64,000 nucleotides of DNA from Alphaproteobacteria bacterium (GTDB taxonomy: Bacteria; Pseudomonadota; Alphaproteobacteria; JAUHZY01): positions 1,274,834 through 1,338,833 of the forward strand of contig JAUHZY010000001.1 of NCBI GenBank assembly GCA_030425825.1. Direction: 5' to 3'. The translations under genes and the position numbers were made by a program. Each line of letters opens with the position of its first letter. Positions within the stretch are counted from its first letter, which is position 1. The notes below the pieces were generated by a model. That model had not been told where the DNA came from, ran no database searches, and worked only from the letters and a program-made list of their open reading frames with translations. This document shows positions 1-64,000 of this stretch, piece after piece.

Positions 1-303
1 TAGAGAGTCATTTGTTGACGCTTCTAGCAAATAAATTGTCGCGTCTTTTTCCTTTTCTGCAAGTGCTTGAGCCTCAACTTCGTACATCGCATAATGCAGC
101 CCATTCACTTCTTTTAGAAGCCTTTCTTGTTCTTCTTTGTTCGGCTCAAAGCCCATCACAGCTGTTAACTTAGATGCAGGATCAATAATTTCATGAATCC
201 CTCCTCTGGCACCTACATCAATAAACCCAAAAGGCGTTTGTGAGAGTGCCTCAAAAACGGGGGTTTTTTGAAAAAACTCGTTATCAAATAATGTATTACT
301 CAT
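1..303 (-). CDS. FkbM-family methyltransferase, N-terminal part (cut by window edge)
   Basis: The minus-strand frame opens at ATG 303 and stays open to base 1, giving 101 codons; the rest lies outside the window. Around residues 26-32 it reads FIDVGARGG, and around residue 53 it has GFEPN. These match motif I (D-x-G-A/C-x-x-G) and the acidic post-I motif of SAM-dependent FkbM-type methyltransferases, which often O-methylate sugars in surface glycans. The start overlaps the stop of the PhyH gene by 8 bases, so the two are probably translated together as one operon with the E1 and glycosyltransferase genes upstream. The methylated substrate cannot be told from this fragment. The SAM fold is quite sure; the FkbM subfamily is likely. 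Confidence 0.72.
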   Translation of the reverse strand, partial: MSNTLFDNEFFQKTPVFEALSQTPFGFIDVGARGGIHEIIDPASKLTAVMGFEPNKEEQERLLKEVNGLHYAMYEVEAQALAEKEKDATIYLLEASTNDSL

Positions 304-988
304 AAACGTTTACAGCCTCTCTTTTTGCTTCTCGTCCTTCTCTGAAAGGCTCTCCTTCACGTACATAAGTAATCAGAAGAACACGACGAAAACGATCTTT
401 TGACGTATTATCATGAGATTTATGTGCGACATGACCATGAATAAAAACACCTGATCCGGCCTCAGCATGAACGTCCAGCGGCTTGTATTTATCGGGCAGA
501 ACAAGTTCTTGCCTTAGTGCATTTGGTGCCTGGCCAAAAGAATCTATCGGCCCTTCTACTTCTTCAAAAGGCAAGATGTCTTCTTTGTGACTTTCAGGAT
601 AAACAATTAGTCCACCATTTCCAGGGTCTGTGTCTTCTAAGGGTATCCACGCAGAGCCAAAGCCATCTGGTTTCGCTTGCACATAGTAGTTATCTTGATG
701 ACAGTTAAATCCTTTGGTGCCTGGCCTCCCAAAGAAAAATTGGGTTTGAATACCGCTGACACGGCCAAGGAGAAGTTTCTCCATAATTGCAATCAGCTTT
801 GGGGTTTTCATTGCTTTGAGAAAAATATCATGCTCTTTATGTGGCTGGAAAACAGGAATCAAAGAACCGTCTTCATATGTTGGCAGTTTCTCAGAAAAAG
901 CGATCAACGCATTACATTGTTCAGCAGAAAAAACATCAGGAACCTGACAAAAACCTTCATCAAAATACTGTTGCAATGCGATAGACAT
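296..988 (-). CDS. Phytanoyl-CoA dioxygenase (PhyH) family Fe(II)/2-oxoglutarate oxygenase
   Basis: This 230-residue protein carries the iron-binding facial triad of the PhyH family: H97-x-D99 in NCHQDN, and a distal histidine in the FIHGHVAHKS stretch (H186 or H189). Arginines at 201-202 could hold 2-oxoglutarate. Family members hydroxylate or otherwise oxidise small molecules, including sugars, amino acids and acyl groups. The length is normal for a bacterial PhyH protein. The start has an AAAGGGAAAG ribosome-binding stretch just upstream. The gene lies between the E1 pair and a FkbM methyltransferase (8-base overlap), so oxidation followed by O-methylation of a glycan building block is an attractive inference. 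The substrate is unknown. Confidence 0.85.
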   Translation of the reverse strand: MSIALQQYFDEGFCQVPDVFSAEQCNALIAFSEKLPTYEDGSLIPVFQPHKEHDIFLKAMKTPKLIAIMEKLLLGRVSGIQTQFFFGRPGTKGFNCHQDNYYVQAKPDGFGSAWIPLEDTDPGNGGLIVYPESHKEDILPFEEVEGPIDSFGQAPNALRQELVLPDKYKPLDVHAEAGSGVFIHGHVAHKSHDNTSKDRFRRVLLITYVREGEPFREGREAKREAVNVYE

Positions 989-1009
989 CAGAATTCTTTC
1001 CCTTTGATA

Positions 1010-2053
1010 TTAGAAAGGACCTTTAAATTTACGCTCGTGACTAAAGAGATCTTGTGATGATAGATCTGATTTCGGCAAACCAAGCTTTTCTTCAACAGCG
1101 CGAACAATCGTTTTAGCATTTGGATAAAAAGCGTTCTCAAGCTTACGAACAGTCGGACATGGAGTGTGTTCAAAACCAATTCTTGTAACCGGTTTTTTCA
1201 AACTATCAAAAGCTTTTTCTGCAACCAGTGCCGAAAGCTCTGCGCCAAACCCAGAAAAAGACCAATCATTATCCGCAACAATACAATGGCCTGTCTTACG
1301 AACAGATGAAAGAATAATTTCTTCGTCTAGTGGCGCAATTGTTCTAGGGTCAATAATTTCTACCTCAACACCATGATATTCTTTCAACATTTTTGCTGCT
1401 TCCATGGCCTCAATATTCATCCATGAGGTTGCGATGATACTAAGATCATTGCCTTCTCTTAAAACTTTACCTTTGCCCAAAGGAATAGAGAAGTCACCTT
1501 CTGGTACATCTTCTTCAGCAAAATAAAGCCAGCGATGTTCAATAAAAATAACAGGATTGTCATCACGGATCGCTGACGTCAAAAGACCTTTTGCATCACT
1601 TGGTGTCGTCGGCAAAACGACTTTTAAACCAGGAATATGGGAAAAATAAGAATGTAATGTTTTACTATGCTGATAGCCCTGCCCCCAACCTCGACCAATA
1701 ATGGCACGAATAACCATTGGAGCTTTGAGTTTTCCACAAGAACCATAAGAGGCACAAGATAACATGTTTACAATCTGATTCATGGCAAGCAAGACAAAAT
1801 CCATACGAATATGTACATGAATTGGGCGCATACCATTCATTGCCGCACCAAGACCAAACCCCGTCATAGAGTCTTCTGCCAGAGGCGTTTCTAAGCACCT
1901 ATTCTCACCAAATTTCTCAACAAGCCCTGTTGTTGTCCCAAAAATATTTTTGTGATCTGGCGCACCAATACCATATACAAAGACAGAGTCATCACGTGCC
2001 ATCTCTAATGTTGTGGCATCAAGTAAAGCATCTTGGAATGTCATTTTAACCAT
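1010..2053 (-). CDS. TPP-dependent 2-oxoacid dehydrogenase E1 component, beta subunit
   Basis: This is a transketolase-like pyrimidine-binding protein of the PdhB/AcoB/BkdB family. It shows ETPLAEDSMTGFGLGAA (the segment with the glutamate that activates TPP), a conserved HSKTLHSYFSHIPGLKV block, and a C-terminal transketolase domain with VEIIDPRTIAPLD. The frame extends upstream to 2080, but ATG 2053 is preferred: AAGGAG lies 7 bases before it and it overlaps the alpha-subunit stop by 8 bases (347 residues). E1 alpha2beta2 enzymes decarboxylate 2-oxoacids and normally hand the acyl group to a lipoyl E2. No E2, E3 or lipoyl protein is nearby, and the context is glycan biosynthesis. The native substrate is unknown. 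Confidence 0.88.
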   Translation of the reverse strand: MVKMTFQDALLDATTLEMARDDSVFVYGIGAPDHKNIFGTTTGLVEKFGENRCLETPLAEDSMTGFGLGAAMNGMRPIHVHIRMDFVLLAMNQIVNMLSCASYGSCGKLKAPMVIRAIIGRGWGQGYQHSKTLHSYFSHIPGLKVVLPTTPSDAKGLLTSAIRDDNPVIFIEHRWLYFAEEDVPEGDFSIPLGKGKVLREGNDLSIIATSWMNIEAMEAAKMLKEYHGVEVEIIDPRTIAPLDEEIILSSVRKTGHCIVADNDWSFSGFGAELSALVAEKAFDSLKKPVTRIGFEHTPCPTVRKLENAFYPNAKTIVRAVEEKLGLPKSDLSSQDLFSHERKFKGPF

Positions 2054-2999
2054 AAAACACTCCTTCATATAACTCATCATCTTCAGGGAACTTTTCTGCT
2101 TTGGCAGCCATCAACGCATTCTCAACACGTGTCTCAATTTCTTGCTCTAACTGTACAATGTCTTTTTCGTCCATACCCTGATCTAGTAAACGCTGTCGTT
2201 GAACGCGCAAAGCACCGCTATCATACCAACTTTCTTCTTTTTCTCTGTATCCTGCATCAAAATCTTCATAGACACCAACATGCTCTAAATAACGATAACA
2301 TTCTAAATGCATAAAAACAGGTTTTTGCGTTTTATCAATCACATCCATTGCCTCTTTGACAAGGCCATGAATTTCTTCTGCATCGGTACTCTTGCTTGTG
2401 ATGACATGCACATCAAAATGACGAATGATATCGGGTAAGTTTTTATAACCTTGGCGCTGTCGCTTTGACGTATGAACAGCCAGCCCGTTATCCTCACAAA
2501 TGAACAAAGCAGGTGTTTGCATCAAAGCAGAAATATTCATACTTTCCCAAAAACATCCCTCATCAACAGCACCATCCCCAAAAAAAACGGCGGCTATTTT
2601 ATCAGTGTTTTTCATTTTGTTTGCCCATGCAGCACCCACAACAACAGGAATCAAACTAGAAACGATAGCAGAAGCACACATGTGACCAAGGTCAGGGTTT
2701 GATAGATGCATAGACCCCCCTTTACCACGCATGGGCCCAGAAATTTTTCCATACATTTCACCAAAAAAGCCTTCAACATCATCTGTCCGACACAAATACG
2801 GTGCATGAGACCGATACGACGTGAAAATCTGACCACGCTCACCAAGCGCCTGACAAACAGCCGCAGGAATGAACTCTTGCCCCATCGACATATGCATGGG
2901 CGTTTTCATATCATCTTCGTGGTAATACTTCATGATGCATTCTTCCGCCGCACGTGACAGAAAAAGTTTTTTATATAAATCAAGACTCAAAGAAGACAT
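2046..2999 (-). CDS. TPP-dependent 2-oxoacid dehydrogenase E1 component, alpha subunit
   Basis: This 317-residue protein belongs to the PdhA/AcoA family. The TPP-Mg binding motif runs from GDG (residues 141-143) to DNG (170-172), and the conserved YRSHAPYL segment sits near residue 65. An AGGGG stretch 8 bases before ATG 2999 supports the start. It is shorter than mitochondrial-type PdhA and closest in size to acetoin-dehydrogenase-type E1 alpha proteins. It pairs with the beta subunit, whose start overlaps its stop. The family decarboxylates pyruvate, acetoin or branched-chain 2-oxoacids, but the lack of E2/E3 and the glycosyltransferase neighbours argue for a specialised carboligation or acyl-forming role. 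That role is inference. Confidence 0.88.
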   Translation of the reverse strand: MSSLSLDLYKKLFLSRAAEECIMKYYHEDDMKTPMHMSMGQEFIPAAVCQALGERGQIFTSYRSHAPYLCRTDDVEGFFGEMYGKISGPMRGKGGSMHLSNPDLGHMCASAIVSSLIPVVVGAAWANKMKNTDKIAAVFFGDGAVDEGCFWESMNISALMQTPALFICEDNGLAVHTSKRQRQGYKNLPDIIRHFDVHVITSKSTDAEEIHGLVKEAMDVIDKTQKPVFMHLECYRYLEHVGVYEDFDAGYREKEESWYDSGALRVQRQRLLDQGMDEKDIVQLEQEIETRVENALMAAKAEKFPEDDELYEGVFYG

Positions 3000-3111
3000 C
3001 TTTAAAACCCCTATAAAATCTATTTCTAATATTTATGATTCTAGGTATTTCATCAACAAGTTTCTCTACACACATCCTTTATTCAAAAACAAAAAAGGAA
3101 CACAGAGATAT

Positions 3112-4284
3112 TTATGATGCAAATTCCAGAACCATATTCATAAAATTATCCATATTGTGCCATTTTCTAAAATCGTCTGCTGCAGCTTTTGCTTTCTTTG
3201 ATTGCGTTTCGAAATCTTCAACAGCTTCCTTTAATGCGCCATATATCTCTCGAATTTTATCATTCTGAAAGGATTTCCCGCCGCCATTATATTTGATAAG
3301 CTCTCGTTCGATCCAGGTGTCTCCTGGCACAACAACCACTTTACCAAGTGACATTGCTTCCGTAAAAACACCAGAGGTCGAATACATATAAGAAATCTTC
3401 TTATATGGTAAAAAGATGATGTCTGCGTCCATCATCAAATTGAGATACTTTTCTTTTGACAACTTTCCTGAATAAATAGAAACCCCTTTATCAAATCTCT
3501 CCAATCCCTCACGCACATCTTCCAAATTGTTTAAGATACTGAGCTGAATATGAAATTCTACGTTTAAATTGTCTGCCTGTGCACGCCTTACAATTGAAGA
3601 TAAATACTGCGTACCCTTTCCTGTGCGACCATGCCCGAGATAAGTAATACGCAAAGGGCCAGATTTTCTCTCTGATACAGGAGGAGGAACGAAGTCAACA
3701 ATCGGCACGGGAATAATAGACACGTCACGCCCTGCTAAATCACTATAAATACGACATATCTTATCTTCTGTAGAGGTGAGTAAAATTTTATCTGTTTTCG
3801 GTAAATGGGATAGCCCTTCATGATAAAGCTCGCTGCCAATATTCACATTGCTGACTCTTATCAGAAAGTCTGCAAAAGGCAAAATGACAAAAACATACGG
3901 CATTTTGTCACCAAATTTCTGCAGCCATTTTGCAAAGCCCATCATTTGATTGTAATTTGCCGTGTGCAATAAAATAACATCTTCTTCTTTGATTTTTGAC
4001 ATATCAAGGGAGCACAAATCATCAAAATAGGCCTGATTAAAATCTCTAAAATCTCTGCGATAATCGGAAGCACCAGGCGTTTCACCCAGATTCACACTGT
4101 AAAGACTAAACCTAAAGAGCGGCGTAACATCTAACTCTTCTGCTATATCTTTCTCAATATTTTTTGCACCATATATTTGATATGGAATGTTTTTCTTCTC
4201 CAAAAATCCTGCCATCGCCTTGTTTTGATGATAGTGGTGCCCCATTCTATTTTTAAGACCACTGTCTATAATATGAAAAAACAT
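3112..4284 (-). CDS. Glycosyltransferase family 1/4-like protein, copy A of a tandem pair
   Basis: This protein of about 390 residues is a likely GT-B glycosyltransferase. The N-terminal half has HIIDSGLKNRMGHHY, a GxxGHHYxxN pattern. The C-terminal half has LRITYLGHGRTGKGTQYL, then DADIIFLPYKKISYMYSTSGVFTEAMSLGK with the E-x(7)-style donor loop typical of GT4. The open frame begins at GTG 4299, but ATG 4284 has GAGG close upstream and aligns with the start of the neighbouring paralogue. The gene follows its paralogue after only 19 bases. Donor and acceptor are unknown. It lacks membrane segments and is probably cytoplasmic, acting on a lipid-linked or nucleotide-activated precursor. Confidence 0.8.
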   Translation of the reverse strand: MFFHIIDSGLKNRMGHHYHQNKAMAGFLEKKNIPYQIYGAKNIEKDIAEELDVTPLFRFSLYSVNLGETPGASDYRRDFRDFNQAYFDDLCSLDMSKIKEEDVILLHTANYNQMMGFAKWLQKFGDKMPYVFVILPFADFLIRVSNVNIGSELYHEGLSHLPKTDKILLTSTEDKICRIYSDLAGRDVSIIPVPIVDFVPPPVSERKSGPLRITYLGHGRTGKGTQYLSSIVRRAQADNLNVEFHIQLSILNNLEDVREGLERFDKGVSIYSGKLSKEKYLNLMMDADIIFLPYKKISYMYSTSGVFTEAMSLGKVVVVPGDTWIERELIKYNGGGKSFQNDKIREIYGALKEAVEDFETQSKKAKAAADDFRKWHNMDNFMNMVLEFAS

Positions 4285-4303
4285 TTCTTCCTCACTCACC
4301 TTA

Positions 4304-5494
4304 TTATGGCTTTAATCCCATATGATCAAAAACAATATTCACAAAATTTTCTATATTATGGTATTCACGGAATTTCTTAGAGGTTTCCTGCGATTGCTTA
4401 CGCAGCTTCTCAAAGTTTATAACTGCTTCTCGTACAGCGTTGGCAATGTTCTCTGGCTCAGCCTCATCAAAAGAAGAACCCCCACCGCCAAATCTTGCCC
4501 ATTCTGATGCCATCCATGTGTTGTTTGGTAAAACCATGACTTTCCCCAGGCCTGCGGACTCTGAAAAAAGACCAGAACTTTCATATTTATAAGATTTTGG
4601 ACTGTAAGGCATAAACATAATATCTGTTTTATTTAACTGATCGTAAAAATCTTCTTCTTCCAAAACATCTGGATATATTGTGATTTTATCACCCAGTTTT
4701 TTAAGGCGCCGGTGCTCTTTTTTCATTTTATCCGCAGGTGTAAGCTGGATAAAAATATCAAGCTTTTCAGCAATGTCCAATGCTGTGATCTCTTGTACAA
4801 TTTCTGGTAAAATTAAGAGACTTTTTTGTCGTCGAGAATGTCCCAAATATGTGAGGCGTATTTTCCCTTTTTTCTTCTGGGAAGATAGATTCAGAGCATC
4901 ATTATATTCCACAGGCATCGGAATTTTATGAACCTTTGTGCCGTCACTAATATCACTATATACCTTCGCCAGCTCTTCTGATGTTGAAGCAATAAAAGTC
5001 TTTTTATTGTTTTTAAGAATCTTCAATGCGTGGCTGTAAAACATAGCAAGCGTTGTATGTGCCCCTTGTTTATTAACAGGGTGAGAAAAAGGTAGTAAGA
5101 TATAAACATATGGCTTTTCATCTTCTGGGAATTCCGACAGCCAGTGAGCCAGCCCTAAAAGCATGTTCTGTGTCGCCGTATGAATAATAATAACGTCGTC
5201 GGGTTTTAAGTTTTGCGATTTAATACGCTTTAAGTCTTTCAAATATTGATGATTTAAAAATAAAAAATTATCTAAAGGCTTTGAAAGTTTATCCTTAAAC
5301 GGACGATCATAAATTGTATACGCAAAGAAAGGTTCAATACGAAAAGGTTGATCTGGCGTGTTAACAACTTTTTTAGGACCCAGGATCCTCACATCAATAT
5401 TTTTAAGCTGTAGCTGCTTAAATAACTTTAGGTTCAAGTTGTAATGATGGCCAGATTTATCTGTCAAACCATTATCAAAAATAAAGACACGCAC
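4304..5494 (-). CDS. Glycosyltransferase family 1/4-like protein, copy B of a tandem pair
   Basis: This 396-residue protein is paralogous to the next gene downstream. Shared landmarks are IFDNGLTDKSGHHYNLN at the N-terminus, VIIHTATQNMLLGLAHWL (compare VILLHTANYNQMMGFAKWL), IRLTYLGHSRRQKSL, and DIMFMPYSPKSYKYESSGLFSESAGLGKVMVLP. The fold is most likely GT-B. Translation starts at GTG 5494, with AAGGGAT 7 bases upstream. It is the first gene of the minus-strand glycan operon, facing the SDR gene across a 102-base divergent spacer. A donor related to GDP-activated sugars made by the plus-strand genes is possible but not shown. Confidence 0.8.
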   Translation of the reverse strand: MRVFIFDNGLTDKSGHHYNLNLKLFKQLQLKNIDVRILGPKKVVNTPDQPFRIEPFFAYTIYDRPFKDKLSKPLDNFLFLNHQYLKDLKRIKSQNLKPDDVIIIHTATQNMLLGLAHWLSEFPEDEKPYVYILLPFSHPVNKQGAHTTLAMFYSHALKILKNNKKTFIASTSEELAKVYSDISDGTKVHKIPMPVEYNDALNLSSQKKKGKIRLTYLGHSRRQKSLLILPEIVQEITALDIAEKLDIFIQLTPADKMKKEHRRLKKLGDKITIYPDVLEEEDFYDQLNKTDIMFMPYSPKSYKYESSGLFSESAGLGKVMVLPNNTWMASEWARFGGGGSSFDEAEPENIANAVREAVINFEKLRKQSQETSKKFREYHNIENFVNIVFDHMGLKP

Positions 5495-5596
5495 AAATTG
5501 ATCCCTTAATATTTAGAAAAGATAATTTTTTCTTGGCAAAGTAAGAAGAATAGTATTTGTTTATAGCTCAAATATCCAGTTCAAATTGAGGGAAAA
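5495..5596. promoter_or_regulatory. Divergent intergenic region of the glycan cluster
   Basis: This 102-base AT-rich spacer separates two divergently read operons and must hold both promoters. On the minus strand TTGCCA followed 18 bases later by TAAATA could be a weak sigma70-type promoter for the glycosyltransferase genes. No convincing plus-strand promoter was found. TTGAGGG just before ATG 5597 is a good ribosome-binding site for the SDR gene. Confidence 0.35.
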
Positions 5597-6565
5597 ATGG
5601 ACGTTCTTATTACAGGCATCACAGGCATGGTTGGCAGCCACCTGGCAGAATATATCCTAGAAAATCATCCGAATGTGACCATTCACGGCTTAGTACGTTG
5701 GCGCAGTCCGCTGGATAACATCAAACACATAAAAGATAAGATAAATCTTCACTGCGCAGAATTACGTGACTTGAATTCATTAATCCTTCTTTTAAACAAG
5801 GTAAAGCCTTCAAAAATCTTCCACTTGGCTGCACAATCTTACGTCATGACAAGTTTTGATGCGCCTGCAGACACCTTGCAAACCAATGTGATTGGCACAA
5901 CAAATTTACTTGATGCTGTGCGTATTACAGGCATTGATCCCGTCATTCATATTTGCAGCTCATCAGAGGTTTACGGTCAGGTCAGTGAAGAAGACGTACC
6001 GATTGTTGAATCATGCCCTCTAAGACCAGCAAGCCCTTATGCTGTTTCAAAGGTTGGTGAAGATATGGTGGCGTATCAGTATTACCAATCTTATGGTATC
6101 AAAACAATTCGCACACGCATGTTCACACATACCGGACCAAGACGCGGCGATGTTTTTGCTGAAAGCGCATTTGCTAAACAAATTGCCGAAATTGAAGCAG
6201 GCGTCCGCGAGAATCCGATGAAAGTTGGCAATCTCGACAGTGTGCGCACTTTTGCTGATGTCCGTGATGCTGTTCACGCTTACTGGCTCTTACTGGAAAA
6301 ATGCACACCAGGCGAAGTCTATAATATTGGTGGGGTCGAGACGATGACAATTGGTGAAATGCTTGATGCACTAAGAGAGCATGCAACATGTGAAATTCAT
6401 CATGAAGTTGACCCGAAGCTTTTGAGGCCTTCGGATGTTACGCTTCAGGTGCCAAATATTTCAAAATTTGTTGACCAAACAGGGTGGAAGCCAGAAATTT
6501 CAACAAAACAAACTTTGAAAGATCTTTTAGACTACCATCGGGAACGCATTAAAAATGGCGGATGA
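5597..6565 (+). CDS. NAD-dependent nucleotide-sugar epimerase/dehydratase (GDP-sugar 4,6-dehydratase-like)
   Basis: This 322-residue extended short-chain dehydrogenase has the Rossmann motif GITGMVG (residues 7-13), SSSEVYG (121-127) with the active-site serine region, and the catalytic Y148-x3-K152 pair. HTGPRRGDVF and the late LRPSDV are typical of GDP-mannose 4,6-dehydratase-like enzymes, where they contact the nucleotide and sugar. The neighbouring gene is a heptose-phosphate-type kinase and overlaps it by 11 bases, so a GDP-heptose 4,6-dehydratase (DmhA/WcbK type) is as likely as a GDP-mannose enzyme. It would supply a 4-keto-6-deoxy sugar nucleotide for surface glycan. The SDR fold is certain; the substrate is inferred. 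Confidence 0.85.
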   Translation: MDVLITGITGMVGSHLAEYILENHPNVTIHGLVRWRSPLDNIKHIKDKINLHCAELRDLNSLILLLNKVKPSKIFHLAAQSYVMTSFDAPADTLQTNVIGTTNLLDAVRITGIDPVIHICSSSEVYGQVSEEDVPIVESCPLRPASPYAVSKVGEDMVAYQYYQSYGIKTIRTRMFTHTGPRRGDVFAESAFAKQIAEIEAGVRENPMKVGNLDSVRTFADVRDAVHAYWLLLEKCTPGEVYNIGGVETMTIGEMLDALREHATCEIHHEVDPKLLRPSDVTLQVPNISKFVDQTGWKPEISTKQTLKDLLDYHRERIKNGG

Positions 6566-7574
6566 CAAATATACAAAAGACGTCATTATTTCCCGCACGC
6601 CTTTTAGAGTCTCTTTTTTCGGAGGTGGCACAGACTATCCACAATGGTACTTAAATGAATCTGGTGGTGGATCATGCCTCTCAACAACAATCGATAAGTA
6701 TTGTTATATCTCAGCAAGGTATTTACCACCATTTTTCAGTAACAAGCACCGCATCGTTTGGTCTCATATTGAAAATGTTAGCAGCTACCAAGAAATTCTT
6801 CACCCTGCCGTTAGAAATATTTTCCCTTTCTTAAAACTTGATGACTCTGTTGGGCTTGAAATTCATCATCAAGGCGACCTACCTGCAAGATCTGGCATGG
6901 GATCTAGCTCCTCATTTGCTGTAGGACTGATTAACGCGCTGAGGCACCTAAATGGTGAAAAACCAACCAAGCACGAACTTGCTCTCGATGCTATTGATTT
7001 TGAACAAAATGCACTTGGTGATACCGTTGGATCGCAAGATCAAACAGCTGCGGCTTATGGTGGGTTTAATATTATTCACTTTCGTCAAGATGGATCCATA
7101 GAAGTTGAACCCTTGAAAATAGATAAAAAAAGAAAAAAAGAACTCGACCAAAACTTAATGATGTTTTTTACAGGCACATCAAGATTTGCCTCGAAAGTTG
7201 CTGCTAATGTTGTCTCAAGTTTTAATAAAACCTCAAGCCATATCCGACAAATGCATCAAATGGTTTCCCAGGCAAAGGAAATTCTAGAATCTGATGCCTC
7301 ACTAGATGAGTTTGGTAAACTTCTTGATGACACATGGCAACTGAAAAGGTCACTCGCAGATGATGTTTCAAATGCACATGTTGATAACATCTATAATATT
7401 GCCAAAGAAGCTGGCGCCCTTGGCGGCAAGCTTCTGGGTGCAGGGTCATCGGGGTTTATGATTTTTTATGTGCCAAAAGAAAACCAAGCTGTCGTAAAAT
7501 CTGTTCTTTCAAAACTTCTACACGTTCCCTTCGACTTCGAAGAAAAAGGCAGTATTATTCTGCGGAATCCTTAA
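6555..7574 (+). CDS. GHMP-family sugar kinase, heptose-7-phosphate kinase-like
   Basis: This 339-residue GHMP kinase opens with ISRTPFRVSFFGGGTDYP (GGGTDYP at 23-29), the hallmark of the HddA / sugar-1-kinase branch. Its ATP loop is PARSGMGSSSSFAVG (110-124), and GGKLLGAGSSGFM near the C-terminus is GHMP motif 3. HddA phosphorylates C1 of D-glycero-alpha-D-manno-heptose 7-phosphate in GDP-heptose synthesis; related proteins phosphorylate fucose or other sugars. ATG 6555 lies inside the end of the SDR gene (11-base overlap), implying translational coupling. The 3' end overlaps the convergent ppx gene by 20 bases. The guanylyltransferase and isomerase expected for a full pathway are not in this window. 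Confidence 0.82.
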   Translation: MADDKYTKDVIISRTPFRVSFFGGGTDYPQWYLNESGGGSCLSTTIDKYCYISARYLPPFFSNKHRIVWSHIENVSSYQEILHPAVRNIFPFLKLDDSVGLEIHHQGDLPARSGMGSSSSFAVGLINALRHLNGEKPTKHELALDAIDFEQNALGDTVGSQDQTAAAYGGFNIIHFRQDGSIEVEPLKIDKKRKKELDQNLMMFFTGTSRFASKVAANVVSSFNKTSSHIRQMHQMVSQAKEILESDASLDEFGKLLDDTWQLKRSLADDVSNAHVDNIYNIAKEAGALGGKLLGAGSSGFMIFYVPKENQAVVKSVLSKLLHVPFDFEEKGSIILRNP

Positions 7575-8988
7575 AAGCAGCCCTTAGCAACTGAAGTCTT
7601 TCTTGTACAACACTGCCATCACAGATATAGCGGTTATTCGTAAAGCTTAACTTCACATCAAAAGGTTCAACCTTTAATAACGTTTGTTGCAACAGTTTTG
7701 TTGTTCCTGCCGCGATACCATGTGCAAGATAAAGCCCCAAACCAACTAACAATGCATCGCGCTGCATTTCTTCATCTAACAAGTCTTGAACCTGTCGCAA
7801 TGATGATTCCAGCCCTTTACCCCCATATCGTATCGCAAGTGCGAAAGCCAAATAAGCGCGCTCGGCATGAGAAATACCAATCACACTTAATGTCATTACG
7901 CGCCTAAAGGCGTAAGATGCTCTAAATTCTGGCTGCTCATGCCAAGCCATATCACTTAGATAAGAGGCTGCTTGACGCAAGCGTGCATATTTCTCATCCT
8001 CAAACAAAGGAGAAATCCAACTATAAAAACTTTGTCCTGAGAATTCTATACGCGATTCTTTGTCCATCAAGGTATCACATGCCGCAATCAAAGGGTCACG
8101 CTTCTTTTCTTGAAGAGACAGCGCCTTAAACAAGCACCCTTCACGCAAACCAGAAGATGAAATATAAATCTCAGATGGATTGCCTGCCTCAATAACCTTT
8201 TGAAGTACAAGGGCAGAAAGCGGAAGATTTTCTGATTTTCTTTTCATTTTTTGTAATAGCTTTGAATACTTATTTTTTTTCTTAGAAAGCTCTTCAAAAA
8301 ATTCTTTGAACTCTTCTGGGATCATTTTGTAATGATGCACCATATCAAGTGGATAATTGTTTACAGCCATATGCAGCTTTGCCAAACGACGCCAAGAGCC
8401 ACCAACCAGATACAAGCTTCTGCCTTTCAAATGCTGCAACCATTTTATTTCTGAAAGTGCTTTATCAAGAACTTCGTTTTGGCGCTCAACAGCAAGAGGT
8501 TCAAGCTTAGACATACCCAAAGGAAGAGAGACACCATCATAAGTCACACCATCGCTAATATCGATCAACTCTAGACTACCACCACCAAGATCAGCAACAA
8601 CACCATCAGCCCCAGGAATAGCAGCCGCCACACCAAGCGCTGAAAAAGCTGCCTCCTCTTTACCTGATAAAACTTTTAAGTGAAGCCCTGTTTCGTCTTC
8701 TACTTGCTTAACAAATGCCTCACCATCAGTCGCATCGCGCAGCGCAGCAGTTGCCACAGCTTCAACATGACTAACCGTCATCGCCTGCAATAAAGATGTA
8801 AAGCGTTTTAAATTCACTAAAGCCAGTTTGACTCCTTCGGGAGAAAGGTGCCCTGTCTTGTTCATGTCACGCCCAAGGCCACAAAAAACTTTTTCTGTAT
8901 GTAATGTGAAAGGCCCCAGGCTAAGGCGGTCATAAATTACCAACCTCACTGCGTTTGACCCTAAATCGATAACACCAAACCGAGACAT
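7555..8988 (-). CDS. ppx: Ppx/GppA exopolyphosphatase or guanosine pentaphosphatase
   Basis: This 477-residue member of the ASKHA fold begins FGVIDLGSNAVRLVIYD (phosphate-1 loop, residues 4-20) and has the phosphate-2 loop VADLGGGSLELI around residue 131-142. The C-terminal half resembles the HD-like helical domain of the longer family members. The family removes terminal phosphates from polyphosphate or converts pppGpp to ppGpp; sequence alone does not say which. In alphaproteobacteria it often precedes the rRNA methyltransferase rlmE, but here its 3' end runs 20 bases into the convergent sugar-kinase gene. It is a single-gene unit separated from hbd by 85 bases. Confidence 0.88.
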   Translation of the reverse strand: MSRFGVIDLGSNAVRLVIYDRLSLGPFTLHTEKVFCGLGRDMNKTGHLSPEGVKLALVNLKRFTSLLQAMTVSHVEAVATAALRDATDGEAFVKQVEDETGLHLKVLSGKEEAAFSALGVAAAIPGADGVVADLGGGSLELIDISDGVTYDGVSLPLGMSKLEPLAVERQNEVLDKALSEIKWLQHLKGRSLYLVGGSWRRLAKLHMAVNNYPLDMVHHYKMIPEEFKEFFEELSKKKNKYSKLLQKMKRKSENLPLSALVLQKVIEAGNPSEIYISSSGLREGCLFKALSLQEKKRDPLIAACDTLMDKESRIEFSGQSFYSWISPLFEDEKYARLRQAASYLSDMAWHEQPEFRASYAFRRVMTLSVIGISHAERAYLAFALAIRYGGKGLESSLRQVQDLLDEEMQRDALLVGLGLYLAHGIAAGTTKLLQQTLLKVEPFDVKLSFTNNRYICDGSVVQERLQLLRAAFKDSAE

Positions 8989-9015
8989 TTTTTTCCTACA
9001 ACATTAAATATAATT

Positions 9016-9041
9016 TACAAAAATGAGCGCACATTTTTGTA
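9016..9041 (-). terminator. Stem-loop after the hbd stop codon, possible weak terminator
   Basis: A perfect 10-bp inverted repeat (tacaaaaatg / catttttgta) with a 6-base loop lies about 32 bases after the hbd stop. On the minus strand it is followed by AATTATATTT, which is AU-rich but not a clean U-run, and the stem is AT-rich. It may end hbd transcription or protect the 3' end of the mRNA. Confidence 0.4.
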
Positions 9042-9073
9042 TGTTCAAAATGTAGAAAAACTTATAACGAATT

Positions 9074-9952
9074 TTATCTTGTTGGTACAGGGGTTTCACC
9101 AGAATAATCGTAAAAACCTTTACCTGTTTTACGACCAAGCCAGCCCGCTTCAACATATTTAACCAAAAGCGGACAAGGATGATATTTCCCATCACGAAGA
9201 CCTTCTTGAAGAACTTTCATGATCGCAAGACACGTATCCAGACCAATAAAATCTGCAAGCTCAAACGGTCCCATTGGGTGAGCAGCACCCAGCTTCATCG
9301 CACTATCAATTGAAGTAACGTCACCGACACCTTCATTCAGTGTGTAAACAGCCTCATTAATCATGGGAATCAAAATACGGTTCACGATAAATGCTGGATA
9401 ATCTTGTGCGACCGAAGCAATTTTGCCCATTTTTTTTGCAACTTCACTAATCGCTTCGAAAGTCTCATCTGATGTTGCAATACCGCGGATCAGCTCAACA
9501 AGCTTCATCACAGGAACAGGGTTCATAAAATGCATCCCCATAAAACGTTCTGGACGATCCGTGTACCCTGCAAGCATTGTGATTGAGATTGAAGATGTGT
9601 TTGTACAAACATAAGCATGATCTGCCAAATTAGGAACCAATGCCTCGATAATCTTTTTCTTAATATCACTGTTTTCAGAAGCTGCCTCAATCACAAGATC
9701 AGCTGTTTTGAAAATACTATAATCTGTTGACGTTTCAATACGCCCCAGCGCTGTTGCTTTATCTTCTTCGGTAATTTTTTCTTTTTTGATCTGACGGTCC
9801 ATATTTTTTGTAATACCAGCGATTGCCTTATCCAAAGCTTCTTCAGCCACATCAAGCAACTTCACATCATACCCCGAAAGCGCTGCGACATGTACAATAC
9901 CTGATCCCATTTGTCCGGCACCAATCACACCAATTGTTTTAATTTCAGTCAT
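9074..9952 (-). CDS. hbd: 3-hydroxybutyryl-CoA dehydrogenase
   Basis: This 292-residue 3-hydroxyacyl-CoA dehydrogenase has the NAD motif [12 protein letters not shown] (8-19), [10 protein letters not shown] (118-127, substrate-contact serine), the catalytic [14 protein letters not shown] (H141, E153) and the C-terminal helical domain with [18 protein letters not shown]. It reversibly oxidises (S)-3-hydroxybutyryl-CoA to acetoacetyl-CoA, in butyrate or fatty-acid oxidation and polyhydroxybutyrate-related metabolism. The length is that of the stand-alone Hbd/PaaH type, not the FadB fusion. It lies 18 bases downstream of the HIG1 gene. Many alphaproteobacteria, as I recall, have pduO-etfB-etfA between these two genes; here they are absent. 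The function is well supported. Confidence 0.93.
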
Positions 9953-9970
9953 TTTATTCTCCTTTAACCC

Positions 9971-10156
9971 CTAAACCATCATTGCCACGGCAAATAAACA
10001 AACTGCAAAAGCTTGTGACACCACTCGTGCACGCATTAATTTATTACTATATTTTTTGTTAAAATCACCGCCGATGACCATCCCAGCGATCCCGGTGAGC
10101 AAGACCAGAAAAGTCACAGCCATTGCGATAAACATTAAAACACTTGATAATTCCAT
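9971..10156 (-). CDS. HIG1-domain twin-transmembrane small protein
   Basis: This 61-residue membrane protein has two hydrophobic helices (about residues 5-28 and 45-61) joined by a basic loop reading SNKLMRARVVSQ. That loop is the signature of the HIG_1_N (hypoxia-induced gene) family. Mitochondrial relatives (Rcf1/HIGD) bind cytochrome oxidase and respiratory supercomplexes; bacterial copies are mostly uncharacterised. The gene starts at ATG 10156 and probably shares a transcript with hbd. Family assignment rests on the loop and the twin helices. A respiratory role in this organism is inference from the family. Confidence 0.75.
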   Translation of the reverse strand: MELSSVLMFIAMAVTFLVLLTGIAGMVIGGDFNKKYSNKLMRARVVSQAFAVCLFAVAMMV

Positions 10157-10170
10157 TGTATAAACTCACA

Positions 10171-10199
10171 TTGATTTACAATTAAAGCCATGATATATC
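10171..10199 (+). promoter_or_regulatory. Probable sigma70-type promoter of panB
   Basis: TTGATT (10171-10176) and TATATC (10194-10199) are separated by 17 bases, a good fit to the housekeeping consensus. The predicted transcript would start near 10206, giving a leader of about 22 bases before the panB ATG, which has AAAGGA upstream. Confidence 0.45.
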
Positions 10200-10227
10200 A
10201 GCTTTTCCAAACGCTAAAGGACAGCAC

Positions 10228-11019
10228 ATGAAAAAGATGACAACCACAAGGCTTCAGTCGCTGAAGGGCGACAGGCCAATTGTATGCCTAACGGCTTATA
10301 CAACCCCAATCGCAAAGGTTTTGGATGAGCATGTTGACCTCATTCTGGTCGGCGATTCTGTTGGTATGGTTTTGCACGGCTTTGATTCAACAGTCCCTGT
10401 TACCTTGGATATGATGACCATGCACGGTGCAGCTGTAAGGCGCGGTACAAAAAAATCTCTTCTTGTAGTTGATATGCCTTTTGGCAGCTATCAAGAGTCC
10501 CCCATGCAAGCCTATCGCAACGCCAAACATCTGATGCAAGAAACAGGATGTGATGCTGTGAAATTAGAGGGCGGCGCTGACTTTACCGAGACCATTTATC
10601 ACTTAACTTCTGGCGGTATTCCTGTGATGGGCCATATTGGGCTTTTGCCGCAATCAGTCAACGTTGACGGCGGATATAAAATCAAAGGGCGCGATAGCAA
10701 GACACATAAAAAACACCTCGAAGATGCAAAGGCGATTGAACAAGCTGGTGTCTTTGCATTCGTTATCGAAGGCACAACCGAGAAACTTGCTACAAAAATT
10801 TCCAAAGCTGTCAGTATACCCACAATTGGTATTGGTTCAGGTGTTGGATGTGATGGGCAAATTCTTGTCACTGACGATATGATTAATATGTTCCCAGACT
10901 TTACACCAACATTTTTAAAGAAATATGCTGACGCACACGACCTTATTGAAAAAGCTGTCAAAGATTATACGAAAGATGTAAAATCCAAGAAATTTCCTGG
11001 ATCAGAAAATAGTTTTTAA
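10228..11019 (+). CDS. panB: 3-methyl-2-oxobutanoate hydroxymethyltransferase
   Basis: PanB transfers a one-carbon unit from 5,10-methylene-THF to 2-oxoisovalerate, the first committed step to pantothenate and CoA. This 263-residue protein has the expected LTAYTTPIAKVLD start, metal-binding VGDSVGMVLHG (D43), VVDMPFGSYQ (D82), and VKLEGG (K112, E114). Length is normal. panC and coaBC, further steps of the same pathway, lie about 11-13 kb downstream on the other strand, so the pathway is not in one operon here. The hypothetical gene at 11033 follows after 13 bases and may be co-transcribed. Confidence 0.95.
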   Translation: MKKMTTTRLQSLKGDRPIVCLTAYTTPIAKVLDEHVDLILVGDSVGMVLHGFDSTVPVTLDMMTMHGAAVRRGTKKSLLVVDMPFGSYQESPMQAYRNAKHLMQETGCDAVKLEGGADFTETIYHLTSGGIPVMGHIGLLPQSVNVDGGYKIKGRDSKTHKKHLEDAKAIEQAGVFAFVIEGTTEKLATKISKAVSIPTIGIGSGVGCDGQILVTDDMINMFPDFTPTFLKKYADAHDLIEKAVKDYTKDVKSKKFPGSENSF

Positions 11020-11032
11020 GAAGGACAATCCA

Positions 11033-11422
11033 ATGTTTAACTTGTTCACGAATGAAAAAGGATTTGTCGATAAGTTATTAGACGCAGCTTTGGCAGACAA
11101 TATCAACATGGTTAAGAAAGTTATCGATGAGCAAGAGTCAGATATTGTTTCTGTAGACATTACCGATGGAAAGGGCTGTTTATTAGAAGGCTTCCGCAAT
11201 AAGTTTAGATACCACAGAAATAATAAATGTCTCCTCTATCTTGAAAAACTCGCGGAGCACGCTTATTACAAAGAACTTAAGCATAATGAACATAAGCATG
11301 CTAAGAAAATAGAAAATCCTGGATGGTTCACAAGTGTAAACAAAAGAACAATAAAACTAGAAAAAATACAGAGTGATCTCGTTGCTCTCAAGAAAAGGCA
11401 ACAAAATAGGTATTCTCGCTAA
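11033..11422 (+). CDS. Hypothetical protein with an ankyrin-like N-terminal stretch
   Basis: I do not recognise this 129-residue protein. AGAAGGAC lies just upstream of ATG 11033, a good ribosome-binding site. Residues 10-50 (FVDKLLDAALADNINMVKKV, then DIVSVDITDGKGCLLEG) look like one degenerate ankyrin-type helix-turn-helix unit, but there is no full repeat series. The C-terminal 60 residues are strongly basic and rich in His, Lys and Arg (AEHAYYKELKHNEHKHAKK), which could bind nucleic acid or simply be disordered. No signal peptide or membrane helix is seen. It stands between panB and a broken SGNH gene, and its 3' end faces that gene. It may be a recent insertion or a lineage-specific gene. 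Confidence 0.6.
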   Translation: MFNLFTNEKGFVDKLLDAALADNINMVKKVIDEQESDIVSVDITDGKGCLLEGFRNKFRYHRNNKCLLYLEKLAEHAYYKELKHNEHKHAKKIENPGWFTSVNKRTIKLEKIQSDLVALKKRQQNRYSR

Positions 11423-11511
11423 TTACCTTAAAGCCACCACACACCAAAGATGTCAAGGCAAAGAAGTTCCCTGGGAAAAAAGAGTTTTTGGTACATATGT
11501 CGCGTGCCATA

Positions 11512-11841
11512 TTAATGCAAACGCATACTGCCTGAGATATCTGCAGCACTTTGATGGAAGCGTGCTTTTAAATTATTTGTCCCCAGCATAACAATAACAA
11601 GGTCAAGCGGACGATGTGACATCAAACATGGTGTCAAACATGTTAAGCCATTGCGATGTGGTTCTAGCGGATCATCACATGTTGTTGTACGCCCAGGAAG
11701 CCCTTCTGTCACAACATGGAAGTTTTCACCCAAGCGTGCGCTTAAAAGAGAAGGCCATGTTAAATGAATCGGATAACGTTCACCATTGGCAGGGTTATAC
11801 CCCCACATATTTGAATCACCATAGCATAAAATATGCTTCAT
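11512..11841 (-). pseudogene. SGNH/GDSL hydrolase, N-terminal half only (probable pseudogene)
   Basis: The 109-residue product starts at ATG 11841, overlapping the gcvPB stop as ATGA. It shows block I of the SGNH family (ILCYGDSNMWGYNP, with nucleophile Ser), GLPGRTTTCDDPLEP, and block III VIVMLGTNNLKARF. Full family members have about 210 residues and end with a catalytic D-x-x-H near the C-terminus; that half is absent. A TAA at 11512-11514 ends the frame at SGSMRLH, and the following 90 bases show no recognisable continuation in any frame that I could find. The most likely history is truncation by a deletion that also joined this point to the hypothetical gene. Confidence 0.75.
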
Positions 11842-13379
11842 GAGTCTTTTGACCACCTTAATACAGGCTGCCTTGCAGCCAGTGTCTCATCCAGGCGGCG
11901 ACGTGGTGAATACACAGGTGCCTGCGCAAAAAAATCTGTTTCCCCTGCTTTGGCTTTTTCAGCCAAATGACGCATAGCAGCGATGAACTCATCCAGTTTT
12001 TCTTTGCTTTCTGTTTCTGTGGGCTCAATCAACATGGCACCATGTACGACCAATGGGAAATACATCGTCATTGGGTGATAGCCTTCATCGATCATTGCTT
12101 TTGAGAAATCAAGTGTTGAAACGCCTGTGTCTTTCAAGAACTTATCATCGAATAAGCACTCATGCATACAGGATCCTTCATAGGCTGGGCTCATCACATC
12201 TTTCAAAGAGGCAAGAACATAATTTGCGTTCAAAACTGCATCTTCTGCAACTTGACGCAAGCCATCTGCACCATGACTCATCATATAAGAAAGCGCACGC
12301 ACAAACATCCCCATTTGACCATGGAAGCCCTTCATACGACCAAAAGATTTTGTTTCACCAACATGCTCAATCAGATCCAACTGATCACCATTTTTCACAA
12401 CAATTGGCACAGGCGCATAGGGCGCAAGTTCAGCCGACAATGTCACAGGACCACTGCCAGGACCGCCGCCACCATGAGGTGTTGAAAATGTTTTATGCAA
12501 ATTCATGTGCATACAATCAATACCCAAATCGCCAGGACGCACACGCCCAACAATCGCGTTAAAGTTCGCGCCATCACAATAGAAAAATGCACCGACTTTC
12601 TTAAGCTCTTTGGAAATCTCTAAAATATCAGTCTCAAACAAACCACATGTATTCGGGTTTGTCAGCATCAATGCAGCAACACGATCATTCAGCGCTTCTT
12701 TAAACGCACCCAGTTCAACACGTCCAAATTCATCACAAGGAATGGACTGTATTTTATATCCACACAGCGCAGCCGTTGCAGGGTTTGTACCATGTGCAGA
12801 TTCTGGCACCAAAACGATTTCACGCTTATCACCTTTGGCTTCAAGCGCTGAACGAATCGCCATCATACCACAAAGCTCGCCATGTGCACCCGCAGCAGGT
12901 GACATTGCAATTGCAGGAAGACCTGTAAGTTCAACCAGCCATTCATGTAAGTCATAAATCACCTGTAAGGCACCTTGTGCTGTTTTCACAGGCTGCAAAG
13001 GATGGACATCGGCCATACCAGGAAGTCTAGCAACACGCTCATTCAGTCGTGGATTGTGCTTCATCGTACACGAGCCAAGCGGATAAAAGCCCATATCGAT
13101 TGCATAATTCATACGACTAAGACGCGTATAATGTCGGATCGTTTCAGGCTCAGAAAGACCCGCTAGACCAATTTGACCTTCTCGATTGATGCCGCCTAGT
13201 TTATCACCAGAAATTTCCGGGGCATCATCAAAGTCAACGCCTGTTTGGTTAAAAGCATCAGGCTTCTCAAAGATCAAAGATTCTTCAAGCTCCAAAGCTT
13301 TGTTTCCTGTGAATGTTGCAAAATCATTTGCAACAGCGCCTTCTTCAAAATTGCTTAAAGATTGACTCCAGCTACTCAT
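11838..13379 (-). CDS. gcvPB: Glycine dehydrogenase (decarboxylating) subunit 2
   Basis: This is the C-terminal half of the P protein, as a separate 513-residue subunit. It forms the PLP-binding part of the glycine cleavage complex, which decarboxylates glycine and loads aminomethyl on lipoyl-H protein. The PLP lysine is K286 in MHMNLHKTFSTPHGGGGPG; PESAHGTNPATA (near 192-203) and YCDGANFNA contact the cofactor. Its start overlaps the gcvPA stop as ATGA, so the two halves are coupled. The whole operon reads gcvT-gcvH-gcvPA-gcvPB on the minus strand, starting near 16272. Function is certain. Confidence 0.96.
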   Translation of the reverse strand: MSSWSQSLSNFEEGAVANDFATFTGNKALELEESLIFEKPDAFNQTGVDFDDAPEISGDKLGGINREGQIGLAGLSEPETIRHYTRLSRMNYAIDMGFYPLGSCTMKHNPRLNERVARLPGMADVHPLQPVKTAQGALQVIYDLHEWLVELTGLPAIAMSPAAGAHGELCGMMAIRSALEAKGDKREIVLVPESAHGTNPATAALCGYKIQSIPCDEFGRVELGAFKEALNDRVAALMLTNPNTCGLFETDILEISKELKKVGAFFYCDGANFNAIVGRVRPGDLGIDCMHMNLHKTFSTPHGGGGPGSGPVTLSAELAPYAPVPIVVKNGDQLDLIEHVGETKSFGRMKGFHGQMGMFVRALSYMMSHGADGLRQVAEDAVLNANYVLASLKDVMSPAYEGSCMHECLFDDKFLKDTGVSTLDFSKAMIDEGYHPMTMYFPLVVHGAMLIEPTETESKEKLDEFIAAMRHLAEKAKAGETDFFAQAPVYSPRRRLDETLAARQPVLRWSKDS

Positions 13380-14713
13380 GACAACAGCCCTCCCAAAGCA
13401 GTTACAAACTTATCCATATCTTGCTCACTACATGTCTCAGTTGCGGCCACCAAAAGAAGATCTTTCTGATCATCATAAAAACGCGAAACAGGTACACCAG
13501 CCAAAATTTCTTGATCTGCAAGCATGTCAACAACCTCTGCTGCAGGCTTTGAGAGACGAATTGTAAACTCGTTAAAAAATGTTTCATTTACAAGCTCAAC
13601 ACCTTCAAGCTTGGTCAGTTTTTCAGAAAGCTGAACAGCTTTGGCGTGATTAATTTTAGCAAGCTGCTTAAAACCTTTTTCACCCAACAATGTCATGTGA
13701 ATTGTAAAAGCAGTCGCACATAATCCAGCATTTGTACAAATATTACTGGTCGCCTTTTCACGGCGAATATGCTGTTCACGCGTTGAAAGTGTCAGCACAA
13801 ATCCACGCTTACCATCTTTGTCTTTGGTCTCACCACAAACACGCCCTGGCATTTGACGAATATATTTTTGCTTGGTCGCAAAAAGACCTAAATACGGCCC
13901 ACCAAAGTTTAGTGAATTCCCAATTGACTGACCTTCACCAACAACAATATCGGCACCCATCTCACCTGGTGACTTAATCGCGCCAAGCGAAACAACCTCA
14001 GAAAACACAACAACCAACAAAACGCCTTTTTCATGAGCGGCTTCTGCCAGCTTAGAAAGATCCCTAACATGCCCGAAAAAGCTTGGGTTCTGAACAACCA
14101 AACATGACACATCATCTGCAATATACTGCGTTAAGTCTTCGACGCCCTCAGCATCAACATCAGAAAGCACAACATCAAAATCAGAAAACCTTCCTTGGCA
14201 TTCAACAATATCGCGATATTGTGGATGCAACCCACCAGAAAGCACCGCTTTTTTACGACGCGTTACACGATTAGCCATCATCACAGCTTCATTACACCCT
14301 GTTGAACCATCATACAAAGATGCATTTGCTACTTCCATACCCGTAATCGCCGCAACTTGTGTTTGAAACTCAAACAAAGCCATTAATGTTCCTTGCGTAA
14401 TCTCAGGCTGATAAGGTGTGTAAGATGTCAAAAACTCACCACGCTGAATTAAATAATCAACTGTGGAAGGTACATGGTGGCGATATGCCCCGGCACCAAT
14501 AAAAAACGGCACCTGACCTGCAACAATATTCCTTGCACTTTGTGCTTGGAAATATTTTTCAACAGCCATCTCAGATTGCTTGTTCGGCAGATCAAACAAT
14601 CCATCAACACGCGCCTCTTGCGGGACGTTTTCAAAAAATGCATCAACACTTGAAACGCCAATTTTATCAAGCATTTCTTGGCGATCATTATCAGTTAAAG
14701 GAAGATATCTCAT
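13376..14713 (-). CDS. gcvPA: Glycine dehydrogenase (decarboxylating) subunit 1
   Basis: This 445-residue protein is the N-terminal half of a split P protein. Typical stretches are MRYLPLTDNDRQEML at the start, FIGAGAYRHHVPSTVDYL, and TSYTPYQPEITQGTLMALFEFQT, all conserved in GcvPA. LYDGSTGCNEAVMMA follows. The partner GcvPB overlaps by 4 bases. The pair forms an alpha2beta2 enzyme releasing CO2 from glycine. A short AAAGAG precedes ATG 14713. No glycine riboswitch can be fitted upstream of the operon (see rejected items), so regulation is not visible. Confidence 0.96.
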   Translation of the reverse strand: MRYLPLTDNDRQEMLDKIGVSSVDAFFENVPQEARVDGLFDLPNKQSEMAVEKYFQAQSARNIVAGQVPFFIGAGAYRHHVPSTVDYLIQRGEFLTSYTPYQPEITQGTLMALFEFQTQVAAITGMEVANASLYDGSTGCNEAVMMANRVTRRKKAVLSGGLHPQYRDIVECQGRFSDFDVVLSDVDAEGVEDLTQYIADDVSCLVVQNPSFFGHVRDLSKLAEAAHEKGVLLVVVFSEVVSLGAIKSPGEMGADIVVGEGQSIGNSLNFGGPYLGLFATKQKYIRQMPGRVCGETKDKDGKRGFVLTLSTREQHIRREKATSNICTNAGLCATAFTIHMTLLGEKGFKQLAKINHAKAVQLSEKLTKLEGVELVNETFFNEFTIRLSKPAAEVVDMLADQEILAGVPVSRFYDDQKDLLLVAATETCSEQDMDKFVTALGGLLS

Positions 14714-14797
14714 GTGCTCTTTTCTTTTATCAGTTTATAGGGTTTTAGGGTGATCGTTTTTAACACAAAAACTCTTTTCTTATCAACAAAACAAGGT

Positions 14798-15166
14798 TTA
14801 CAGATCGGCAATAAATTCGTTATATGCGTCTTCGTCCATCATCTCTTCTAACTCTGCTGCGTCTGATACTTTTAATTTAAAAAACCAGCCTTCACCGAGA
14901 GGATCTTCGTTTACCATTCCAGGATTGTCTGCAAGAACTTGGTTACCTTCTGTTACTTCCCCTGAAAGCGGTGCATAAACTTCACTGGCAGCCTTAACAG
15001 ACTCAACAACCGCAGCATCATCACCCTGCGAGAAGGTTGCACCTGCTTCTGGCACTTCAACAAAAACAACATCGCCCAATGCATCTGCTGCGTATTGTGT
15101 AATGCCAACAGTCGCAACATCACCATCAACTTCGACCCACTCATGGTCTTTTGAAAATTTAAGCAT
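14798..15166 (-). CDS. gcvH: Glycine cleavage system H protein
   Basis: GcvH is the small lipoylated shuttle of the glycine cleavage complex, passing the aminomethyl group from P to T protein. This 122-residue protein has the lipoyl domain with [20 protein letters not shown]58 is the lipoylation site. The N-terminal HEWV and C-terminal EGWFFKLKV are standard. It follows gcvT after 20 bases and precedes gcvPA by 84 bases. An AAGGAG sequence lies upstream of its ATG. Function is certain. Confidence 0.97.
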
Positions 15167-15186
15167 TTTTTTCTCCTTAACTTAAA

Positions 15187-16272
15187 TTAGCCTCTGTAAT
15201 AACGATGCGGTGCAAAAGGCATTTCAACAATATTTGCTGGCATTGCCTTGCCACGAATCATCAAATTTATTTTTTCACCAATGCCTGATTTTGAAGCTTC
15301 TACATATCCCATAGCGACGGGACCTTGAACAGTGGGGCCAAAACCACCACTTGTCACAACGCCTATTTTATTACCATCACTATCGACAATCTCAACACCT
15401 TCACGTGCAGGCGCACGTCCTTCTGGCTTAATGCCAACACGGATCTTTTCTGGGCCATTTTCTAATTGATCTAGAATTTTATCAGCCCCCGGGAAACCTT
15501 TTTCCTCACGACGACGCTTTTGGATGATCCAGCGCAGACCTGCCTGAATTGGATTTATTGTCTCATCCATATCATGACCATAAAGACATAGACCTGCTTC
15601 TAGGCGCAAAGAATCACGCGCACCCAAACCGGCTGGCTTGACAAACTCACTCTCTAACAACAAACGAGAAAGTTCTTCCACATCATTATTATGTACTGAA
15701 ATCTCAAATCCATCTTCACCTGTATATCCAGAACGCGTAATATAAACAGACATCCCTGCAAGCTCTAATGTTTGGCCTGTCATAAATTTCATTGTTGCAC
15801 AAACCGGATTAAGAGCAGATAAAACATCAACAGCCTTTGGCCCCTGCAAAGCAATAAGAGACCGTTCTTCAATATAGTTAATTTCTGCATCCAAATGTTG
15901 ACGCAAATAAGCAAGATCTTCATCTTTACGTGAAGCGTTAACGACAAGATACAAGTGATCACCGCGGTGTGTCACAAGAAGATCATCCAAAATACCACCT
16001 TCTTCATTCAGTAGAACTGTATAACGGGTCTGCCCCTGCGTTAAGTTTTGTATACTGCTTGGTACAAGCTTCTCAAGCTCTGCACCTAAAACCGTGCTCT
16101 TTAAAATCAACTGGCCCATATGAGACACATCAAAAAGAGAGGCCGATTCGCGTGTGTGTTGATGCTCTGACAAAACACCGGCAGGGTATTGAACGGGCAT
16201 TTGATAACCCGCAAACTCAACCATTTTTCCACCAAGTTCAACATGTAGGTCGTAAAGGGGTGTTTTTTGCAT
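15187..16272 (-). CDS. gcvT: Glycine cleavage system T protein (aminomethyltransferase)
   Basis: GcvT releases ammonia from aminomethyl-H protein and gives 5,10-methylene-THF. The 361-residue sequence opens [24 protein letters not shown] and has [20 protein letters not shown] with the catalytic Asp region, [11 protein letters not shown], and [20 protein letters not shown]. All are landmarks of the folate-binding T domain. It is first in the gcv operon, with an 86-base divergent gap to ispH. Methylene-THF made here could also feed PanB, encoded nearby; that link is only metabolic inference. Confidence 0.96.
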
Positions 16273-16358
16273 TTTTTCTTCTTACTATAAAGTTATGGTT
16301 TAATGTTCAGAAATGTTATAAGAATTATTTCCAATTAGCAAAGAGTAAGATCAATAAA

Positions 16359-17309
16359 ATGACAAAAAATGACCTTAGAATCCTCCTCTCTTCACCACGC
16401 GGTTTTTGTGCAGGCGTTGACCGTGCAATCCAAATTGTTGAAAAGTCTTTAAAAAAATTCGGGGCGCCTGTTTATGTCCGACATGAAATCGTCCACAACA
16501 AGCTTGTGGTTGAAGATCTAAAAGAAAAAGGTGCCATTTTTGTCAAAGAGCTTGATGAAATTCCAGACAGCGACCAGCCCGTTATTTTTTCAGCGCATGG
16601 CGTCCCCAAATCTGTGCCTGAAGCTGCGCGCTTTCGTAATATGGAGTATATCGACGCAACGTGCCCACTGGTCAGCAAGGTTCATCGCGAAGCAGAAAAC
16701 TTGCATAAGGATAATTATCACATCTTATTGATTGGTCACGACGGTCATCCAGAGGTCGTTGGTACCATGGGGCAACTACCCAAAGGCAGCATCACCTTAA
16801 TCGAAGACATCGAAGAAGCTACATCCATCAACCTACAAGAAGAAAAGCTAGCCTTTATTACTCAGACAACACTTTCCGTTGATGATACATCCGACATCAT
16901 CTTAAAACTGAAAGAACGTTTTCCGCACATTCACAGCCCTAAGAAAGAAGATATTTGTTATGCAACCACCAATCGCCAAAAGGCCGTGAAAGATATTGCA
17001 GTACAAGCGGACCTGTTTTTGGTTTTGGGGTCTTCAAATTCTTCAAATTCTAAGCGCCTCGTCGAAGTTGCCTTAAAAAATGGGTGTGCCAAGGCATACT
17101 TAATTCAGGATGTGTCTGCCATTGATTGGTCTTGGTTTGAAAATGTTCAAACACTGGGTCTTAGCGCAGGGGCTTCTGCACCAGAATCTGTTGTTATAGA
17201 AGTCATAGAAACATGCAAAGAGAAATTCAATGTCACAATTGAAGAGATCACAGCGATGGAAGAAAATGTCGTTTTTCACGTGCCAGGATCGCTTAGAGAC
17301 GTCGTATAA
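16359..17309 (+). CDS. ispH: 4-hydroxy-3-methylbut-2-enyl diphosphate reductase
   Basis: IspH is the last enzyme of the MEP isoprenoid pathway, turning HMBPP into IPP and DMAPP with a [4Fe-4S] cluster. The open frame runs far upstream (to 15969, inside gcvT on the other strand), but the real start is ATG 16359: there the protein begins [21 protein letters not shown] as in the family (316 residues). Cluster ligands C17, C102 (DATCPLVSK) and C200 (ICYATTNRQ) are all present, as are SAHGV and HxGHPE. rnhA follows with a TAATG overlap. Function is certain. Confidence 0.96.
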
Positions 17310-17728
17310 TGACTAAGGTTGTTGAGATTTTTACTGACGGTGCGTGCAGCGGCAATCCTGGCCCTGGAGGCTGGGGCGCAATATTACGCTATAATGGTGT
17401 TGAAAAAGAACTGAGTGGATCTGAACCTGACACTACCAATAATCGCATGGAACTGATGGCTGTAATTCAAGCCCTAGAAACACTAACGCGCCCCATAAAA
17501 GTCAAAATTTATACCGACAGCACTTATGTACAAAAAGGGATGACAGAATGGATTGAAGGTTGGAAAGCTAAAAACTGGAAAAAAGTCAAAAACGTCGATC
17601 TTTGGCAACGCTTGGACCAAGCTGCAGCACCTCATGACACAGAGTGGTTATGGGTTAAAGGACATGCGGGACATCCCGAGAATGAGCGCGCTGATACGTT
17701 AGCCACCAGCGCAATCAAGCTCACTTAA
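17309..17728 (+). CDS. rnhA: Ribonuclease HI
   Basis: RNase HI cuts the RNA strand of RNA-DNA hybrids. This 139-residue protein has the complete catalytic set: D10 in [18 protein letters not shown]48 in NRMELMA, D70 in IYTDSTYV, H119 in WVKGHAGH and D129 in NERADTLA. The basic protrusion (GWKAKNWKK) is also present. Its ATG shares one base with the ispH stop (TAATG), so the two are translationally coupled. The stop overlaps the convergent hypothetical gene by 4 bases. Function is certain. Confidence 0.97.
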
Positions 17729-18060
17729 CTACCATGAGAATCTCTGGAATTAATAACTTCATTAACAAGGGCTTTCGTATCCTTGCTCATTGGCGCATAA
17801 CCGGGGATAACTTCCCACTGGTAATGCTCTAGCTGCTCTTTTAACTGCTGCTTTGAAGCGTTCGGTTTTTGGTTAATGAGAAAAGGAATAACTTTATCAT
17901 TATGTGCTTTATCTCTGTCATAATGAGCTTTTAAAATCAAACCCTGCAGCCCAAAAAAAGCGACGGCACCATAGGATAATATTCTTTTAAAGTCATCTGG
18001 TATAACGCGTGCAACTTGACGGTCAAGAAAACTTAAAGGCGATTTTAAAAACTTTTTCAT
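17725..18060 (-). CDS. Hypothetical protein, 111 residues
   Basis: I do not recognise this protein. It starts [25 protein letters not shown], basic and amphipathic, followed by one moderately hydrophobic stretch (about residues 27-45, [17 protein letters not shown]) that may be a membrane anchor. The rest is charged and soluble-looking. AGGAGATGAGAA immediately precedes the ATG, a strong ribosome-binding site, so it is likely expressed. It is a single gene between rnhA (convergent, 4-base overlap) and the end of the thiamine operon. No function can be proposed. Confidence 0.65.
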
Positions 18061-18180
18061 TTCTCATCTCCTCTTGTTGAAAAGTTTTAAAAAGCAACTC
18101 TTATATACACAAAAAGTTTCCACTTGTCAACAACTGTCAACAAACCACTTACTTTCTTTTTTCTTGCTGCATACCTTGCA

Positions 18181-18215
18181 ACACAATAACCATTAAATCT
18201 CTATGGTTATTGTGT
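18181..18215 (-). terminator. Perfect 13-bp inverted repeat behind the thiamine operon
   Basis: acacaataaccat (18181-18193) and its exact complement atggttattgtgt (18203-18215) flank a 9-base loop. The stem begins 6 bases after the stop of the last thi-operon gene on the minus strand. The strand reads TGCAAGGTATG after the stem, so no U-tract follows. It is more likely a 3'-end-protecting hairpin or Rho-dependent end than a classic intrinsic terminator. A protein-binding palindrome for the downstream hypothetical gene is another option. Confidence 0.55.
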
Positions 18216-18221
18216 ATAAGG

Positions 18222-19289
18222 CTATAGAGACTCATACCCAACATCTAAAACATGAATATTAGGGATATTTTCTTGAGAGAGAATGTCATAAGCCACACGA
18301 CATCTTTTTCCTTTTAGGCAATATAATGCCAAGGGCTTGTCAACAGGTAAATCATGTTTTCTCGAGGCAATTTCATCAAGCGGTATATTGAGCGCGCCAG
18401 CAATATGACCCGCGGCAAACTCATCAACGGATCTTACATCAATCCAATAAAATACATCTTTTCTATTCTCTAAATCTTCTTTCGAAACTGTTTTGACACC
18501 TGTATCACACATTATTTTTTCCTCCTCTAAATGCTTAATTTTTGGATTCTCGGAACATATTGGACATGACTTGTCCTTTGTAAGGGTGTATTTCCTTATT
18601 TGCCAATTTAACAAATTCACCTTCAAAACTTTACCTGACAAACATTCACCAATATTGCCCAGGAACTTAACAGCCTCTGTTGCCTGTATAAGGCCAAAAA
18701 AACCAGGCGTGACACCAAGAACACCTGCATCACTACAGCTTGGAATTTGTGATGAATCAACTTGAGGGTATAAACAACGATAACAGGCAATTTTTTTATC
18801 AAACAACCCAACGATCCCCTCAAAACCTTCAACAGCAGAAGATAGAAAAGGTTTAGATTCTATGACACAAGCATCATTAATAAGGTAGCGTGTTTGAAAA
18901 TTATCTGATCCATCAATAATAAGGTCATAATTTTTGACAAGACTTTGCGCATTTTCGACGGAAAATTTTTCTTTATAAAGGTCAAACAAAATATGTGGGT
19001 TAATCTTGCGTAATACTTTCAACGCTATCTCGGCTTTTTCATAACCAACATCACTCATATTATAAAGAATTTGGCGCTGCAGGTTGCTTGCATCAACTAC
19101 GTCAAAGTCAATGAGACCAATTCGCCCAACACCTGCACGTGCTATGTATTGAGCCGCTGGTGTTCCAAGTCCACCCAGACCAATAATCAAAACCGAAGAT
19201 GATTTCAGACTTTCTTGTGCCGCCTCACCAAATCCATCTAAAGAAAGGTGACGCGCATAATAGTCTTTCTCTGCATTATTAAGAGTCAT
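18222..19289 (-). CDS. ThiF/MoeB-type adenylyltransferase fused to a rhodanese domain
   Basis: The 355-residue protein has an E1-like ATP-binding domain (GLGGLG at 37-42, DFDVVDASNLQRQ, GSDNFQTRYLIND), two zinc pairs C169/C172 and C242/C245, and a candidate E1 catalytic Cys C185. A C-terminal rhodanese domain (about 265-355) carries active Cys C324 in YCLKGKRC. The architecture matches MoeBR/MOCS3-like proteins that adenylate the C-terminal Gly-Gly of ubiquitin-like sulfur carriers and pass sulfur to them. In this operon the obvious partner is ThiS. Its start lies inside the end of thiE (11-base overlap). It could also serve MoaD or another carrier, so I leave the symbol open. Confidence 0.88.
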   Translation of the reverse strand: MTLNNAEKDYYARHLSLDGFGEAAQESLKSSSVLIIGLGGLGTPAAQYIARAGVGRIGLIDFDVVDASNLQRQILYNMSDVGYEKAEIALKVLRKINPHILFDLYKEKFSVENAQSLVKNYDLIIDGSDNFQTRYLINDACVIESKPFLSSAVEGFEGIVGLFDKKIACYRCLYPQVDSSQIPSCSDAGVLGVTPGFFGLIQATEAVKFLGNIGECLSGKVLKVNLLNWQIRKYTLTKDKSCPICSENPKIKHLEEEKIMCDTGVKTVSKEDLENRKDVFYWIDVRSVDEFAAGHIAGALNIPLDEIASRKHDLPVDKPLALYCLKGKRCRVAYDILSQENIPNIHVLDVGYESL

Positions 19290-19902
19290 TTTCTTTCAAT
19301 AATTCCAACCATTGTTTTGCACGATTTTCGGGATGCTGATGGTATATGACATCTGAAACAACAGCAATACTCTGTGCACCAGCGGTCAAAACATCTACTG
19401 CGCGATCAAGTGTGATTCCACCGATTGCAATAAGCGGACAATTGATTTTTTCTTTCCAGATTTTTATTTTTTCTAAACCTTGCGGCAACCACTTTACTTT
19501 CTTGGATGTTGTTTTGTAAATTGGACCCAAAGCAATGTAAGCCGGCCTTAGATCAACTGCAACAGCAAGCTCTTGCTCATCATGTGTACTGATACCAAAC
19601 TGTATGCCTGCATCACGAACTGCTGTTAGATCAGCCTCAACCAAATCTTCTTGCCCCAAATGCAAATAAGAAGCACCACTTTCAATGGCAAGTTGCCAAT
19701 GATCATTAATAATAAGTTGGCAATCAAACGCCTTTGCATACTGAACAGATTGCTTAATTTGCTCTTTGAGTTGTGTCGGAGGCAAATCTTTAATGCGCAA
19801 CTGAATTGTCTTCACACCCTGCGGTAACAGACGCTCTAGCCAATGATAATCATCGACAATTGGATAAAAGCCGTAAATACCATCAAATCGCATTTTTTTC
19901 AT
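19279..19902 (-). CDS. thiE: Thiamine-phosphate synthase
   Basis: ThiE joins the pyrimidine (HMP-PP) and thiazole phosphate moieties into thiamine phosphate. Typical TIM-barrel motifs are [58 protein letters not shown] and CPLIAIGGI. The frame is open to 19950, but the family start corresponds to ATG 19902 ([17 protein letters not shown]) or ATG 19893; I chose 19902, giving 207 residues and a 20-base overlap with thiG. No clear ribosome-binding site is seen, consistent with translational coupling. It reads ISTHD, not the more common VSTH. Function is confident; the exact start is not. Confidence 0.9.
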
Positions 19903-20671
19903 GCCAAAAAGGTGTACCAAGCGTTGGTGTTGAAGGGTTTGCCATATCACGCCTTTGCATCATGCCTGCTTGATATGCTTCACGCCCTGCTTCAATAGAC
20001 TGTCCAAAAGCATGGGCCATTTGTATAGGGTCCGTTGCTTTTGCAACTGCTGTGTTTAATAATACGCCATCCATCCCCATCTCCATTGCCTGCACTGCAT
20101 GAGACGGCTTTCCCATTCCGGCATCAACAATAATTGTGGCTTCAGGAAAGCGTGCACGCATTGTTTTTAAAGCATATGGATTATTAAGGCCTTGCCCAGA
20201 ACCAATCGGCGCACCCCAAGGCATTAAAATTTTGCATCCCACATTCATAAGCCTTTCAGCCAAAATAAGGTCATCTGTCATATAGGGAAAAACTTCAAAA
20301 TCTTGTTTGATCAATTCTTCTGCAGCTTCGGCAAGCAGGAAAATGTCTGGTTGAAGCGTATAATCATCACCAATGACTTCTAGTTTAATCCAGTTTGTTT
20401 CAAAAACCTCACGGGCCATTTGCGCTGTTGTGATGACCTCACCAACTGTTTTACATCCAGCCGTATTTGGCAGAAAATTGACATCTAGTTTTTTCAGAAG
20501 ATTCCAAAAGCTCTCACCACCCGCAGCCGAAGGCGACTCACGACGCAGTGAAACCGTGACAACTTCTGCTCCAGAAGCCTTAACAGATTCCCCTAGAACT
20601 TTAGGAGAAGGGTAGCCTGCTGTACCTAGGAAAAACCGTGAGTTTAACTGTTTACCACCAATATTAAACAT
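19883..20671 (-). CDS. thiG: Thiazole synthase
   Basis: ThiG builds the thiazole ring from deoxyxylulose 5-phosphate, dehydroglycine and ThiS-thiocarboxylate. The Schiff-base lysine is in [11 protein letters not shown] (about K96); [24 protein letters not shown] and [11 protein letters not shown] are family signatures. The frame starts at GTG 20677 (overlapping the thiS stop), but ATG 20671 has GGAGG at ideal distance, so I chose it (262 residues). ThiO upstream would supply dehydroglycine and ThiS the sulfur. Function is certain. Confidence 0.95.
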
Positions 20672-20673
20672 AC

Positions 20674-20874
20674 TCACCCTCCCTGCATTGGCGCAACAAT
20701 GTCAATTTCATCACCATCATTAACTTGAAGCGTTTCATGCGCCGACTTTGGGACAAAAGTACCATTAATTGCAACAGCCATATGCGATGAATGATATCCC
20801 TGTGATATCATCATATCTTTTAACCGAGTTTCAGAAACGCTAACGCGCTTACCATTTAAAGAAATTGTAATCAC
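20674..20874 (-). CDS. thiS: Sulfur carrier protein ThiS
   Basis: ThiS is the ubiquitin-like carrier that brings sulfur, as a C-terminal thiocarboxylate, to ThiG. The 66-residue protein has the beta-grasp start [15 protein letters not shown], a conserved [11 protein letters not shown] segment, and the obligatory Gly-Gly end. Translation begins at GTG 20874, directly after the thiO stop (20875-20877). It sits between thiO and thiG. The E1/rhodanese protein two genes on is the likely activating enzyme. Confidence 0.95.
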
Positions 20875-21939
20875 TTATGCCTCTTCAAATAATTCTTGGG
20901 CTTCTTCTGATATATGTCCTTTATCAAGATATGACAAGACATGCTCCGTCAATGCTGGCGCAAGAAGAAAGCCATGACGATAAAGTCCATTTACTGAAAT
21001 GACATTTTTATTGATTTTAATTTTAGGTAAGTTGTCTGCATAAGCAGGTCTGAAACTTACACCAAATTCTAGAATTTCTGCCTCACTAAACGCAGGATGC
21101 AAGCTATAGGCTGCTGACAAAAGCTCTAGCGCAGAACGCACCGTCATTTCACGCGCATCTTCACTTTCAAGCTGTGTTGCGCCAATCATATAGTGTCCAT
21201 TAGGACGTGGAATAATATAAATCGGGTAACGTGGATGCATCATACGTATGGGGCGAGTTAATGCAACATCAGGGGCGTGAATCAGGAGCATTTCACCGCG
21301 CACTCCGCGCAAATTATCATTGTCACTTTTGCCACCAAGACCGCGGCAATCAATAATAATATCGCCTTCTAGGTCTTCAGGTACATCCACCATCGTATGA
21401 AAATGTATTCGATCTTTTAGAATATCACGCAGCGCGTACAATACTGAACGAGGGCCGATTTGAGCCTCATCTTTAAAATAAAGTGCCTTGTTAAAGCGCC
21501 CTTTTAGGTCAGACTCTCGCTTTGTGATGCCAGCACCATCTAGCATAACAACTTTACTTCCGAAACCCGTATGAGAAATACGATTAAACAAGTTAAAAAG
21601 TTCTGGCTCGTCTTGATTATGCGCAACAACCATCGATCCATTCTTTTGGAAATAAACAGGATGACCCAAAACATCATCAACAGGATAATTTTTATTTATT
21701 TCTTCGATATAATCCTGCCATAAGTCGATTGATTTTTCGCCAAGTTGCGCAATTAATGGCTCAGCTGTTTCTAGCTCACAATAAGGAGCCAACATGCCGC
21801 CCGCCCAAAAGCTTGCACTTTCAACCAGGTCAGGTCCGGACTTCTCATAAAGCGTGACATCATGACCCTCAGCCATCAAACGATAGCCTAATGTCATGCC
21901 CATAATACCCGCACCAATAATTGATATTTTTTTCTTCAT
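20875..21939 (-). CDS. thiO: Glycine oxidase ThiO
   Basis: ThiO is an FAD-dependent D-amino-acid-oxidase-fold enzyme that oxidises glycine to dehydroglycine for thiazole synthesis. The 354-residue protein has the FAD motif SIIGAGIMGMTLGYRL (GAGIMG 9-14), SFWAGGMLAPYCE, and a C-terminal FRPAYADNLPKI with GLYRHGFLLAP, typical of ThiO. It heads the operon thiO-thiS-thiG-thiE-E1/rhodanese. thiC and thiD (pyrimidine branch) are not present in the window. Only 51 bases separate it from coaBC, so there is no room for a TPP riboswitch. It may be co-transcribed with coaBC. Confidence 0.92.
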   Translation of the reverse strand: MKKKISIIGAGIMGMTLGYRLMAEGHDVTLYEKSGPDLVESASFWAGGMLAPYCELETAEPLIAQLGEKSIDLWQDYIEEINKNYPVDDVLGHPVYFQKNGSMVVAHNQDEPELFNLFNRISHTGFGSKVVMLDGAGITKRESDLKGRFNKALYFKDEAQIGPRSVLYALRDILKDRIHFHTMVDVPEDLEGDIIIDCRGLGGKSDNDNLRGVRGEMLLIHAPDVALTRPIRMMHPRYPIYIIPRPNGHYMIGATQLESEDAREMTVRSALELLSAAYSLHPAFSEAEILEFGVSFRPAYADNLPKIKINKNVISVNGLYRHGFLLAPALTEHVLSYLDKGHISEEAQELFEEA

Positions 21940-21990
21940 TACAGCACTTTATAGAGGAATTTAGCCAGAGGCTAGTAGTAATTTAAGCAA

Positions 21991-23184
21991 CTAAATCATC
22001 TCTTCTAGCTTATCCAGCAAACGCTGCGCAACTTCTTGCTTGGTAATAAGAGGCCATGGCTCATGTCCTTTATTTGTGACCCAGCCGACTTGATTATTAT
22101 CGCTGCCGAATGGATCATGCCAATCAGATATCTCGTTTACAACAAGGGCATCACAGTTTTTCTTTAAAAGCTTTTGTTTTACATTCGCCTCAACTTTATC
22201 AGTCTCTGCTGCAAAACCTATCACAACTTTAGGGCGTTTTTTGTGCATCGAAAGATCGCGTAAAATATCTGGGTTTTTAATAAAACGAATATCCCAATGA
22301 TCTGTGTTTTCTTCTTTCTTAATTTTCTGTTTTCCTGGGCTTTCAGGACGCCAATCGGCCACCGCAGCACAGCAAATTGCCACATCAGCAGGCATTAATC
22401 CCATGCACGCCTCATGCATTTCAAGTGCTGAACTGACGTGTATAACATCCGCACCAGGCACGTCTTCAAGGTGGCTTGGCCCCATTACAAGTGTCACCTT
22501 CATACCCGCATCAACACATGCCACAGCAATTGCATGACCTTGTTTTCCAGACGAGTTATTGGCCATATAACGCACAGGGTCAATCGGCTCATGCGTTGGC
22601 CCTGCTGTGATCAATACATGCTTATCTTTCAGTTTTTCAGAAGGGTTCAAAAGGCGCACAGACTTCTGAGCAATCTCTTCGATATCAGCGAGACGACCTG
22701 CACCTATTTCACCACAGGCCATACTGCCCACATCAGGGCCGACAAAATGATGACCACGGGTTTTTAACGTGCGTACATTATCACTCGTCGCACCATTCTC
22801 CCACATTTTCACATTCATCGCAGGTGCGATAAGCATTTTTGTATCAGCCGCAAGCATTAACGTAGAGGCCAAATCATCACCAATGCCACGACAAATTTTT
22901 GTGATAAAATCTGCACTTGCAGGACATACAATAATCAGGTCTGCTTCACGCGCCAAACGAATATGCCCCATTTCACTTTCATCAGTCAGAGAAAAAAGCT
23001 CACCATACACTTTACTTTCAGATAAAGCAGAAACAGAAAGTGGCGTGACAAACTGCGCAGAAGATTTTGTCATAACAGGTCGAACTTCTGCACCAAGCTC
23101 ACGCAATCGACGGATCAAGTCCAATGACTTATAAGCAGCAATACCACCTGTAATAATAAGAAGGATCGTTTTGTTTTTAAGCAC
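21991..23184 (-). CDS. coaBC: Bifunctional phosphopantothenoylcysteine decarboxylase / phosphopantothenate-cysteine ligase
   Basis: CoaBC carries out two steps of CoA synthesis. The N-terminal CoaC half (to about 180) has the flavin-binding ITGGIAAYKS, catalytic H74 in EMGHIRLA, PAMN (N124) and C157 in MACGEIGAGRLA. The C-terminal CoaB half has ITAGPTHEPIDPVRYMAN, AAVADW, the KIKK loop and GFAAET. Length (397) is normal. Translation starts at GTG 23184 without a strong ribosome-binding site. panC lies 25 bases upstream on the same strand, placing two pantothenate/CoA genes together. Function is certain. Confidence 0.96.
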   Translation of the reverse strand: MLKNKTILLIITGGIAAYKSLDLIRRLRELGAEVRPVMTKSSAQFVTPLSVSALSESKVYGELFSLTDESEMGHIRLAREADLIIVCPASADFITKICRGIGDDLASTLMLAADTKMLIAPAMNVKMWENGATSDNVRTLKTRGHHFVGPDVGSMACGEIGAGRLADIEEIAQKSVRLLNPSEKLKDKHVLITAGPTHEPIDPVRYMANNSSGKQGHAIAVACVDAGMKVTLVMGPSHLEDVPGADVIHVSSALEMHEACMGLMPADVAICCAAVADWRPESPGKQKIKKEENTDHWDIRFIKNPDILRDLSMHKKRPKVVIGFAAETDKVEANVKQKLLKKNCDALVVNEISDWHDPFGSDNNQVGWVTNKGHEPWPLITKQEVAQRLLDKLEEMI

Positions 23185-23209
23185 GATATGGCATCACTTT
23201 CTTTTTTAT

Positions 23210-24091
23210 TTAAGACTTTAGACTTACCTCAATATTATCAATCAACCTTGTATTACCAAGCATTGCAGCGGCAAAAAGACGGCTGGTTTGTGTTATATCT
23301 TTTTCCACTAAAGCCAAAGACGCGATCTCCCTAACCTCAAAGTAGTCTATGTCAAAACCTAGATCTTTCAACCTCTTTTTAGAGACCTGTAAAACAGACT
23401 CTATTTTCTTACCAGAGGTCATTTCTTGGACCGCTTTTTGCATTTCTTGATATAAAGCCGGGGCCATTGCACGCTCTTCTTCTGATAGGTATTTATTACG
23501 TGAAGACATTGCTAAACCGTCTTGCTCACGAATAATTGGACACCCCTCAACAGTTATAGGAAGACCTAAATCTTTAACAAGTTGCTTGACGATTAAAAGT
23601 TGTTGATAGTCTTTTTCACCAAAAAATGTGACATCCGGATTAACTTGTAAAAATAAACGTGCAAGAACGGTGGCAATGCCTGTAAAAAACTGAGGACGAG
23701 ATGCACCACATAAAACACCATCTAGCGCAGGAACCTGAATAACAGTCTTAAAGTCGGGCGGGTATATTTCTTCCACTTCTGGGATATAAACAACATGACA
23801 CCCCTCCTCTTCAAACATCGCAACATCTGTCGTATGATCTCGAGGATAAGAATCAAAATCTTCAGTCGGACCAAATTGTTTTGGATTAACAAAAATACTT
23901 GCAATAACGACATCTGCGGTGACTTTTGCATGTTTCACAAGTGATAAATGTCCTTTGTGAAGTCCCCCCATTGTTGGAACAAAAGCAATACGCTGGCCTT
24001 TTTTTCTGTAAAACTCGACACGTTCTTTTAAAGCACTGCTGCGTTGAACGACACTCATAGTAGGCTGTTGCAAGTGCGGCATAGAATCCAT
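23210..24091 (-). CDS. panC: Pantothenate synthetase (pantoate-beta-alanine ligase)
   Basis: PanC condenses pantoate with beta-alanine using ATP. The 293-residue protein has FVPTMGGLHKGHLSLV (H45-x-x-H48 nucleotide motif), ASIFVNPKQFGPTEDFDSYPR, FFGEKDYQQL and the KMSKS-like MSSRNKYLS. ATG 24091 shares a base with the stop of the upstream kinase gene (TAATG), which supports this start, although the conserved core begins only at about residue 14. coaBC follows after 25 bases. Function is certain. Confidence 0.95.
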   Translation of the reverse strand: MDSMPHLQQPTMSVVQRSSALKERVEFYRKKGQRIAFVPTMGGLHKGHLSLVKHAKVTADVVIASIFVNPKQFGPTEDFDSYPRDHTTDVAMFEEEGCHVVYIPEVEEIYPPDFKTVIQVPALDGVLCGASRPQFFTGIATVLARLFLQVNPDVTFFGEKDYQQLLIVKQLVKDLGLPITVEGCPIIREQDGLAMSSRNKYLSEEERAMAPALYQEMQKAVQEMTSGKKIESVLQVSKKRLKDLGFDIDYFEVREIASLALVEKDITQTSRLFAAAMLGNTRLIDNIEVSLKS

Positions 24092-25137
24092 TAGTTTATT
24101 AACTCCTTTAATCCTTCTAAAAAGAAATCAGATTCTGGATAAAGTTTTGTAAACAAGTTTGCTTGATTTTCTTCATCAACATCTCTCCTAGCATGGGTAA
24201 AGTGAAGATACAATCTTAGCAACCATTTTATCTCTTCCGCACGAAAAACACGCTCATCAAATATTGTATTGTTTTTTTGATATCCCGCTATAAAAGACTG
24301 GTATAATTCATCATCTCTAATCAACAAGCCATCATTACCAATCCGTGTAAAGTATTTCTGACTAACCAGATCAGATTCTGGCCGATTGACCTCCCAAACA
24401 TCCCAATCAATAACCTTATATGCATTGTCACAAACCAAAATATTACCGCCTGTATAATCATTGTGAACCAAACAAGCGTTGCCTATTTCATCGTCTAATT
24501 TCAGCGCTGCAACCGCATTTCTGATCTCTTCAATAAATATAGCAGGCAGTGTTTCGCGTGCTTTTTCCAAGTAAAAGGACATACGACCCCAGTATTTTTC
24601 GACATAACTTTGTTTCTGACCAATACTTACAGCTTGTAAATCTTCATAAAAACTATCAAATGTAATGTGATGAAAAGTGGCTAATAATTCGCCAACATTT
24701 CCATAGTGTTTGGCTATGTCTTGCTGGCAAAACCACAAACAGTCTCCTTCGTTCCACTTGTAAAATGTATATGGTTGTGAAAATGACTGTTGTGACCAGT
24801 CATAATAGATGATGTCTTTGACAAGACTGCTTGTGATATTTTCGCCTGATTCCTGCTTTAAAAGTTCTTTAAATTCTTCTTGAATTTCGCGCGAGGTCAG
24901 CTTTTTCTCTTGCATCAAAAAGATTGCAAAAACTTCTTTAATAATTTTTTGCTCAAAAATTTTTGTTTGAAAATCCTGTGTTCGCACACGCAATCCATAA
25001 TTCTGATCACCTACAGATACTTTGTATATATCATTCATGTTGCCTAGAATGCGCAACTGAATTTCAGGAATATTTTCACAGGACAAATGGTCGCTTGTTA
25101 ACCTGACAAGTAGCTGTTGTATTTCTCGAATTGTCAT
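24091..25137 (-). CDS. Aminoglycoside-phosphotransferase/choline-kinase-like protein
   Basis: This 348-residue protein has the APH/ChoK kinase core: a Brenner motif LVHNDYTGGNILV (H225-N-D227, N232) and the metal-binding KVIDWDVWE (D244). The usual HxD is H-N-D here, as in many homoserine-kinase-like and choline-kinase-like members. The N-terminal lobe is divergent. It phosphorylates an unknown small molecule, perhaps an amino alcohol or a sugar. Co-translation with panC (1-base overlap) and proximity to coaBC invite a role in pantothenate/CoA metabolism, but I know of no precedent and give this only as context. No membrane segment is seen. Confidence 0.75.
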   Translation of the reverse strand: MTIREIQQLLVRLTSDHLSCENIPEIQLRILGNMNDIYKVSVGDQNYGLRVRTQDFQTKIFEQKIIKEVFAIFLMQEKKLTSREIQEEFKELLKQESGENITSSLVKDIIYYDWSQQSFSQPYTFYKWNEGDCLWFCQQDIAKHYGNVGELLATFHHITFDSFYEDLQAVSIGQKQSYVEKYWGRMSFYLEKARETLPAIFIEEIRNAVAALKLDDEIGNACLVHNDYTGGNILVCDNAYKVIDWDVWEVNRPESDLVSQKYFTRIGNDGLLIRDDELYQSFIAGYQKNNTIFDERVFRAEEIKWLLRLYLHFTHARRDVDEENQANLFTKLYPESDFFLEGLKELIN

Positions 25138-25183
25138 AAAAAAATCTTGCCTTTTTACTCATTTTCGGTCAAACCATAAACCC

Positions 25184-25840
25184 ATGACTGAAAATTTCAA
25201 AATAAATATGTCAAATGCGGCACAAGACACAGCAAAAATTCTTATTGAAACAGGTGCTGTGAACGTCAATTTTGATAATATGTTTACATTAACATCAGGC
25301 AGGAAAAGCCCTGTATATGTTGATTGCAGGCGCTTTATTTCTTTTCCAAAAGAAAGGTCGATTCTTACGCAACACATGCAACTTGTTTTAAAAGAAAAAC
25401 TTGATGAAACTGTCGATGTTATTGCTGGCGGTGAAACGGCAGGCATTCCCTATGCTGCATTTTTAGCAGATAAAATGAATCTTCCTATGCTATATGTCCG
25501 CAAAAAGCCAAAAGGCTTTGGGCGCATGGCACAAATTGAGGGCGTTTTCAATAAAGGTGACCATGTTGTTTTGGTCGAAGACATGGCAACCGATGGCGGC
25601 AGCAAACTTCTTTTTGTTGACGCACTTCGTGAGGCAGATGCAAAAATAGAACATTGCATCGTTCCATTTTATTACGGCATTTTTGATGAAGGCTTAAAAA
25701 AGCTCCAAGACAACAACATCACAATGCATTACCTTGCAACATGGTGGGATGTTTTGGCATATGCCGAAAATGAAAAAATATATACTCCCGAGACACTCTC
25801 AAAGCTCCGCGAATTTTTGGAGAATCCACAAAATTCATAG
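25184..25840 (+). CDS. pyrE: Orotate phosphoribosyltransferase
   Basis: PyrE makes orotidine 5'-phosphate from orotate and PRPP in pyrimidine synthesis. The 218-residue protein has FTLTSGRKSPVYVDCRRFISFP, the mobile loop VRKKPKGFGR (about 105-114) and the PRPP motif VVLVEDMATDGGS (128-140). Length is normal. The second pyrimidine gene seen, pyrB, is 19 kb away. It is divergent from the kinase-panC operon across only 46 bases. ATG 25184 lacks a clear ribosome-binding site; ATG 25208 is a possible alternative. Confidence 0.94.
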   Translation: MTENFKINMSNAAQDTAKILIETGAVNVNFDNMFTLTSGRKSPVYVDCRRFISFPKERSILTQHMQLVLKEKLDETVDVIAGGETAGIPYAAFLADKMNLPMLYVRKKPKGFGRMAQIEGVFNKGDHVVLVEDMATDGGSKLLFVDALREADAKIEHCIVPFYYGIFDEGLKKLQDNNITMHYLATWWDVLAYAENEKIYTPETLSKLREFLENPQNS

Positions 25841-25841
25841 G

Positions 25842-25870
25842 GTTGATTGATCCTTTGAAAACGTTTATAT
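25842..25870 (+). promoter_or_regulatory. Probable sigma70-type promoter of the nitronate-monooxygenase-like gene
   Basis: TTGATT (25842-25847) and TATATT (25865-25870) are exactly 17 bases apart, close to consensus. They lie directly after the pyrE stop. AAGGA before ATG 25903 is the matching ribosome-binding site, so this gene is probably transcribed alone. Confidence 0.55.
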
Positions 25871-25902
25871 TGCCACGCTGTGCTTTAGGTTAAGGAAAAA
25901 TA

Positions 25903-27300
25903 ATGAAAAAAGTAGATTCAATAAAAGTCTTTGGAAAAGAAGTTTTACCACTGGTTGAAGGCGGTAAAGGTGTTTCTGTCACAACAGGTGAAACAGCAGG
26001 CGCATGGGCGGCAGCTGGTGGCATTGGAACTTTCTCTGGTGTGAATGCAGATTTTTATGATGAAAATGGCCAGATTGTCTCCCAGGTTTATCATGGGAAA
26101 ACACGTGGCGACCGTCATAAAGAACTGATTGAATATGGTATCAAAGGCGGCATTGCTCAGGCAAAAATTGCACATGAAAGATCAAATGGTAACGGTCTCA
26201 TTCATATGAATGTTCTATGGGAAATGGGCGGCGTGCAAGACATTCTTCACGGTGTTCTAGAAAATACCAAGGGTATGATCCAAGGCGTCACATGTGGTGC
26301 GGGTATGCCTTACAAGCTTTCTGAAATTTGTGCAAAATATGGTGTTAATTACTATCCTATCGTTTCATCAGCGCGTGCACTTCGTGCCCTCTGGAAGCGT
26401 GCTTACAACAAGTTTTCTGATTTCTTAGGAGGCGTTGTTTACGAAGATCCTTGGATGGCTGGTGGTCATAACGGTTTATCAAACAGCGAAGATCCAAAAA
26501 TCCCACAAGACCCTTATCCAAGGCTTGTTGCTCTGCGTAAACAAATGAATGAGTTTGGCCTGAACGAAACACCTATTATTATGGCTGGTGGTGTTTGGTA
26601 TCTACGTGATTGGGAAGATTACCTAGACAACCCTGAGATTGGCCCAATTATGTTTCAATTTGGGACACGCCCTCTTTTGACACAAGAAAGCCCAATTGGG
26701 GATGCATGGAAAAAGAAGCTTCCTCTTTTGAAAAAAGGTGAGATCTTTTTGAATCGCTATTCTCCAACAGGATTTTATTCCTCTGCAGTTAATAATGACT
26801 TTATCCAAGAATTGCGTGGCAGATCAGAACGACAGGTTTCATACTCACGCAAACCATCTGAAGACCATACGGCTGAATTTCCTGTTGGTCCACGTGCACG
26901 CATTCATTATTTCAAGCCAGACGATATTGAAAAAATGAAAGGTTGGATTGCAGAAGGGCACGACGAAATGCTTAAAACGCCTGACGATACATTTATTTTT
27001 GTTGGGAAAGAGCGTGCTGATAAAATTCTGACAGATCAAATTGAATGCATGGGCTGCTTAAGTGCTTGTATGTTCAGCAACTGGTCGCAGCATGAAGGTG
27101 GAACAACGGGAAGACGTACAGATCCTAGGTCTTTCTGTATTCAAAAAACATTACAAGATATCTCGCACCAAGGCGACATTGATCACAACTTAATGTTTGC
27201 AGGTCATGCAGCATATAAATTTGGTCAAGATCCGTTTTATAAAGACGGCTTCGTTCCAACTGTAAAACAGTTGGTTGATCGCATTATGACAGGTGATTAG
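25903..27300 (+). CDS. Nitronate monooxygenase-like FMN flavoprotein with C-terminal cysteine motif
   Basis: The 465-residue protein has a TIM-barrel flavoprotein core of the NMO/2-nitropropane dioxygenase family: GETAGAWAAAGGIGTFSG, VTCGAGMP, PIVSSARALRALWKR, AGGHNG (around 187-191), IIMAGGVW (225-232) and FQFGTRPLLT. It is about 100 residues longer than simple NMOs. The extra C-terminal domain has IECMGCLSACMFSNW with Cys at 382, 385 and 389, which might bind metal or a cluster. I recall similar long proteins in other alphaproteobacteria, annotated only as NMO. The reaction could be nitronate oxidation or an enoyl-reductase-like step; the substrate is unknown. Confidence 0.8.
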   Translation: MKKVDSIKVFGKEVLPLVEGGKGVSVTTGETAGAWAAAGGIGTFSGVNADFYDENGQIVSQVYHGKTRGDRHKELIEYGIKGGIAQAKIAHERSNGNGLIHMNVLWEMGGVQDILHGVLENTKGMIQGVTCGAGMPYKLSEICAKYGVNYYPIVSSARALRALWKRAYNKFSDFLGGVVYEDPWMAGGHNGLSNSEDPKIPQDPYPRLVALRKQMNEFGLNETPIIMAGGVWYLRDWEDYLDNPEIGPIMFQFGTRPLLTQESPIGDAWKKKLPLLKKGEIFLNRYSPTGFYSSAVNNDFIQELRGRSERQVSYSRKPSEDHTAEFPVGPRARIHYFKPDDIEKMKGWIAEGHDEMLKTPDDTFIFVGKERADKILTDQIECMGCLSACMFSNWSQHEGGTTGRRTDPRSFCIQKTLQDISHQGDIDHNLMFAGHAAYKFGQDPFYKDGFVPTVKQLVDRIMTGD

Positions 27301-28211
27301 TCTTCCTCTGCACGCGGATGTGCAGCAGCGTAGACTTTCTTAAGGCTTTGATAATCGACTTTTGTGTAACGCTGCGTTGTTGACAGTGATGCATGACCTA
27401 ATAGCTCTTGAATTGTACGTAAATCACCCCCACGCCCTAGCAAATGTGTTGCAAAGCTGTGACGCAGAGCATGAGGCGTGACTGTATCAGACAAACCCAA
27501 CATAGAACGCATTAAGCGAATCTGCTTCTGCGCCATCCCTGGATTAAGTTTTTTACCCTTCACCCCAATAAAAAGAGGATCATCAACATTCTGTGCAAAA
27601 GGACATACTGATAAATACTGATCGACAATCTGATGCACACCATCCAGCAAAGGAACCAAACGCTCTTTCTTCCCTTTTCCTGTAATACGCAACATATCTT
27701 TTGTGCCCTTCCAAATGCCCACTGTCAAATCAAGCGCCTCACTAATCCGTAAACCACATCCATATATTAATGTGAAAAGCGCCGTATCACGTTTATTCAG
27801 CCATTCCTCTTCGTGAAGACTCTCAAGAAGTTCTAATGCACTTACCGTTTCTTCTTCACTTAAGGCTTTTGGAACAGTTTCTGGCAACCTAGGGGAACGT
27901 ACAGTCCCAATTGCACTGTTCACACCATGTCCTTTTTTATCCAGAAACTTGTAGAAACTTCGTAAAACAGAAAGGTTTCGTGCAAGCGACGTCTTGCTTA
28001 ACCCACTCACCTTACGTTTTGCAAGATAAGACCGAAAGTCGGCAGCCTTTAAAGTTAAAACATCATGTAGTGTTGGCGTTTTCCCTAAATGGCCTTGTAA
28101 GAATTCAATAAAAAAAAACAAATCACGACTGTAAGCCGTCAATGTGTGGTCGGATAAATTCTTCTCGGCCCTAAGCCAGCTCTGGAAATCTTCAATAATT
28201 GGACTGAGCAT
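27297..28211 (-). CDS. xerC: Tyrosine recombinase XerC
   Basis: Tyrosine recombinase of 304 residues. The frame opens earlier (28244), but AGGAGG lies 4 bases before ATG 28211 and the family begins at this point (SPIIEDFQSWL). From this start the catalytic residues are R155 (YGCGLRISEAL), H247 and R250 (PHALRHSFATHLL), H273 (LLGHASLST) and nucleophile Y282 (TQRYTKVD). XerC with XerD resolves chromosome dimers at dif. The XerC rather than XerD call rests on overall look and is less sure than the family. It is convergent with the NMO gene (4-base overlap) and divergent from the hypothetical gene at 28341. Confidence 0.88.
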   Translation of the reverse strand: MLSPIIEDFQSWLRAEKNLSDHTLTAYSRDLFFFIEFLQGHLGKTPTLHDVLTLKAADFRSYLAKRKVSGLSKTSLARNLSVLRSFYKFLDKKGHGVNSAIGTVRSPRLPETVPKALSEEETVSALELLESLHEEEWLNKRDTALFTLIYGCGLRISEALDLTVGIWKGTKDMLRITGKGKKERLVPLLDGVHQIVDQYLSVCPFAQNVDDPLFIGVKGKKLNPGMAQKQIRLMRSMLGLSDTVTPHALRHSFATHLLGRGGDLRTIQELLGHASLSTTQRYTKVDYQSLKKVYAAAHPRAEED

Positions 28212-28260
28212 ATTTCCTCCTGATGGAATCATTATAACACACACATAAATTTCTACACAA

Positions 28261-28282
28261 AAAATGAAGAAGCCTTCATTTT
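28261..28282. promoter_or_regulatory. 9-bp perfect hairpin between xerC and the divergent hypothetical gene
   Basis: aaaatgaag and cttcatttt are exact complements around the loop aagc. On the minus strand the stem is followed by TTG after four Ts, so it looks a little like an intrinsic terminator, but no gene would end there. It lies in the 129-base divergent spacer, so an operator or leader element is also possible. Confidence 0.35.
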
Positions 28283-28340
28283 GCTGACTAAAGATACAAA
28301 ATTATCTATAAAAGATAAAAAAATAAGCGGGGAACACAAT

Positions 28341-29210
28341 ATGTCTTTGGAAAAGGATCTTTTTGTTGGCAAAAGGTTTAAAGTAGAATCACCAGCACCT
28401 TACTGGATTAATGTAGAAAACTTCCGTGAAGTATTAAAACCAGGAAAAAAAATGGTTTCACGACCTGTTTATCGATCTCCAGAGTTGGTTTTTTTAGGTG
28501 AAATCATAGATCGAGCCCTGCAGCCTCAAGGTGATGAAGTTATTCGCCTTGAAAAACAATATTCTGCAGAGTTTAAAAATCTGAAAAAAGAAGCAGAAGA
28601 AAGTGGTCAAAATCCAATGATCGTATTCCTGGGGTGGATGCTAGGAGCAACAGAGCTTTTCAAAGATGAATTGGTAAAAAAATTCAAAGGTGCAGAAAAA
28701 CTAAAGAATATTGGCAAGCATCACTTTTTTAGTCTTGCAAAATTCGCCGCAGAACGCTTCCAAACATGGGCTGATGTTATCAATCCTGAAAGAAGCATTA
28801 TAGATTATACAGGATTTACTTTACGGTATAATCTTGCCAAGCTTGGTCCAGAGGCACAACCCATAAAAGATGCCTTTCATCTAGACATGGGGCATGAACA
28901 AAGCGAGTTCACAGCAGCCCTGACGCATGTTTATGGCGCAGAAGATTCAGCAACAATATATACAGACAAGGCTGAACTTTTGGAAGGTTATGAGAGAAAC
29001 AAGTTATCTGAGCAGCTGAAAAAAACAGGGCGCATTGGACATATCAAAGAAGAGTTCGCACACCTGGAGAAACAGCTTCCACCATTTCACGAAACCTTTT
29101 CAACAATGCTGGGTGGGGAACAAGAGCCTTGGCCACACAGAGCTGCAACGCTTAAACCAGGAGACCCTGTTAGGTTGACTGTTGTCGGTATGCTTTCAAA
29201 AATCAAATGA
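28341..29210 (+). CDS. Hypothetical protein, 289 residues
   Basis: I do not recognise this protein. The frame is open from 28281, but the likely start is ATG 28341 with GGGGAA upstream. It is soluble, mixed alpha-rich and charged, with no signal peptide or membrane helix. Recognisable landmarks are few: GWMLGATELFKDELVKKFKG near residue 110, a Phe/His-rich GKHHFFSLAKFAAERFQTW, and EQEPWPHRAATLKPGDPVRL near the C-terminus. It does not show Walker, Rossmann or metal-binding motifs that I can name. It is a single gene, convergent with the aldolase gene (9-base gap). Good codon-use match to neighbours suggests a resident rather than a recent import. Confidence 0.7.
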   Translation: MSLEKDLFVGKRFKVESPAPYWINVENFREVLKPGKKMVSRPVYRSPELVFLGEIIDRALQPQGDEVIRLEKQYSAEFKNLKKEAEESGQNPMIVFLGWMLGATELFKDELVKKFKGAEKLKNIGKHHFFSLAKFAAERFQTWADVINPERSIIDYTGFTLRYNLAKLGPEAQPIKDAFHLDMGHEQSEFTAALTHVYGAEDSATIYTDKAELLEGYERNKLSEQLKKTGRIGHIKEEFAHLEKQLPPFHETFSTMLGGEQEPWPHRAATLKPGDPVRLTVVGMLSKIK

Positions 29211-29219
29211 TTTAAAAGA

Positions 29220-29873
29220 CTATCCGATCTTCTGACCCGATTTTTCCCAATCTTTAAGAAATGCAGCAAGGCCCTTATCTGTTAATGGATGCTTATACAT
29301 TTGATCTAAAACTTTTGCAGGGAAAGTTGCAACATCTGCACCCATTTTCGCAGCCTCAAGCATATGGAATGGATGACGAATAGAAGCTGCAAGAATCTGT
29401 GTTGCGAAACCATAATTATCGTATATTTCCTTAATATCGCCAATTAATTGCATACCGTCTAAACCAATATCATCAACACGGCCTACAAAAGGAGAAATAA
29501 ACGTCGCACCTGACTTTGCAGCCAGCAGCGCCTGAAGTGGCGAAAAACAAAGCGTGACATTCACCTTAATACCTTCTTGTGAGAATGTATAACATGCTTT
29601 TAAGCCATCTTCTGTCAGCGGCACTTTAACGACCACATTATCAGCAATCTTTGCCAAACCACGTCCTTCAGAAATCATTTCACTGTATTCAGTGGCAACA
29701 ACTTCGGCAGAAACAGGACCAGGAATAATATCACAAATCTCTGCGATCACTTCTTCAATCTTACGACCCGATTTTACAATCAAAGAAGGGTTTGTTGTTA
29801 CGCCATCAACAAGTCCTGTATCGGCGTATTGTTTAATTTCATCCGTGATTGCTGTGTCTAAGAAAAATTTCAT
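29220..29873 (-). CDS. Transaldolase / fructose-6-phosphate aldolase family protein
   Basis: This 217-residue TIM-barrel aldolase starts [31 protein letters not shown], the standard opening of the short transaldolase (TalB-like, MipB) family. The Schiff-base lysine is in [28 protein letters not shown] and [20 protein letters not shown] are also family signatures. ATG 29873 has AGGAGA upstream and is chosen over the longer frame to 29900. The short subfamily contains both true transaldolases (pentose phosphate pathway) and fructose-6-phosphate aldolases, which differ at a few residues I cannot judge by eye. Transaldolase is the likelier role in this group. Confidence 0.9.
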
Positions 29874-29972
29874 TTTTATCTCCTGGTTAATTTGGCGCAA
29901 CTATCTCACAACAGTGCTTTACTTTCAATATCGATTTTGATTAAGTCACTTCTTCATACTTGGAGAAATACG

Positions 29973-30890
29973 ATGCCATTATGGTTGCTCTACTCGCTTG
30001 CTTCATCTGCTTCTTATGGTTTTTGTAATATCTTTGATAAATATTTACCAAACAAGATAGATATTGCCGTCACAACGCACTTTATGCTGAATGCTTTTAT
30101 GACGCTTATCAGCATGATTGTTGCCATCACCATTTGGCCTTTGCAACCGCTTGCAGTCGAGATTATGATACTTGCCACAGCAACTGGCATTATTGTTGGA
30201 TTTAGTTTTTTTTGTTATTTTCAAGCTGCGGCAACTCTAGAAGCTCCTGTTGTTTCAGCCTTCTGGCAAATCGGGCGCGTTTTCGCGATTCTGATCGGGT
30301 ATTATGTATTTGATGAGCGCTTCACATTGATCCAGGGATTTGGGATCATTATTGTCATTTTAGGGTCTGTTCTACTTTCAACAGACTACAAGATCAGTCG
30401 TCTTCTCCCTAAAAATAGCCATCACATTGCACATGGTTTTTATTGGATGTTGGGTGCCTCTCTTCTTTTGAGTATTGGAAATGGTTTCGAAAAACATCTC
30501 CTTTTTACTATTAGCACACCAACTATTTTTTTCTATGGATCCCTTGGATATGTTTTGGCTGGCCTTTGTGGGTTCTTATTCTCAAGCTCATCACAAACTT
30601 TCAAGAAAGATATAAAAAAAATACGGCCAAAAACATTCGGCCTTCTCATTATTCGCAAGCTCTGTGGGTCTTGTGGGTTGATTGCTGTTCTCTTTGCCTT
30701 TTCAGTTGGACCACTTTCGCTCGTAACAGCATCGCGAGCACTGCAAAGTTTAATCGTTTTTATTTATATCCTCATTTTGCCAAAACTGGGCTTAACATTT
30801 GTCAAACAAGGCCATGAAAAAACATATCAAAAACTCCCCGCCATGATTATGGTGATTCTCGGCGTCTTTCTCGCTGCAGAAGTGTTTTAG
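29973..30890 (+). CDS. EamA/DMT-superfamily transporter
   Basis: This protein of about 305 residues is almost entirely hydrophobic, with roughly ten membrane helices in two homologous halves, the EamA architecture. The frame is open from 29892, but ATG 29973 (MPLWLLYSLASSASYGFCNIFDKY) has GGAG 7 bases upstream. Family members export amino acids, nucleotide-sugars or drug-like metabolites; the substrate here is unknown. It is divergent from the aldolase gene. Directly behind the TAG stop, in the same frame, lies the 3' end of another EamA-like gene (next feature), suggesting that a tandem duplicate was partly deleted. Confidence 0.82.
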   Translation: MPLWLLYSLASSASYGFCNIFDKYLPNKIDIAVTTHFMLNAFMTLISMIVAITIWPLQPLAVEIMILATATGIIVGFSFFCYFQAAATLEAPVVSAFWQIGRVFAILIGYYVFDERFTLIQGFGIIIVILGSVLLSTDYKISRLLPKNSHHIAHGFYWMLGASLLLSIGNGFEKHLLFTISTPTIFFYGSLGYVLAGLCGFLFSSSSQTFKKDIKKIRPKTFGLLIIRKLCGSCGLIAVLFAFSVGPLSLVTASRALQSLIVFIYILILPKLGLTFVKQGHEKTYQKLPAMIMVILGVFLAAEVF

Positions 30891-30944
30891 ACGCCTAAAT
30901 GGTTTGTTGTCTTCACCTCATCGCCTTATTCTTACGGCGGAGAA

Positions 30945-31124
30945 ATGTCACTTGTTAGCGCAACCTTGGCATTGCAAGGTCTGTCCGCTTTTGTTTTACT
31001 CACTCTTTTCGGCGCAACAAATATTGCCTTTGTTGATGATTACCGTAACAATCACTTCAAGAAAATTCCTGGCCTTGTGATTTCTTTGATTGGTGTTTTG
31101 CTTGCGGTCGGCATCCTGAAGTAG
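30945..31124 (+). pseudogene. 3' remnant of a second EamA transporter gene
   Basis: The frame continues past the previous TAG without a stop (TPKWFVVFTSSPYSYGGE) and can be read from ATG 30945 as 59 residues. The stretch EMSLVSATLALQGLSAF, then KKIPGLVISLIGVLLAVGILK, lines up with the last 55 residues of the intact neighbour (PLSLVTASRALQSLIVF, then QKLPAMIMVILGVFLAAEVF). It therefore looks like the last two membrane helices of a paralogue. GGCGGAG before the ATG could let it be translated as a tiny protein, but a remnant left by recombination between tandem copies is the simplest reading. Confidence 0.6.
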
Positions 31125-31132
31125 CTAATTTC

Positions 31133-33871
31133 TTATAGCTTACCATGACAATGTTTGTACTTTGCTCCGCTGCCACATGGGCATGGATCGTTGCGTCTTG
31201 ATTTTCCCCATGTTTCAGGGTCTTTTTTATCAAATGGCTTATCCGACTTATTAACGACTGTATTGCCTTTGACAACACCTTTTTGTCCTGGCGTCATGAC
31301 AGGCGCACCAGGAATATAATCATTAGCCTTATCAGCACCAGGATGAACGGCTTTCATATCTTGAACAGGGCCACGCTCAAAGAAACCTTCAAGTGCTTTA
31401 AAATTTTGTTCAAAGTGACAAAGGGCAGCCGTTGCTTGCTCACGCAAAGACGACAAAAGACCTGCAAAAAGTTGGAACGCTTCACTTTTATATTCATTCA
31501 ATGGATCTTTTTGGCCATAAGCACGTAGGTTAATTCCCTGACGCAAGTGATCTAATGCAAGCAAATGGTCTTTCCACTGAGCGTCCATCAAATTTAGTAA
31601 CAGAGCTTTTTGCATTGTCTCAACAAACTCAGGCGCAAATTTCGAAAGCATCTCTGCTGTATTTGTATTTGACATTTCAACCAAGCGGTCATGAACAACT
31701 TGCTTATCAACACCCTCTTCTTCTGACCATGCCTTTACATCAATTTTTAACGCTAAAACTTCTTCTGCAAATTCATTTAATGTCTCAACGTCCCAATGCT
31801 CAGGGTAAGTACCTTCAGGGATGGTCATATCAACAGTATCTTCAATGACTTGAAGGCGCATATCATCAAGGACATCACCAATATCATCGCCTGCCAATAT
31901 TTCACGACGCTGTTCATAGACCACCTTACGCTGATCATTCATCACATCATCAAACTTCAAAAGGTTTTTACGGATATCAAAGTTACGCCCCTCGACACGC
32001 TTTTGGGCTTTTTCAAGAGCCTTACTAATCCATGGGTGTGTAATTGCATCTTTTTGTTCTAGGTTAAGTCGCTGCATAAATACTTCCAACTTCATACCGC
32101 CAAAAATACGCATCAAATCATCTTCTAAAGAAAGGAAGAATTTTGACCGGCCAGGGTCCCCTTGACGACCAGAACGACCGCGCAATTGGTTATCAATTCG
32201 ACGTGACTCATGGCGCTCTGTCCCAATGACAAAAAGGCCACCTGCATCTAAAACAGTCTGCTTGTCTTTTTCAAAAGACTTAGTTATTTCAGCAATTTTT
32301 GCAGCACGTTTTTTCTCATCTTTCATTTTAGAAGCGCCTTCTAATTGTGCCTCTAAATTTCCACCAAGTTGAATATCAGTCCCACGACCCGCCATATTTG
32401 TTGCAATCGTGACCCCGCCAGGGCGCCCTGCTTGGATAATAATCTCAGCCTCTTGCGCGTGGAGTTTTGCGTTCAACACTTTATGCGCGATTTTCTCTTT
32501 CTTAAGAAGAGCGGCTAAATATTCAGATTTTTCAATACTGACTGTTCCAACCAAAACAGGTTGCTTTTTCTTATGCGCACCTTTAATCGCTTCAACAATT
32601 GCTTCATATTTTTGCGTAATATCGCGGTAAATGTCGTCTTCTTCATCAAGACGTGCAAGCGGTTTATTCGTAGGAATTTCAACAACGTGAAGCCCGTAAA
32701 TTTCCATGAACTCTGCAGCTTCTGTCATGGCTGTTCCTGTCATACCTGCAAGCTTTGGATACATACGGAAAAAGTTTTGGAAAGTGATCGATGCCAGCGT
32801 CTGATTTTCAACCTGGATCTGCGCACCTTCTTTTGCTTCAAGTGCCTGATGCAAGCCTTCACCATAACGGCGACCTTCCATCATACGACCTGTAAACTCA
32901 TCAATAATGACAACTTTGTTGTTTGCCACAATATAGTCTGTATCTTTGGTAAATAACTTATGTGCCCGCAACGCTTGATTGACATGGTGGATAAGACTGA
33001 TATTTTCAGGGTCATAAAGCCCACCTATCTCCAGCAAGCCTTTTTCACGTAAAATTTCCTCAGCATGCTCTGACCCTATATCAGTCAGAATCACTGTCTT
33101 CGTCTTTTCTTCTTTTTCATAGTCTTCTTCATTCAAAAGCGGAATGATTTTATCTATTTTCTTATAAAGGTCTGAAGAATCTTCAGCAGGTCCAGAAATA
33201 ATTAAAGGTGTTCTGGCTTCATCAATCAAAATTGAATCAACTTCATCAATAATCGTGAAGTGAAACCCACGCCCAACCATTTTCTCAATGTCGTGCTTCA
33301 TATTATCACGCAAATAATCAAACCCAAGCTCGTTATTCGTCGCATACATAATGTCACATGCGTATGCTTCTTTGCGTTCTTTGTCTTTCATACCGGGCAC
33401 AAGGCAGCCAATAGAAAGGCCTAGGAATTCGTATAACTGACCCATCCACGCCGCATCACGCTTGGCCAGATAATCATTGACGGTCACAACATGCACACCT
33501 TTTCCGCAAAGGGCATTCAAATAAACAGCCAGGGTTGCAACAAGGGTTTTACCTTCCCCTGTTTTCATTTCTGCAATAGAGCCGCTGTGAAGAACCATTC
33601 CGCCAACAAGCTGCACATCAAAATGACGCATACTCAAAACGCGCTTCGAAGCTTCTCTAACAGTTGCAAAAGCTTCTACAAGAAGGTCATCTTCTGTCTC
33701 ACCCTTATCCAGGCGTGATTTGAACTCTATCGTTTTATCTTGTATTTGTTTGTCAGAAAGCTTCTGAAAACTTTCTTCAAGTGCGTTAATTTCTTCGACT
33801 TTTTTTGAGAACGTTTTAACAGTCCTGTCGTTTGCCGACCCAAATAGTTTTTGTACCAGTGACGTTAACAT
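31133..33871 (-). CDS. secA: Protein translocase subunit SecA
   Basis: SecA is the ATPase that drives proteins through SecYEG. The start is placed at ATG 33871 ([16 protein letters not shown]), with AAGGA 5 bases upstream, giving 912 residues. Walker A is [14 protein letters not shown] (GEGKT at about 105-109), Walker B lies in [21 protein letters not shown], and [10 protein letters not shown] and [10 protein letters not shown] are the helicase-like motifs. The C-terminus ends with the zinc/SecB-binding [17 protein letters not shown] strong stem-loop with a U-run lies just upstream and isolates secA from hemF. Length and motifs are all normal. Confidence 0.98.
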
Positions 33872-33891
33872 CATCTTCCTTAAAATATCAT

Positions 33892-33916
33892 AAAAAAGCG
33901 GGGGCAATGGCCCCCG
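33892..33916 (-). terminator. Intrinsic terminator between hemF and secA
   Basis: A 7-bp GC stem (cgggggc / gcccccg) with the loop aatg is followed on the minus strand by C and six Ts (33892-33897). This is a textbook Rho-independent terminator and lies about 28 bases after the hemF stop. secA starts 20 bases beyond it, so secA must have its own promoter or depend on read-through. Confidence 0.85.
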
Positions 33917-33943
33917 ACTTGCTCAAGCTGAGATCGCAACATC

Positions 33944-34828
33944 TTAAGGCCAAATAACGTTTGGTGGCAAGGACATAAGTATCGCCTCTGTGTTCCCACC
34001 TGTTTTCAAGCCAAATTCAGTCCCACGATCATAGAGAAGGTTAAACTCAACATAACGCCCACGCTTAATAAGCTGCGCACGTTTTTCTTCCTCTGTCCAT
34101 TGTTGTGCCGCACGACGGCGTACAATTTCAGAAAATGTTCTTTTAAATGTTTTGCCAACATCACGTGTAAAAGAAAAGTCTTTATCAAAATCGCCACTGT
34201 CTATGTAATCATAGAAAATACCACCAACGCCACGTGGTTCTTCTCTGTGTGGAAGATAAAAATATTGATCACACCATTCTTTGAAACGTGTGTAGTAATT
34301 GGGATCATATTTATTACACATCACTTCTAAGGCGCCATGAAAAGCTTCTGTGTCTTCATCATAAAGATGTGTTGGCGTCAAATCCATGCCGCCACCAAAC
34401 CAAGCCTTAGATGTTATAATATAGCGTGTATTCATGTGAACAGACGGAACATGTGGGTTAAACATGTGTGCAACCAAAGAAACGCCTGCCGCCCAAAATT
34501 GTGGATTTTCTTCTGCGCCTGGAATTTTGTGCCTAAACTCTTCCGAGAACTTGCCTTCAACAACAGATATGTTCACACCAACTTTTTCAAAAACACGGCC
34601 ATGCATAATCGACATCACACCACCGCCGCCTTCTGAACCGTCTTCGTTTTGACGCTCCCAAGACTTTTGTTCAAAACGCCCCGTAGATGCTGGTTGCTCG
34701 GCGCCCAATCCTGGACCCGTTACAGCCTTAAACTCATCTTCAATAGCTTCAAACTCTTGACAAATGTCATCACGAATTTCTTTAAACCATTCTGACGCCA
34801 ATTTTTTTCGTTCTTCAAGCTGTGGCAT
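33944..34828 (-). CDS. hemF: Oxygen-dependent coproporphyrinogen III oxidase
   Basis: HemF makes protoporphyrinogen IX by two oxidative decarboxylations, the aerobic route to heme. Landmarks include [54 protein letters not shown] and [19 protein letters not shown]. The frame is open to 34843 from TTG, but ATG 34828 has GGGAG just upstream (294 residues). Heme is needed for cytochromes b and c1, encoded two genes away on the other strand; the clustering is typical for alphaproteobacteria. The stop is followed by a strong terminator. Confidence 0.96.
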
Positions 34829-34849
34829 GTTTTTCTCCCTCAATTAACT

Positions 34850-35347
34850 TTAAGTACCATCAGGAAAAGCACCTGTTTGTCGCAGAGCTTCACCTAAAAC
34901 CATTGATGTCGCAACAGCCACATTCAAAGATCTGCACGATGCCGCGCTCGGAATCTTGATTCCCGCATGACATGTTTCACGCACATCTTCTGTAACTCCT
35001 ACACTCTCCCGCCCTAGCAGAAGAATATCATCACGTTCAAAAGCAAAGTCACAATAACGGATTTGAGATTTTGTTGAAAGCAAAACAAGACGAGGATTAT
35101 CTGTTTTTTTGTTAACACCTGACTTTTCAGACAACAAATTGTGGTATTTTAAGAAATCTTGCCACGCGTCATGGATCTTTAAATCTACATGATCAATATA
35201 ATCCATTCCCGCACGACGAAAATTTTTATGCTGAAAAACAAAGCCGCAAGGCTCAATAATATCAACGGCAACATCCATACAAGCAGCCAGTCTCAGGATC
35301 GTTCCAGTGTTCTGTGGTATGTCGGGTTCAAACAACGCAACTCTCAT
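34850..35347 (-). CDS. trmL: tRNA (cytidine/uridine-34-2'-O)-methyltransferase, TrmL type
   Basis: This SPOUT-fold methyltransferase modifies the wobble base of leucine tRNAs. The 165-residue protein has the three family motifs: RVALFEPDIPQNTGTILRLAA near the start, LLLGRESVGV in the middle and the C-terminal knot SCRSLNVAVATSMVLGEAL, which binds SAM. Translation is set at ATG 35347 with an AAGG upstream; the open frame begins with TTG at 35356. It is divergent from petA, as often seen near bc1 operons. hemF follows 21 bases later on the same strand. Confidence 0.93.
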   Translation of the reverse strand: MRVALFEPDIPQNTGTILRLAACMDVAVDIIEPCGFVFQHKNFRRAGMDYIDHVDLKIHDAWQDFLKYHNLLSEKSGVNKKTDNPRLVLLSTKSQIRYCDFAFERDDILLLGRESVGVTEDVRETCHAGIKIPSAASCRSLNVAVATSMVLGEALRQTGAFPDGT

Positions 35348-35431
35348 TTTTTTCAACCTTTTTTGATCATCCTCTTTTCAAACGTTTTTTTTTAGATTAT
35401 TACTCTACTATACTCTATGAGGGAGAGGACT

Positions 35432-35974
35432 ATGTCAAAAGACAAAAAAGATTCAAATTCTGAAACATCACGTCGCGACTTTCTAAATATGACAGGAAGC
35501 GCTGTGGGGGCTGTGGGCGTTGCTGCCTGTGCCGTTCCTTTTATACAAAGCATGAACCCAGCGGCAGATACACTTGCCTTGGCAACAATAGAGGTTGATA
35601 TCTCAAAGCTGGAAGCTGGACAAGGCATGACTGTCACATGGCAAGGAAAGCCTGTATTTATTAAGCGTAGGACAGCACAGGAAATTAAAGAAGCACGTAA
35701 TGTTGATTTAAAAGATTTACCAGATCCTGAAAAAGACGAAGACCGCGTTCAAAAAGAAGAGTGGTTGGTCGCAATTGGGATTTGTACGCATCTGGGGTGT
35801 GTACCTTTAGGACAAAAGCCAACAGATGTTCACGGCGACTTCAATGGATATTTCTGTCCTTGTCACGGTTCACACTATGACACATCAGGACGCATCAGAA
35901 GGGGTCCAGCCCCAAAAAACCTTGCTGTACCACCATACGAATTTGTTAACAATACTACCATTAAAATTGGTTAG
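35432..35974 (+). CDS. petA: Ubiquinol-cytochrome c reductase iron-sulfur (Rieske) subunit
   Basis: The Rieske protein of complex III transfers electrons from ubiquinol to cytochrome c1. The frame opens at 35417, but ATG 35432 has GGAGAGG upstream (180 residues). A twin-arginine-type anchor [20 protein letters not shown] (about 14-34) exports the folded protein. The cluster motifs CTHLGC (C118, H120 as ligands) and CPCHGSHYD (C142, H145) are complete, and [14 protein letters not shown] is present. It heads the operon petA-petB-petC. Function is certain. Confidence 0.97.
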
Positions 35975-35985
35975 GAGCTTTTATT

Positions 35986-37248
35986 ATGCGCTGGCAACAA
36001 ACAAAAGACTGGATTGAACATCGCCTTCCAATCTTCAGCTTTTTGGACAAAGAGCTGAATAAATACCCTGCCCCAAAAAACCTAAACTATATGTGGAACT
36101 TTGGATCACTAGCAGGCATCATCTTAATGATCATGATTGCGACAGGTATTTTTCTTGCGATGCATTACACGCCGCATGTTGATCATGCATTCAACAGTGT
36201 CGAGCGTATCATGCGCGATGTGAATTATGGCTGGCTCATTCGCTATATTCATACGAATGGCGCCTCCATGTTCTTTATTGTTGTTTATCTTCATATCTTC
36301 CGCGGACTTTACTATGGCTCATATAAAGCCCCGCGTGAACTTTTGTGGATCATGGGCGTTGTGATTCTGTTCCTTATGATGGGAACAGCCTTCATGGGAT
36401 ATGTTCTGCCTTGGGGTCAAATGAGCTTCTGGGGTGCAACGGTGATCACAAACCTTTTCTCCGCAATTCCGGTGATTGGCGACGATATTGTTACACTTTT
36501 ATGGGGTGGTTTTTCGGTTGATAACCCGACATTGAACCGTTTCTTTGTTCTGCATTATCTGTTTCCTTTCTTAATCGTAGGCCTTGCGGGTCTCCATGTT
36601 ATTGCCCTTCACGTACATGGGTCCAACAACCCAACAGGCGTGGAAAAGAAAACAAAAAAAGATACTGTTCCTTTCCATCCTTACTACACGGTGAAAGATC
36701 TTTTTGGACTTGGCGTTTTCTTGATTGTCTTTGCATTGTTTATTTTTTATGCGCCAAATTACCTTGGTCATCCAGACAACTATATTCCTGCAAACCCATT
36801 GGTAACACCTGCACACATTGTACCTGAATGGTATTTCTTACCGTTTTACGCAGTGTTGCGTGCGATTACTTTTGATATTGGCATTCCTTTTACAGACATT
36901 GTTCTTATAGAAGCAAAGTTTGGTGGTGTTCTTGCGATGGGTGGTGCCGTTGGTATCTTAGCACTACTTCCTTGGCTTGATACACACCCTGTAAAAAGTG
37001 CGCGATATCGCCCAACTTTTAGAAAGTTTTTCTGGTTTTTTGTAATTGATGCACTCGTTCTTGGGTGGGTTGGTGGAAAACCTGCTGAAGGGGTTTACAT
37101 TTATATTGGACAAGCAGCAACGGCTTACTACTTCTTCCACTTCCTCATTCTTTTGCCATACTTATCAAGGAATGAACAAGCCATGCCCCTCCCCGCAAGC
37201 ATTGACGATGCTGTGCAGGCACGCAAAAAATATGGAGCAAAAAAATGA
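35986..37248 (+). CDS. petB: Cytochrome b of the bc1 complex
   Basis: Cytochrome b is the membrane core of complex III, with two b hemes and both quinone sites. This 420-residue protein has about eight membrane helices. [25 protein letters not shown] covers the Qo-site region, followed later by [13 protein letters not shown], the signature PEWY motif. Heme-ligand histidines sit in [27 protein letters not shown] and [14 protein letters not shown]. petA ends 11 bases before, and petC overlaps by 4 bases. Length is normal for alphaproteobacteria. Confidence 0.98.
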
Positions 37249-38000
37249 GGTCTATTCTTTCTATCGTTTTGTTTTCTGTCTTTTTCTCTTTTTCTGCTCT
37301 TGCCGCAGGAGGCAATATTCACCTACCAGAAAAAGAGTGGTCATTTGACGGCTTTTTAGGATCATTTGATCGTGCATCTGCACAACGTGGCCTGCAGGTT
37401 TATAAAGAAGTTTGCGCAGCATGCCATGGCCTAGACCTGGTTAGCTACCGGAACCTAGAAATTCTTGGGTTCAATGAAAACGAAATTAAAGCTATTGCAG
37501 CTGAATACACCGTGGTTGACGGCCCAAATGATGAAGGCGAAATGTTTGAACGACCAGCAAAACCTGCTGACAGATTCTCAAACCCTTTCACAAATGAGCA
37601 AGCTGCAAGAGCTGCTAATAATGGGGCATATCCTCCTGACCTTTCCTTAATGACTGAAGCGCGTCCAAACGGAGCTAACTATGTATACGCCCTTTTAACA
37701 GGGTATAAGGATGCGCCAAAAGACGTTAAAATGATGGACGGCATGTATTACAATGAATACTTCCCTGGACACCAAATTGCTATGGCATCACCTCTTTCTG
37801 ATGACCTTGTTGAATATGCAGATGGAACAGAAGCAACCGTCGACCAGATGGCGCAAGATGTTGTAAATTTCCTCAGCTGGGCTGCAGAGCCTAACCTGGA
37901 AGACCGCAAAAAAATGGGATTGAAAGTTCTTATCTTTCTTGCCTTCTTTACAATTATCTTTTACTTGATGAAAAAACGCATTTGGAGCGATCTTCATTAA
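37245..38000 (+). CDS. petC: Cytochrome c1 of the bc1 complex
   Basis: Cytochrome c1 accepts electrons from the Rieske protein. The 251-residue precursor has a signal peptide (about 1-20, ending ALA), the heme motif C57-A-A-C60-H61 in [15 protein letters not shown], and a C-terminal membrane anchor ([19 protein letters not shown]). A Met near [17 protein letters not shown] is the likely sixth heme ligand region. Its ATG overlaps the petB stop. It closes the bc1 operon, and no strong terminator is evident after it. Confidence 0.97.
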
Positions 38001-38148
38001 AGGGTAAACATGTGTCAGGTGAAAATAACTGCACTTAAAACAAAGGTTTTGGGTTTGAGGTCTTTGACGCTGAAAAGTATGTTTACAAGACAAATGGTTC
38101 TTAACTAAACTTGTTACACTTACAAAAAGTTTTTAAAAAGAGTTTAAA

Positions 38149-39492
38149 ATGATTCTTACATGCCCTGCGTGTTCAACTAAATTTAATGTCGATGCTGCAC
38201 TGTTTCGCGAAGAGGCTGTAGAAGTGCGTTGTGGATCTTGTAAGCATGTATGGGTGCAAGGACCAATCGAAGATGAAGCGCTTTTCGAGGAAAAACCATC
38301 TGTACCTGAAGAAAACACAGCAGAGCCTGATAAAAAAGCTACTGAAGAAGATGCTGTAGAGCCAACTGAAGAACCTGCCCCAATAGAAGAGCCTACAGAA
38401 AAAAGCCCCGAAGAATTACCTGCAGAAGAAAACAACAACACAGATCCTGATACAGAAGTACAGCCCCCTGCTGAAGAAGCTGCGCCAACAGAAGAAAAGG
38501 AGAAAGAAGCTTCTGACACCGAAGAAAAGCCCGAAACAAAAGAAGAAGCTGGCGAAAAAGCTGAAGAAAATACAGAAACACCTACAGAAGAGGGTGACAA
38601 CACAGATCCTGATACAGAAGCACAGCCTCTTGCTGAAGAAACTGAAATACCTGCAGCAGAAAAACCTGATACAGCAGATTCAGAAAAAATTCCGGAAGAA
38701 TCACCACTTGCAGAAGCACCAAAAGAAATTGATGAATTTGCAGAAGAACAAACACCAGTCGGCAATCTTTCAAAAGAAGAAATCGCAGCACAGCGACAAC
38801 AAGCACGCAAATTAGAAGAAGCAACGGCTAGAAAGAAATCAAAAGGCGTTCTAAAACTTCTTTTCTTTTTTATTCTTTTTTGTGCCCTTAGCCTTGTTTT
38901 ATTGCGACAGGTTTTGGTTGACTATGTAACACCACAAGCGCCTTTAATTTCCAAGAACTTTCTGTCGATCGGCTTGCCAACTTATTTGAAGAAACATCAT
39001 CTTATTTTTTCTAAGCCAAAAACAACCTCTCAAAAAATGAGCGGCGAACATGTTCTTGTTGTTTCAGGATCTGTTGGCAATGTATCTGACTTGAGCGGGA
39101 AAGTTCCTCCTTTATATATTAGCGCAATTGGGCAAGACGGCACAACACTTGCAAAATGGGGCGTGACGATTGAAAAAGATCTTTTACCACGCAAAAAAAC
39201 GGACTTTAGTTTAATCATCGATGATTTGCCAGACGGCACAAAGAAAATGTCTTTGATGCTACAGGAGGCAAACAAAACAAAAGATCTTTTAAAAGTGATC
39301 GAAGACTTACTGCCTCAAGACTATCAAAAGTCATTAGAAGAAAAAACAAACTCAGGAGGCTCGGCTATTTTGGGCCTGGCAGAAGAAGCCGTCAAAACAA
39401 TCGATAAAATCAAAGATAAAGATGAAGACAAAAAAATGAAGAAGAAAAAGCCTTCTAAAAAGACAAAAAAAGATCACTCAGAAAGCCATTGA
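38149..39492 (+). CDS. MJ0042-type zinc-ribbon membrane protein with a long acidic linker
   Basis: This 447-residue protein has four parts. Residues 1-38 are a zinc ribbon (C5, C8, C28, C31 in LTCPACSTKFNVD and VRCGSCKHVW), of the type in bacterial DUF3426 proteins. Residues 45-210 are a very acidic Glu/Pro/Thr-rich linker containing a 50-base imperfect DNA repeat. Residues about 227-250 are one membrane helix. After it comes a globular domain resembling the FxLxG-type DUF3426 module (HVLVVSGSVGNVSD, then TLAKWGVTI). A basic Lys-rich tail ends the protein. The cytosolic zinc domain and periplasmic domain suggest a sensor or assembly role, but the function is unknown. It overlaps lysA by 19 bases. 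Confidence 0.75.
   Translation: MILTCPACSTKFNVDAALFREEAVEVRCGSCKHVWVQGPIEDEALFEEKPSVPEENTAEPDKKATEEDAVEPTEEPAPIEEPTEKSPEELPAEENNNTDPDTEVQPPAEEAAPTEEKEKEASDTEEKPETKEEAGEKAEENTETPTEEGDNTDPDTEAQPLAEETEIPAAEKPDTADSEKIPEESPLAEAPKEIDEFAEEQTPVGNLSKEEIAAQRQQARKLEEATARKKSKGVLKLLFFFILFCALSLVLLRQVLVDYVTPQAPLISKNFLSIGLPTYLKKHHLIFSKPKTTSQKMSGEHVLVVSGSVGNVSDLSGKVPPLYISAIGQDGTTLAKWGVTIEKDLLPRKKTDFSLIIDDLPDGTKKMSLMLQEANKTKDLLKVIEDLLPQDYQKSLEEKTNSGGSAILGLAEEAVKTIDKIKDKDEDKKMKKKKPSKKTKKDHSESH
38435..38646 (+). repeat. Direct repeat within the acidic-linker gene
   Basis: Two copies of a roughly 50-base unit lie at 38435-38484 and 38597-38646, 162 bases (54 codons) apart. The first 24 bases are identical; the rest differs at about five positions. 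They encode NTDPDTE-V/A-QP-x-AEE in the acidic linker. The in-frame spacing suggests expansion of the linker by duplication. Confidence 0.75.
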
Positions 39493-40733
39493 GCGAGCGG
39501 TTCACGGGCAAAAATTTCTTCATATGTCGGACGCGGACGAATCACAGAGAACTGATCTCCTTTCACCAATACCTCAGGCACCAAAAGCCTTGTATTATAA
39601 TAGGAAGACATCGTTGCACCATACGCACCGGCATCATGAATCAAAACGATATCTCCAGGACTTGGGCGCACAAAAGAACGTGACGTTCCAAAAACATCAG
39701 ATGATTCACAAACAGGGCCAACAACATCAAACTGTTCTTCTGCACCTGTATTCTTCGTCAGGACGCTGATATGGTGATAAGCATCGTAAAGTGCCTGACG
39801 CTTCAAATCGTTCATTGCACCATCAACAATGATAAAGTCGCGAATGGCGCCTTTTTTGACATACAAAACTTCACTAACTAACACACCTGCCTCACCAGCA
39901 AGTGAACGACCCGGCTCAAAAACAAACTGGACATCAAGATCTTTAAAAACATCCTGAATTACTGCCGCATAATCTTGCATGGTAAAAGACAGTTTTTCTT
40001 GATAAGGAATGCCAATACCACCACCCAAGTCTAGACGTTCTAAGCGAATGCCATGTTTTTGATCAATCTCTTCAAATAATATTCTGATCTTTTGAAACGC
40101 TTGTGAAAAAGGCTCAAGCTGTGTCAGCTGTGACCCGATATGCGTTGATATTCCCTTCAACCTCAAATAAGTTGAGTCTTTGATGAAATCAATCAATTCA
40201 TCCAGAAAGTCAATTGAAACACCAAACTTATCTTGTTTGCGACCTGTTGAAATTTTACTGTGGCTTAAGGCATCAACATCTGGATTAACACGAATCGATA
40301 TATTCGCTTCTTTGCCCAGCCTTGTGGCAACATCGTTAATAGACTCTAATTCAGGCAAAGACTCTACATTGAATTGATAGATTCCTGCCATCAAAGCAAA
40401 CTCTATTTCACTAACGGCTTTACCAACGCCTGCAAAAACAATTTTTTCTGGCGAGATACCGGCCTTCAAAGCACGACGCAACTCACCTTCTGAAACAACA
40501 TCGGCACCGCCGCCCATGCTGCCAAAAGTTTTCAAAACTGAAAGATTAGAGTTTGCTTTGACAGCAAAGCAAATTAACGCGTTCACATCTGATAAGGCTT
40601 CTGAGAGAAGCTGATAGTTTTTACGTAAAACAGCATCACTATAAACGTAAAAAGGCGTGCCTACAGAAGCTGCTATCTGCTTGATAGAAACAGACTCAAC
40701 AAAAAAATCCCCATTTTTTGTAACAAAACTCAT
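39474..40733 (-). CDS. lysA: Diaminopimelate decarboxylase
   Basis: LysA decarboxylates meso-diaminopimelate to lysine with PLP. This 419-residue fold-type III enzyme has the PLP lysine K59 in CFAVKANSNLSVL, GGGADVVSEGEL, HIGSQLTQLEPF, LDLGGGIGIPY and the C-terminal VGPVCESSDVFG and HDAGAYGATMSSYYNTR. Those residues form the PLP and substrate sites. Length is normal. The gene ends 19 bases inside the 3' end of the zinc-ribbon gene on the other strand. It is divergent from thrS. Confidence 0.96.
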   Translation of the reverse strand: MSFVTKNGDFFVESVSIKQIAASVGTPFYVYSDAVLRKNYQLLSEALSDVNALICFAVKANSNLSVLKTFGSMGGGADVVSEGELRRALKAGISPEKIVFAGVGKAVSEIEFALMAGIYQFNVESLPELESINDVATRLGKEANISIRVNPDVDALSHSKISTGRKQDKFGVSIDFLDELIDFIKDSTYLRLKGISTHIGSQLTQLEPFSQAFQKIRILFEEIDQKHGIRLERLDLGGGIGIPYQEKLSFTMQDYAAVIQDVFKDLDVQFVFEPGRSLAGEAGVLVSEVLYVKKGAIRDFIIVDGAMNDLKRQALYDAYHHISVLTKNTGAEEQFDVVGPVCESSDVFGTSRSFVRPSPGDIVLIHDAGAYGATMSSYYNTRLLVPEVLVKGDQFSVIRPRPTYEEIFAREPLAQWLSE

Positions 40734-40751
40734 TTTTTATACTCTTCTCTC

Positions 40752-40780
40752 TTGTCATGTAACCTCGAAACTCATAGCAT
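40752..40780 (+). promoter_or_regulatory. Probable sigma70-type promoter of thrS
   Basis: TTGTCA (40752-40757) and TAGCAT (40775-40780) are 17 bases apart. The transcript should start near 40787, only about 4 bases before the first possible ATG (40791) but about 43 before ATG 40830. This favours the inner ATG unless the message is leaderless. Confidence 0.45.
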
Positions 40781-40829
40781 ATCCTAACCCATGAAGAAAA
40801 GGGAAGGTTATTTTAGAGACGATGGTTCA

Positions 40830-42737
40830 ATGATTAACGTTACATTACCTGACGGTGCAGTCCGCCAAATCGATGCGGGAACAACCATTCACGACTTCGC
40901 TGGTTCAATCAGCAAATCCCTTCAAAAAGCCGCTCTTGTTGGACGCCTTGATGGTGAGCTTGTTGACTTGTCAACACCGCTTGAAAAAGATTCAAAGGTT
41001 GAAATCCTAACAAAAAAAGAGGAAGACACGCTAGAAGTCATCCGACATGATGCAGCTCACGTGCTTGCAGAGGCCGTAAAAGAGCTTTATCCAGAAGTGC
41101 AAATTACGATTGGCCCTGTTATTGATAATGGGTTTTATTATGATATCCATCGTGAAGAATCCTTCACACCCGAAGACCTTGAAAAAATTGAAAAACGCAT
41201 GGCGCAAATTGTTGATCGGAATGAAACAATTGCACGTGAAGTTTGGGACCGCGATGAAGCGGTTAAATTTTTTAAGTCTATTGGTGAAGACTTTAAAGCA
41301 GAAATCATTTCTGACCTTCCAAAAGGAGAAGAAATTTCCCTTTATCGTCAGGGCGAGTTTATCGACCTTTGTCGCGGCCCCCACCTACCGTCTACAGGAA
41401 AGCTAGGAAAAGCCTTTAAGCTTATGAAGCTTGCAGGGGCGTATTGGCGCGGTGACTCAAACAACGTTATGCTGCAACGTATCTATGGTACAGCTTGGCG
41501 AGATGAGAAAGAGCTAAAAGCGTATCTTCACATGTTGGAAGAAGCCGAAAAGCGTGATCACAGAAGGCTTGGTAAAGAAATGGGCCTGTTCCACTTTCAA
41601 GAAGAAGCCCCGGGTAGCGTTTTCTGGCATGATAAAGGCTGGAAAATTTATTATACGATCGAAGCTTATATTCGCCGTAAAATTGGTGCTGTTGGGTATG
41701 GTGAGGTCAAAACACCCATGCTTGTTGATAGAACGCTATGGGAAAAATCGGGTCATTGGGAAAAGTTCCGTGAGAATATGTTTACATCTGAATCTGAAGA
41801 ACGTGTTTTCGCACTTAAACCAATGAATTGCCCATGCCATGTACAAATCTTCAATCAAGGCATCAAAAGTTATCGTGACCTTCCTTTGCGTATGGCAGAG
41901 TTTGGATCATGCCACAGAAATGAGCCTTCAGGCGCACTTCATGGGCTGATGCGCGTACGTGCTTTTACACAGGATGATGCGCATGTTTTCTGCACTGAAG
42001 ATCAAATCATCTCTGAAAGTAAGGCATTTTGTGACCTTTTGCTTTCAGTATATAAAGATTTTGGTTTTGAAGATGTGGCCGTCAAGTTTTCTGACAGACC
42101 TGAGGTTCGCGCAGGCACTGACGCCATCTGGGATAAAGCTGAGAATGCTCTAAAAGAAGCAGTTGAAGCTGCTGACCTCCCCTACACCATGAACCCTGGT
42201 GAAGGCGCTTTTTATGGACCAAAGTTAGAGTTTGTGCTGAAAGATTCGATTGGACGTGAATGGCAATGTGGAACACTGCAAGTGGACTTTGTGATGCCTG
42301 AACGCCTGGATGCAAATTATATTGGTGAAGACGGGAACAAGCATCGCCCTGTCATGCTGCACCGTGCTATTTTAGGATCTTTCGAAAGGTTTATTGGCAT
42401 CCTGATTGAAAATTATGCGGGAAAACTGCCCTTATGGTTGGCGCCGACTCAAATTGTGGTAGCACCAATCACCGAAACATTTAATAATTATGCTGTTGAA
42501 ATTTATGAAAAAATGCGCGAAGCTGGGCTGCGTTGCGAAACGGATCTTCGGAATGAAAAAGTCAGCTATAAAATCAGAGAGCATAGCCACAGCAAAACAC
42601 CTATCATCTTGGTCATTGGTGAACGCGAATCAAACGAAAAAACTGTGACGATACGTCGCCTTGGGACGAAAAACCAAGAAACCTTGGCATTAAGTGATGC
42701 GATTGATTTATTTGTCAATGAAGCAAAAATGCCTTAA
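40830..42737 (+). CDS. thrS: Threonyl-tRNA synthetase
   Basis: ThrS charges tRNA-Thr. Domains in order are an N-terminal TGS domain ([12 protein letters not shown]), the editing domain with [11 protein letters not shown] and later the CRGPHLP segment, the class II catalytic core (zinc site in [13 protein letters not shown]; motif 2 [22 protein letters not shown]; motif 3 [15 protein letters not shown]) and a C-terminal anticodon-binding domain. The frame is open from ATG 40791, but ATG 40830 matches the usual family start and the likely promoter position (635 residues). infC follows 30 bases later, the classical thrS-infC arrangement. Confidence 0.96.
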
Positions 42738-42767
42738 ATTTGGATTAATCAACAAAGGAGATGAACA

Positions 42768-43283
42768 ATTAGTAAATTTAAAGAAGAAGACACTGTAAGG
42801 GTCAATGAAAGAATTAAAGCTGAGAGCGTTCGCGTTGTTGGCGCAGAGGGTGAAATGTTAGGCGTTATGTCTGTTGATCAAGGCATTATACATGCCGAAG
42901 AGGCAGGATTGGACTTGGTAGAAGTATCACCAAATGCAGAGCCGCCTGTCTGTAAAATCTTGGACTATGGAAAATTTAAATACGAAGAACAGAAAAGAAA
43001 AAACCAAGCCAAGAAAAAACAAACAAAAATTACGGTTAAAGAAATCAAGGTCAGACCAACAATCGAAGAGCATGATCTTCAGGTCAAATCACGTGCCATT
43101 GCAAAATTTCTAGAAGCTGGAAATAAAGTCAAAGTAAGTCTTCGTTTCCGCGGACGTGAAATGGCACACCAAAATGTTGGCCGAGACCTTTTGATTCGTA
43201 TCCGTGACCAATTCAGCGAAGCTAAAGTAGAGCTTGAGCCGAAAATGGAAGGCCGTCAAATGATCATGGTGCTTGCACCGTAA
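42768..43283 (+). CDS. infC: Translation initiation factor IF-3 (AUU start codon)
   Basis: IF-3 binds the 30S subunit and checks start codons. The first ATG in frame (42855) would remove the N-terminal 29 residues of the conserved N domain. Reading in frame upstream gives [24 protein letters not shown], a normal IF-3 start, beginning at ATT 42768 with AAGGAG exactly 7 bases before it. So the start is AUU, as in E. coli infC, giving 171 residues. The later [27 protein letters not shown] and [15 protein letters not shown] are IF-3 signatures. AUU starts allow IF-3 to repress its own translation; this is known for E. coli and inferred here. Confidence 0.95.
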
Positions 43284-43300
43284 AAGAACAGGATAAGAGC

Positions 43301-44596
43301 GTGGTAAGACTGTTTTTAATATTATGGGCGTTTCTTCTGATAGCGCCGAATCATTCTTACGCGCAAGATTACTACAACAACTACAGCGTTCCCCAATTTA
43401 GAGAAATGCCACAGAGGTCGCCTGTGCGTGGAGATTTCCCACGCAAATCTGCCAGATCTGCCTTGACGGAAGGGCAGGTTTTTTTCTCTACACGCTTTCG
43501 GTTTGAAAATCTCAAAAACTCGGGATATCGCAATGACAGCACAGCTTCAACATTGCGCACAACACTAGGTTATGAAACAAAAAAATATAAAGGGTTTTCT
43601 GGGTTTATAGAGGTGGAAAATATTGCCAACCTTGCCAAAGATACCTTTTATGATGGACAAAATGGGGAAACTGCTCGCCCCCTTATCGCAGATCCTGACA
43701 GCACAGAAATCAATCAAGCATATTTACACTTTAAAGCCCATAAGGGGCTAGAAGCACAGCTGGGGCGTTTTGAGATAACTCTGGGCAATGAAAGATTTAT
43801 CTCCAACAATCCATGGCGTCAAAACCATCAGTCCTTTGATGGCTTTTTATTCAAAAGCGACATGCTCTTGAAAAATTCAGAAGTCCTTTATGGTTATCTT
43901 GTGAATGTAAATACCTTTGATGGTAATCACGGCTCGAACGGAGATATGAAAGGGGATAACCATCTTCTCAATATCCTACATAACTATAAAGGCGGGACAG
44001 CAACTGGCTATGCCTATTTGCTGGACTTTAACAACCAAACCAGTCTTTCAACCCAAACACTTGGCATTAACTTCAGCGGCACAGCAGACACGTATACTCT
44101 CTTTGATGTTGGATATGATATTGAGTTTGCAATGCAAAGTGACTATGGCAGCAACCCAAACGGCTATGATGTAAACTATTTTAAATTAGAGCCTAACTTA
44201 TCTTACAAAGGCTTCGACTTAAAAGCAGGACTAGAGATTTTAGAAAGTGATGGTGTAAATGCCTTTATCACACCACTGGCAAATACACATAAGTTTAATG
44301 GCTTCACAGACCAGTTTGTCTCAACACCTGCGAATGGCTTGCAAACATGGTACCTAGAGGCTGGTATGGCTTTTAAATCAGGACATAAGTCTTTTGGAGA
44401 CCTTTATACAAAAACAGCTTTCTATTCTTTCCAAGCTGAGAATGGAAATGATAATTACGGCTCTGAATGGTCTATCCAGTTTTCTCAAAAAGTTTTTGAT
44501 GATTATGATGTTGGGTTTTTATACGCAAGTTTTGATGCAGAAGACTATACAACAAATGCCCAAAAGGCTGCACTTATGGTACAAACAAAATTCTAG
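43301..44596 (+). CDS. Outer-membrane beta-barrel protein, alginate-export/porin-like
   Basis: The 431-residue precursor has a signal peptide (1-21, ending SYA before QDYY). The mature part alternates polar and hydrophobic residues with many aromatics and ends in Phe (VQTKF), as outer-membrane barrels do. Stretches such as VFFSTRFRFENL, GFIEVENI, INQAYLHFKAHKGLEAQLGRFEITLGNERFI resemble the alginate-export (AlgE) porin group. Translation starts at GTG 43301, with AGGA upstream, 17 bases after infC. The cargo is unknown. Barrel topology is well supported; the AlgE link is by look only. Confidence 0.8.
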   Translation: MVRLFLILWAFLLIAPNHSYAQDYYNNYSVPQFREMPQRSPVRGDFPRKSARSALTEGQVFFSTRFRFENLKNSGYRNDSTASTLRTTLGYETKKYKGFSGFIEVENIANLAKDTFYDGQNGETARPLIADPDSTEINQAYLHFKAHKGLEAQLGRFEITLGNERFISNNPWRQNHQSFDGFLFKSDMLLKNSEVLYGYLVNVNTFDGNHGSNGDMKGDNHLLNILHNYKGGTATGYAYLLDFNNQTSLSTQTLGINFSGTADTYTLFDVGYDIEFAMQSDYGSNPNGYDVNYFKLEPNLSYKGFDLKAGLEILESDGVNAFITPLANTHKFNGFTDQFVSTPANGLQTWYLEAGMAFKSGHKSFGDLYTKTAFYSFQAENGNDNYGSEWSIQFSQKVFDDYDVGFLYASFDAEDYTTNAQKAALMVQTKF

Positions 44597-44604
44597 GATA
44601 AAAA

Positions 44605-45534
44605 ATGGAAAGACCCCTTCCCAATTTAAAACTTTCAACACAAAGCCTTCTTGATATTGAATCTCTTTCGACACAAGAAATTCTGACATTATTAGAGCTG
44701 GGGAACTATTACGCCGAAAACAAACCTTCTCCAAAAACAGGGCAAGGGCGCATCTTAATGAACCTTTTTTTCGAAACATCTACACGCACGAAGCTTTCTT
44801 TTGAAGTTTCTAGTCAGCGTCTTGGATTTACGTCGATAAACTTCGATCCTGCAACATCTGCAATGTTTAAAAAAGGTGAAACACTTATTGATACCATACA
44901 AACGCTAAATGCTCTTGGGCCAGATATCGCAGTCATTCGACATGGTACAGCCGAATCAACAAAAAAACTCGCCGGCCTTTTTGAATGCCCTGTTCTAAAT
45001 GCAGGAGACGGACTGCATGCACACCCAACACAGGCGTTGCTAGATGCATTGACGATCCAACGTAAAAAAGGGCCTATTCAAGGATTAAACATTCTTATTT
45101 GCGGAGACATTCTTCACAGTCGTGTTGCAAAATCCAACATAGAACTTCTGACACGTCTAGGTGCACATATTAGTGTTATGGGACCTGCTTCTCTTCTACC
45201 AGACAATATAGACAACATGGACGTGAAAATTTTTCATGACTTCGACCAGGCTCTTGAAGGGCAAGATGTCGTGATGATGCTACGCATCCAGAAGGAACGT
45301 ATGGAAGAGCACAACATTCCAGAAAACAAAGCATACCATAAACTCTACGGCCTCACTGCTGAAAGATTAGCGCGCGCCAATAAAGGTGCTATTTTAATGC
45401 ACCCTGGCCCTGTTAATCGAGACATCGAGGTTTCAAGCGACGTGCTTGATAACTCAAAACAGTCTGTTATTAACTATCAAGTTAAAATGGGTGTCGCGAT
45501 GCGCATGGCCATTTTAGATCTACTGACAAGGTAA
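44605..45534 (+). CDS. pyrB: Aspartate carbamoyltransferase catalytic subunit
   Basis: PyrB condenses carbamoyl phosphate and aspartate, the committed pyrimidine step. The 309-residue protein has the carbamoyl-phosphate motif FFETSTRTKLSFE (STRTK 59-63), HAHPTQALLDALTI, VMMLRIQKERM and HPGPVNRDIE. Its usual alphaproteobacterial neighbour pyrC is absent; plsY follows after 4 bases. It lies 8 bases after the barrel gene. A Lys replaces the more usual Arg in STRTR, which many bacterial enzymes also show. Function is certain. Confidence 0.96.
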   Translation: MERPLPNLKLSTQSLLDIESLSTQEILTLLELGNYYAENKPSPKTGQGRILMNLFFETSTRTKLSFEVSSQRLGFTSINFDPATSAMFKKGETLIDTIQTLNALGPDIAVIRHGTAESTKKLAGLFECPVLNAGDGLHAHPTQALLDALTIQRKKGPIQGLNILICGDILHSRVAKSNIELLTRLGAHISVMGPASLLPDNIDNMDVKIFHDFDQALEGQDVVMMLRIQKERMEEHNIPENKAYHKLYGLTAERLARANKGAILMHPGPVNRDIEVSSDVLDNSKQSVINYQVKMGVAMRMAILDLLTR

Positions 45535-45538
45535 GGCC

Positions 45539-46114
45539 GTGATCGCAATTTTTATTGGTTATCTGATTGGTGCAATCCCCTTTGGTCTTATTCTGTCCAA
45601 AAGTTTTGGCTTAGGCGATATCCGTAAAATCGGCTCTGGCAATATCGGCGCCACAAATGTTTTACGCACGGGCAATAAGAAAATTGCATTCATCACACTG
45701 CTATTAGATATTTTAAAAGCTGTGATTGCAGGTGCAGTAACATATCAACTGACACACAGCCTTCCACAAAGCGACCTTGCTGCAATTGCTGCGGTCATTG
45801 GTCATATTTTCCCCATTTGGTTAAAGTTCAAAGGCGGGAAAGGTGTTGCAACAGGCGTTGGAGCTATTCTTTTTATTGATCCTTTGGCGGCTCTCTTTAC
45901 GTGTCTTATGTGGCTTGTGATTGCCTTTACATTTAAATACTCCTCACTTGCCGCCTTAATAAGCTTTTCTCTTCTCCCCTTTTTCGAATTATTCATAATG
46001 GGTAATTTCCCAATATTCTGTTTGTTTTTATTTTTGTCATTGGTTATCGTTGCACGACACCATCAAAACATTAAACGCCTTATAAAAGGCGAAGAATCGA
46101 AAGTAACCTTTTAA
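45539..46114 (+). CDS. plsY: Glycerol-3-phosphate acyltransferase PlsY
   Basis: PlsY is an inner-membrane enzyme that acylates glycerol 3-phosphate from acyl-phosphate to start phospholipid synthesis. The 191-residue protein has about five membrane helices and the three family motifs: GLGDIRKIGSGNIGATNVLRTG near residue 25-45, FKGGKGVATGVGAILF in the middle, and RHHQNIKRLIKGEE at the C-terminus. Translation starts at GTG 45539 and its stop shares a base with the dprA start (TTTTAATG). Function is certain. Confidence 0.95.
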   Translation: MIAIFIGYLIGAIPFGLILSKSFGLGDIRKIGSGNIGATNVLRTGNKKIAFITLLLDILKAVIAGAVTYQLTHSLPQSDLAAIAAVIGHIFPIWLKFKGGKGVATGVGAILFIDPLAALFTCLMWLVIAFTFKYSSLAALISFSLLPFFELFIMGNFPIFCLFLFLSLVIVARHHQNIKRLIKGEESKVTF

Positions 46115-47232
46115 TGCCATCAAAAAAACAAGAAGAAATAATATCTTGGCTTCAATTGTATAGAAGTGAGAATGTTGGCCCCATTACTTTTTCCAAACTA
46201 ATAAACTATTTTGGCACAGCAGAAAAGGCGCTTGAAAAGCTTCCTTCTATGGCAGCAAAAGGTGGCAAAAAAAATATTAAAATTTATGATAGAAAAAAAG
46301 TCATCCAAGAAATTGAAAGCATTGAATCTCTTCATGGACATGTCCTGTTGAAAAAAGATGAAGCATACCCCGCTCTTTTAAAACAAGTTGACGATGCGCC
46401 CCCTGTTCTTTTTGCAATTGGTCAACTTCACCTTCTAGAAAAAGAGATTATTGCCATTGTTGGCGCTAGAAATGCATCAACAAATGCATGTCGCTTTACT
46501 ACCAAACTTGTTAATGACCTTGGCAAAGCAGGCTATGTTATTTCTTCAGGGCTCGCTCGCGGCATTGACACACAAGCACACAAAGCATCACTAACAACTG
46601 GCACAGTTGCTGTAACGGCATGTGGTCTAGATGTTATTTATCCATCAGAAAACGAAGAACTGTATATACAAATTAAAGAAGCCGGCGTTATCTTAAGTGA
46701 ATATCCCTGTGGTACCAAACCACAGGCCAGACAGTTTCCTGCACGCAATAAAATTATATCAGGCATAGCAAAAGGAACTGTTGTTGTTGAGGCTTCTTTA
46801 AAGTCTGGCTCCTTGATCACAGCAAAATATGCACTGGACCAGGGTCGTGATGTTTTTGCTGTTCCAGGATCACCACTCGACCCAAGATCCGGCGGTGGAA
46901 ATAAGCTTATTAAAGAAGGTGCAAAGCTTGTACAAGATGCAGAAGATATTATTGAAGAAGTTTCTTGCACGCATTTCACATTAAAAGAAAACACCCAAGA
47001 CTTTAAGAACATGCCGTTATTTGAAAATTTTGAAAAAAATATTGGTGATCAAGATATTGAAAAATCTAGAGAAATCATAACATCTGCTTTAAGCACATCG
47101 CCAACCCCTATTGACGAATTGGTTCGAACCTGTCAAATCTCTATCCCAATCGTCATGACAATTCTCCTTGAGCTAGAATTGGCGGGACGCCTTGAAAGAC
47201 ATTCTGGCAACCAAGTTGTCTTACTATATTAA
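46114..47232 (+). CDS. dprA: DNA-processing protein DprA
   Basis: DprA loads RecA on incoming single-stranded DNA in natural transformation. The 372-residue protein has an N-terminal helical region, the Rossmann-like core (IVGARNAS, GYVISSGLARGIDTQAHKASL, GCGLDVIYPSEN, FPARNKIISGIAKGTVVVEAS, GSLITAKYALDQGRDVFAVPGSPLDPRSGG) and a C-terminal winged-helix (from about 312, SALSTSPTPIDELVRTCQ). All are intact. It begins at TAATG overlap with plsY and precedes topA by 14 bases. DprA is widespread even in non-competent bacteria, so it does not by itself prove competence. Confidence 0.95.
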   Translation: MPSKKQEEIISWLQLYRSENVGPITFSKLINYFGTAEKALEKLPSMAAKGGKKNIKIYDRKKVIQEIESIESLHGHVLLKKDEAYPALLKQVDDAPPVLFAIGQLHLLEKEIIAIVGARNASTNACRFTTKLVNDLGKAGYVISSGLARGIDTQAHKASLTTGTVAVTACGLDVIYPSENEELYIQIKEAGVILSEYPCGTKPQARQFPARNKIISGIAKGTVVVEASLKSGSLITAKYALDQGRDVFAVPGSPLDPRSGGGNKLIKEGAKLVQDAEDIIEEVSCTHFTLKENTQDFKNMPLFENFEKNIGDQDIEKSREIITSALSTSPTPIDELVRTCQISIPIVMTILLELELAGRLERHSGNQVVLLY

Positions 47233-47246
47233 AGAGAAAACTACAC

Positions 47247-49772
47247 ATGAACGTTGTTATTGTTGAATCCCCAGCCAAAGCAAAAACGATTAATAAATAT
47301 CTTGGGTCAGACTATAAGGTCCTTGCAAGTTTTGGACATGTACGTGACTTACCTTCCAAAGATGGCTCGGTAGATCCAGAAAAAGACTTTGATATGAAGT
47401 GGTCGGTTGACAGTCGTGCAGAGAGCACACTCAAAGAAATCACCAAAGCTGTTAAAGGTGCAGAAAAACTCATTCTAGCAACCGATCCAGACCGCGAAGG
47501 CGAAGCAATTTCTTGGCATATTCTAGAAGAGTTAAAACGCAGAAAAGCAGTCTCTGAAACGCTACAAATTGAACGTGTTGTTTTTAACGCAATCACGAAA
47601 ACAGCCATTCTAGAGGCCATGAACACACCACGTGACATTGCCACTGACTTGGTAGATGCTTACCTTGCTCGTCGTGCCTTGGATTACCTTGTTGGCTTCA
47701 CACTTTCTCCGGTTTTATGGCGGAAGCTTCCTGGAAGCCGTTCTGCGGGTCGCGTACAATCTGTTGCATTAAGATTAATTTGCGAACGCGAAGCTGAAAT
47801 TGAAATCTTCCAGCCCCAAGAATATTGGTCTATTGTCACTGACGCTTTCGGGGATGAGAAAAAAAAGTTTGAAGCACGACTTTTTGGGCTAGATGATAAA
47901 AAACTTGGAAAATTCTCACTGGCAAATGAAGCAGACGCAAAAAAAGCTGCCGATAAAATTAAAGCTGGTAAATTTCAGATATCTAAAATTGAGAAAAAAA
48001 CAGTCGCAAGACACCCTTCCCCTCCCTTTATCACTTCAACGCTACAACAAGAGGCCTCTCGCAAACTAGGGTTTGGTGCCTCAAAGACCATGCGTACGGC
48101 TCAGAAACTCTACGAAGGCGTGACACTAAGCGGAGAAACAGTCGGACTGATTACATATATGAGAACAGACTCAATCACAATGGTTGGTGAAGCATTACAT
48201 GATGCCAGAAAAGTGATCGAATCTGAATTTGGTAATGCCTATCTTCCCGAAAAACCACGTGCTTATAAAAGCAAAGCAAAAAATGCGCAGGAGGCGCACG
48301 AAGCTATTCGCCCGACACGCTTGTCACGTCATCCCAAAACACTTTCAAAATTTCTCAGCAGCGATGAAATGAAGCTCTATACACTTATCTGGAAGCGCGC
48401 AATTGCCTCACAGATGAAGTCAGCTGCACTTGATCAAACAACGATTCAAATACACACGCAAAACAAAGATGTTGAATTGCGTGCAACAGGAACAATGGTA
48501 AAATTTGATGGGTTCTTCAAACTCTACCAAGAAGGTCAAGACGATAAAGAAGATGATAAAGAAGAACAATCTCTCCCTTCTTTAAAAGAAGGTGAAAAAA
48601 TCACAATTAAAAAAATTGATCCAAAACAACACTTCACACAACCTCCTCCACGATATAGCGAGGCAAGCCTTGTCAAAAGATTAGAAGAACTCGGTATTGG
48701 AAGACCTTCTACTTACGCGTCTATTTTACAAGTTTTACAAGATCGTGATTATGTCACACTTGATAAAAAGCGCTTTATACCAGAAGACCGCGGAAGACTT
48801 GTCACAAGTTTCTTAAAGCATTTTTTCTTAACATATGTTGAATATGACTTTACGGCAGAGCTAGAAAATAAGCTGGATGAAGTTTCTGACGGTGGCCTCA
48901 GCTGGAAGTCTGTTTTGCAAGAATTCTGGGGAAGCTTTAATACCGCAACAAAAGAAGCACAAAAACTAACAATTACAGAAGTCATCGATAAACTTGATGC
49001 TGCGCTTGAAAAACATTTTTTTCCTGTCACAGAAAAAAGCCCAAAACCTCGCAAATGTCCAACATGTGATAACGGTCGACTCGGCTTAAAACTTGCTCGT
49101 ACAGGCGGATTTATTGGATGCTCTAACTATCCAGAATGCAAGCATACTCAACCTCTGTCTGTTGTCGGTGAGGATAATGGAGAACAAGCATTTCCTAAAG
49201 AACTTGGCGTTGATGATAATGGTGAAAAAATCGCCATTAAAAAAGGGCCTTATGGACTTTATGTCCAGCTAGGCGAGGGTGATAAACCAAAACGCAGCAC
49301 AATACCGAAAGGAATGTCAGCTGATAAAATGACATTAGAGGATGCAAAAAACTTATTGAAACTACCGAGGGAAGTTGGCGAATATCCTGAAACAGGACAA
49401 ATGATTCATGCAGGACTCGGGCGTTTTGGGCCTTATTTAAAAATTGGCAATAGCTTTGTCTCTTTGAAAGAAGATAATGTTCTAGAAGTTGGCCTGAATC
49501 GCTCTATTGCCTTGATCCATGAATATATGGAAAAGAACAAGCCTTTAAAAGAATTTGGCAACCACCCAGAGTCCGGCGACCCTATTGAAGCAAAAAAAGG
49601 ACGCTATGGTCCCTTCCTTGCATGTGGACGCAAGAAGGTTCCATTAAAAGATATCGATATTGACTCGCTATCAACTGAAGATGCTGTTAAGATGGTGGAC
49701 GATTATAAAAAACCAACGAAGACAAAAGCCAAGACAAAGGCAAAACCCAAAACAAAGAAAGCGAGTTCTTAA
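47247..49772 (+). CDS. topA: DNA topoisomerase I
   Basis: TopA relaxes negative supercoils. The 841-residue protein has the TOPRIM domain (E7 in IVESPAKAKTI; D80-P-D82-R in LATDPDREGEAISWHI), the catalytic tyrosine Y304 in GLITYMRTDS, and a C4 zinc ribbon around residues 604-625 (CPTCDNG, then GCSNYPECKHT). The tail has three TOPRIM-C repeats, each around GRFGPYLKIG or GRYGPFLACGRKK. A Lys/Thr-rich end (TKAKTKAKPKTKKASS) follows. Length and order are normal for alphaproteobacteria. Confidence 0.97.
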   Translation: MNVVIVESPAKAKTINKYLGSDYKVLASFGHVRDLPSKDGSVDPEKDFDMKWSVDSRAESTLKEITKAVKGAEKLILATDPDREGEAISWHILEELKRRKAVSETLQIERVVFNAITKTAILEAMNTPRDIATDLVDAYLARRALDYLVGFTLSPVLWRKLPGSRSAGRVQSVALRLICEREAEIEIFQPQEYWSIVTDAFGDEKKKFEARLFGLDDKKLGKFSLANEADAKKAADKIKAGKFQISKIEKKTVARHPSPPFITSTLQQEASRKLGFGASKTMRTAQKLYEGVTLSGETVGLITYMRTDSITMVGEALHDARKVIESEFGNAYLPEKPRAYKSKAKNAQEAHEAIRPTRLSRHPKTLSKFLSSDEMKLYTLIWKRAIASQMKSAALDQTTIQIHTQNKDVELRATGTMVKFDGFFKLYQEGQDDKEDDKEEQSLPSLKEGEKITIKKIDPKQHFTQPPPRYSEASLVKRLEELGIGRPSTYASILQVLQDRDYVTLDKKRFIPEDRGRLVTSFLKHFFLTYVEYDFTAELENKLDEVSDGGLSWKSVLQEFWGSFNTATKEAQKLTITEVIDKLDAALEKHFFPVTEKSPKPRKCPTCDNGRLGLKLARTGGFIGCSNYPECKHTQPLSVVGEDNGEQAFPKELGVDDNGEKIAIKKGPYGLYVQLGEGDKPKRSTIPKGMSADKMTLEDAKNLLKLPREVGEYPETGQMIHAGLGRFGPYLKIGNSFVSLKEDNVLEVGLNRSIALIHEYMEKNKPLKEFGNHPESGDPIEAKKGRYGPFLACGRKKVPLKDIDIDSLSTEDAVKMVDDYKKPTKTKAKTKAKPKTKKASS

Positions 49773-49775
49773 GCT

Positions 49776-51623
49776 TTGCAAAAAAAAGTAAAAAGAAACA
49801 ACCATAAACGCCCACAAAATAAAAAACCTGATGCAGACGACCCTATTTTGGGTATCGTTATTCCTGAGAAAACGGGGTACTCTTTCCAGCCTGTAAGTAA
49901 GAAGTTCCACAAAACTTTACAGCTTATAACGCAAGAGAAACTGAGTGAAAACGACCTGGTCTTTGCAAAAGTTGATCGCCTAAAGCGCGCGCACTTTGTT
50001 GAAAAAGTTGACCGGTACAATGACTTTGATTCCCCTGTAAAAATCAGTATACACGAACGAGACCTACCACATGTTTTCCCCAAAAGCGTTATCGAAGAGT
50101 CTGAAAATCTAGAAGCGGCTCAACTCGAAAATCGCACAGACCTTAGAAATATTCCCTTGGTAACAATAGATGGCAGTGATGCAAAAGATTTTGATGATGC
50201 TGTTTGGGCAGAGGCGGATCCAAACCCTAAAAACAAAGGTGGATGGCACATTCTTGTTGCAATCGCAGATGTTTCTCACTACGTCAAACCAGGCTCTCCT
50301 CTCGACAACGAAGCCTTAAAAAGAGGAAATTCTGTTTACTTTCCACGTTTTGTTATTCCCATGCTGCCAGAGCGCTTAAGCAATGATCTTTGTTCACTCA
50401 AGCCAAATGTTGACCGTGCTTGCTTGGCTGTTCACATGTGGATTAACAAAGAAGGGAAGTTGATCAATCATAAATTCGTCCGTGGGCTAATGAAGTCACA
50501 TGCACGATTGACTTATGAACAAGTTCAAGAAGCAAAAGACAATTATGAGAGCTTTAATAAAAATGATCTTTTGAAAAGCGTTCTGCCAGGCTTATATGGA
50601 GCTTTTGAATGTTTAGATCATGCGAGAAAAGAGCGCGGCACGTTAGAATTCGATCTACCTGAATACCAAATTAATTTAAATAAAAACCATAAAGTTGAAT
50701 CTGTGGATGTGCGCGAAAGACTTGATTCGCACAAAATGATCGAAGAGTTTATGATTTTATCAAATGTTGCTGCAGCACAGACTTTAACTAAAAGAAAAGC
50801 CCTTGCGATGTACCGTATACACGGCACACCACCAAGAGACAATCTAGAAAACCTTCTCGGATTCTTAAAGCAAGTTGGTATCAATGTTAATCTGCCATCA
50901 GAAATTACCCCTGAATTTTTTCAAAACATTCTTGCGCGTGTCAGCGGAACAACGCTTGAACATATTATCTCTGTCCTCATTTTAAGATCACAATCACAAG
51001 CTATTTATAGCCCTCACCTAGATGAAGAAGATCACTACGGTCATTTTGGTCTCGCACTAAAGCTTTATGCTCACTTTACATCACCAATCAGAAGATACGC
51101 AGACCTCCTGGTTCACAGAGCATTGGTGTCAGAGCTGGGTCTTGGTGAGAAAATGGACTATACAGCTGAACAATTTGAAGAAATCGGACAAAATATTTCA
51201 CAGACAGAAAGGCGGGCAGCCTTAGCAGAAAGAGATACAAAAGATCGTTACATGGCCTCTTATTGTGAACAGAAAACAGAACAGATTTTCGACGCACGCA
51301 TCAGCGGCGTAGGAAGATTTGGTGTCTTTGCTGCAATTAAAGAGTTTGGTGCAGAAGGCCTTATTCCCTTCAGAAACCTACCAAGAGATCATTATATTTT
51401 TGATGAAACAAAGCACATGCTGATCGGTAAAGTTTCTAAGAGAACTTTTAAGCTGGGAGACACCATCAGGGTTAAAATATTAGAAGCATCAGGTCTCACG
51501 GGTAGTATGAGAATGAAAATCATGGATAATAAAAAGTCCGCAAAAAAACCACAAAGATCCAGAAAACCTTCGAAAAACAACCATCAACATGAAAGAAAGC
51601 CTTCAAAAAAGAGAAGGAAGTAG
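49776..51623 (+). CDS. rnr: Ribonuclease R, N-terminally short
   Basis: RNase R is a processive 3'-5' exoribonuclease. The protein has the RNB catalytic domain with IDGSDAKDFDDAVWAE (catalytic aspartates at 132-141), ADVSHYVKPGSPLD, and a C-terminal S1 domain (ARISGVGRFGVFAAIKEFGAEGL) with a basic tail rich in Lys/Arg. At 615 residues it lacks roughly 130 N-terminal residues of the usual alphaproteobacterial form, i.e. the helix-turn-helix and first cold-shock domain. It begins at TTG 49776, 3 bases after topA; no upstream frame supplies the missing part. It could act like RNase II, or the N-terminus may have been lost in a rearrangement. Confidence 0.9.
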   Translation: MQKKVKRNNHKRPQNKKPDADDPILGIVIPEKTGYSFQPVSKKFHKTLQLITQEKLSENDLVFAKVDRLKRAHFVEKVDRYNDFDSPVKISIHERDLPHVFPKSVIEESENLEAAQLENRTDLRNIPLVTIDGSDAKDFDDAVWAEADPNPKNKGGWHILVAIADVSHYVKPGSPLDNEALKRGNSVYFPRFVIPMLPERLSNDLCSLKPNVDRACLAVHMWINKEGKLINHKFVRGLMKSHARLTYEQVQEAKDNYESFNKNDLLKSVLPGLYGAFECLDHARKERGTLEFDLPEYQINLNKNHKVESVDVRERLDSHKMIEEFMILSNVAAAQTLTKRKALAMYRIHGTPPRDNLENLLGFLKQVGINVNLPSEITPEFFQNILARVSGTTLEHIISVLILRSQSQAIYSPHLDEEDHYGHFGLALKLYAHFTSPIRRYADLLVHRALVSELGLGEKMDYTAEQFEEIGQNISQTERRAALAERDTKDRYMASYCEQKTEQIFDARISGVGRFGVFAAIKEFGAEGLIPFRNLPRDHYIFDETKHMLIGKVSKRTFKLGDTIRVKILEASGLTGSMRMKIMDNKKSAKKPQRSRKPSKNNHQHERKPSKKRRK

Positions 51624-51665
51624 GTTAAGCTTGACCTCTATTAAAAATAATTAAGCAGGCACACA

Positions 51666-54600
51666 ATGGTCAAAAACTCTGAGCTTTTTAAAAAAATTAT
51701 TCATATCCTAGAAAAAGAATATAGCGCATCAGACATCGACAACCTCAAACGCTTTGTCAAAGGCTTTTATGATGAGACGCCTTTTGAGAACCTAACGACT
51801 GTTGATGCGCATGAGCTGCTGGAATATGCATTATCAGGGTGGAGGTGCTTTGAAAAAAGACAAAAAAGCAAAAACAAAGTTGAATTCCTTCGCCATGAAA
51901 AAGCAGATGATGAAGGCACAACAATCACAAACGTGATCAGTGATGAAATTACTTTTAACGTTGAGTCTATTAAAACTGTTTTTCATTATTATGACATTGG
52001 CATTGACTTCCATGTACACCCTGTTTTTCATGCAAAAAGAGACGGTAACGGTAAACTTATAGAGCTTATTCCTACTGAAGAATCGGTTGCAAAAAATGCT
52101 GAATCTCTCATTCAAATTCATACAAAGTTATTAAGTGAACAAGAAATAGCGAAAATAAAAAATGCTATTGAAAAAGGACTTGATGACACACAAAGCGCTG
52201 TTGAAGACTGGATTGCAATGCGCAATAAAGTTGACCATATTGCAGAAGAGTTCCAAGATCATACAAAATCAATTGATCTTCACCAAGCACAAGAAGCTGT
52301 TGAGTTTCTACAGTGGCTTAAAGAAGAAAACTTTACATTCTTAGGTTACAGATCTTTTTCTTTTCTTGAACACAACAAAGAGCAGACAATTGGTATTGAT
52401 AAAAATTCCGGGTCTGGAATCTTAAAAGACGAAAATATTCAAGTTTTTGAGAATCTCAGAAAAGCAGGAAAAATACCTGATCATATTTTACAGTTCCTCA
52501 AAATGCCTAATATCATTTTGATTAATAAAGCAGACATGCTTTCAACGGTTCGACATAAACTGCCGCTAGATACTGTTTCAATAAAAAGATTTAACAAAAA
52601 TGGAAAAGTCATCGGAGAACATCTTTTTGTCGGCCTGTTTAGCCCCAAAATTTACATGAACCCTGCACGCCAAATTCCTATTCTTCGACATAAAATCAAA
52701 GAAGTCCTAGAAAAATCCCAATGTAGTCCAGGAGGATATAAGCACAAAGCGCTTAAAAGAATTCTTGATAATATCCAACGTGACGAACTGTTCCAAATTT
52801 CGCCTGATGACCTTCATAAACTAGCAACAGGTATTTTATATTTAGAAGAAAAACCACGCGTCGCACTTTTTGTTAGACGGGATCCTTTTGATCGCTTTAT
52901 GTCCTGTTTGTTCTTTTGCCCACCAGAAATTTTTAATACAGACCTTAGAAAAAATGTTGAGAGAGTCTTAGAAAAACACTTCAACGGTGTTTCAGCCTCC
53001 TTCACAACACATTTTTCTGAATCACAACTTGCCTCTGTTTACATTTCTATTAAAACAAAACCGGGAAAAATTCCAAAGTATAGCGTTAAAAAAATCGAGA
53101 AAGAACTTCGTGAAATGTCCAGATCATGGACAGATCTACTAGAAGAAAGGCTAAAAGAAAGCTTTGGGAATAAAGTTGGAAAACCACTTTTCAAAACTTA
53201 TAAAACTGCCTTTCCAACAGCCTATCAAGAGAGTTTTTCTATCGATAAATGTATCGAACACATCTCTCTTATTGAAGAGATCATGGAGAGTCAAAAAACA
53301 CGCATTATCTTAGAAAAGTCAGAGGAAAAAGATCACTATAATCTGATTCTTTTAGGGTTGGGAACACCTCCAACACTTTCAAAAATTCTCTCCACATTTG
53401 AGAATATGGGTATCTCTGTTTTATCAGAGGTTCCACATCGTATTACACCATCAAACAATGAAAGTTTATGGATCAGTGATTTCAACATTACATTCAGGAA
53501 TGAAGAAAAAATCAGAATATCCGAATACCAGTCTCTGATTGAAGACTCTCTCAATTGGATTTGGTCAGATCAAGGCATTAATGATGAATTTAACTCTCTG
53601 ATTATTGCCTCAAAAATCACATGGAAAGAAGCGCGTATTTTAAGGGCCTACTACAAATATTTAAGACAATTAAGAACAAACTTTTCACAAAAAGCGATTG
53701 AGATTGCTTTGTGTAGTTATCCGAAAATAACACGTTTACTTATTACACTTTTTGATGAGAAATTTAATCCTGCACATGACGAAGCAACAAGAAGTAAGGC
53801 TAAAAAAACAAGTGAAAAAATTATCAAAGAAATAAATAAAATAACCAACATCAACCACGATAAAATATTTAGTCGTTTTCTCAATCTTCTTCAGGCAACG
53901 GTCAGAACAAATGCTTATCAAGAAAAGGACTATTTCTCCTTTAAATTTGATTGTGAAAAAATTGATCACATGCCTCTTCCTAAACCGATGTTTGAAATTT
54001 TTGTTTATGCTTCTGACATGGAAGGAATTCACCTAAGAGGTGGGAAAGTAGCACGAGGTGGATTGCGCTGGTCAGATCGTATTGAAGATTTTCGTACTGA
54101 GATTTTAGGGCTTGTAAAAGCACAGTTTGTCAAAAATGCTGTGATTGTTCCCACAGGATCAAAAGGTGGTTTTGTTATCAAGCGCCAAGAGCGTGACCTA
54201 GGTCGAGAAGCCTTTCTTGAAAAAGGGATTGCATCTTACAAAAGATTCATTTCTGGCCTCCTTGATATTACAGACAATCTGGATGCCAACGATAATGTTA
54301 TCCATCCACCAAAAGTTGTTTGTCATGATGATAAAGACCCTTATTTGGTCGTCGCAGCAGACAAAGGAACAGCCACTTTTTCTGATATTGCCAATGAAAT
54401 CGCCGATCAATATAACTTTTGGCTAGGGGACGCATTCGCATCTGGCGGATCACTCGGATATGACCACAAGAAAATGGGGATTACCGCAAAAGGTGCCTGG
54501 GAATGTGTTAAAAAACGATTCCGTGAAATTAATATCAATACACAAACTGATGAATTCACAGCGATTGGCGTTGGCGATATGGCAGGAGATGTTTTTGGAA

Positions 54601-56429
54601 ATGGGATGCTTCTTTCCAAGCACACAAAAATGGTTGCGGCCTTTAATCATATGCATATTTTTATCGATCCGAACCCAGATTGCCTGAAAAGTTATAAAGA
54701 ACGTAAACGTCTTTTTGATCTCCCAAGGTCAACATGGATGGACTTTAACGATAAAGCTATATCTAAGGGTGGAGGCATTTTTGATAGATCAAGTAAGGTC
54801 ATCAAACTGAGTAAAGAGATGCAAACCCTTTTAAACACAGATGTTAAGCAATTGTCACCCGACGACCTTATCCAAAAAATTCTAAAATTGAATGTTGATT
54901 TATTGTGGTTTGGCGGCATTGGAACATTTATCAAGTCTTCAAAAGAAACACATGCTGACGTTGGCGACAAAAATAATGACCACGTACGTATTAATGCAAC
55001 CGATTTGAACTGTAAAATTATTGGTGAAGGTGCAAATCTTGGGATCACTCAAAGAGGACGCATTGAATTTGCAAATAAAAATGGTCGTGTTAATGCTGAC
55101 TTTATTGATAATTGTGGCGGAGTAAGTTGCTCGGATCATGAAGTAAATATCAAAATATTTATGAATAAGTTGGTCAGAACAAAGGCCATTTCTGAGAAGA
55201 AAAGAAACGCAACGCTCGTTGAAATGACAGAAGATGTTTCAGAACTGGTCTTGCAAGATAGTTATGACCAATCAAATGCTATGTCATTGGCAACGGCACA
55301 AGCATATGACAGCTTTGAGTCTAATGTTGACCTCATGCAATCTCTTGAAAAAACAGGATTGTTAAATAGAGAAGTTGAATTCCTACCCAACGAAGAAGAG
55401 TTAGCTAAACGCATCAAAAACAATAAGGTTTTTACAGGCCCAGAGCTGGCTGTTCTCATGGCATACTCTAAAATATCTATTTATGATATTTTACGACAAT
55501 CCGATTTCTCGGACCAAAAATACCTACAAAAAGTCCTTGTTGACTACTTCCCCACACAGTTGAGGAAGAAATATAAGAATGATATTCTTAATCATCCCCT
55601 CAAAAAAGAAATCATCTCGACTGTCATCGCAAATGATATGGTGAACAAGTTAAGCTTAAGTTTCTTCAACAACACCATGAAGCAGTTTAGATGTGATATT
55701 CCACAACTTGCAAAAGCCTATATTGTTGCAAAAAATGTTCTAAAAGCAGATGAGCTGTGGAAAGAAATTGTTTCACTAGACAATCTTGTCAATGATGATA
55801 TACAAGCGGAAGCACTTCTAAAGTTACGCCACATCATTGAGCGAGCAACAATGTGGTTCGTCTCAAAAGAAGGTAGCATTGAAGAGCTTGTAGACTTCTT
55901 TGAACCAAAGCTTGATATTTTGTTAAAAAATCTTTCGTCTTACATACCACAGCCTATTGAAGACGAAATCCGTATTTACTCTCAATATCTCACAGAACAA
56001 GATCTTCCCGAAAAGCTTGCCCTTAAAATTGCCTGGCTTTCTTCCTTACGCGGATTTGGTGAAATCATTTTGACGGCTAACAAGCACAAGTGCTCGCCTG
56101 TTGTTGCTGCAAAAGTTTATTTTGATCTTGGCAGTGGCCTTGGCATTTCGTGGATTGCAAAAGAAATTGAGAAAATACCTACCGAAACCATTTGGCAAAA
56201 ACAAGCTCTTGAATCTCTCTTAAGAACATTCAGGATGCATCAGTCTTTTATTGCTTCGCGTATTTTGTCCGAAACAAAGGATAAATGCCTCAATAATTGG
56301 TTTGAAGAGCGCCTAGAAGAAAAAGAACACTTCATAGAAACGATTGAAAAGTTCAAAAAAGCAAAGCAAATAGACTTAGCGATGGTTGCAGTGGCCAGCG
56401 AACAACTCAAAGTTCTTGCAAATTCTTAA
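51666..56429 (+). CDS. NAD-specific glutamate dehydrogenase, large (about 180 kDa) type
   Basis: This 1587-residue enzyme oxidises glutamate to 2-oxoglutarate and ammonia with NAD+. It has the long regulatory N-terminal part seen in large GDHs (including ACT-like segments), then a catalytic core with HLRGGKVARGGLRWSDRIEDFRTEILGLVKAQ, NAVIVPTGSKGGFVIK, GVGDMAGDVFGNGMLLS and the NAD-domain segments GGIGTFIKSS and ATDLNCKIIGEGANLG. A long helical C-terminal part follows. It starts 42 bases after rnr. Large NAD-GDHs are mainly catabolic. Sequence and size make the call certain; the symbol varies between groups, so none is given. Confidence 0.96.
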   Translation: MVKNSELFKKIIHILEKEYSASDIDNLKRFVKGFYDETPFENLTTVDAHELLEYALSGWRCFEKRQKSKNKVEFLRHEKADDEGTTITNVISDEITFNVESIKTVFHYYDIGIDFHVHPVFHAKRDGNGKLIELIPTEESVAKNAESLIQIHTKLLSEQEIAKIKNAIEKGLDDTQSAVEDWIAMRNKVDHIAEEFQDHTKSIDLHQAQEAVEFLQWLKEENFTFLGYRSFSFLEHNKEQTIGIDKNSGSGILKDENIQVFENLRKAGKIPDHILQFLKMPNIILINKADMLSTVRHKLPLDTVSIKRFNKNGKVIGEHLFVGLFSPKIYMNPARQIPILRHKIKEVLEKSQCSPGGYKHKALKRILDNIQRDELFQISPDDLHKLATGILYLEEKPRVALFVRRDPFDRFMSCLFFCPPEIFNTDLRKNVERVLEKHFNGVSASFTTHFSESQLASVYISIKTKPGKIPKYSVKKIEKELREMSRSWTDLLEERLKESFGNKVGKPLFKTYKTAFPTAYQESFSIDKCIEHISLIEEIMESQKTRIILEKSEEKDHYNLILLGLGTPPTLSKILSTFENMGISVLSEVPHRITPSNNESLWISDFNITFRNEEKIRISEYQSLIEDSLNWIWSDQGINDEFNSLIIASKITWKEARILRAYYKYLRQLRTNFSQKAIEIALCSYPKITRLLITLFDEKFNPAHDEATRSKAKKTSEKIIKEINKITNINHDKIFSRFLNLLQATVRTNAYQEKDYFSFKFDCEKIDHMPLPKPMFEIFVYASDMEGIHLRGGKVARGGLRWSDRIEDFRTEILGLVKAQFVKNAVIVPTGSKGGFVIKRQERDLGREAFLEKGIASYKRFISGLLDITDNLDANDNVIHPPKVVCHDDKDPYLVVAADKGTATFSDIANEIADQYNFWLGDAFASGGSLGYDHKKMGITAKGAWECVKKRFREININTQTDEFTAIGVGDMAGDVFGNGMLLSKHTKMVAAFNHMHIFIDPNPDCLKSYKERKRLFDLPRSTWMDFNDKAISKGGGIFDRSSKVIKLSKEMQTLLNTDVKQLSPDDLIQKILKLNVDLLWFGGIGTFIKSSKETHADVGDKNNDHVRINATDLNCKIIGEGANLGITQRGRIEFANKNGRVNADFIDNCGGVSCSDHEVNIKIFMNKLVRTKAISEKKRNATLVEMTEDVSELVLQDSYDQSNAMSLATAQAYDSFESNVDLMQSLEKTGLLNREVEFLPNEEELAKRIKNNKVFTGPELAVLMAYSKISIYDILRQSDFSDQKYLQKVLVDYFPTQLRKKYKNDILNHPLKKEIISTVIANDMVNKLSLSFFNNTMKQFRCDIPQLAKAYIVAKNVLKADELWKEIVSLDNLVNDDIQAEALLKLRHIIERATMWFVSKEGSIEELVDFFEPKLDILLKNLSSYIPQPIEDEIRIYSQYLTEQDLPEKLALKIAWLSSLRGFGEIILTANKHKCSPVVAAKVYFDLGSGLGISWIAKEIEKIPTETIWQKQALESLLRTFRMHQSFIASRILSETKDKCLNNWFEERLEEKEHFIETIEKFKKAKQIDLAMVAVASEQLKVLANS

Positions 56430-56447
56430 TTTTTTTAGCCAAGCTCC

Positions 56448-56476
56448 TTGACGGATTCAATCGTCTACGCCATTTT
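56448..56476 (+). promoter_or_regulatory. Possible promoter of tig-clpP
   Basis: TTGACG (56448-56453) is followed 17 bases later by CATTTT. The -10 fit is poor (3 of 6), so this is only a candidate. It sits in the 88-base gap between gdh and tig, where a promoter for tig would be expected. Confidence 0.28.
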
Positions 56477-56517
56477 AGGGAAAACTTTATTAAACAAACT
56501 AAAAGAGAAGGTTAACC

Positions 56518-57855
56518 ATGCAAATAACAGAATTAAAAAATGAAGGCTTGGAGAGGGAATTTAAAGTTGTTGTTCCATCAAAAGATATGGAAACAAAAAT
56601 TAATGAAGAACTAATGAAACTTGGAAAAACAGTAAAAGTTTCTGGTTTCCGCCAAGGTAAAGTTCCTTTGGAAGTATTACGTCAGAAATATATTTCAAAT
56701 GTCGTTCCTGACGTTGTCCGCAATGTTCTAAACGAAACAGCAGATAGCGTTCTAAAAGAAAAAGATCTGAAGCCTGTCATGCAGCCAAATGTTGAAATTA
56801 CATCTTTTGATGAAGGACAAGACCTAGAATACAAAATGTCTTTTGAAATTGTTCCTGATATTAAGCTTGCTGATTTTTCAAAAATAACACTTGAGAAACT
56901 CAAAGCTGAGGTAACGAAGGAAAGCATCGAAGAAGGTTTGAAGCTTATCGCAAACCAACAAAAAACATCTCAAGAACTTAAAACGGCGCGCCCTGCCCAA
57001 CAAGGCGACACTGTTGTCATGGACTTTGTTGGAAAAGTTGATGGTGAAGTTTTTGAAGGTGGAACAGCAGATGATTTCTCTATCGAAATTGGTTCCAAAG
57101 GTCTGATTGACACTTTTGAAGACCAACTTGTTGGCCTCAATGTTGGTGACACAAAGCTTGTCAAAGTCACTTTTCCTGAAGAGTATGGCAATGCTGAACT
57201 CGCTAATAAAAAAGCAACCTTTGATGTAACAGTGAAAGATATTCGCGAAACGGTTCCTGTAAACCTTGATGATGAATTTGCAAAATCTCTAGGCTTTGAA
57301 TCGCTTGAAGCGCTTAGCAAGACATTTGAAGAAAAAATGGAAGCTGATTACGAGAATGCCTCAAAGCAAAAGCTGAAGGTAAAACTTTTGGAAGAGCTGG
57401 ACAAAAAGCACAAGTTTGATCTGCCAAAAACAGCTGTTATGGCTGAGTTTAACAACATGGCACATCAAAACCACCCCGACCTTCACAAGCATGATCATGA
57501 TCATGACCACCAAAAAGGTGAGCATGACCACACGAAAGATCTGCCCAAAGATAAAGTTGATGAGTACATGAAAGAAGCTGAACGCCAGGTAAAGCTTGGC
57601 CTTGTCTTGTCAGAAGTGGGTCGCGTTAACGACATTAAAATTGACCAAAACCGCGTGCAGCAGGCAATTATGCAAGAAGCACAACGTTTTCAAGGGCAAG
57701 AGCAGAAAGTTTTCGATTACTATCGCAACAACCCAGATGCAGCTATGAGATTACAGATGCCTATTCTAGAGGATCAAGTAATGGAATTCATCTTGGAAAA
57801 ATGTGAAACGACAGATAAGGTTGTATCTGTAGATGATCTTTTCAAAGCTGAATAA
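56518..57855 (+). CDS. tig: Trigger factor with a histidine-rich insertion
   Basis: Trigger factor is the ribosome-bound chaperone and prolyl isomerase. The ribosome-binding loop GFRQGKVP is at 43-50. The FKBP-type domain (about 160-245) has QQGDTVVMDFVGKVDGEVFEGG and GLIDTFEDQLVGL. The rest is the helical chaperone domain. At length 445 it is normal, but residues 316-338 carry nine histidines in 23 residues (HKHDHDHDHQKGEHDH), looking like a metal-binding loop not seen in E. coli TF. It starts the tig-clpP pair, with AGAAGG upstream of ATG 56518. Confidence 0.95.
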   Translation: MQITELKNEGLEREFKVVVPSKDMETKINEELMKLGKTVKVSGFRQGKVPLEVLRQKYISNVVPDVVRNVLNETADSVLKEKDLKPVMQPNVEITSFDEGQDLEYKMSFEIVPDIKLADFSKITLEKLKAEVTKESIEEGLKLIANQQKTSQELKTARPAQQGDTVVMDFVGKVDGEVFEGGTADDFSIEIGSKGLIDTFEDQLVGLNVGDTKLVKVTFPEEYGNAELANKKATFDVTVKDIRETVPVNLDDEFAKSLGFESLEALSKTFEEKMEADYENASKQKLKVKLLEELDKKHKFDLPKTAVMAEFNNMAHQNHPDLHKHDHDHDHQKGEHDHTKDLPKDKVDEYMKEAERQVKLGLVLSEVGRVNDIKIDQNRVQQAIMQEAQRFQGQEQKVFDYYRNNPDAAMRLQMPILEDQVMEFILEKCETTDKVVSVDDLFKAE

Positions 57856-57885
57856 GATCGACTGATTGGAAGAGGGAATAAAGAA

Positions 57886-58533
57886 ATGAGTGATATTCAA
57901 GATACTTTTACAAATACACTGGTGCCGATGGTTGTTGAACAAACTGCACGCGGCGAAAGATCCTACGATATCTACTCACGTCTTTTAAAAGAACGTATTA
58001 TTTTTCTAACGGGTGGTGTCAATGACAACATTTCTAGCTTAATATGCGCACAACTCCTCTTCCTTGAGTCAGAAGACCCTAAAAAAGATATTTATTTCTA
58101 CATTAATTCTCCTGGTGGCGTTGTAACTTCGGGGATGGCAATGTATGACACGATGCAATTTATTAAACCAGATGTCTCGACTCTTTGTATTGGACAGGCA
58201 TGCTCTATGGGGTCTTTACTTCTAACAGCGGGAACTGCAGGAAAGCGTTTTGCACTACCGAACTCACGCATCATGATTCACCAGCCTTCAGGCGGTGCAC
58301 GCGGACAGGCTTCTGATATTGAGATTCAAGCACGTGAAATCTTAAAGCTACGCGAAAAACTCAATCAGGTTTATGTCAATCACACAGGCCGCAAGCTGAA
58401 AGAAATTGAAAAAGCTATGGACCGTGACAACTTTATGTCTGCCGAGGAAGCTAAAAAGTTCGGCTTGATTGATGAAGTGATTGATAAGCGCCCGAACGAA
58501 GAAGACGAAAGCAACACAAAAGGCAAAAAATAG
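57886..58533 (+). CDS. clpP: ATP-dependent Clp protease proteolytic subunit
   Basis: ClpP is the serine protease barrel that works with ClpX or ClpA. The 215-residue protein has the catalytic S107 ([14 protein letters not shown]) and H132 ([10 protein letters not shown]), and the aspartate in [34 protein letters not shown] upstream of ATG 57886 supports the start. It follows tig after 30 bases, as in most bacteria, but clpX, normally next, is missing: the next gene is mrdA on the other strand. ClpX must therefore be elsewhere in the genome. Confidence 0.97.
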
Positions 58534-58595
58534 CCCTTCCTAACCTCGCTTTTGACAACCAAATTTAATACATTTTTGGAAGTGAAGCACGCTTC

Positions 58596-60410
58596 CTATT
58601 CTCCCATTACTTCTTGGGTTTTCTTCAATACATCGCGTGCGATCGGAGCTGCTGCCGTTGAACCACTCCCCCCATGCTCAACAACAACACTGATGGCATA
58701 TTTAGGGTTCTTTTGAGGAGCATAACCAACAAACAATGCATGATCACGTTTCTTCCAAGCAATGTCTTTGTTTTTCTTTACACCTTCCAAGCGCTCTTCT
58801 TGTGTAATGCGTCTCACCTGAGCTGTTCCTGTTTTTCCTGCCATTTCCCTAGAACGATCACCAATTCTTGACCAATACGCTGTTCCATGAGAGGAACTGA
58901 CAGCATCTGACATCGCCTTTAGGATAATATCCAAATGCTTTTGTTTTATACCAACAGGCTCAAAGACATGTTCTTCAGCGCCTTCTTCAGAAGTTTTCAT
59001 GACAATATTGGGGGTCACCTTCACTCCTGTACTGAGGCGTGCAGTCATCAAAGCAAGTTGAATAGGCGTTGTTAAGACGTATCCTTGTCCAATAGAAGCA
59101 AGAACGGTTTCACCGACATGCCAAGATTGTTTGAAATGTCTTCTTTTCCATTCTTTCGTCGGGATAAGTCCGGATTTCTCAAAAGGTAGTGAAACACCAG
59201 TTGGCGCACCAAGACCAAGCTTCTTAGACATTGCAGCAATGTTTTGGATACCAACCTTTTTCGCAAGTTCGTAAAAATATACATCACATGACTCAATAAT
59301 CGAGTCACTCATATCCACAGTGCCATGACCCTCACGCTTCCAACAGTGGAAGCGACGATTCCCAACCTGTAAATGTCCTGGACAATATGTTGTCTCATAA
59401 GGTGAAATGACCTTGTTCTCAAGCGCAGCAAGGGCAACAACCATTTTAAATGTTGATCCAGGGGCATATTGTCCTGTTAAGACCTTATTACTCATGGGCT
59501 TTTTAATATTTCCCATCAACTCACGCCACTGAGTGTTATTAACACCCTGGCTAAGAATATTAGGATCAAAACTTGGTGAAGAAACAAAAGCTAGAATATC
59601 CCCTGTTTTCACATCCATCACGACCACAGAAGCACTTAATCCTTCAACTCTTTTTTGTGTGAAGTCTTGAAGCGAAGCATCAATCGTTAGATAAAGATTT
59701 TCTCCTAAATCCCCTTGCTTATGTGCCAACTGGCGCAGCACACGACCGTAAGCATTTACTTCTTCTTCAATGCGCCCGAATTCACCTTGAAGATCCTTAT
59801 TAAACTGCTTTTCAACACCTGTTTTTCCCGTTCTGACATCTGGCAGTGTTGTCTTTGGTAAGTGCTTTAAGTCTTTTTTCGAATATTCACCAACATAGCC
59901 AACCAAGTGAGCAGTCGAAGCGCCGTATGGATAGTAACGCCTTTGACCAACATCAATCGACAAGCCTGGCAGGTCTGGTGCATTCACCTCCATTTTTGAA
60001 ACTTGTTCCCACGTCAAATCTTCTTTCACAATAATAGGTGCAAAAGGGGCATTTCTTTTCATTTCTTTGAAAATACGTTTCCTATCAGCGTCTGATATTT
60101 CAACAGTCTGAGAGATCATCTTCAGAACCTTATCAACTTGCCCGGCATCTTCTGGCACTAAAATAAGACGGTAATTCTCTTTATTAGTTGCAATCGGAAC
60201 ACCAAAACGGTCAAAAACCTTTCCACGCACAGGCGATAAAAGCCGCACACTAATACGGTTTTCTTCTGCTAAAACAGCATATTTATCTGATTTTAAAACC
60301 TGAAGCTGAAACAAGCGCCCTAGCATGATAAAGCCTAGAAAGGCTTTCCCACCTGCAAGGGCAAAGGTCCTGCGTGAAAATGTTCTAAAACGATCAACAT
60401 CGTGACTCAT
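58596..60410 (-). CDS. mrdA: Penicillin-binding protein 2 (peptidoglycan transpeptidase)
   Basis: PBP2 cross-links peptidoglycan during cell elongation with RodA. The open frame begins at 60500, but ATG 60410 (MSHDVDRFRTFSRRTF) matches the family start; it is preceded by AGGAAAAG (604 residues). One N-terminal membrane anchor is at about 17-35. The transpeptidase domain has SxxK as PGSTFKMV, SxN-type SCDVYFYE (S-C-D) and KTGTAQV. It is convergent with clpP; mreB-mreC-mreD and rodA are not in the window. Confidence 0.94.
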   Translation of the reverse strand: MSHDVDRFRTFSRRTFALAGGKAFLGFIMLGRLFQLQVLKSDKYAVLAEENRISVRLLSPVRGKVFDRFGVPIATNKENYRLILVPEDAGQVDKVLKMISQTVEISDADRKRIFKEMKRNAPFAPIIVKEDLTWEQVSKMEVNAPDLPGLSIDVGQRRYYPYGASTAHLVGYVGEYSKKDLKHLPKTTLPDVRTGKTGVEKQFNKDLQGEFGRIEEEVNAYGRVLRQLAHKQGDLGENLYLTIDASLQDFTQKRVEGLSASVVVMDVKTGDILAFVSSPSFDPNILSQGVNNTQWRELMGNIKKPMSNKVLTGQYAPGSTFKMVVALAALENKVISPYETTYCPGHLQVGNRRFHCWKREGHGTVDMSDSIIESCDVYFYELAKKVGIQNIAAMSKKLGLGAPTGVSLPFEKSGLIPTKEWKRRHFKQSWHVGETVLASIGQGYVLTTPIQLALMTARLSTGVKVTPNIVMKTSEEGAEEHVFEPVGIKQKHLDIILKAMSDAVSSSHGTAYWSRIGDRSREMAGKTGTAQVRRITQEERLEGVKKNKDIAWKKRDHALFVGYAPQKNPKYAISVVVEHGGSGSTAAAPIARDVLKKTQEVMGE

Positions 60411-60528
60411 AAACGATACTTTTCCTAAAAAAATCAAATAAGACTTGTCATTGACCTTAAATTTATATATGGTTCCGATCCGCTTTAAAAGTAAAGACAT
60501 TCAGATTATTAAGAATAAGAGTAAGAAA

Positions 60529-60744
60529 ATGAAAAAAGATATTCACCCTGACTACCACACCATCAAAGTTGTTATGACTGATGGAACAGAGTTTGAAACA
60601 CGTTCAACTTACGGATCTGAAGGCGACACGTTGCGCCTGGAAGTTGATATCAAGTCACACCCAGCATGGACTGGTGGCCAACAGAAAATTTCTGAACGCG
60701 GTCAGATGGCACGATTTAAAGCTAAATTCGGTGATTTAGGTTAA
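60529..60744 (+). CDS. rpmE: Ribosomal protein bL31, zinc-free type
   Basis: bL31 bridges the ribosomal subunits. The frame is open from 60445, but the protein begins [19 protein letters not shown] at ATG 60529 (71 residues), exactly as in the family. It lacks all four zinc-binding cysteines of the C+ form (the E. coli CxC and CxxC), having TDGTEF and [12 protein letters not shown] instead. Alphaproteobacteria commonly carry such C- proteins. [23 protein letters not shown] is the conserved C-terminal part. Divergent from mrdA with 118 bases between. Confidence 0.94.
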
Positions 60745-60947
60745 TTCCAGTTTTTCGGCATATTTTTCTATCTTCTGCCTTCTGTGGATTAAGGCGTAAA
60801 TCTTTCTGTGCATAATTCATTGGACCAATAACGCTCAAAACAACTTGATTACGTTATATAGTAGAAATCTGTTTTCTGATTGTTGACTTACCTTTTTCAA
60901 GGGAGTACCCTCGCATCACAAATGACATTGAGTGGAGAGAGCGCATT
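60745..60947 (+). promoter_or_regulatory. Intergenic region with a probable sdh operon promoter
   Basis: This 203-base gap holds no gene I can support. TTGACT (60883-60888) and TACCCT (60906-60911) with a 17-base spacer form a plausible housekeeping promoter, giving a leader of about 30 bases. GGAGAGAG precedes the sdhC ATG. No hairpin terminator for rpmE was seen. Confidence 0.42.
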
Positions 60948-61352
60948 ATGTCACATTATGATTCGTCTTCAGGGCGACCTTTATCGCCGCATTTACAGGT
61001 TTACAGACCACAAATTTCTTCTGTTTTATCGATCATGCATCGTGGAACAGGTGTTTTTCTAAGCCTTGGCACACTAGCTATTGTTTACTGGTTATTTTCG
61101 CTTGCAACAGGCCCACAAGCTTATGCCCAAGCGTTAGAATGTTTCCGTTCAACACTGGGCCAAGTTTTACTCGCCGGTTGGACCTTCTCTATTTTTTATC
61201 ATCTTTTCAACGGAATCCGTCACTTGAACTGGGATCTTGGAAAAGGCTTTGAACTTTGCAGTATGCGTATGACCGGTATTCTTGTTGTTCTCGCTGCGCT
61301 TGCTTCAACGGCCTATGTTTGGCAAGGGTTTTTGATGGGGGTTTTATCATGA
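60948..61352 (+). CDS. sdhC: Succinate dehydrogenase cytochrome b556 subunit
   Basis: SdhC anchors complex II in the membrane and binds heme b with SdhD. The 134-residue protein starts MSHYDSSSGRPLSPHLQVYRPQ, the standard family opening, then has SVLSIMHRGTGVFLSL (heme/quinone site), and three membrane helices with FYHLFNGIRHLNWDLGKGF (heme-ligand histidine). It is first in sdhC-sdhD-sdhA-sdhB, and its stop overlaps the sdhD start as ATGA. Function is certain. Confidence 0.96.
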   Translation: MSHYDSSSGRPLSPHLQVYRPQISSVLSIMHRGTGVFLSLGTLAIVYWLFSLATGPQAYAQALECFRSTLGQVLLAGWTFSIFYHLFNGIRHLNWDLGKGFELCSMRMTGILVVLAALASTAYVWQGFLMGVLS

Positions 61353-61729
61353 AGTATCGCTCTCCAATGAAAAAGGCAAAAGGTCTTGGATCATCACATC
61401 ATGGCGCTGACCACTGGATGATGCAACGCTTAACCGCTATTGCGCTTATTCCCTTAATGCTATGGTTGATGTCTTATGGTATTGACGTCATGAATCAGCC
61501 TTTTGAAACAGCAAAGGCGATTGTTGCAACACCTTATGTATCGATCGTACTGATTCTTCTGATGGTTGCAATGCTGTACCACGCAATGCTAGGCCTTCAA
61601 GTTGTGATTGAAGACTATGTCAGCTGTTCATGCGGCCGACCATTCCTCATAATTTTGACAAAACTGGGGCTTTTTACCTTGGGTGTTATTTCTGTTTATT
61701 CAATTTTAAAAATTTCGTTCGGAGCTTAG
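61349..61729 (+). CDS. sdhD: Succinate dehydrogenase hydrophobic membrane anchor subunit
   Basis: SdhD is the second membrane anchor of complex II. The open frame begins at 61256 inside sdhC, but ATG 61349 (MKYRSPMKKAKGLGSSHHGADHWMMQRLTA) is the family start and overlaps the sdhC stop. It gives 126 residues with three membrane helices; MLYHAMLGLQVVIEDYV has the conserved heme-binding histidine and quinone-site region. sdhA follows after 3 bases. Function is certain. Confidence 0.93.
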   Translation: MKYRSPMKKAKGLGSSHHGADHWMMQRLTAIALIPLMLWLMSYGIDVMNQPFETAKAIVATPYVSIVLILLMVAMLYHAMLGLQVVIEDYVSCSCGRPFLIILTKLGLFTLGVISVYSILKISFGA

Positions 61730-61732
61730 AAA

Positions 61733-63538
61733 ATGGCAACAAAAGGCGATTATAAAATCATAGACCACACATACGACGTTGTTGTTGTGGGTGCAGGTGG
61801 TGCAGGGCTTCGCGCAACACTAGGCTTATCAATGGCTGGATTGAAAGCAGCTTGTGTCACAAAAGTTTTCCCTACACGCTCGCACACTGTTGCAGCACAA
61901 GGTGGGATTGGCGCCTCTCTAGGGAATATGTCAGAAGACAAATGGCAATGGCATATGTATGACACAGTGAAAGGGTCTGACTGGCTCGGCGACCAAGATG
62001 CGATTGAGTATCTGTGTAAAAATGCCACGACAGCTGTGTATGAGCTTGAGCATTTCGGCGTACCCTTCTCGCGCACTGAAGAAGGTAAAATCTATCAAAG
62101 ACCATTTGGTGGTCACACACAAAACTATGGTGAATCGATGGCACACCGTGCTTGTGCAGCGGCTGACCGCACAGGTCATGCTATTTTGCATACATTGTAT
62201 CAACAATGCCTGAAGCACAAAGCGCAATTCTTTATTGAGCATTTTGCGATGGACCTGATTATGGATGATGAAGGCGCCTGCGTTGGTGTTATGACATGGG
62301 ATCTAGAAACAGGTGAAATCCACCGCTTTAACTCACGTCACGTTATCTTAGCAACGGGTGGCTGTGGTCGCGTCTTTTTCTCTTGTACATCTGCACACAC
62401 ATGCACAGGTGACGGAAATGCGATGGCGCTACGTGCTGGCCTTCCGTTACAAGACATGGAATTCATTCAATTCCATCCGACAGGAATTTATGGATCTGGC
62501 TGCCTTATTACAGAAGGTGTGCGTGGTGAAGGTGGCTACCTAACAAACTCAGAAGGTGAACGCTTTATGGAGCGCTATGCGCCTTCAGCAAAAGATCTTG
62601 CCTCACGCGATGTTGTCAGCCGTGCAATGACGGTTGAAGTACGTGAAGGGCGTGGGATTGGAAAAGAAAAAGATCACATTAATCTACATCTTGAACACCT
62701 TGATCCTGATGTTATCCACAAACGTCTTCCTGGCATCTCTGAGACAGCGAAGATTTTTGCAGGTGTTGATGTGACAAAAGAGCCTATCCCTGTTATTCCA
62801 ACAGTTCACTATAACATGGGCGGTGTGCCAACAAATTATCAAGGTGAAGTTCTTCGCCCCAAAAAAGGAAAAGAAGATGAAGTTTGCCCAGGCTTATTTG
62901 CCGCAGGCGAAGCTGCATCGGCTTCCGTCCACGGCGCTAACCGTTTAGGAACAAATTCATTGATTGATCTTGTTGTTTTTGGCCGCGCAACAGCGCTGCG
63001 TGCAGCCGAGTTGATCGAGAAAGAAGGCGAACACGTCAAGCCTCTTCCAAAAAATGCTGGTGAAGAAGCTATTGCACGTCTAGATAAAATGCGCCATGCA
63101 AAAGGTAAACTTAAAACGGGTGAGATTCGCTTGGAAATGCAAAAAACGATGCAAAGTAATTGTGCTGTTTTCAGAACGAAAGACCTGCTTGCCGAAGGCG
63201 TGAAGAAAATTGAAACTGTTTCTAAAAAAATGTCATCAATTGGCATTTCTGATAGGTCGATGATTTGGAACACTGACTTGGTAGAAGCTTTAGAGCTTGA
63301 TAACCTCATGGCACAGGCCCAGGTTACAATCGCTTCTGCAAATGCCCGCCAAGAAAGTCGTGGTGCGCATGCACATGAAGATTACCCAGATCGCGATGAC
63401 AAAAAATGGATGAAACACACACTTGCTTACAATGATGGTAAAGCAAAAGGTTCTGTTAAGCTTGGCTATCGCAAAGTGCACACATATACACTGACAGATG
63501 AAGTCGAGTATATTAAACCGAAAAAACGAGTATATTAG
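61733..63538 (+). CDS. sdhA: Succinate dehydrogenase flavoprotein subunit
   Basis: SdhA oxidises succinate to fumarate in the TCA cycle. The 601-residue protein has the FAD motif [16 protein letters not shown] (GAGGAG about 20-25), the covalent FAD histidine H51 in [16 protein letters not shown], and the catalytic [11 protein letters not shown] and [33 protein letters not shown] is also standard. It pairs with sdhB after 12 bases. Function is certain. Confidence 0.98.
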
Positions 63539-63550
63539 GAGATAAATAAG

Positions 63551-64000
63551 ATGGCAAAATTTACGCTTCCTAAAAATTCAAAAATTAAAAAAGGCCGCAA
63601 ATGGGCCTCGGAAACGTCTTCCCAAAACATGAAGAATTTCAAAATTTACCGCTGGTCACCAGACAGTGGTGAAAACCCTAGCCTTGATACATACGCGGTT
63701 GATCTAGACGAGTGTGGCCCAATGGTGCTGGATGCACTTATCAAGATCAAAAATGAAACCGATACATCTCTTACATTCAGACGATCATGTCGTGAAGGCA
63801 TTTGTGGATCATGCGCGATGAACATTGATGGCACAAATACGCTGGCATGCACAAAGCCGATTGAAGAGATTAAAGGCGATGCTAAGATTTACCCCCTTCC
63901 ACATATGGAAGTCGTAAAAGATTTGGTACCAAATCTAACACATGCTTATGCACAACTCGCCTCTATCGAACCTTGGATGAAATCTGATACAGAAGTCTCT
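63551..64000 (+). CDS. sdhB: Succinate dehydrogenase iron-sulfur subunit, N-terminal part (cut by window edge)
   Basis: SdhB carries electrons from SdhA to the quinone site through three Fe-S clusters. The frame opens at ATG 63551 and is open for exactly 150 codons to the window end. It contains [14 protein letters not shown] and the [2Fe-2S] motif [22 protein letters not shown], followed by [12 protein letters not shown]. The [4Fe-4S] and [3Fe-4S] motifs lie beyond the window. A short AGGAG precedes the ATG. Function is certain. Confidence 0.97.

Follow-up and report, generated by a model that had tools for sequence, protein, structure and literature searches.

The trigger factor (TF) encoded in the window, that is, in the whole stretch of 64,000 nucleotides that was analysed, carries nine histidines at the predicted tip of Arm1 of its substrate-binding domain. 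Judged by sequence comparison, this cluster exemplifies a feature that recurs in the TFs of alphaproteobacteria, and the original prediction had understated it. We lean towards the view that such a disordered, His/Asp-rich Arm1 tip loop would bind several transition-metal ions weakly and reversibly, and would chelate or buffer them beside the emerging chain.

By all sequence tests made, the window protein is a trigger factor. The tig gene (56518..57855, forward strand) is an open reading frame of 445 aa, and its assignment is based on an AlphaFold model and on all three Pfam domains. These are arranged in the order of bacterial trigger factors and all score above their cut-offs: the ribosome-binding domain Trigger_N (PF05697, residues 1-142, 56518..56943, 5.2e-36), the FKBP-type prolyl isomerase domain FKBP_C (PF00254, residues 158-239, 56989..57234, 1.9e-16) and the substrate-binding domain Trigger_C (PF05698, residues 262-427, 57301..57798, 1.1e-31), all on the forward strand. 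In the 1.95-Mb genome Trigger_C gave a single match, which is Tig, and the one FKBP_C match found was Tig as well. Residues 43-50 of Tig read GFRQGKVP and fit GFRxGxxP, which we take to be the ribosome-binding signature of bacterial trigger factor; G43, F44, R45, G47, K48 and P50 did not vary across 49 aligned rows. Immediately 3' of tig lies clpP (57886..58533, forward strand, Pfam CLP_protease 2.5e-88), which is the usual gene order. The AlphaFold model of window Tig aligned with E. coli TF (1w26) with a Z of 24.7 over 423 residues (rmsd 13.3). An Rfam search of the window matched no RNA element, and a scan for promoters and terminators around tig gave nothing above shuffled sequence.

The nine histidines were found exactly where they had been placed by the original prediction, at Tig residues 316-338 (codons 57463..57531, forward strand). 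They occupy positions 316, 319, 323, 325, 327, 329, 331, 336 and 338, and residues 323-331 read HKHDHDHDH, a run of the HxHxHxH type that had been described. The loop contains 4 HD units only. By a binomial estimate, the chance of at least nine His per 23 residues is about 1e-13 at the His share of TF cores (0.82%) and 3e-10 at a share of 2%. The AlphaFold model, built with 49 aligned proteins, had a mean pLDDT of 92.3, with block means of 62 and 58 across residues 321-340 and flanks of 88-96. In this model Arm1 helix 1 (residues 304-318, 57427..57471), which contains H316, is followed by the tip loop (residues 319-343, 57472..57546) and by Arm1 helix 2 (residues 344-370, 57547..57627), all on the forward strand. 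The cluster had correctly been located to the helical chaperone domain; the insert itself is modelled not as helix but as a low-confidence loop that joins two confident helices. Alignment with 1w26 along residues 1-442 bore out that E. coli TF has no such insert. Its matching loop, which starts after about E. coli residue 320, has no His and is shorter by 10 + 3 residues. Arm1 is given as residues 302-360 of E. coli TF in PMC5722895, and the window loop falls at the Arm1 tip by this numbering. Simulations reported in PMC4626277 show unfolded chains in strong contact with residues 320-325 of E. coli Arm1, in agreement with NMR and fluorescence work cited there.

Trigger factors were gathered from 58 relatives, of which 54 gave a match, from 387 class genomes, of which 373 did, and from 80 named loci, and pattern matches were added. 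The relatives all belong to the same class as the window genome and lie outside its family and order. About 156 places were listed from the 373 class genomes with a TF, so that coverage was uneven, and 100 regions were picked from the listed places and the relatives, with a preference for long matches and a wide range of families. Of the tip loops from 275 unmasked genomes or records, 108 held at least 4 His, 25 held 2-3 and 142 held 0-1. This sample is enriched for His-rich cases, since many loci were found by a His pattern, and 108/275 is therefore not a prevalence. Histidine made up 18.2% of the His-rich loops in these 275, 0.82% of the TF cores minus the loop and 0.08% of the His-poor loops. 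Alphaproteobacterial tip loops are bimodal rather than graded: they either have almost no His or contain between 4 and 25, in many cases as (His-Asp)n. Cut at identical anchors, the usual loop is an acidic linker of 36 aa, and the longest HD runs, which reach 25 His, come from one and the same genome (L143, L263). The 195 G genomes with loops fall into 89 family codes, and in 16 of these codes loops with at least five His were present.

A DNA pattern of HDH with the TF helix anchor after it matched 46/387 class genomes. Thirty-eight of these matches, from 16 family codes, read as TF and the other 8 did not lie in TF; TF status was taken from translated loops where these were fetched and by eye for the remainder. 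The 38 are a lower bound, since the TF of the window, with AERQV, escapes the pattern. As a control, the reversed pattern matched 9/387 class genomes. Outside the class, the HDH-anchor pattern matched 8 of 236 Pseudomonadota genomes (counted from listed kinship in a phylum sample of 397), none of them in a TF by eye. Cysteine was also more frequent in His-rich loops (0.21% of 4348 residues) than in His-poor loops (0.02% of 5151). It stands alongside His in the tip loops of L213, L301, L242, L243 and L297, and in three of the eight Cys-bearing His-rich loops (L112, L113, L190) it is found on a helix and not within the His run.

Several single loops were recorded on the way. The TF of L297, from a 0.9-Mb genome (G070), has a tip loop with HDHAHAHCNGDCGADH, in which Cys and His together resemble a compact zinc site. 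In L236 (G036) a long stretch of the Arm1 tip is masked and DHDHDH comes after it; this insert may exceed 100 residues considerably. The TFs of L023, L026, L158 and L216 have HQFEHE-type stretches near the end of Arm1 helix 1 and no loop cluster, possibly a minimal form. In sphingomonad TFs this part of Arm1 helix 1 reads EHEASHEE.

The clearest conservation was observed in Rhodobacterales, whose named loci had been picked without regard to the loop. Here the loop reads EAxQIAHQLWHEENPDVxGHDHxEIExTDEH or close variants. AHQL[W/Y]H was present in 46/80 named loci, and no locus assigned to Paracoccaceae or Roseobacteraceae lacked it. In the 45 named loops of equal length all five His were kept (45/45), while the other columns from position 11 on averaged 77% identity; in the 46th locus, L102, the loop is a little longer and reads HDAQEDVDQHDHSHGE. 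When pattern-drawn loci were added, four of the His columns were constant in 71/71 and the fifth in 70/71. The CAC/CAT counts at the five His were 23/22, 34/11, 25/20, 38/7 and 35/10, which indicates that synonymous change continued while the residue stayed. An AlphaFold model of a Ruegeria TF (mean pLDDT 88.3) has helices at residues 306-324 and 340-362. By alignment numbering its His are 318 and 322, four apart at the end of helix 1, 331 and 333 in the loop and 342 at the start of helix 2, a modelled layout that could close around one metal. The survey of related species that the original prediction had called for thus found neither an insert confined to a few strains nor unconserved histidines, but a loop shared by many alphaproteobacteria with His fixed in Rhodobacterales.

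The distribution on trees is scattered. The state of at least five His requires at least 12 changes on a FastTree of 249 TFs computed with the loop excluded, and 11 on a quick IQ-TREE of 62 rows. In the FastTree support is poor for many deep branches, and the window TF is the only member of a long branch. A single origin, with the 14 His-rich rows as one clade, was rejected by the AU test (p 1e-121, 62 rows) for this group, which was chosen by the trait. Both states also occur inside families f35, f109 and f16. Together, the changes on the trees and the mixed states within families show repeated gain or loss of the loop at one and the same site. Such turnover could be neutral: the Arm1 tip would be an unconstrained linker in which CAYGAY repeats expand and shrink by slippage and the His have no function. 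The wide variation in loop length and His number and the low confidence of the loop in the AlphaFold model fit this reading, as does one genus (g95) in which L131 has 18 His and L186 has none, with QQQQ at the site, at a core identity of 71.6%. We nevertheless consider it unlikely, because five His are fixed in the named loops of Rhodobacterales, where CAC and CAT both occur, and because the loops are bimodal. The repeats themselves were also analysed. In 24 loops with at least 4 HD units both codons of each residue are common (CAC 182, CAT 170; GAC 168, GAT 150), and identical neighbouring units numbered 38/148, compared with 38.2 in within-array shuffles. Since neighbouring units resemble each other no more than shuffled ones, an origin of the arrays by recent slippage was rejected. 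Pooled over the 275 loops, the arrays vary at Asp sites and not at His sites: x is Asp in 108/130 HDHxHDH contexts and His in 84/84 DHDxDHD contexts (Fisher p 1e-5). As related arrays are not independent, one array per family was also counted (11 families), giving 59/64 versus 49/49, which is not significant (p 0.068) and leaves some room for neutral growth. The pooled arrays favour selection on His, and the signal is weak in the one-per-family count.

Selection on the loop need not involve a metal. A His/Asp polyampholyte could instead act as a pH- or charge-dependent contact that tunes the grip on substrate or the head-to-tail TF dimer, in which the arm tips lie on the partner's ribosome-binding domain. 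Residues at the arm tips of E. coli TF, including 323, 331, 335 and 336, are reported to shift when the ribosome-binding domain, their contact in the dimer, is added (PMC5722895). His-poor loops are strongly charged too (Asp 10.7%, Glu 21.0%, Lys 10.1%), so that a charged tip is the common state. For such a contact Lys or Arg would do equally well, yet Rhodobacterales keep His while most other charged columns of the loop vary, and some loops place Cys beside His; a purely electrostatic role therefore seems doubtful to us. Delivery of nickel to hydrogenase or urease, in the manner of HypB, UreE or SlyD, would be a metal role of another kind. It draws on the likeness of the TF middle domain to SlyD, an FKBP isomerase described in PMC7055735 with a Ni- and Zn-binding His-rich tail. 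Urease was found at E < 1e-30 in 23/37 genomes with a His loop and in 19/43 His-poor genomes, but this difference is not significant (Fisher p 0.12, kinship ignored), and the clear hydrogenase matches, in G035 and G332 and more weakly in G361 and G091, all fell in His-poor genomes. In the window genome (G000) urease alpha (PF00449) had no match and NiFe-hydrogenase (PF00374) reached 18.9 bits only, below the cut-off of 25.8. For the window organism we regard nickel delivery as very improbable, and the resemblance to the nickel chaperones HypB and UreE that had been put forward in the original prediction was not supported here.

Zinc appears the likelier metal for the window loop, by its likeness to other HxHxHxH proteins of zinc uptake. 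The HxHxHxH DNA pattern had 29 matches in the window genome, all inside stretches that were translated. Convincing proteins among them were TF, ZnuA (L304) and an ABC ATPase (L303), and the remainder lay in short or low-complexity frames (L312). The ABC ATPase gene is adjoined by a FUR-family gene and by a second His-rich ZnuA. Of the suggestion that zinc or nickel might be bound, the metal part is favoured by the recurrence, the fixed His and the Cys of some loops, and zinc by the likeness to ZnuA, all of these being sequence comparisons, while the nickel part was not upheld.

The same loci gave further observations. The two ZnuA paralogues, both His-rich, are encoded at separate loci of one 1.95-Mb genome (L304:1489-2433 and L303:1420-2400). 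At L312 (around G000:C2:916136) one strand has a repetitive frame rich in proline together with low-complexity frames rich in His; a single repetitive gene read out of frame is the probable explanation. At L303:1366-1380 (G000:C2:158822-158836), between the FUR-family gene, which is Zur-like by its place, and the His-rich znuA, lies the perfect palindrome TGTTATACTATAACA, a likely Zur operator. Control of tig by Zur was considered and rejected: the palindrome had no match near tig, and the window had 2 matches with up to 3 mismatches where 3.5 were expected. One of the sequences seen in the window, TGTTATAATATAGCG at 34412-34426, is 2 mismatches from the palindrome and not above chance.

In the reading that we favour, weak metal binding by the tip loop, the bound ion would most likely be Zn2+ in the window organism and perhaps Cu+ or Ni2+ in other organisms. 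The loop lies where Arm1 meets unfolded chains, and from this position it would chelate or buffer metal next to the nascent polypeptide. Nascent chains bearing Cys or His would in this way be kept from bridging or mis-metallation until they are folded. The 142 of 275 loops without a cluster belong to cells that do without it. E. coli lacking tig or dnaK is reported to be highly copper-sensitive, and Cu+ to aggregate proteins enriched in Cys and His (PMC9040851). This result concerns a TF whose Arm1 has no His loop, and by analogy a chelating tip may be a natural refinement of the role of TF under copper. A further reading, to which we give little credence, is that the Arm1 tip was repeatedly made metal-responsive in alphaproteobacteria, so that metal switches TF between dimer store and ribosome, or that zinc is handed to nascent metalloproteins and TF acts as a ribosome-bound metallochaperone. 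A metal-binding element on the exit-site chaperone would bring metal handling to the point at which proteins are made, which bears on the wider question of how and when cytosolic proteins acquire the right metal and avoid the wrong one. The five-His form occurs in genera with cultured strains, for example Ruegeria and Sulfitobacter. In the open-access literature, judged mostly from listings and with subscription papers outside the coverage, we recognized no description of a His-rich TF loop.

Among known systems, E. coli TF (1w26) shares with window Tig the three domains, the fold and the class of ribosome-associated chaperones, and differs in an Arm1 tip that is shorter and has no His cluster. 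HypB and UreE have folds unrelated to trigger factor; they have His-rich segments in common with window Tig, and their client nickel enzymes were not found in the window genome. ZnuA is a periplasmic solute-binding protein, again of unrelated fold. Its His-rich loop has HxHxHxH and HDH runs as in Tig, and both ZnuA of the window genome carry His-rich stretches. SlyD is, like Tig, a chaperone with a disordered His-rich segment, which in SlyD binds metal; according to PMC7055735, up to seven Ni are bound by E. coli SlyD, and the H. pylori SlyD tail also binds Zn. The FKBP domain of window Tig aligned with SlyD (3cgm) with a Z of 11.7 and an rmsd of 1.8 over 84 residues; a SlyD-like fold for the whole of Tig was rejected, since SlyD chains align to this domain only. 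SlyD carries its His in a C-terminal tail and has its chaperone domain inserted in the flap, whereas Tig has three domains and its His in the Arm1 tip. The C-terminus of window Tig reads SVDDLFKAE, with no His-rich tail, and the cluster lies inside Trigger_C. Since the window genome has no second FKBP besides TF, SlyD was not found there. Though Tig is no SlyD, its loop would, by analogy, work like the SlyD tail.
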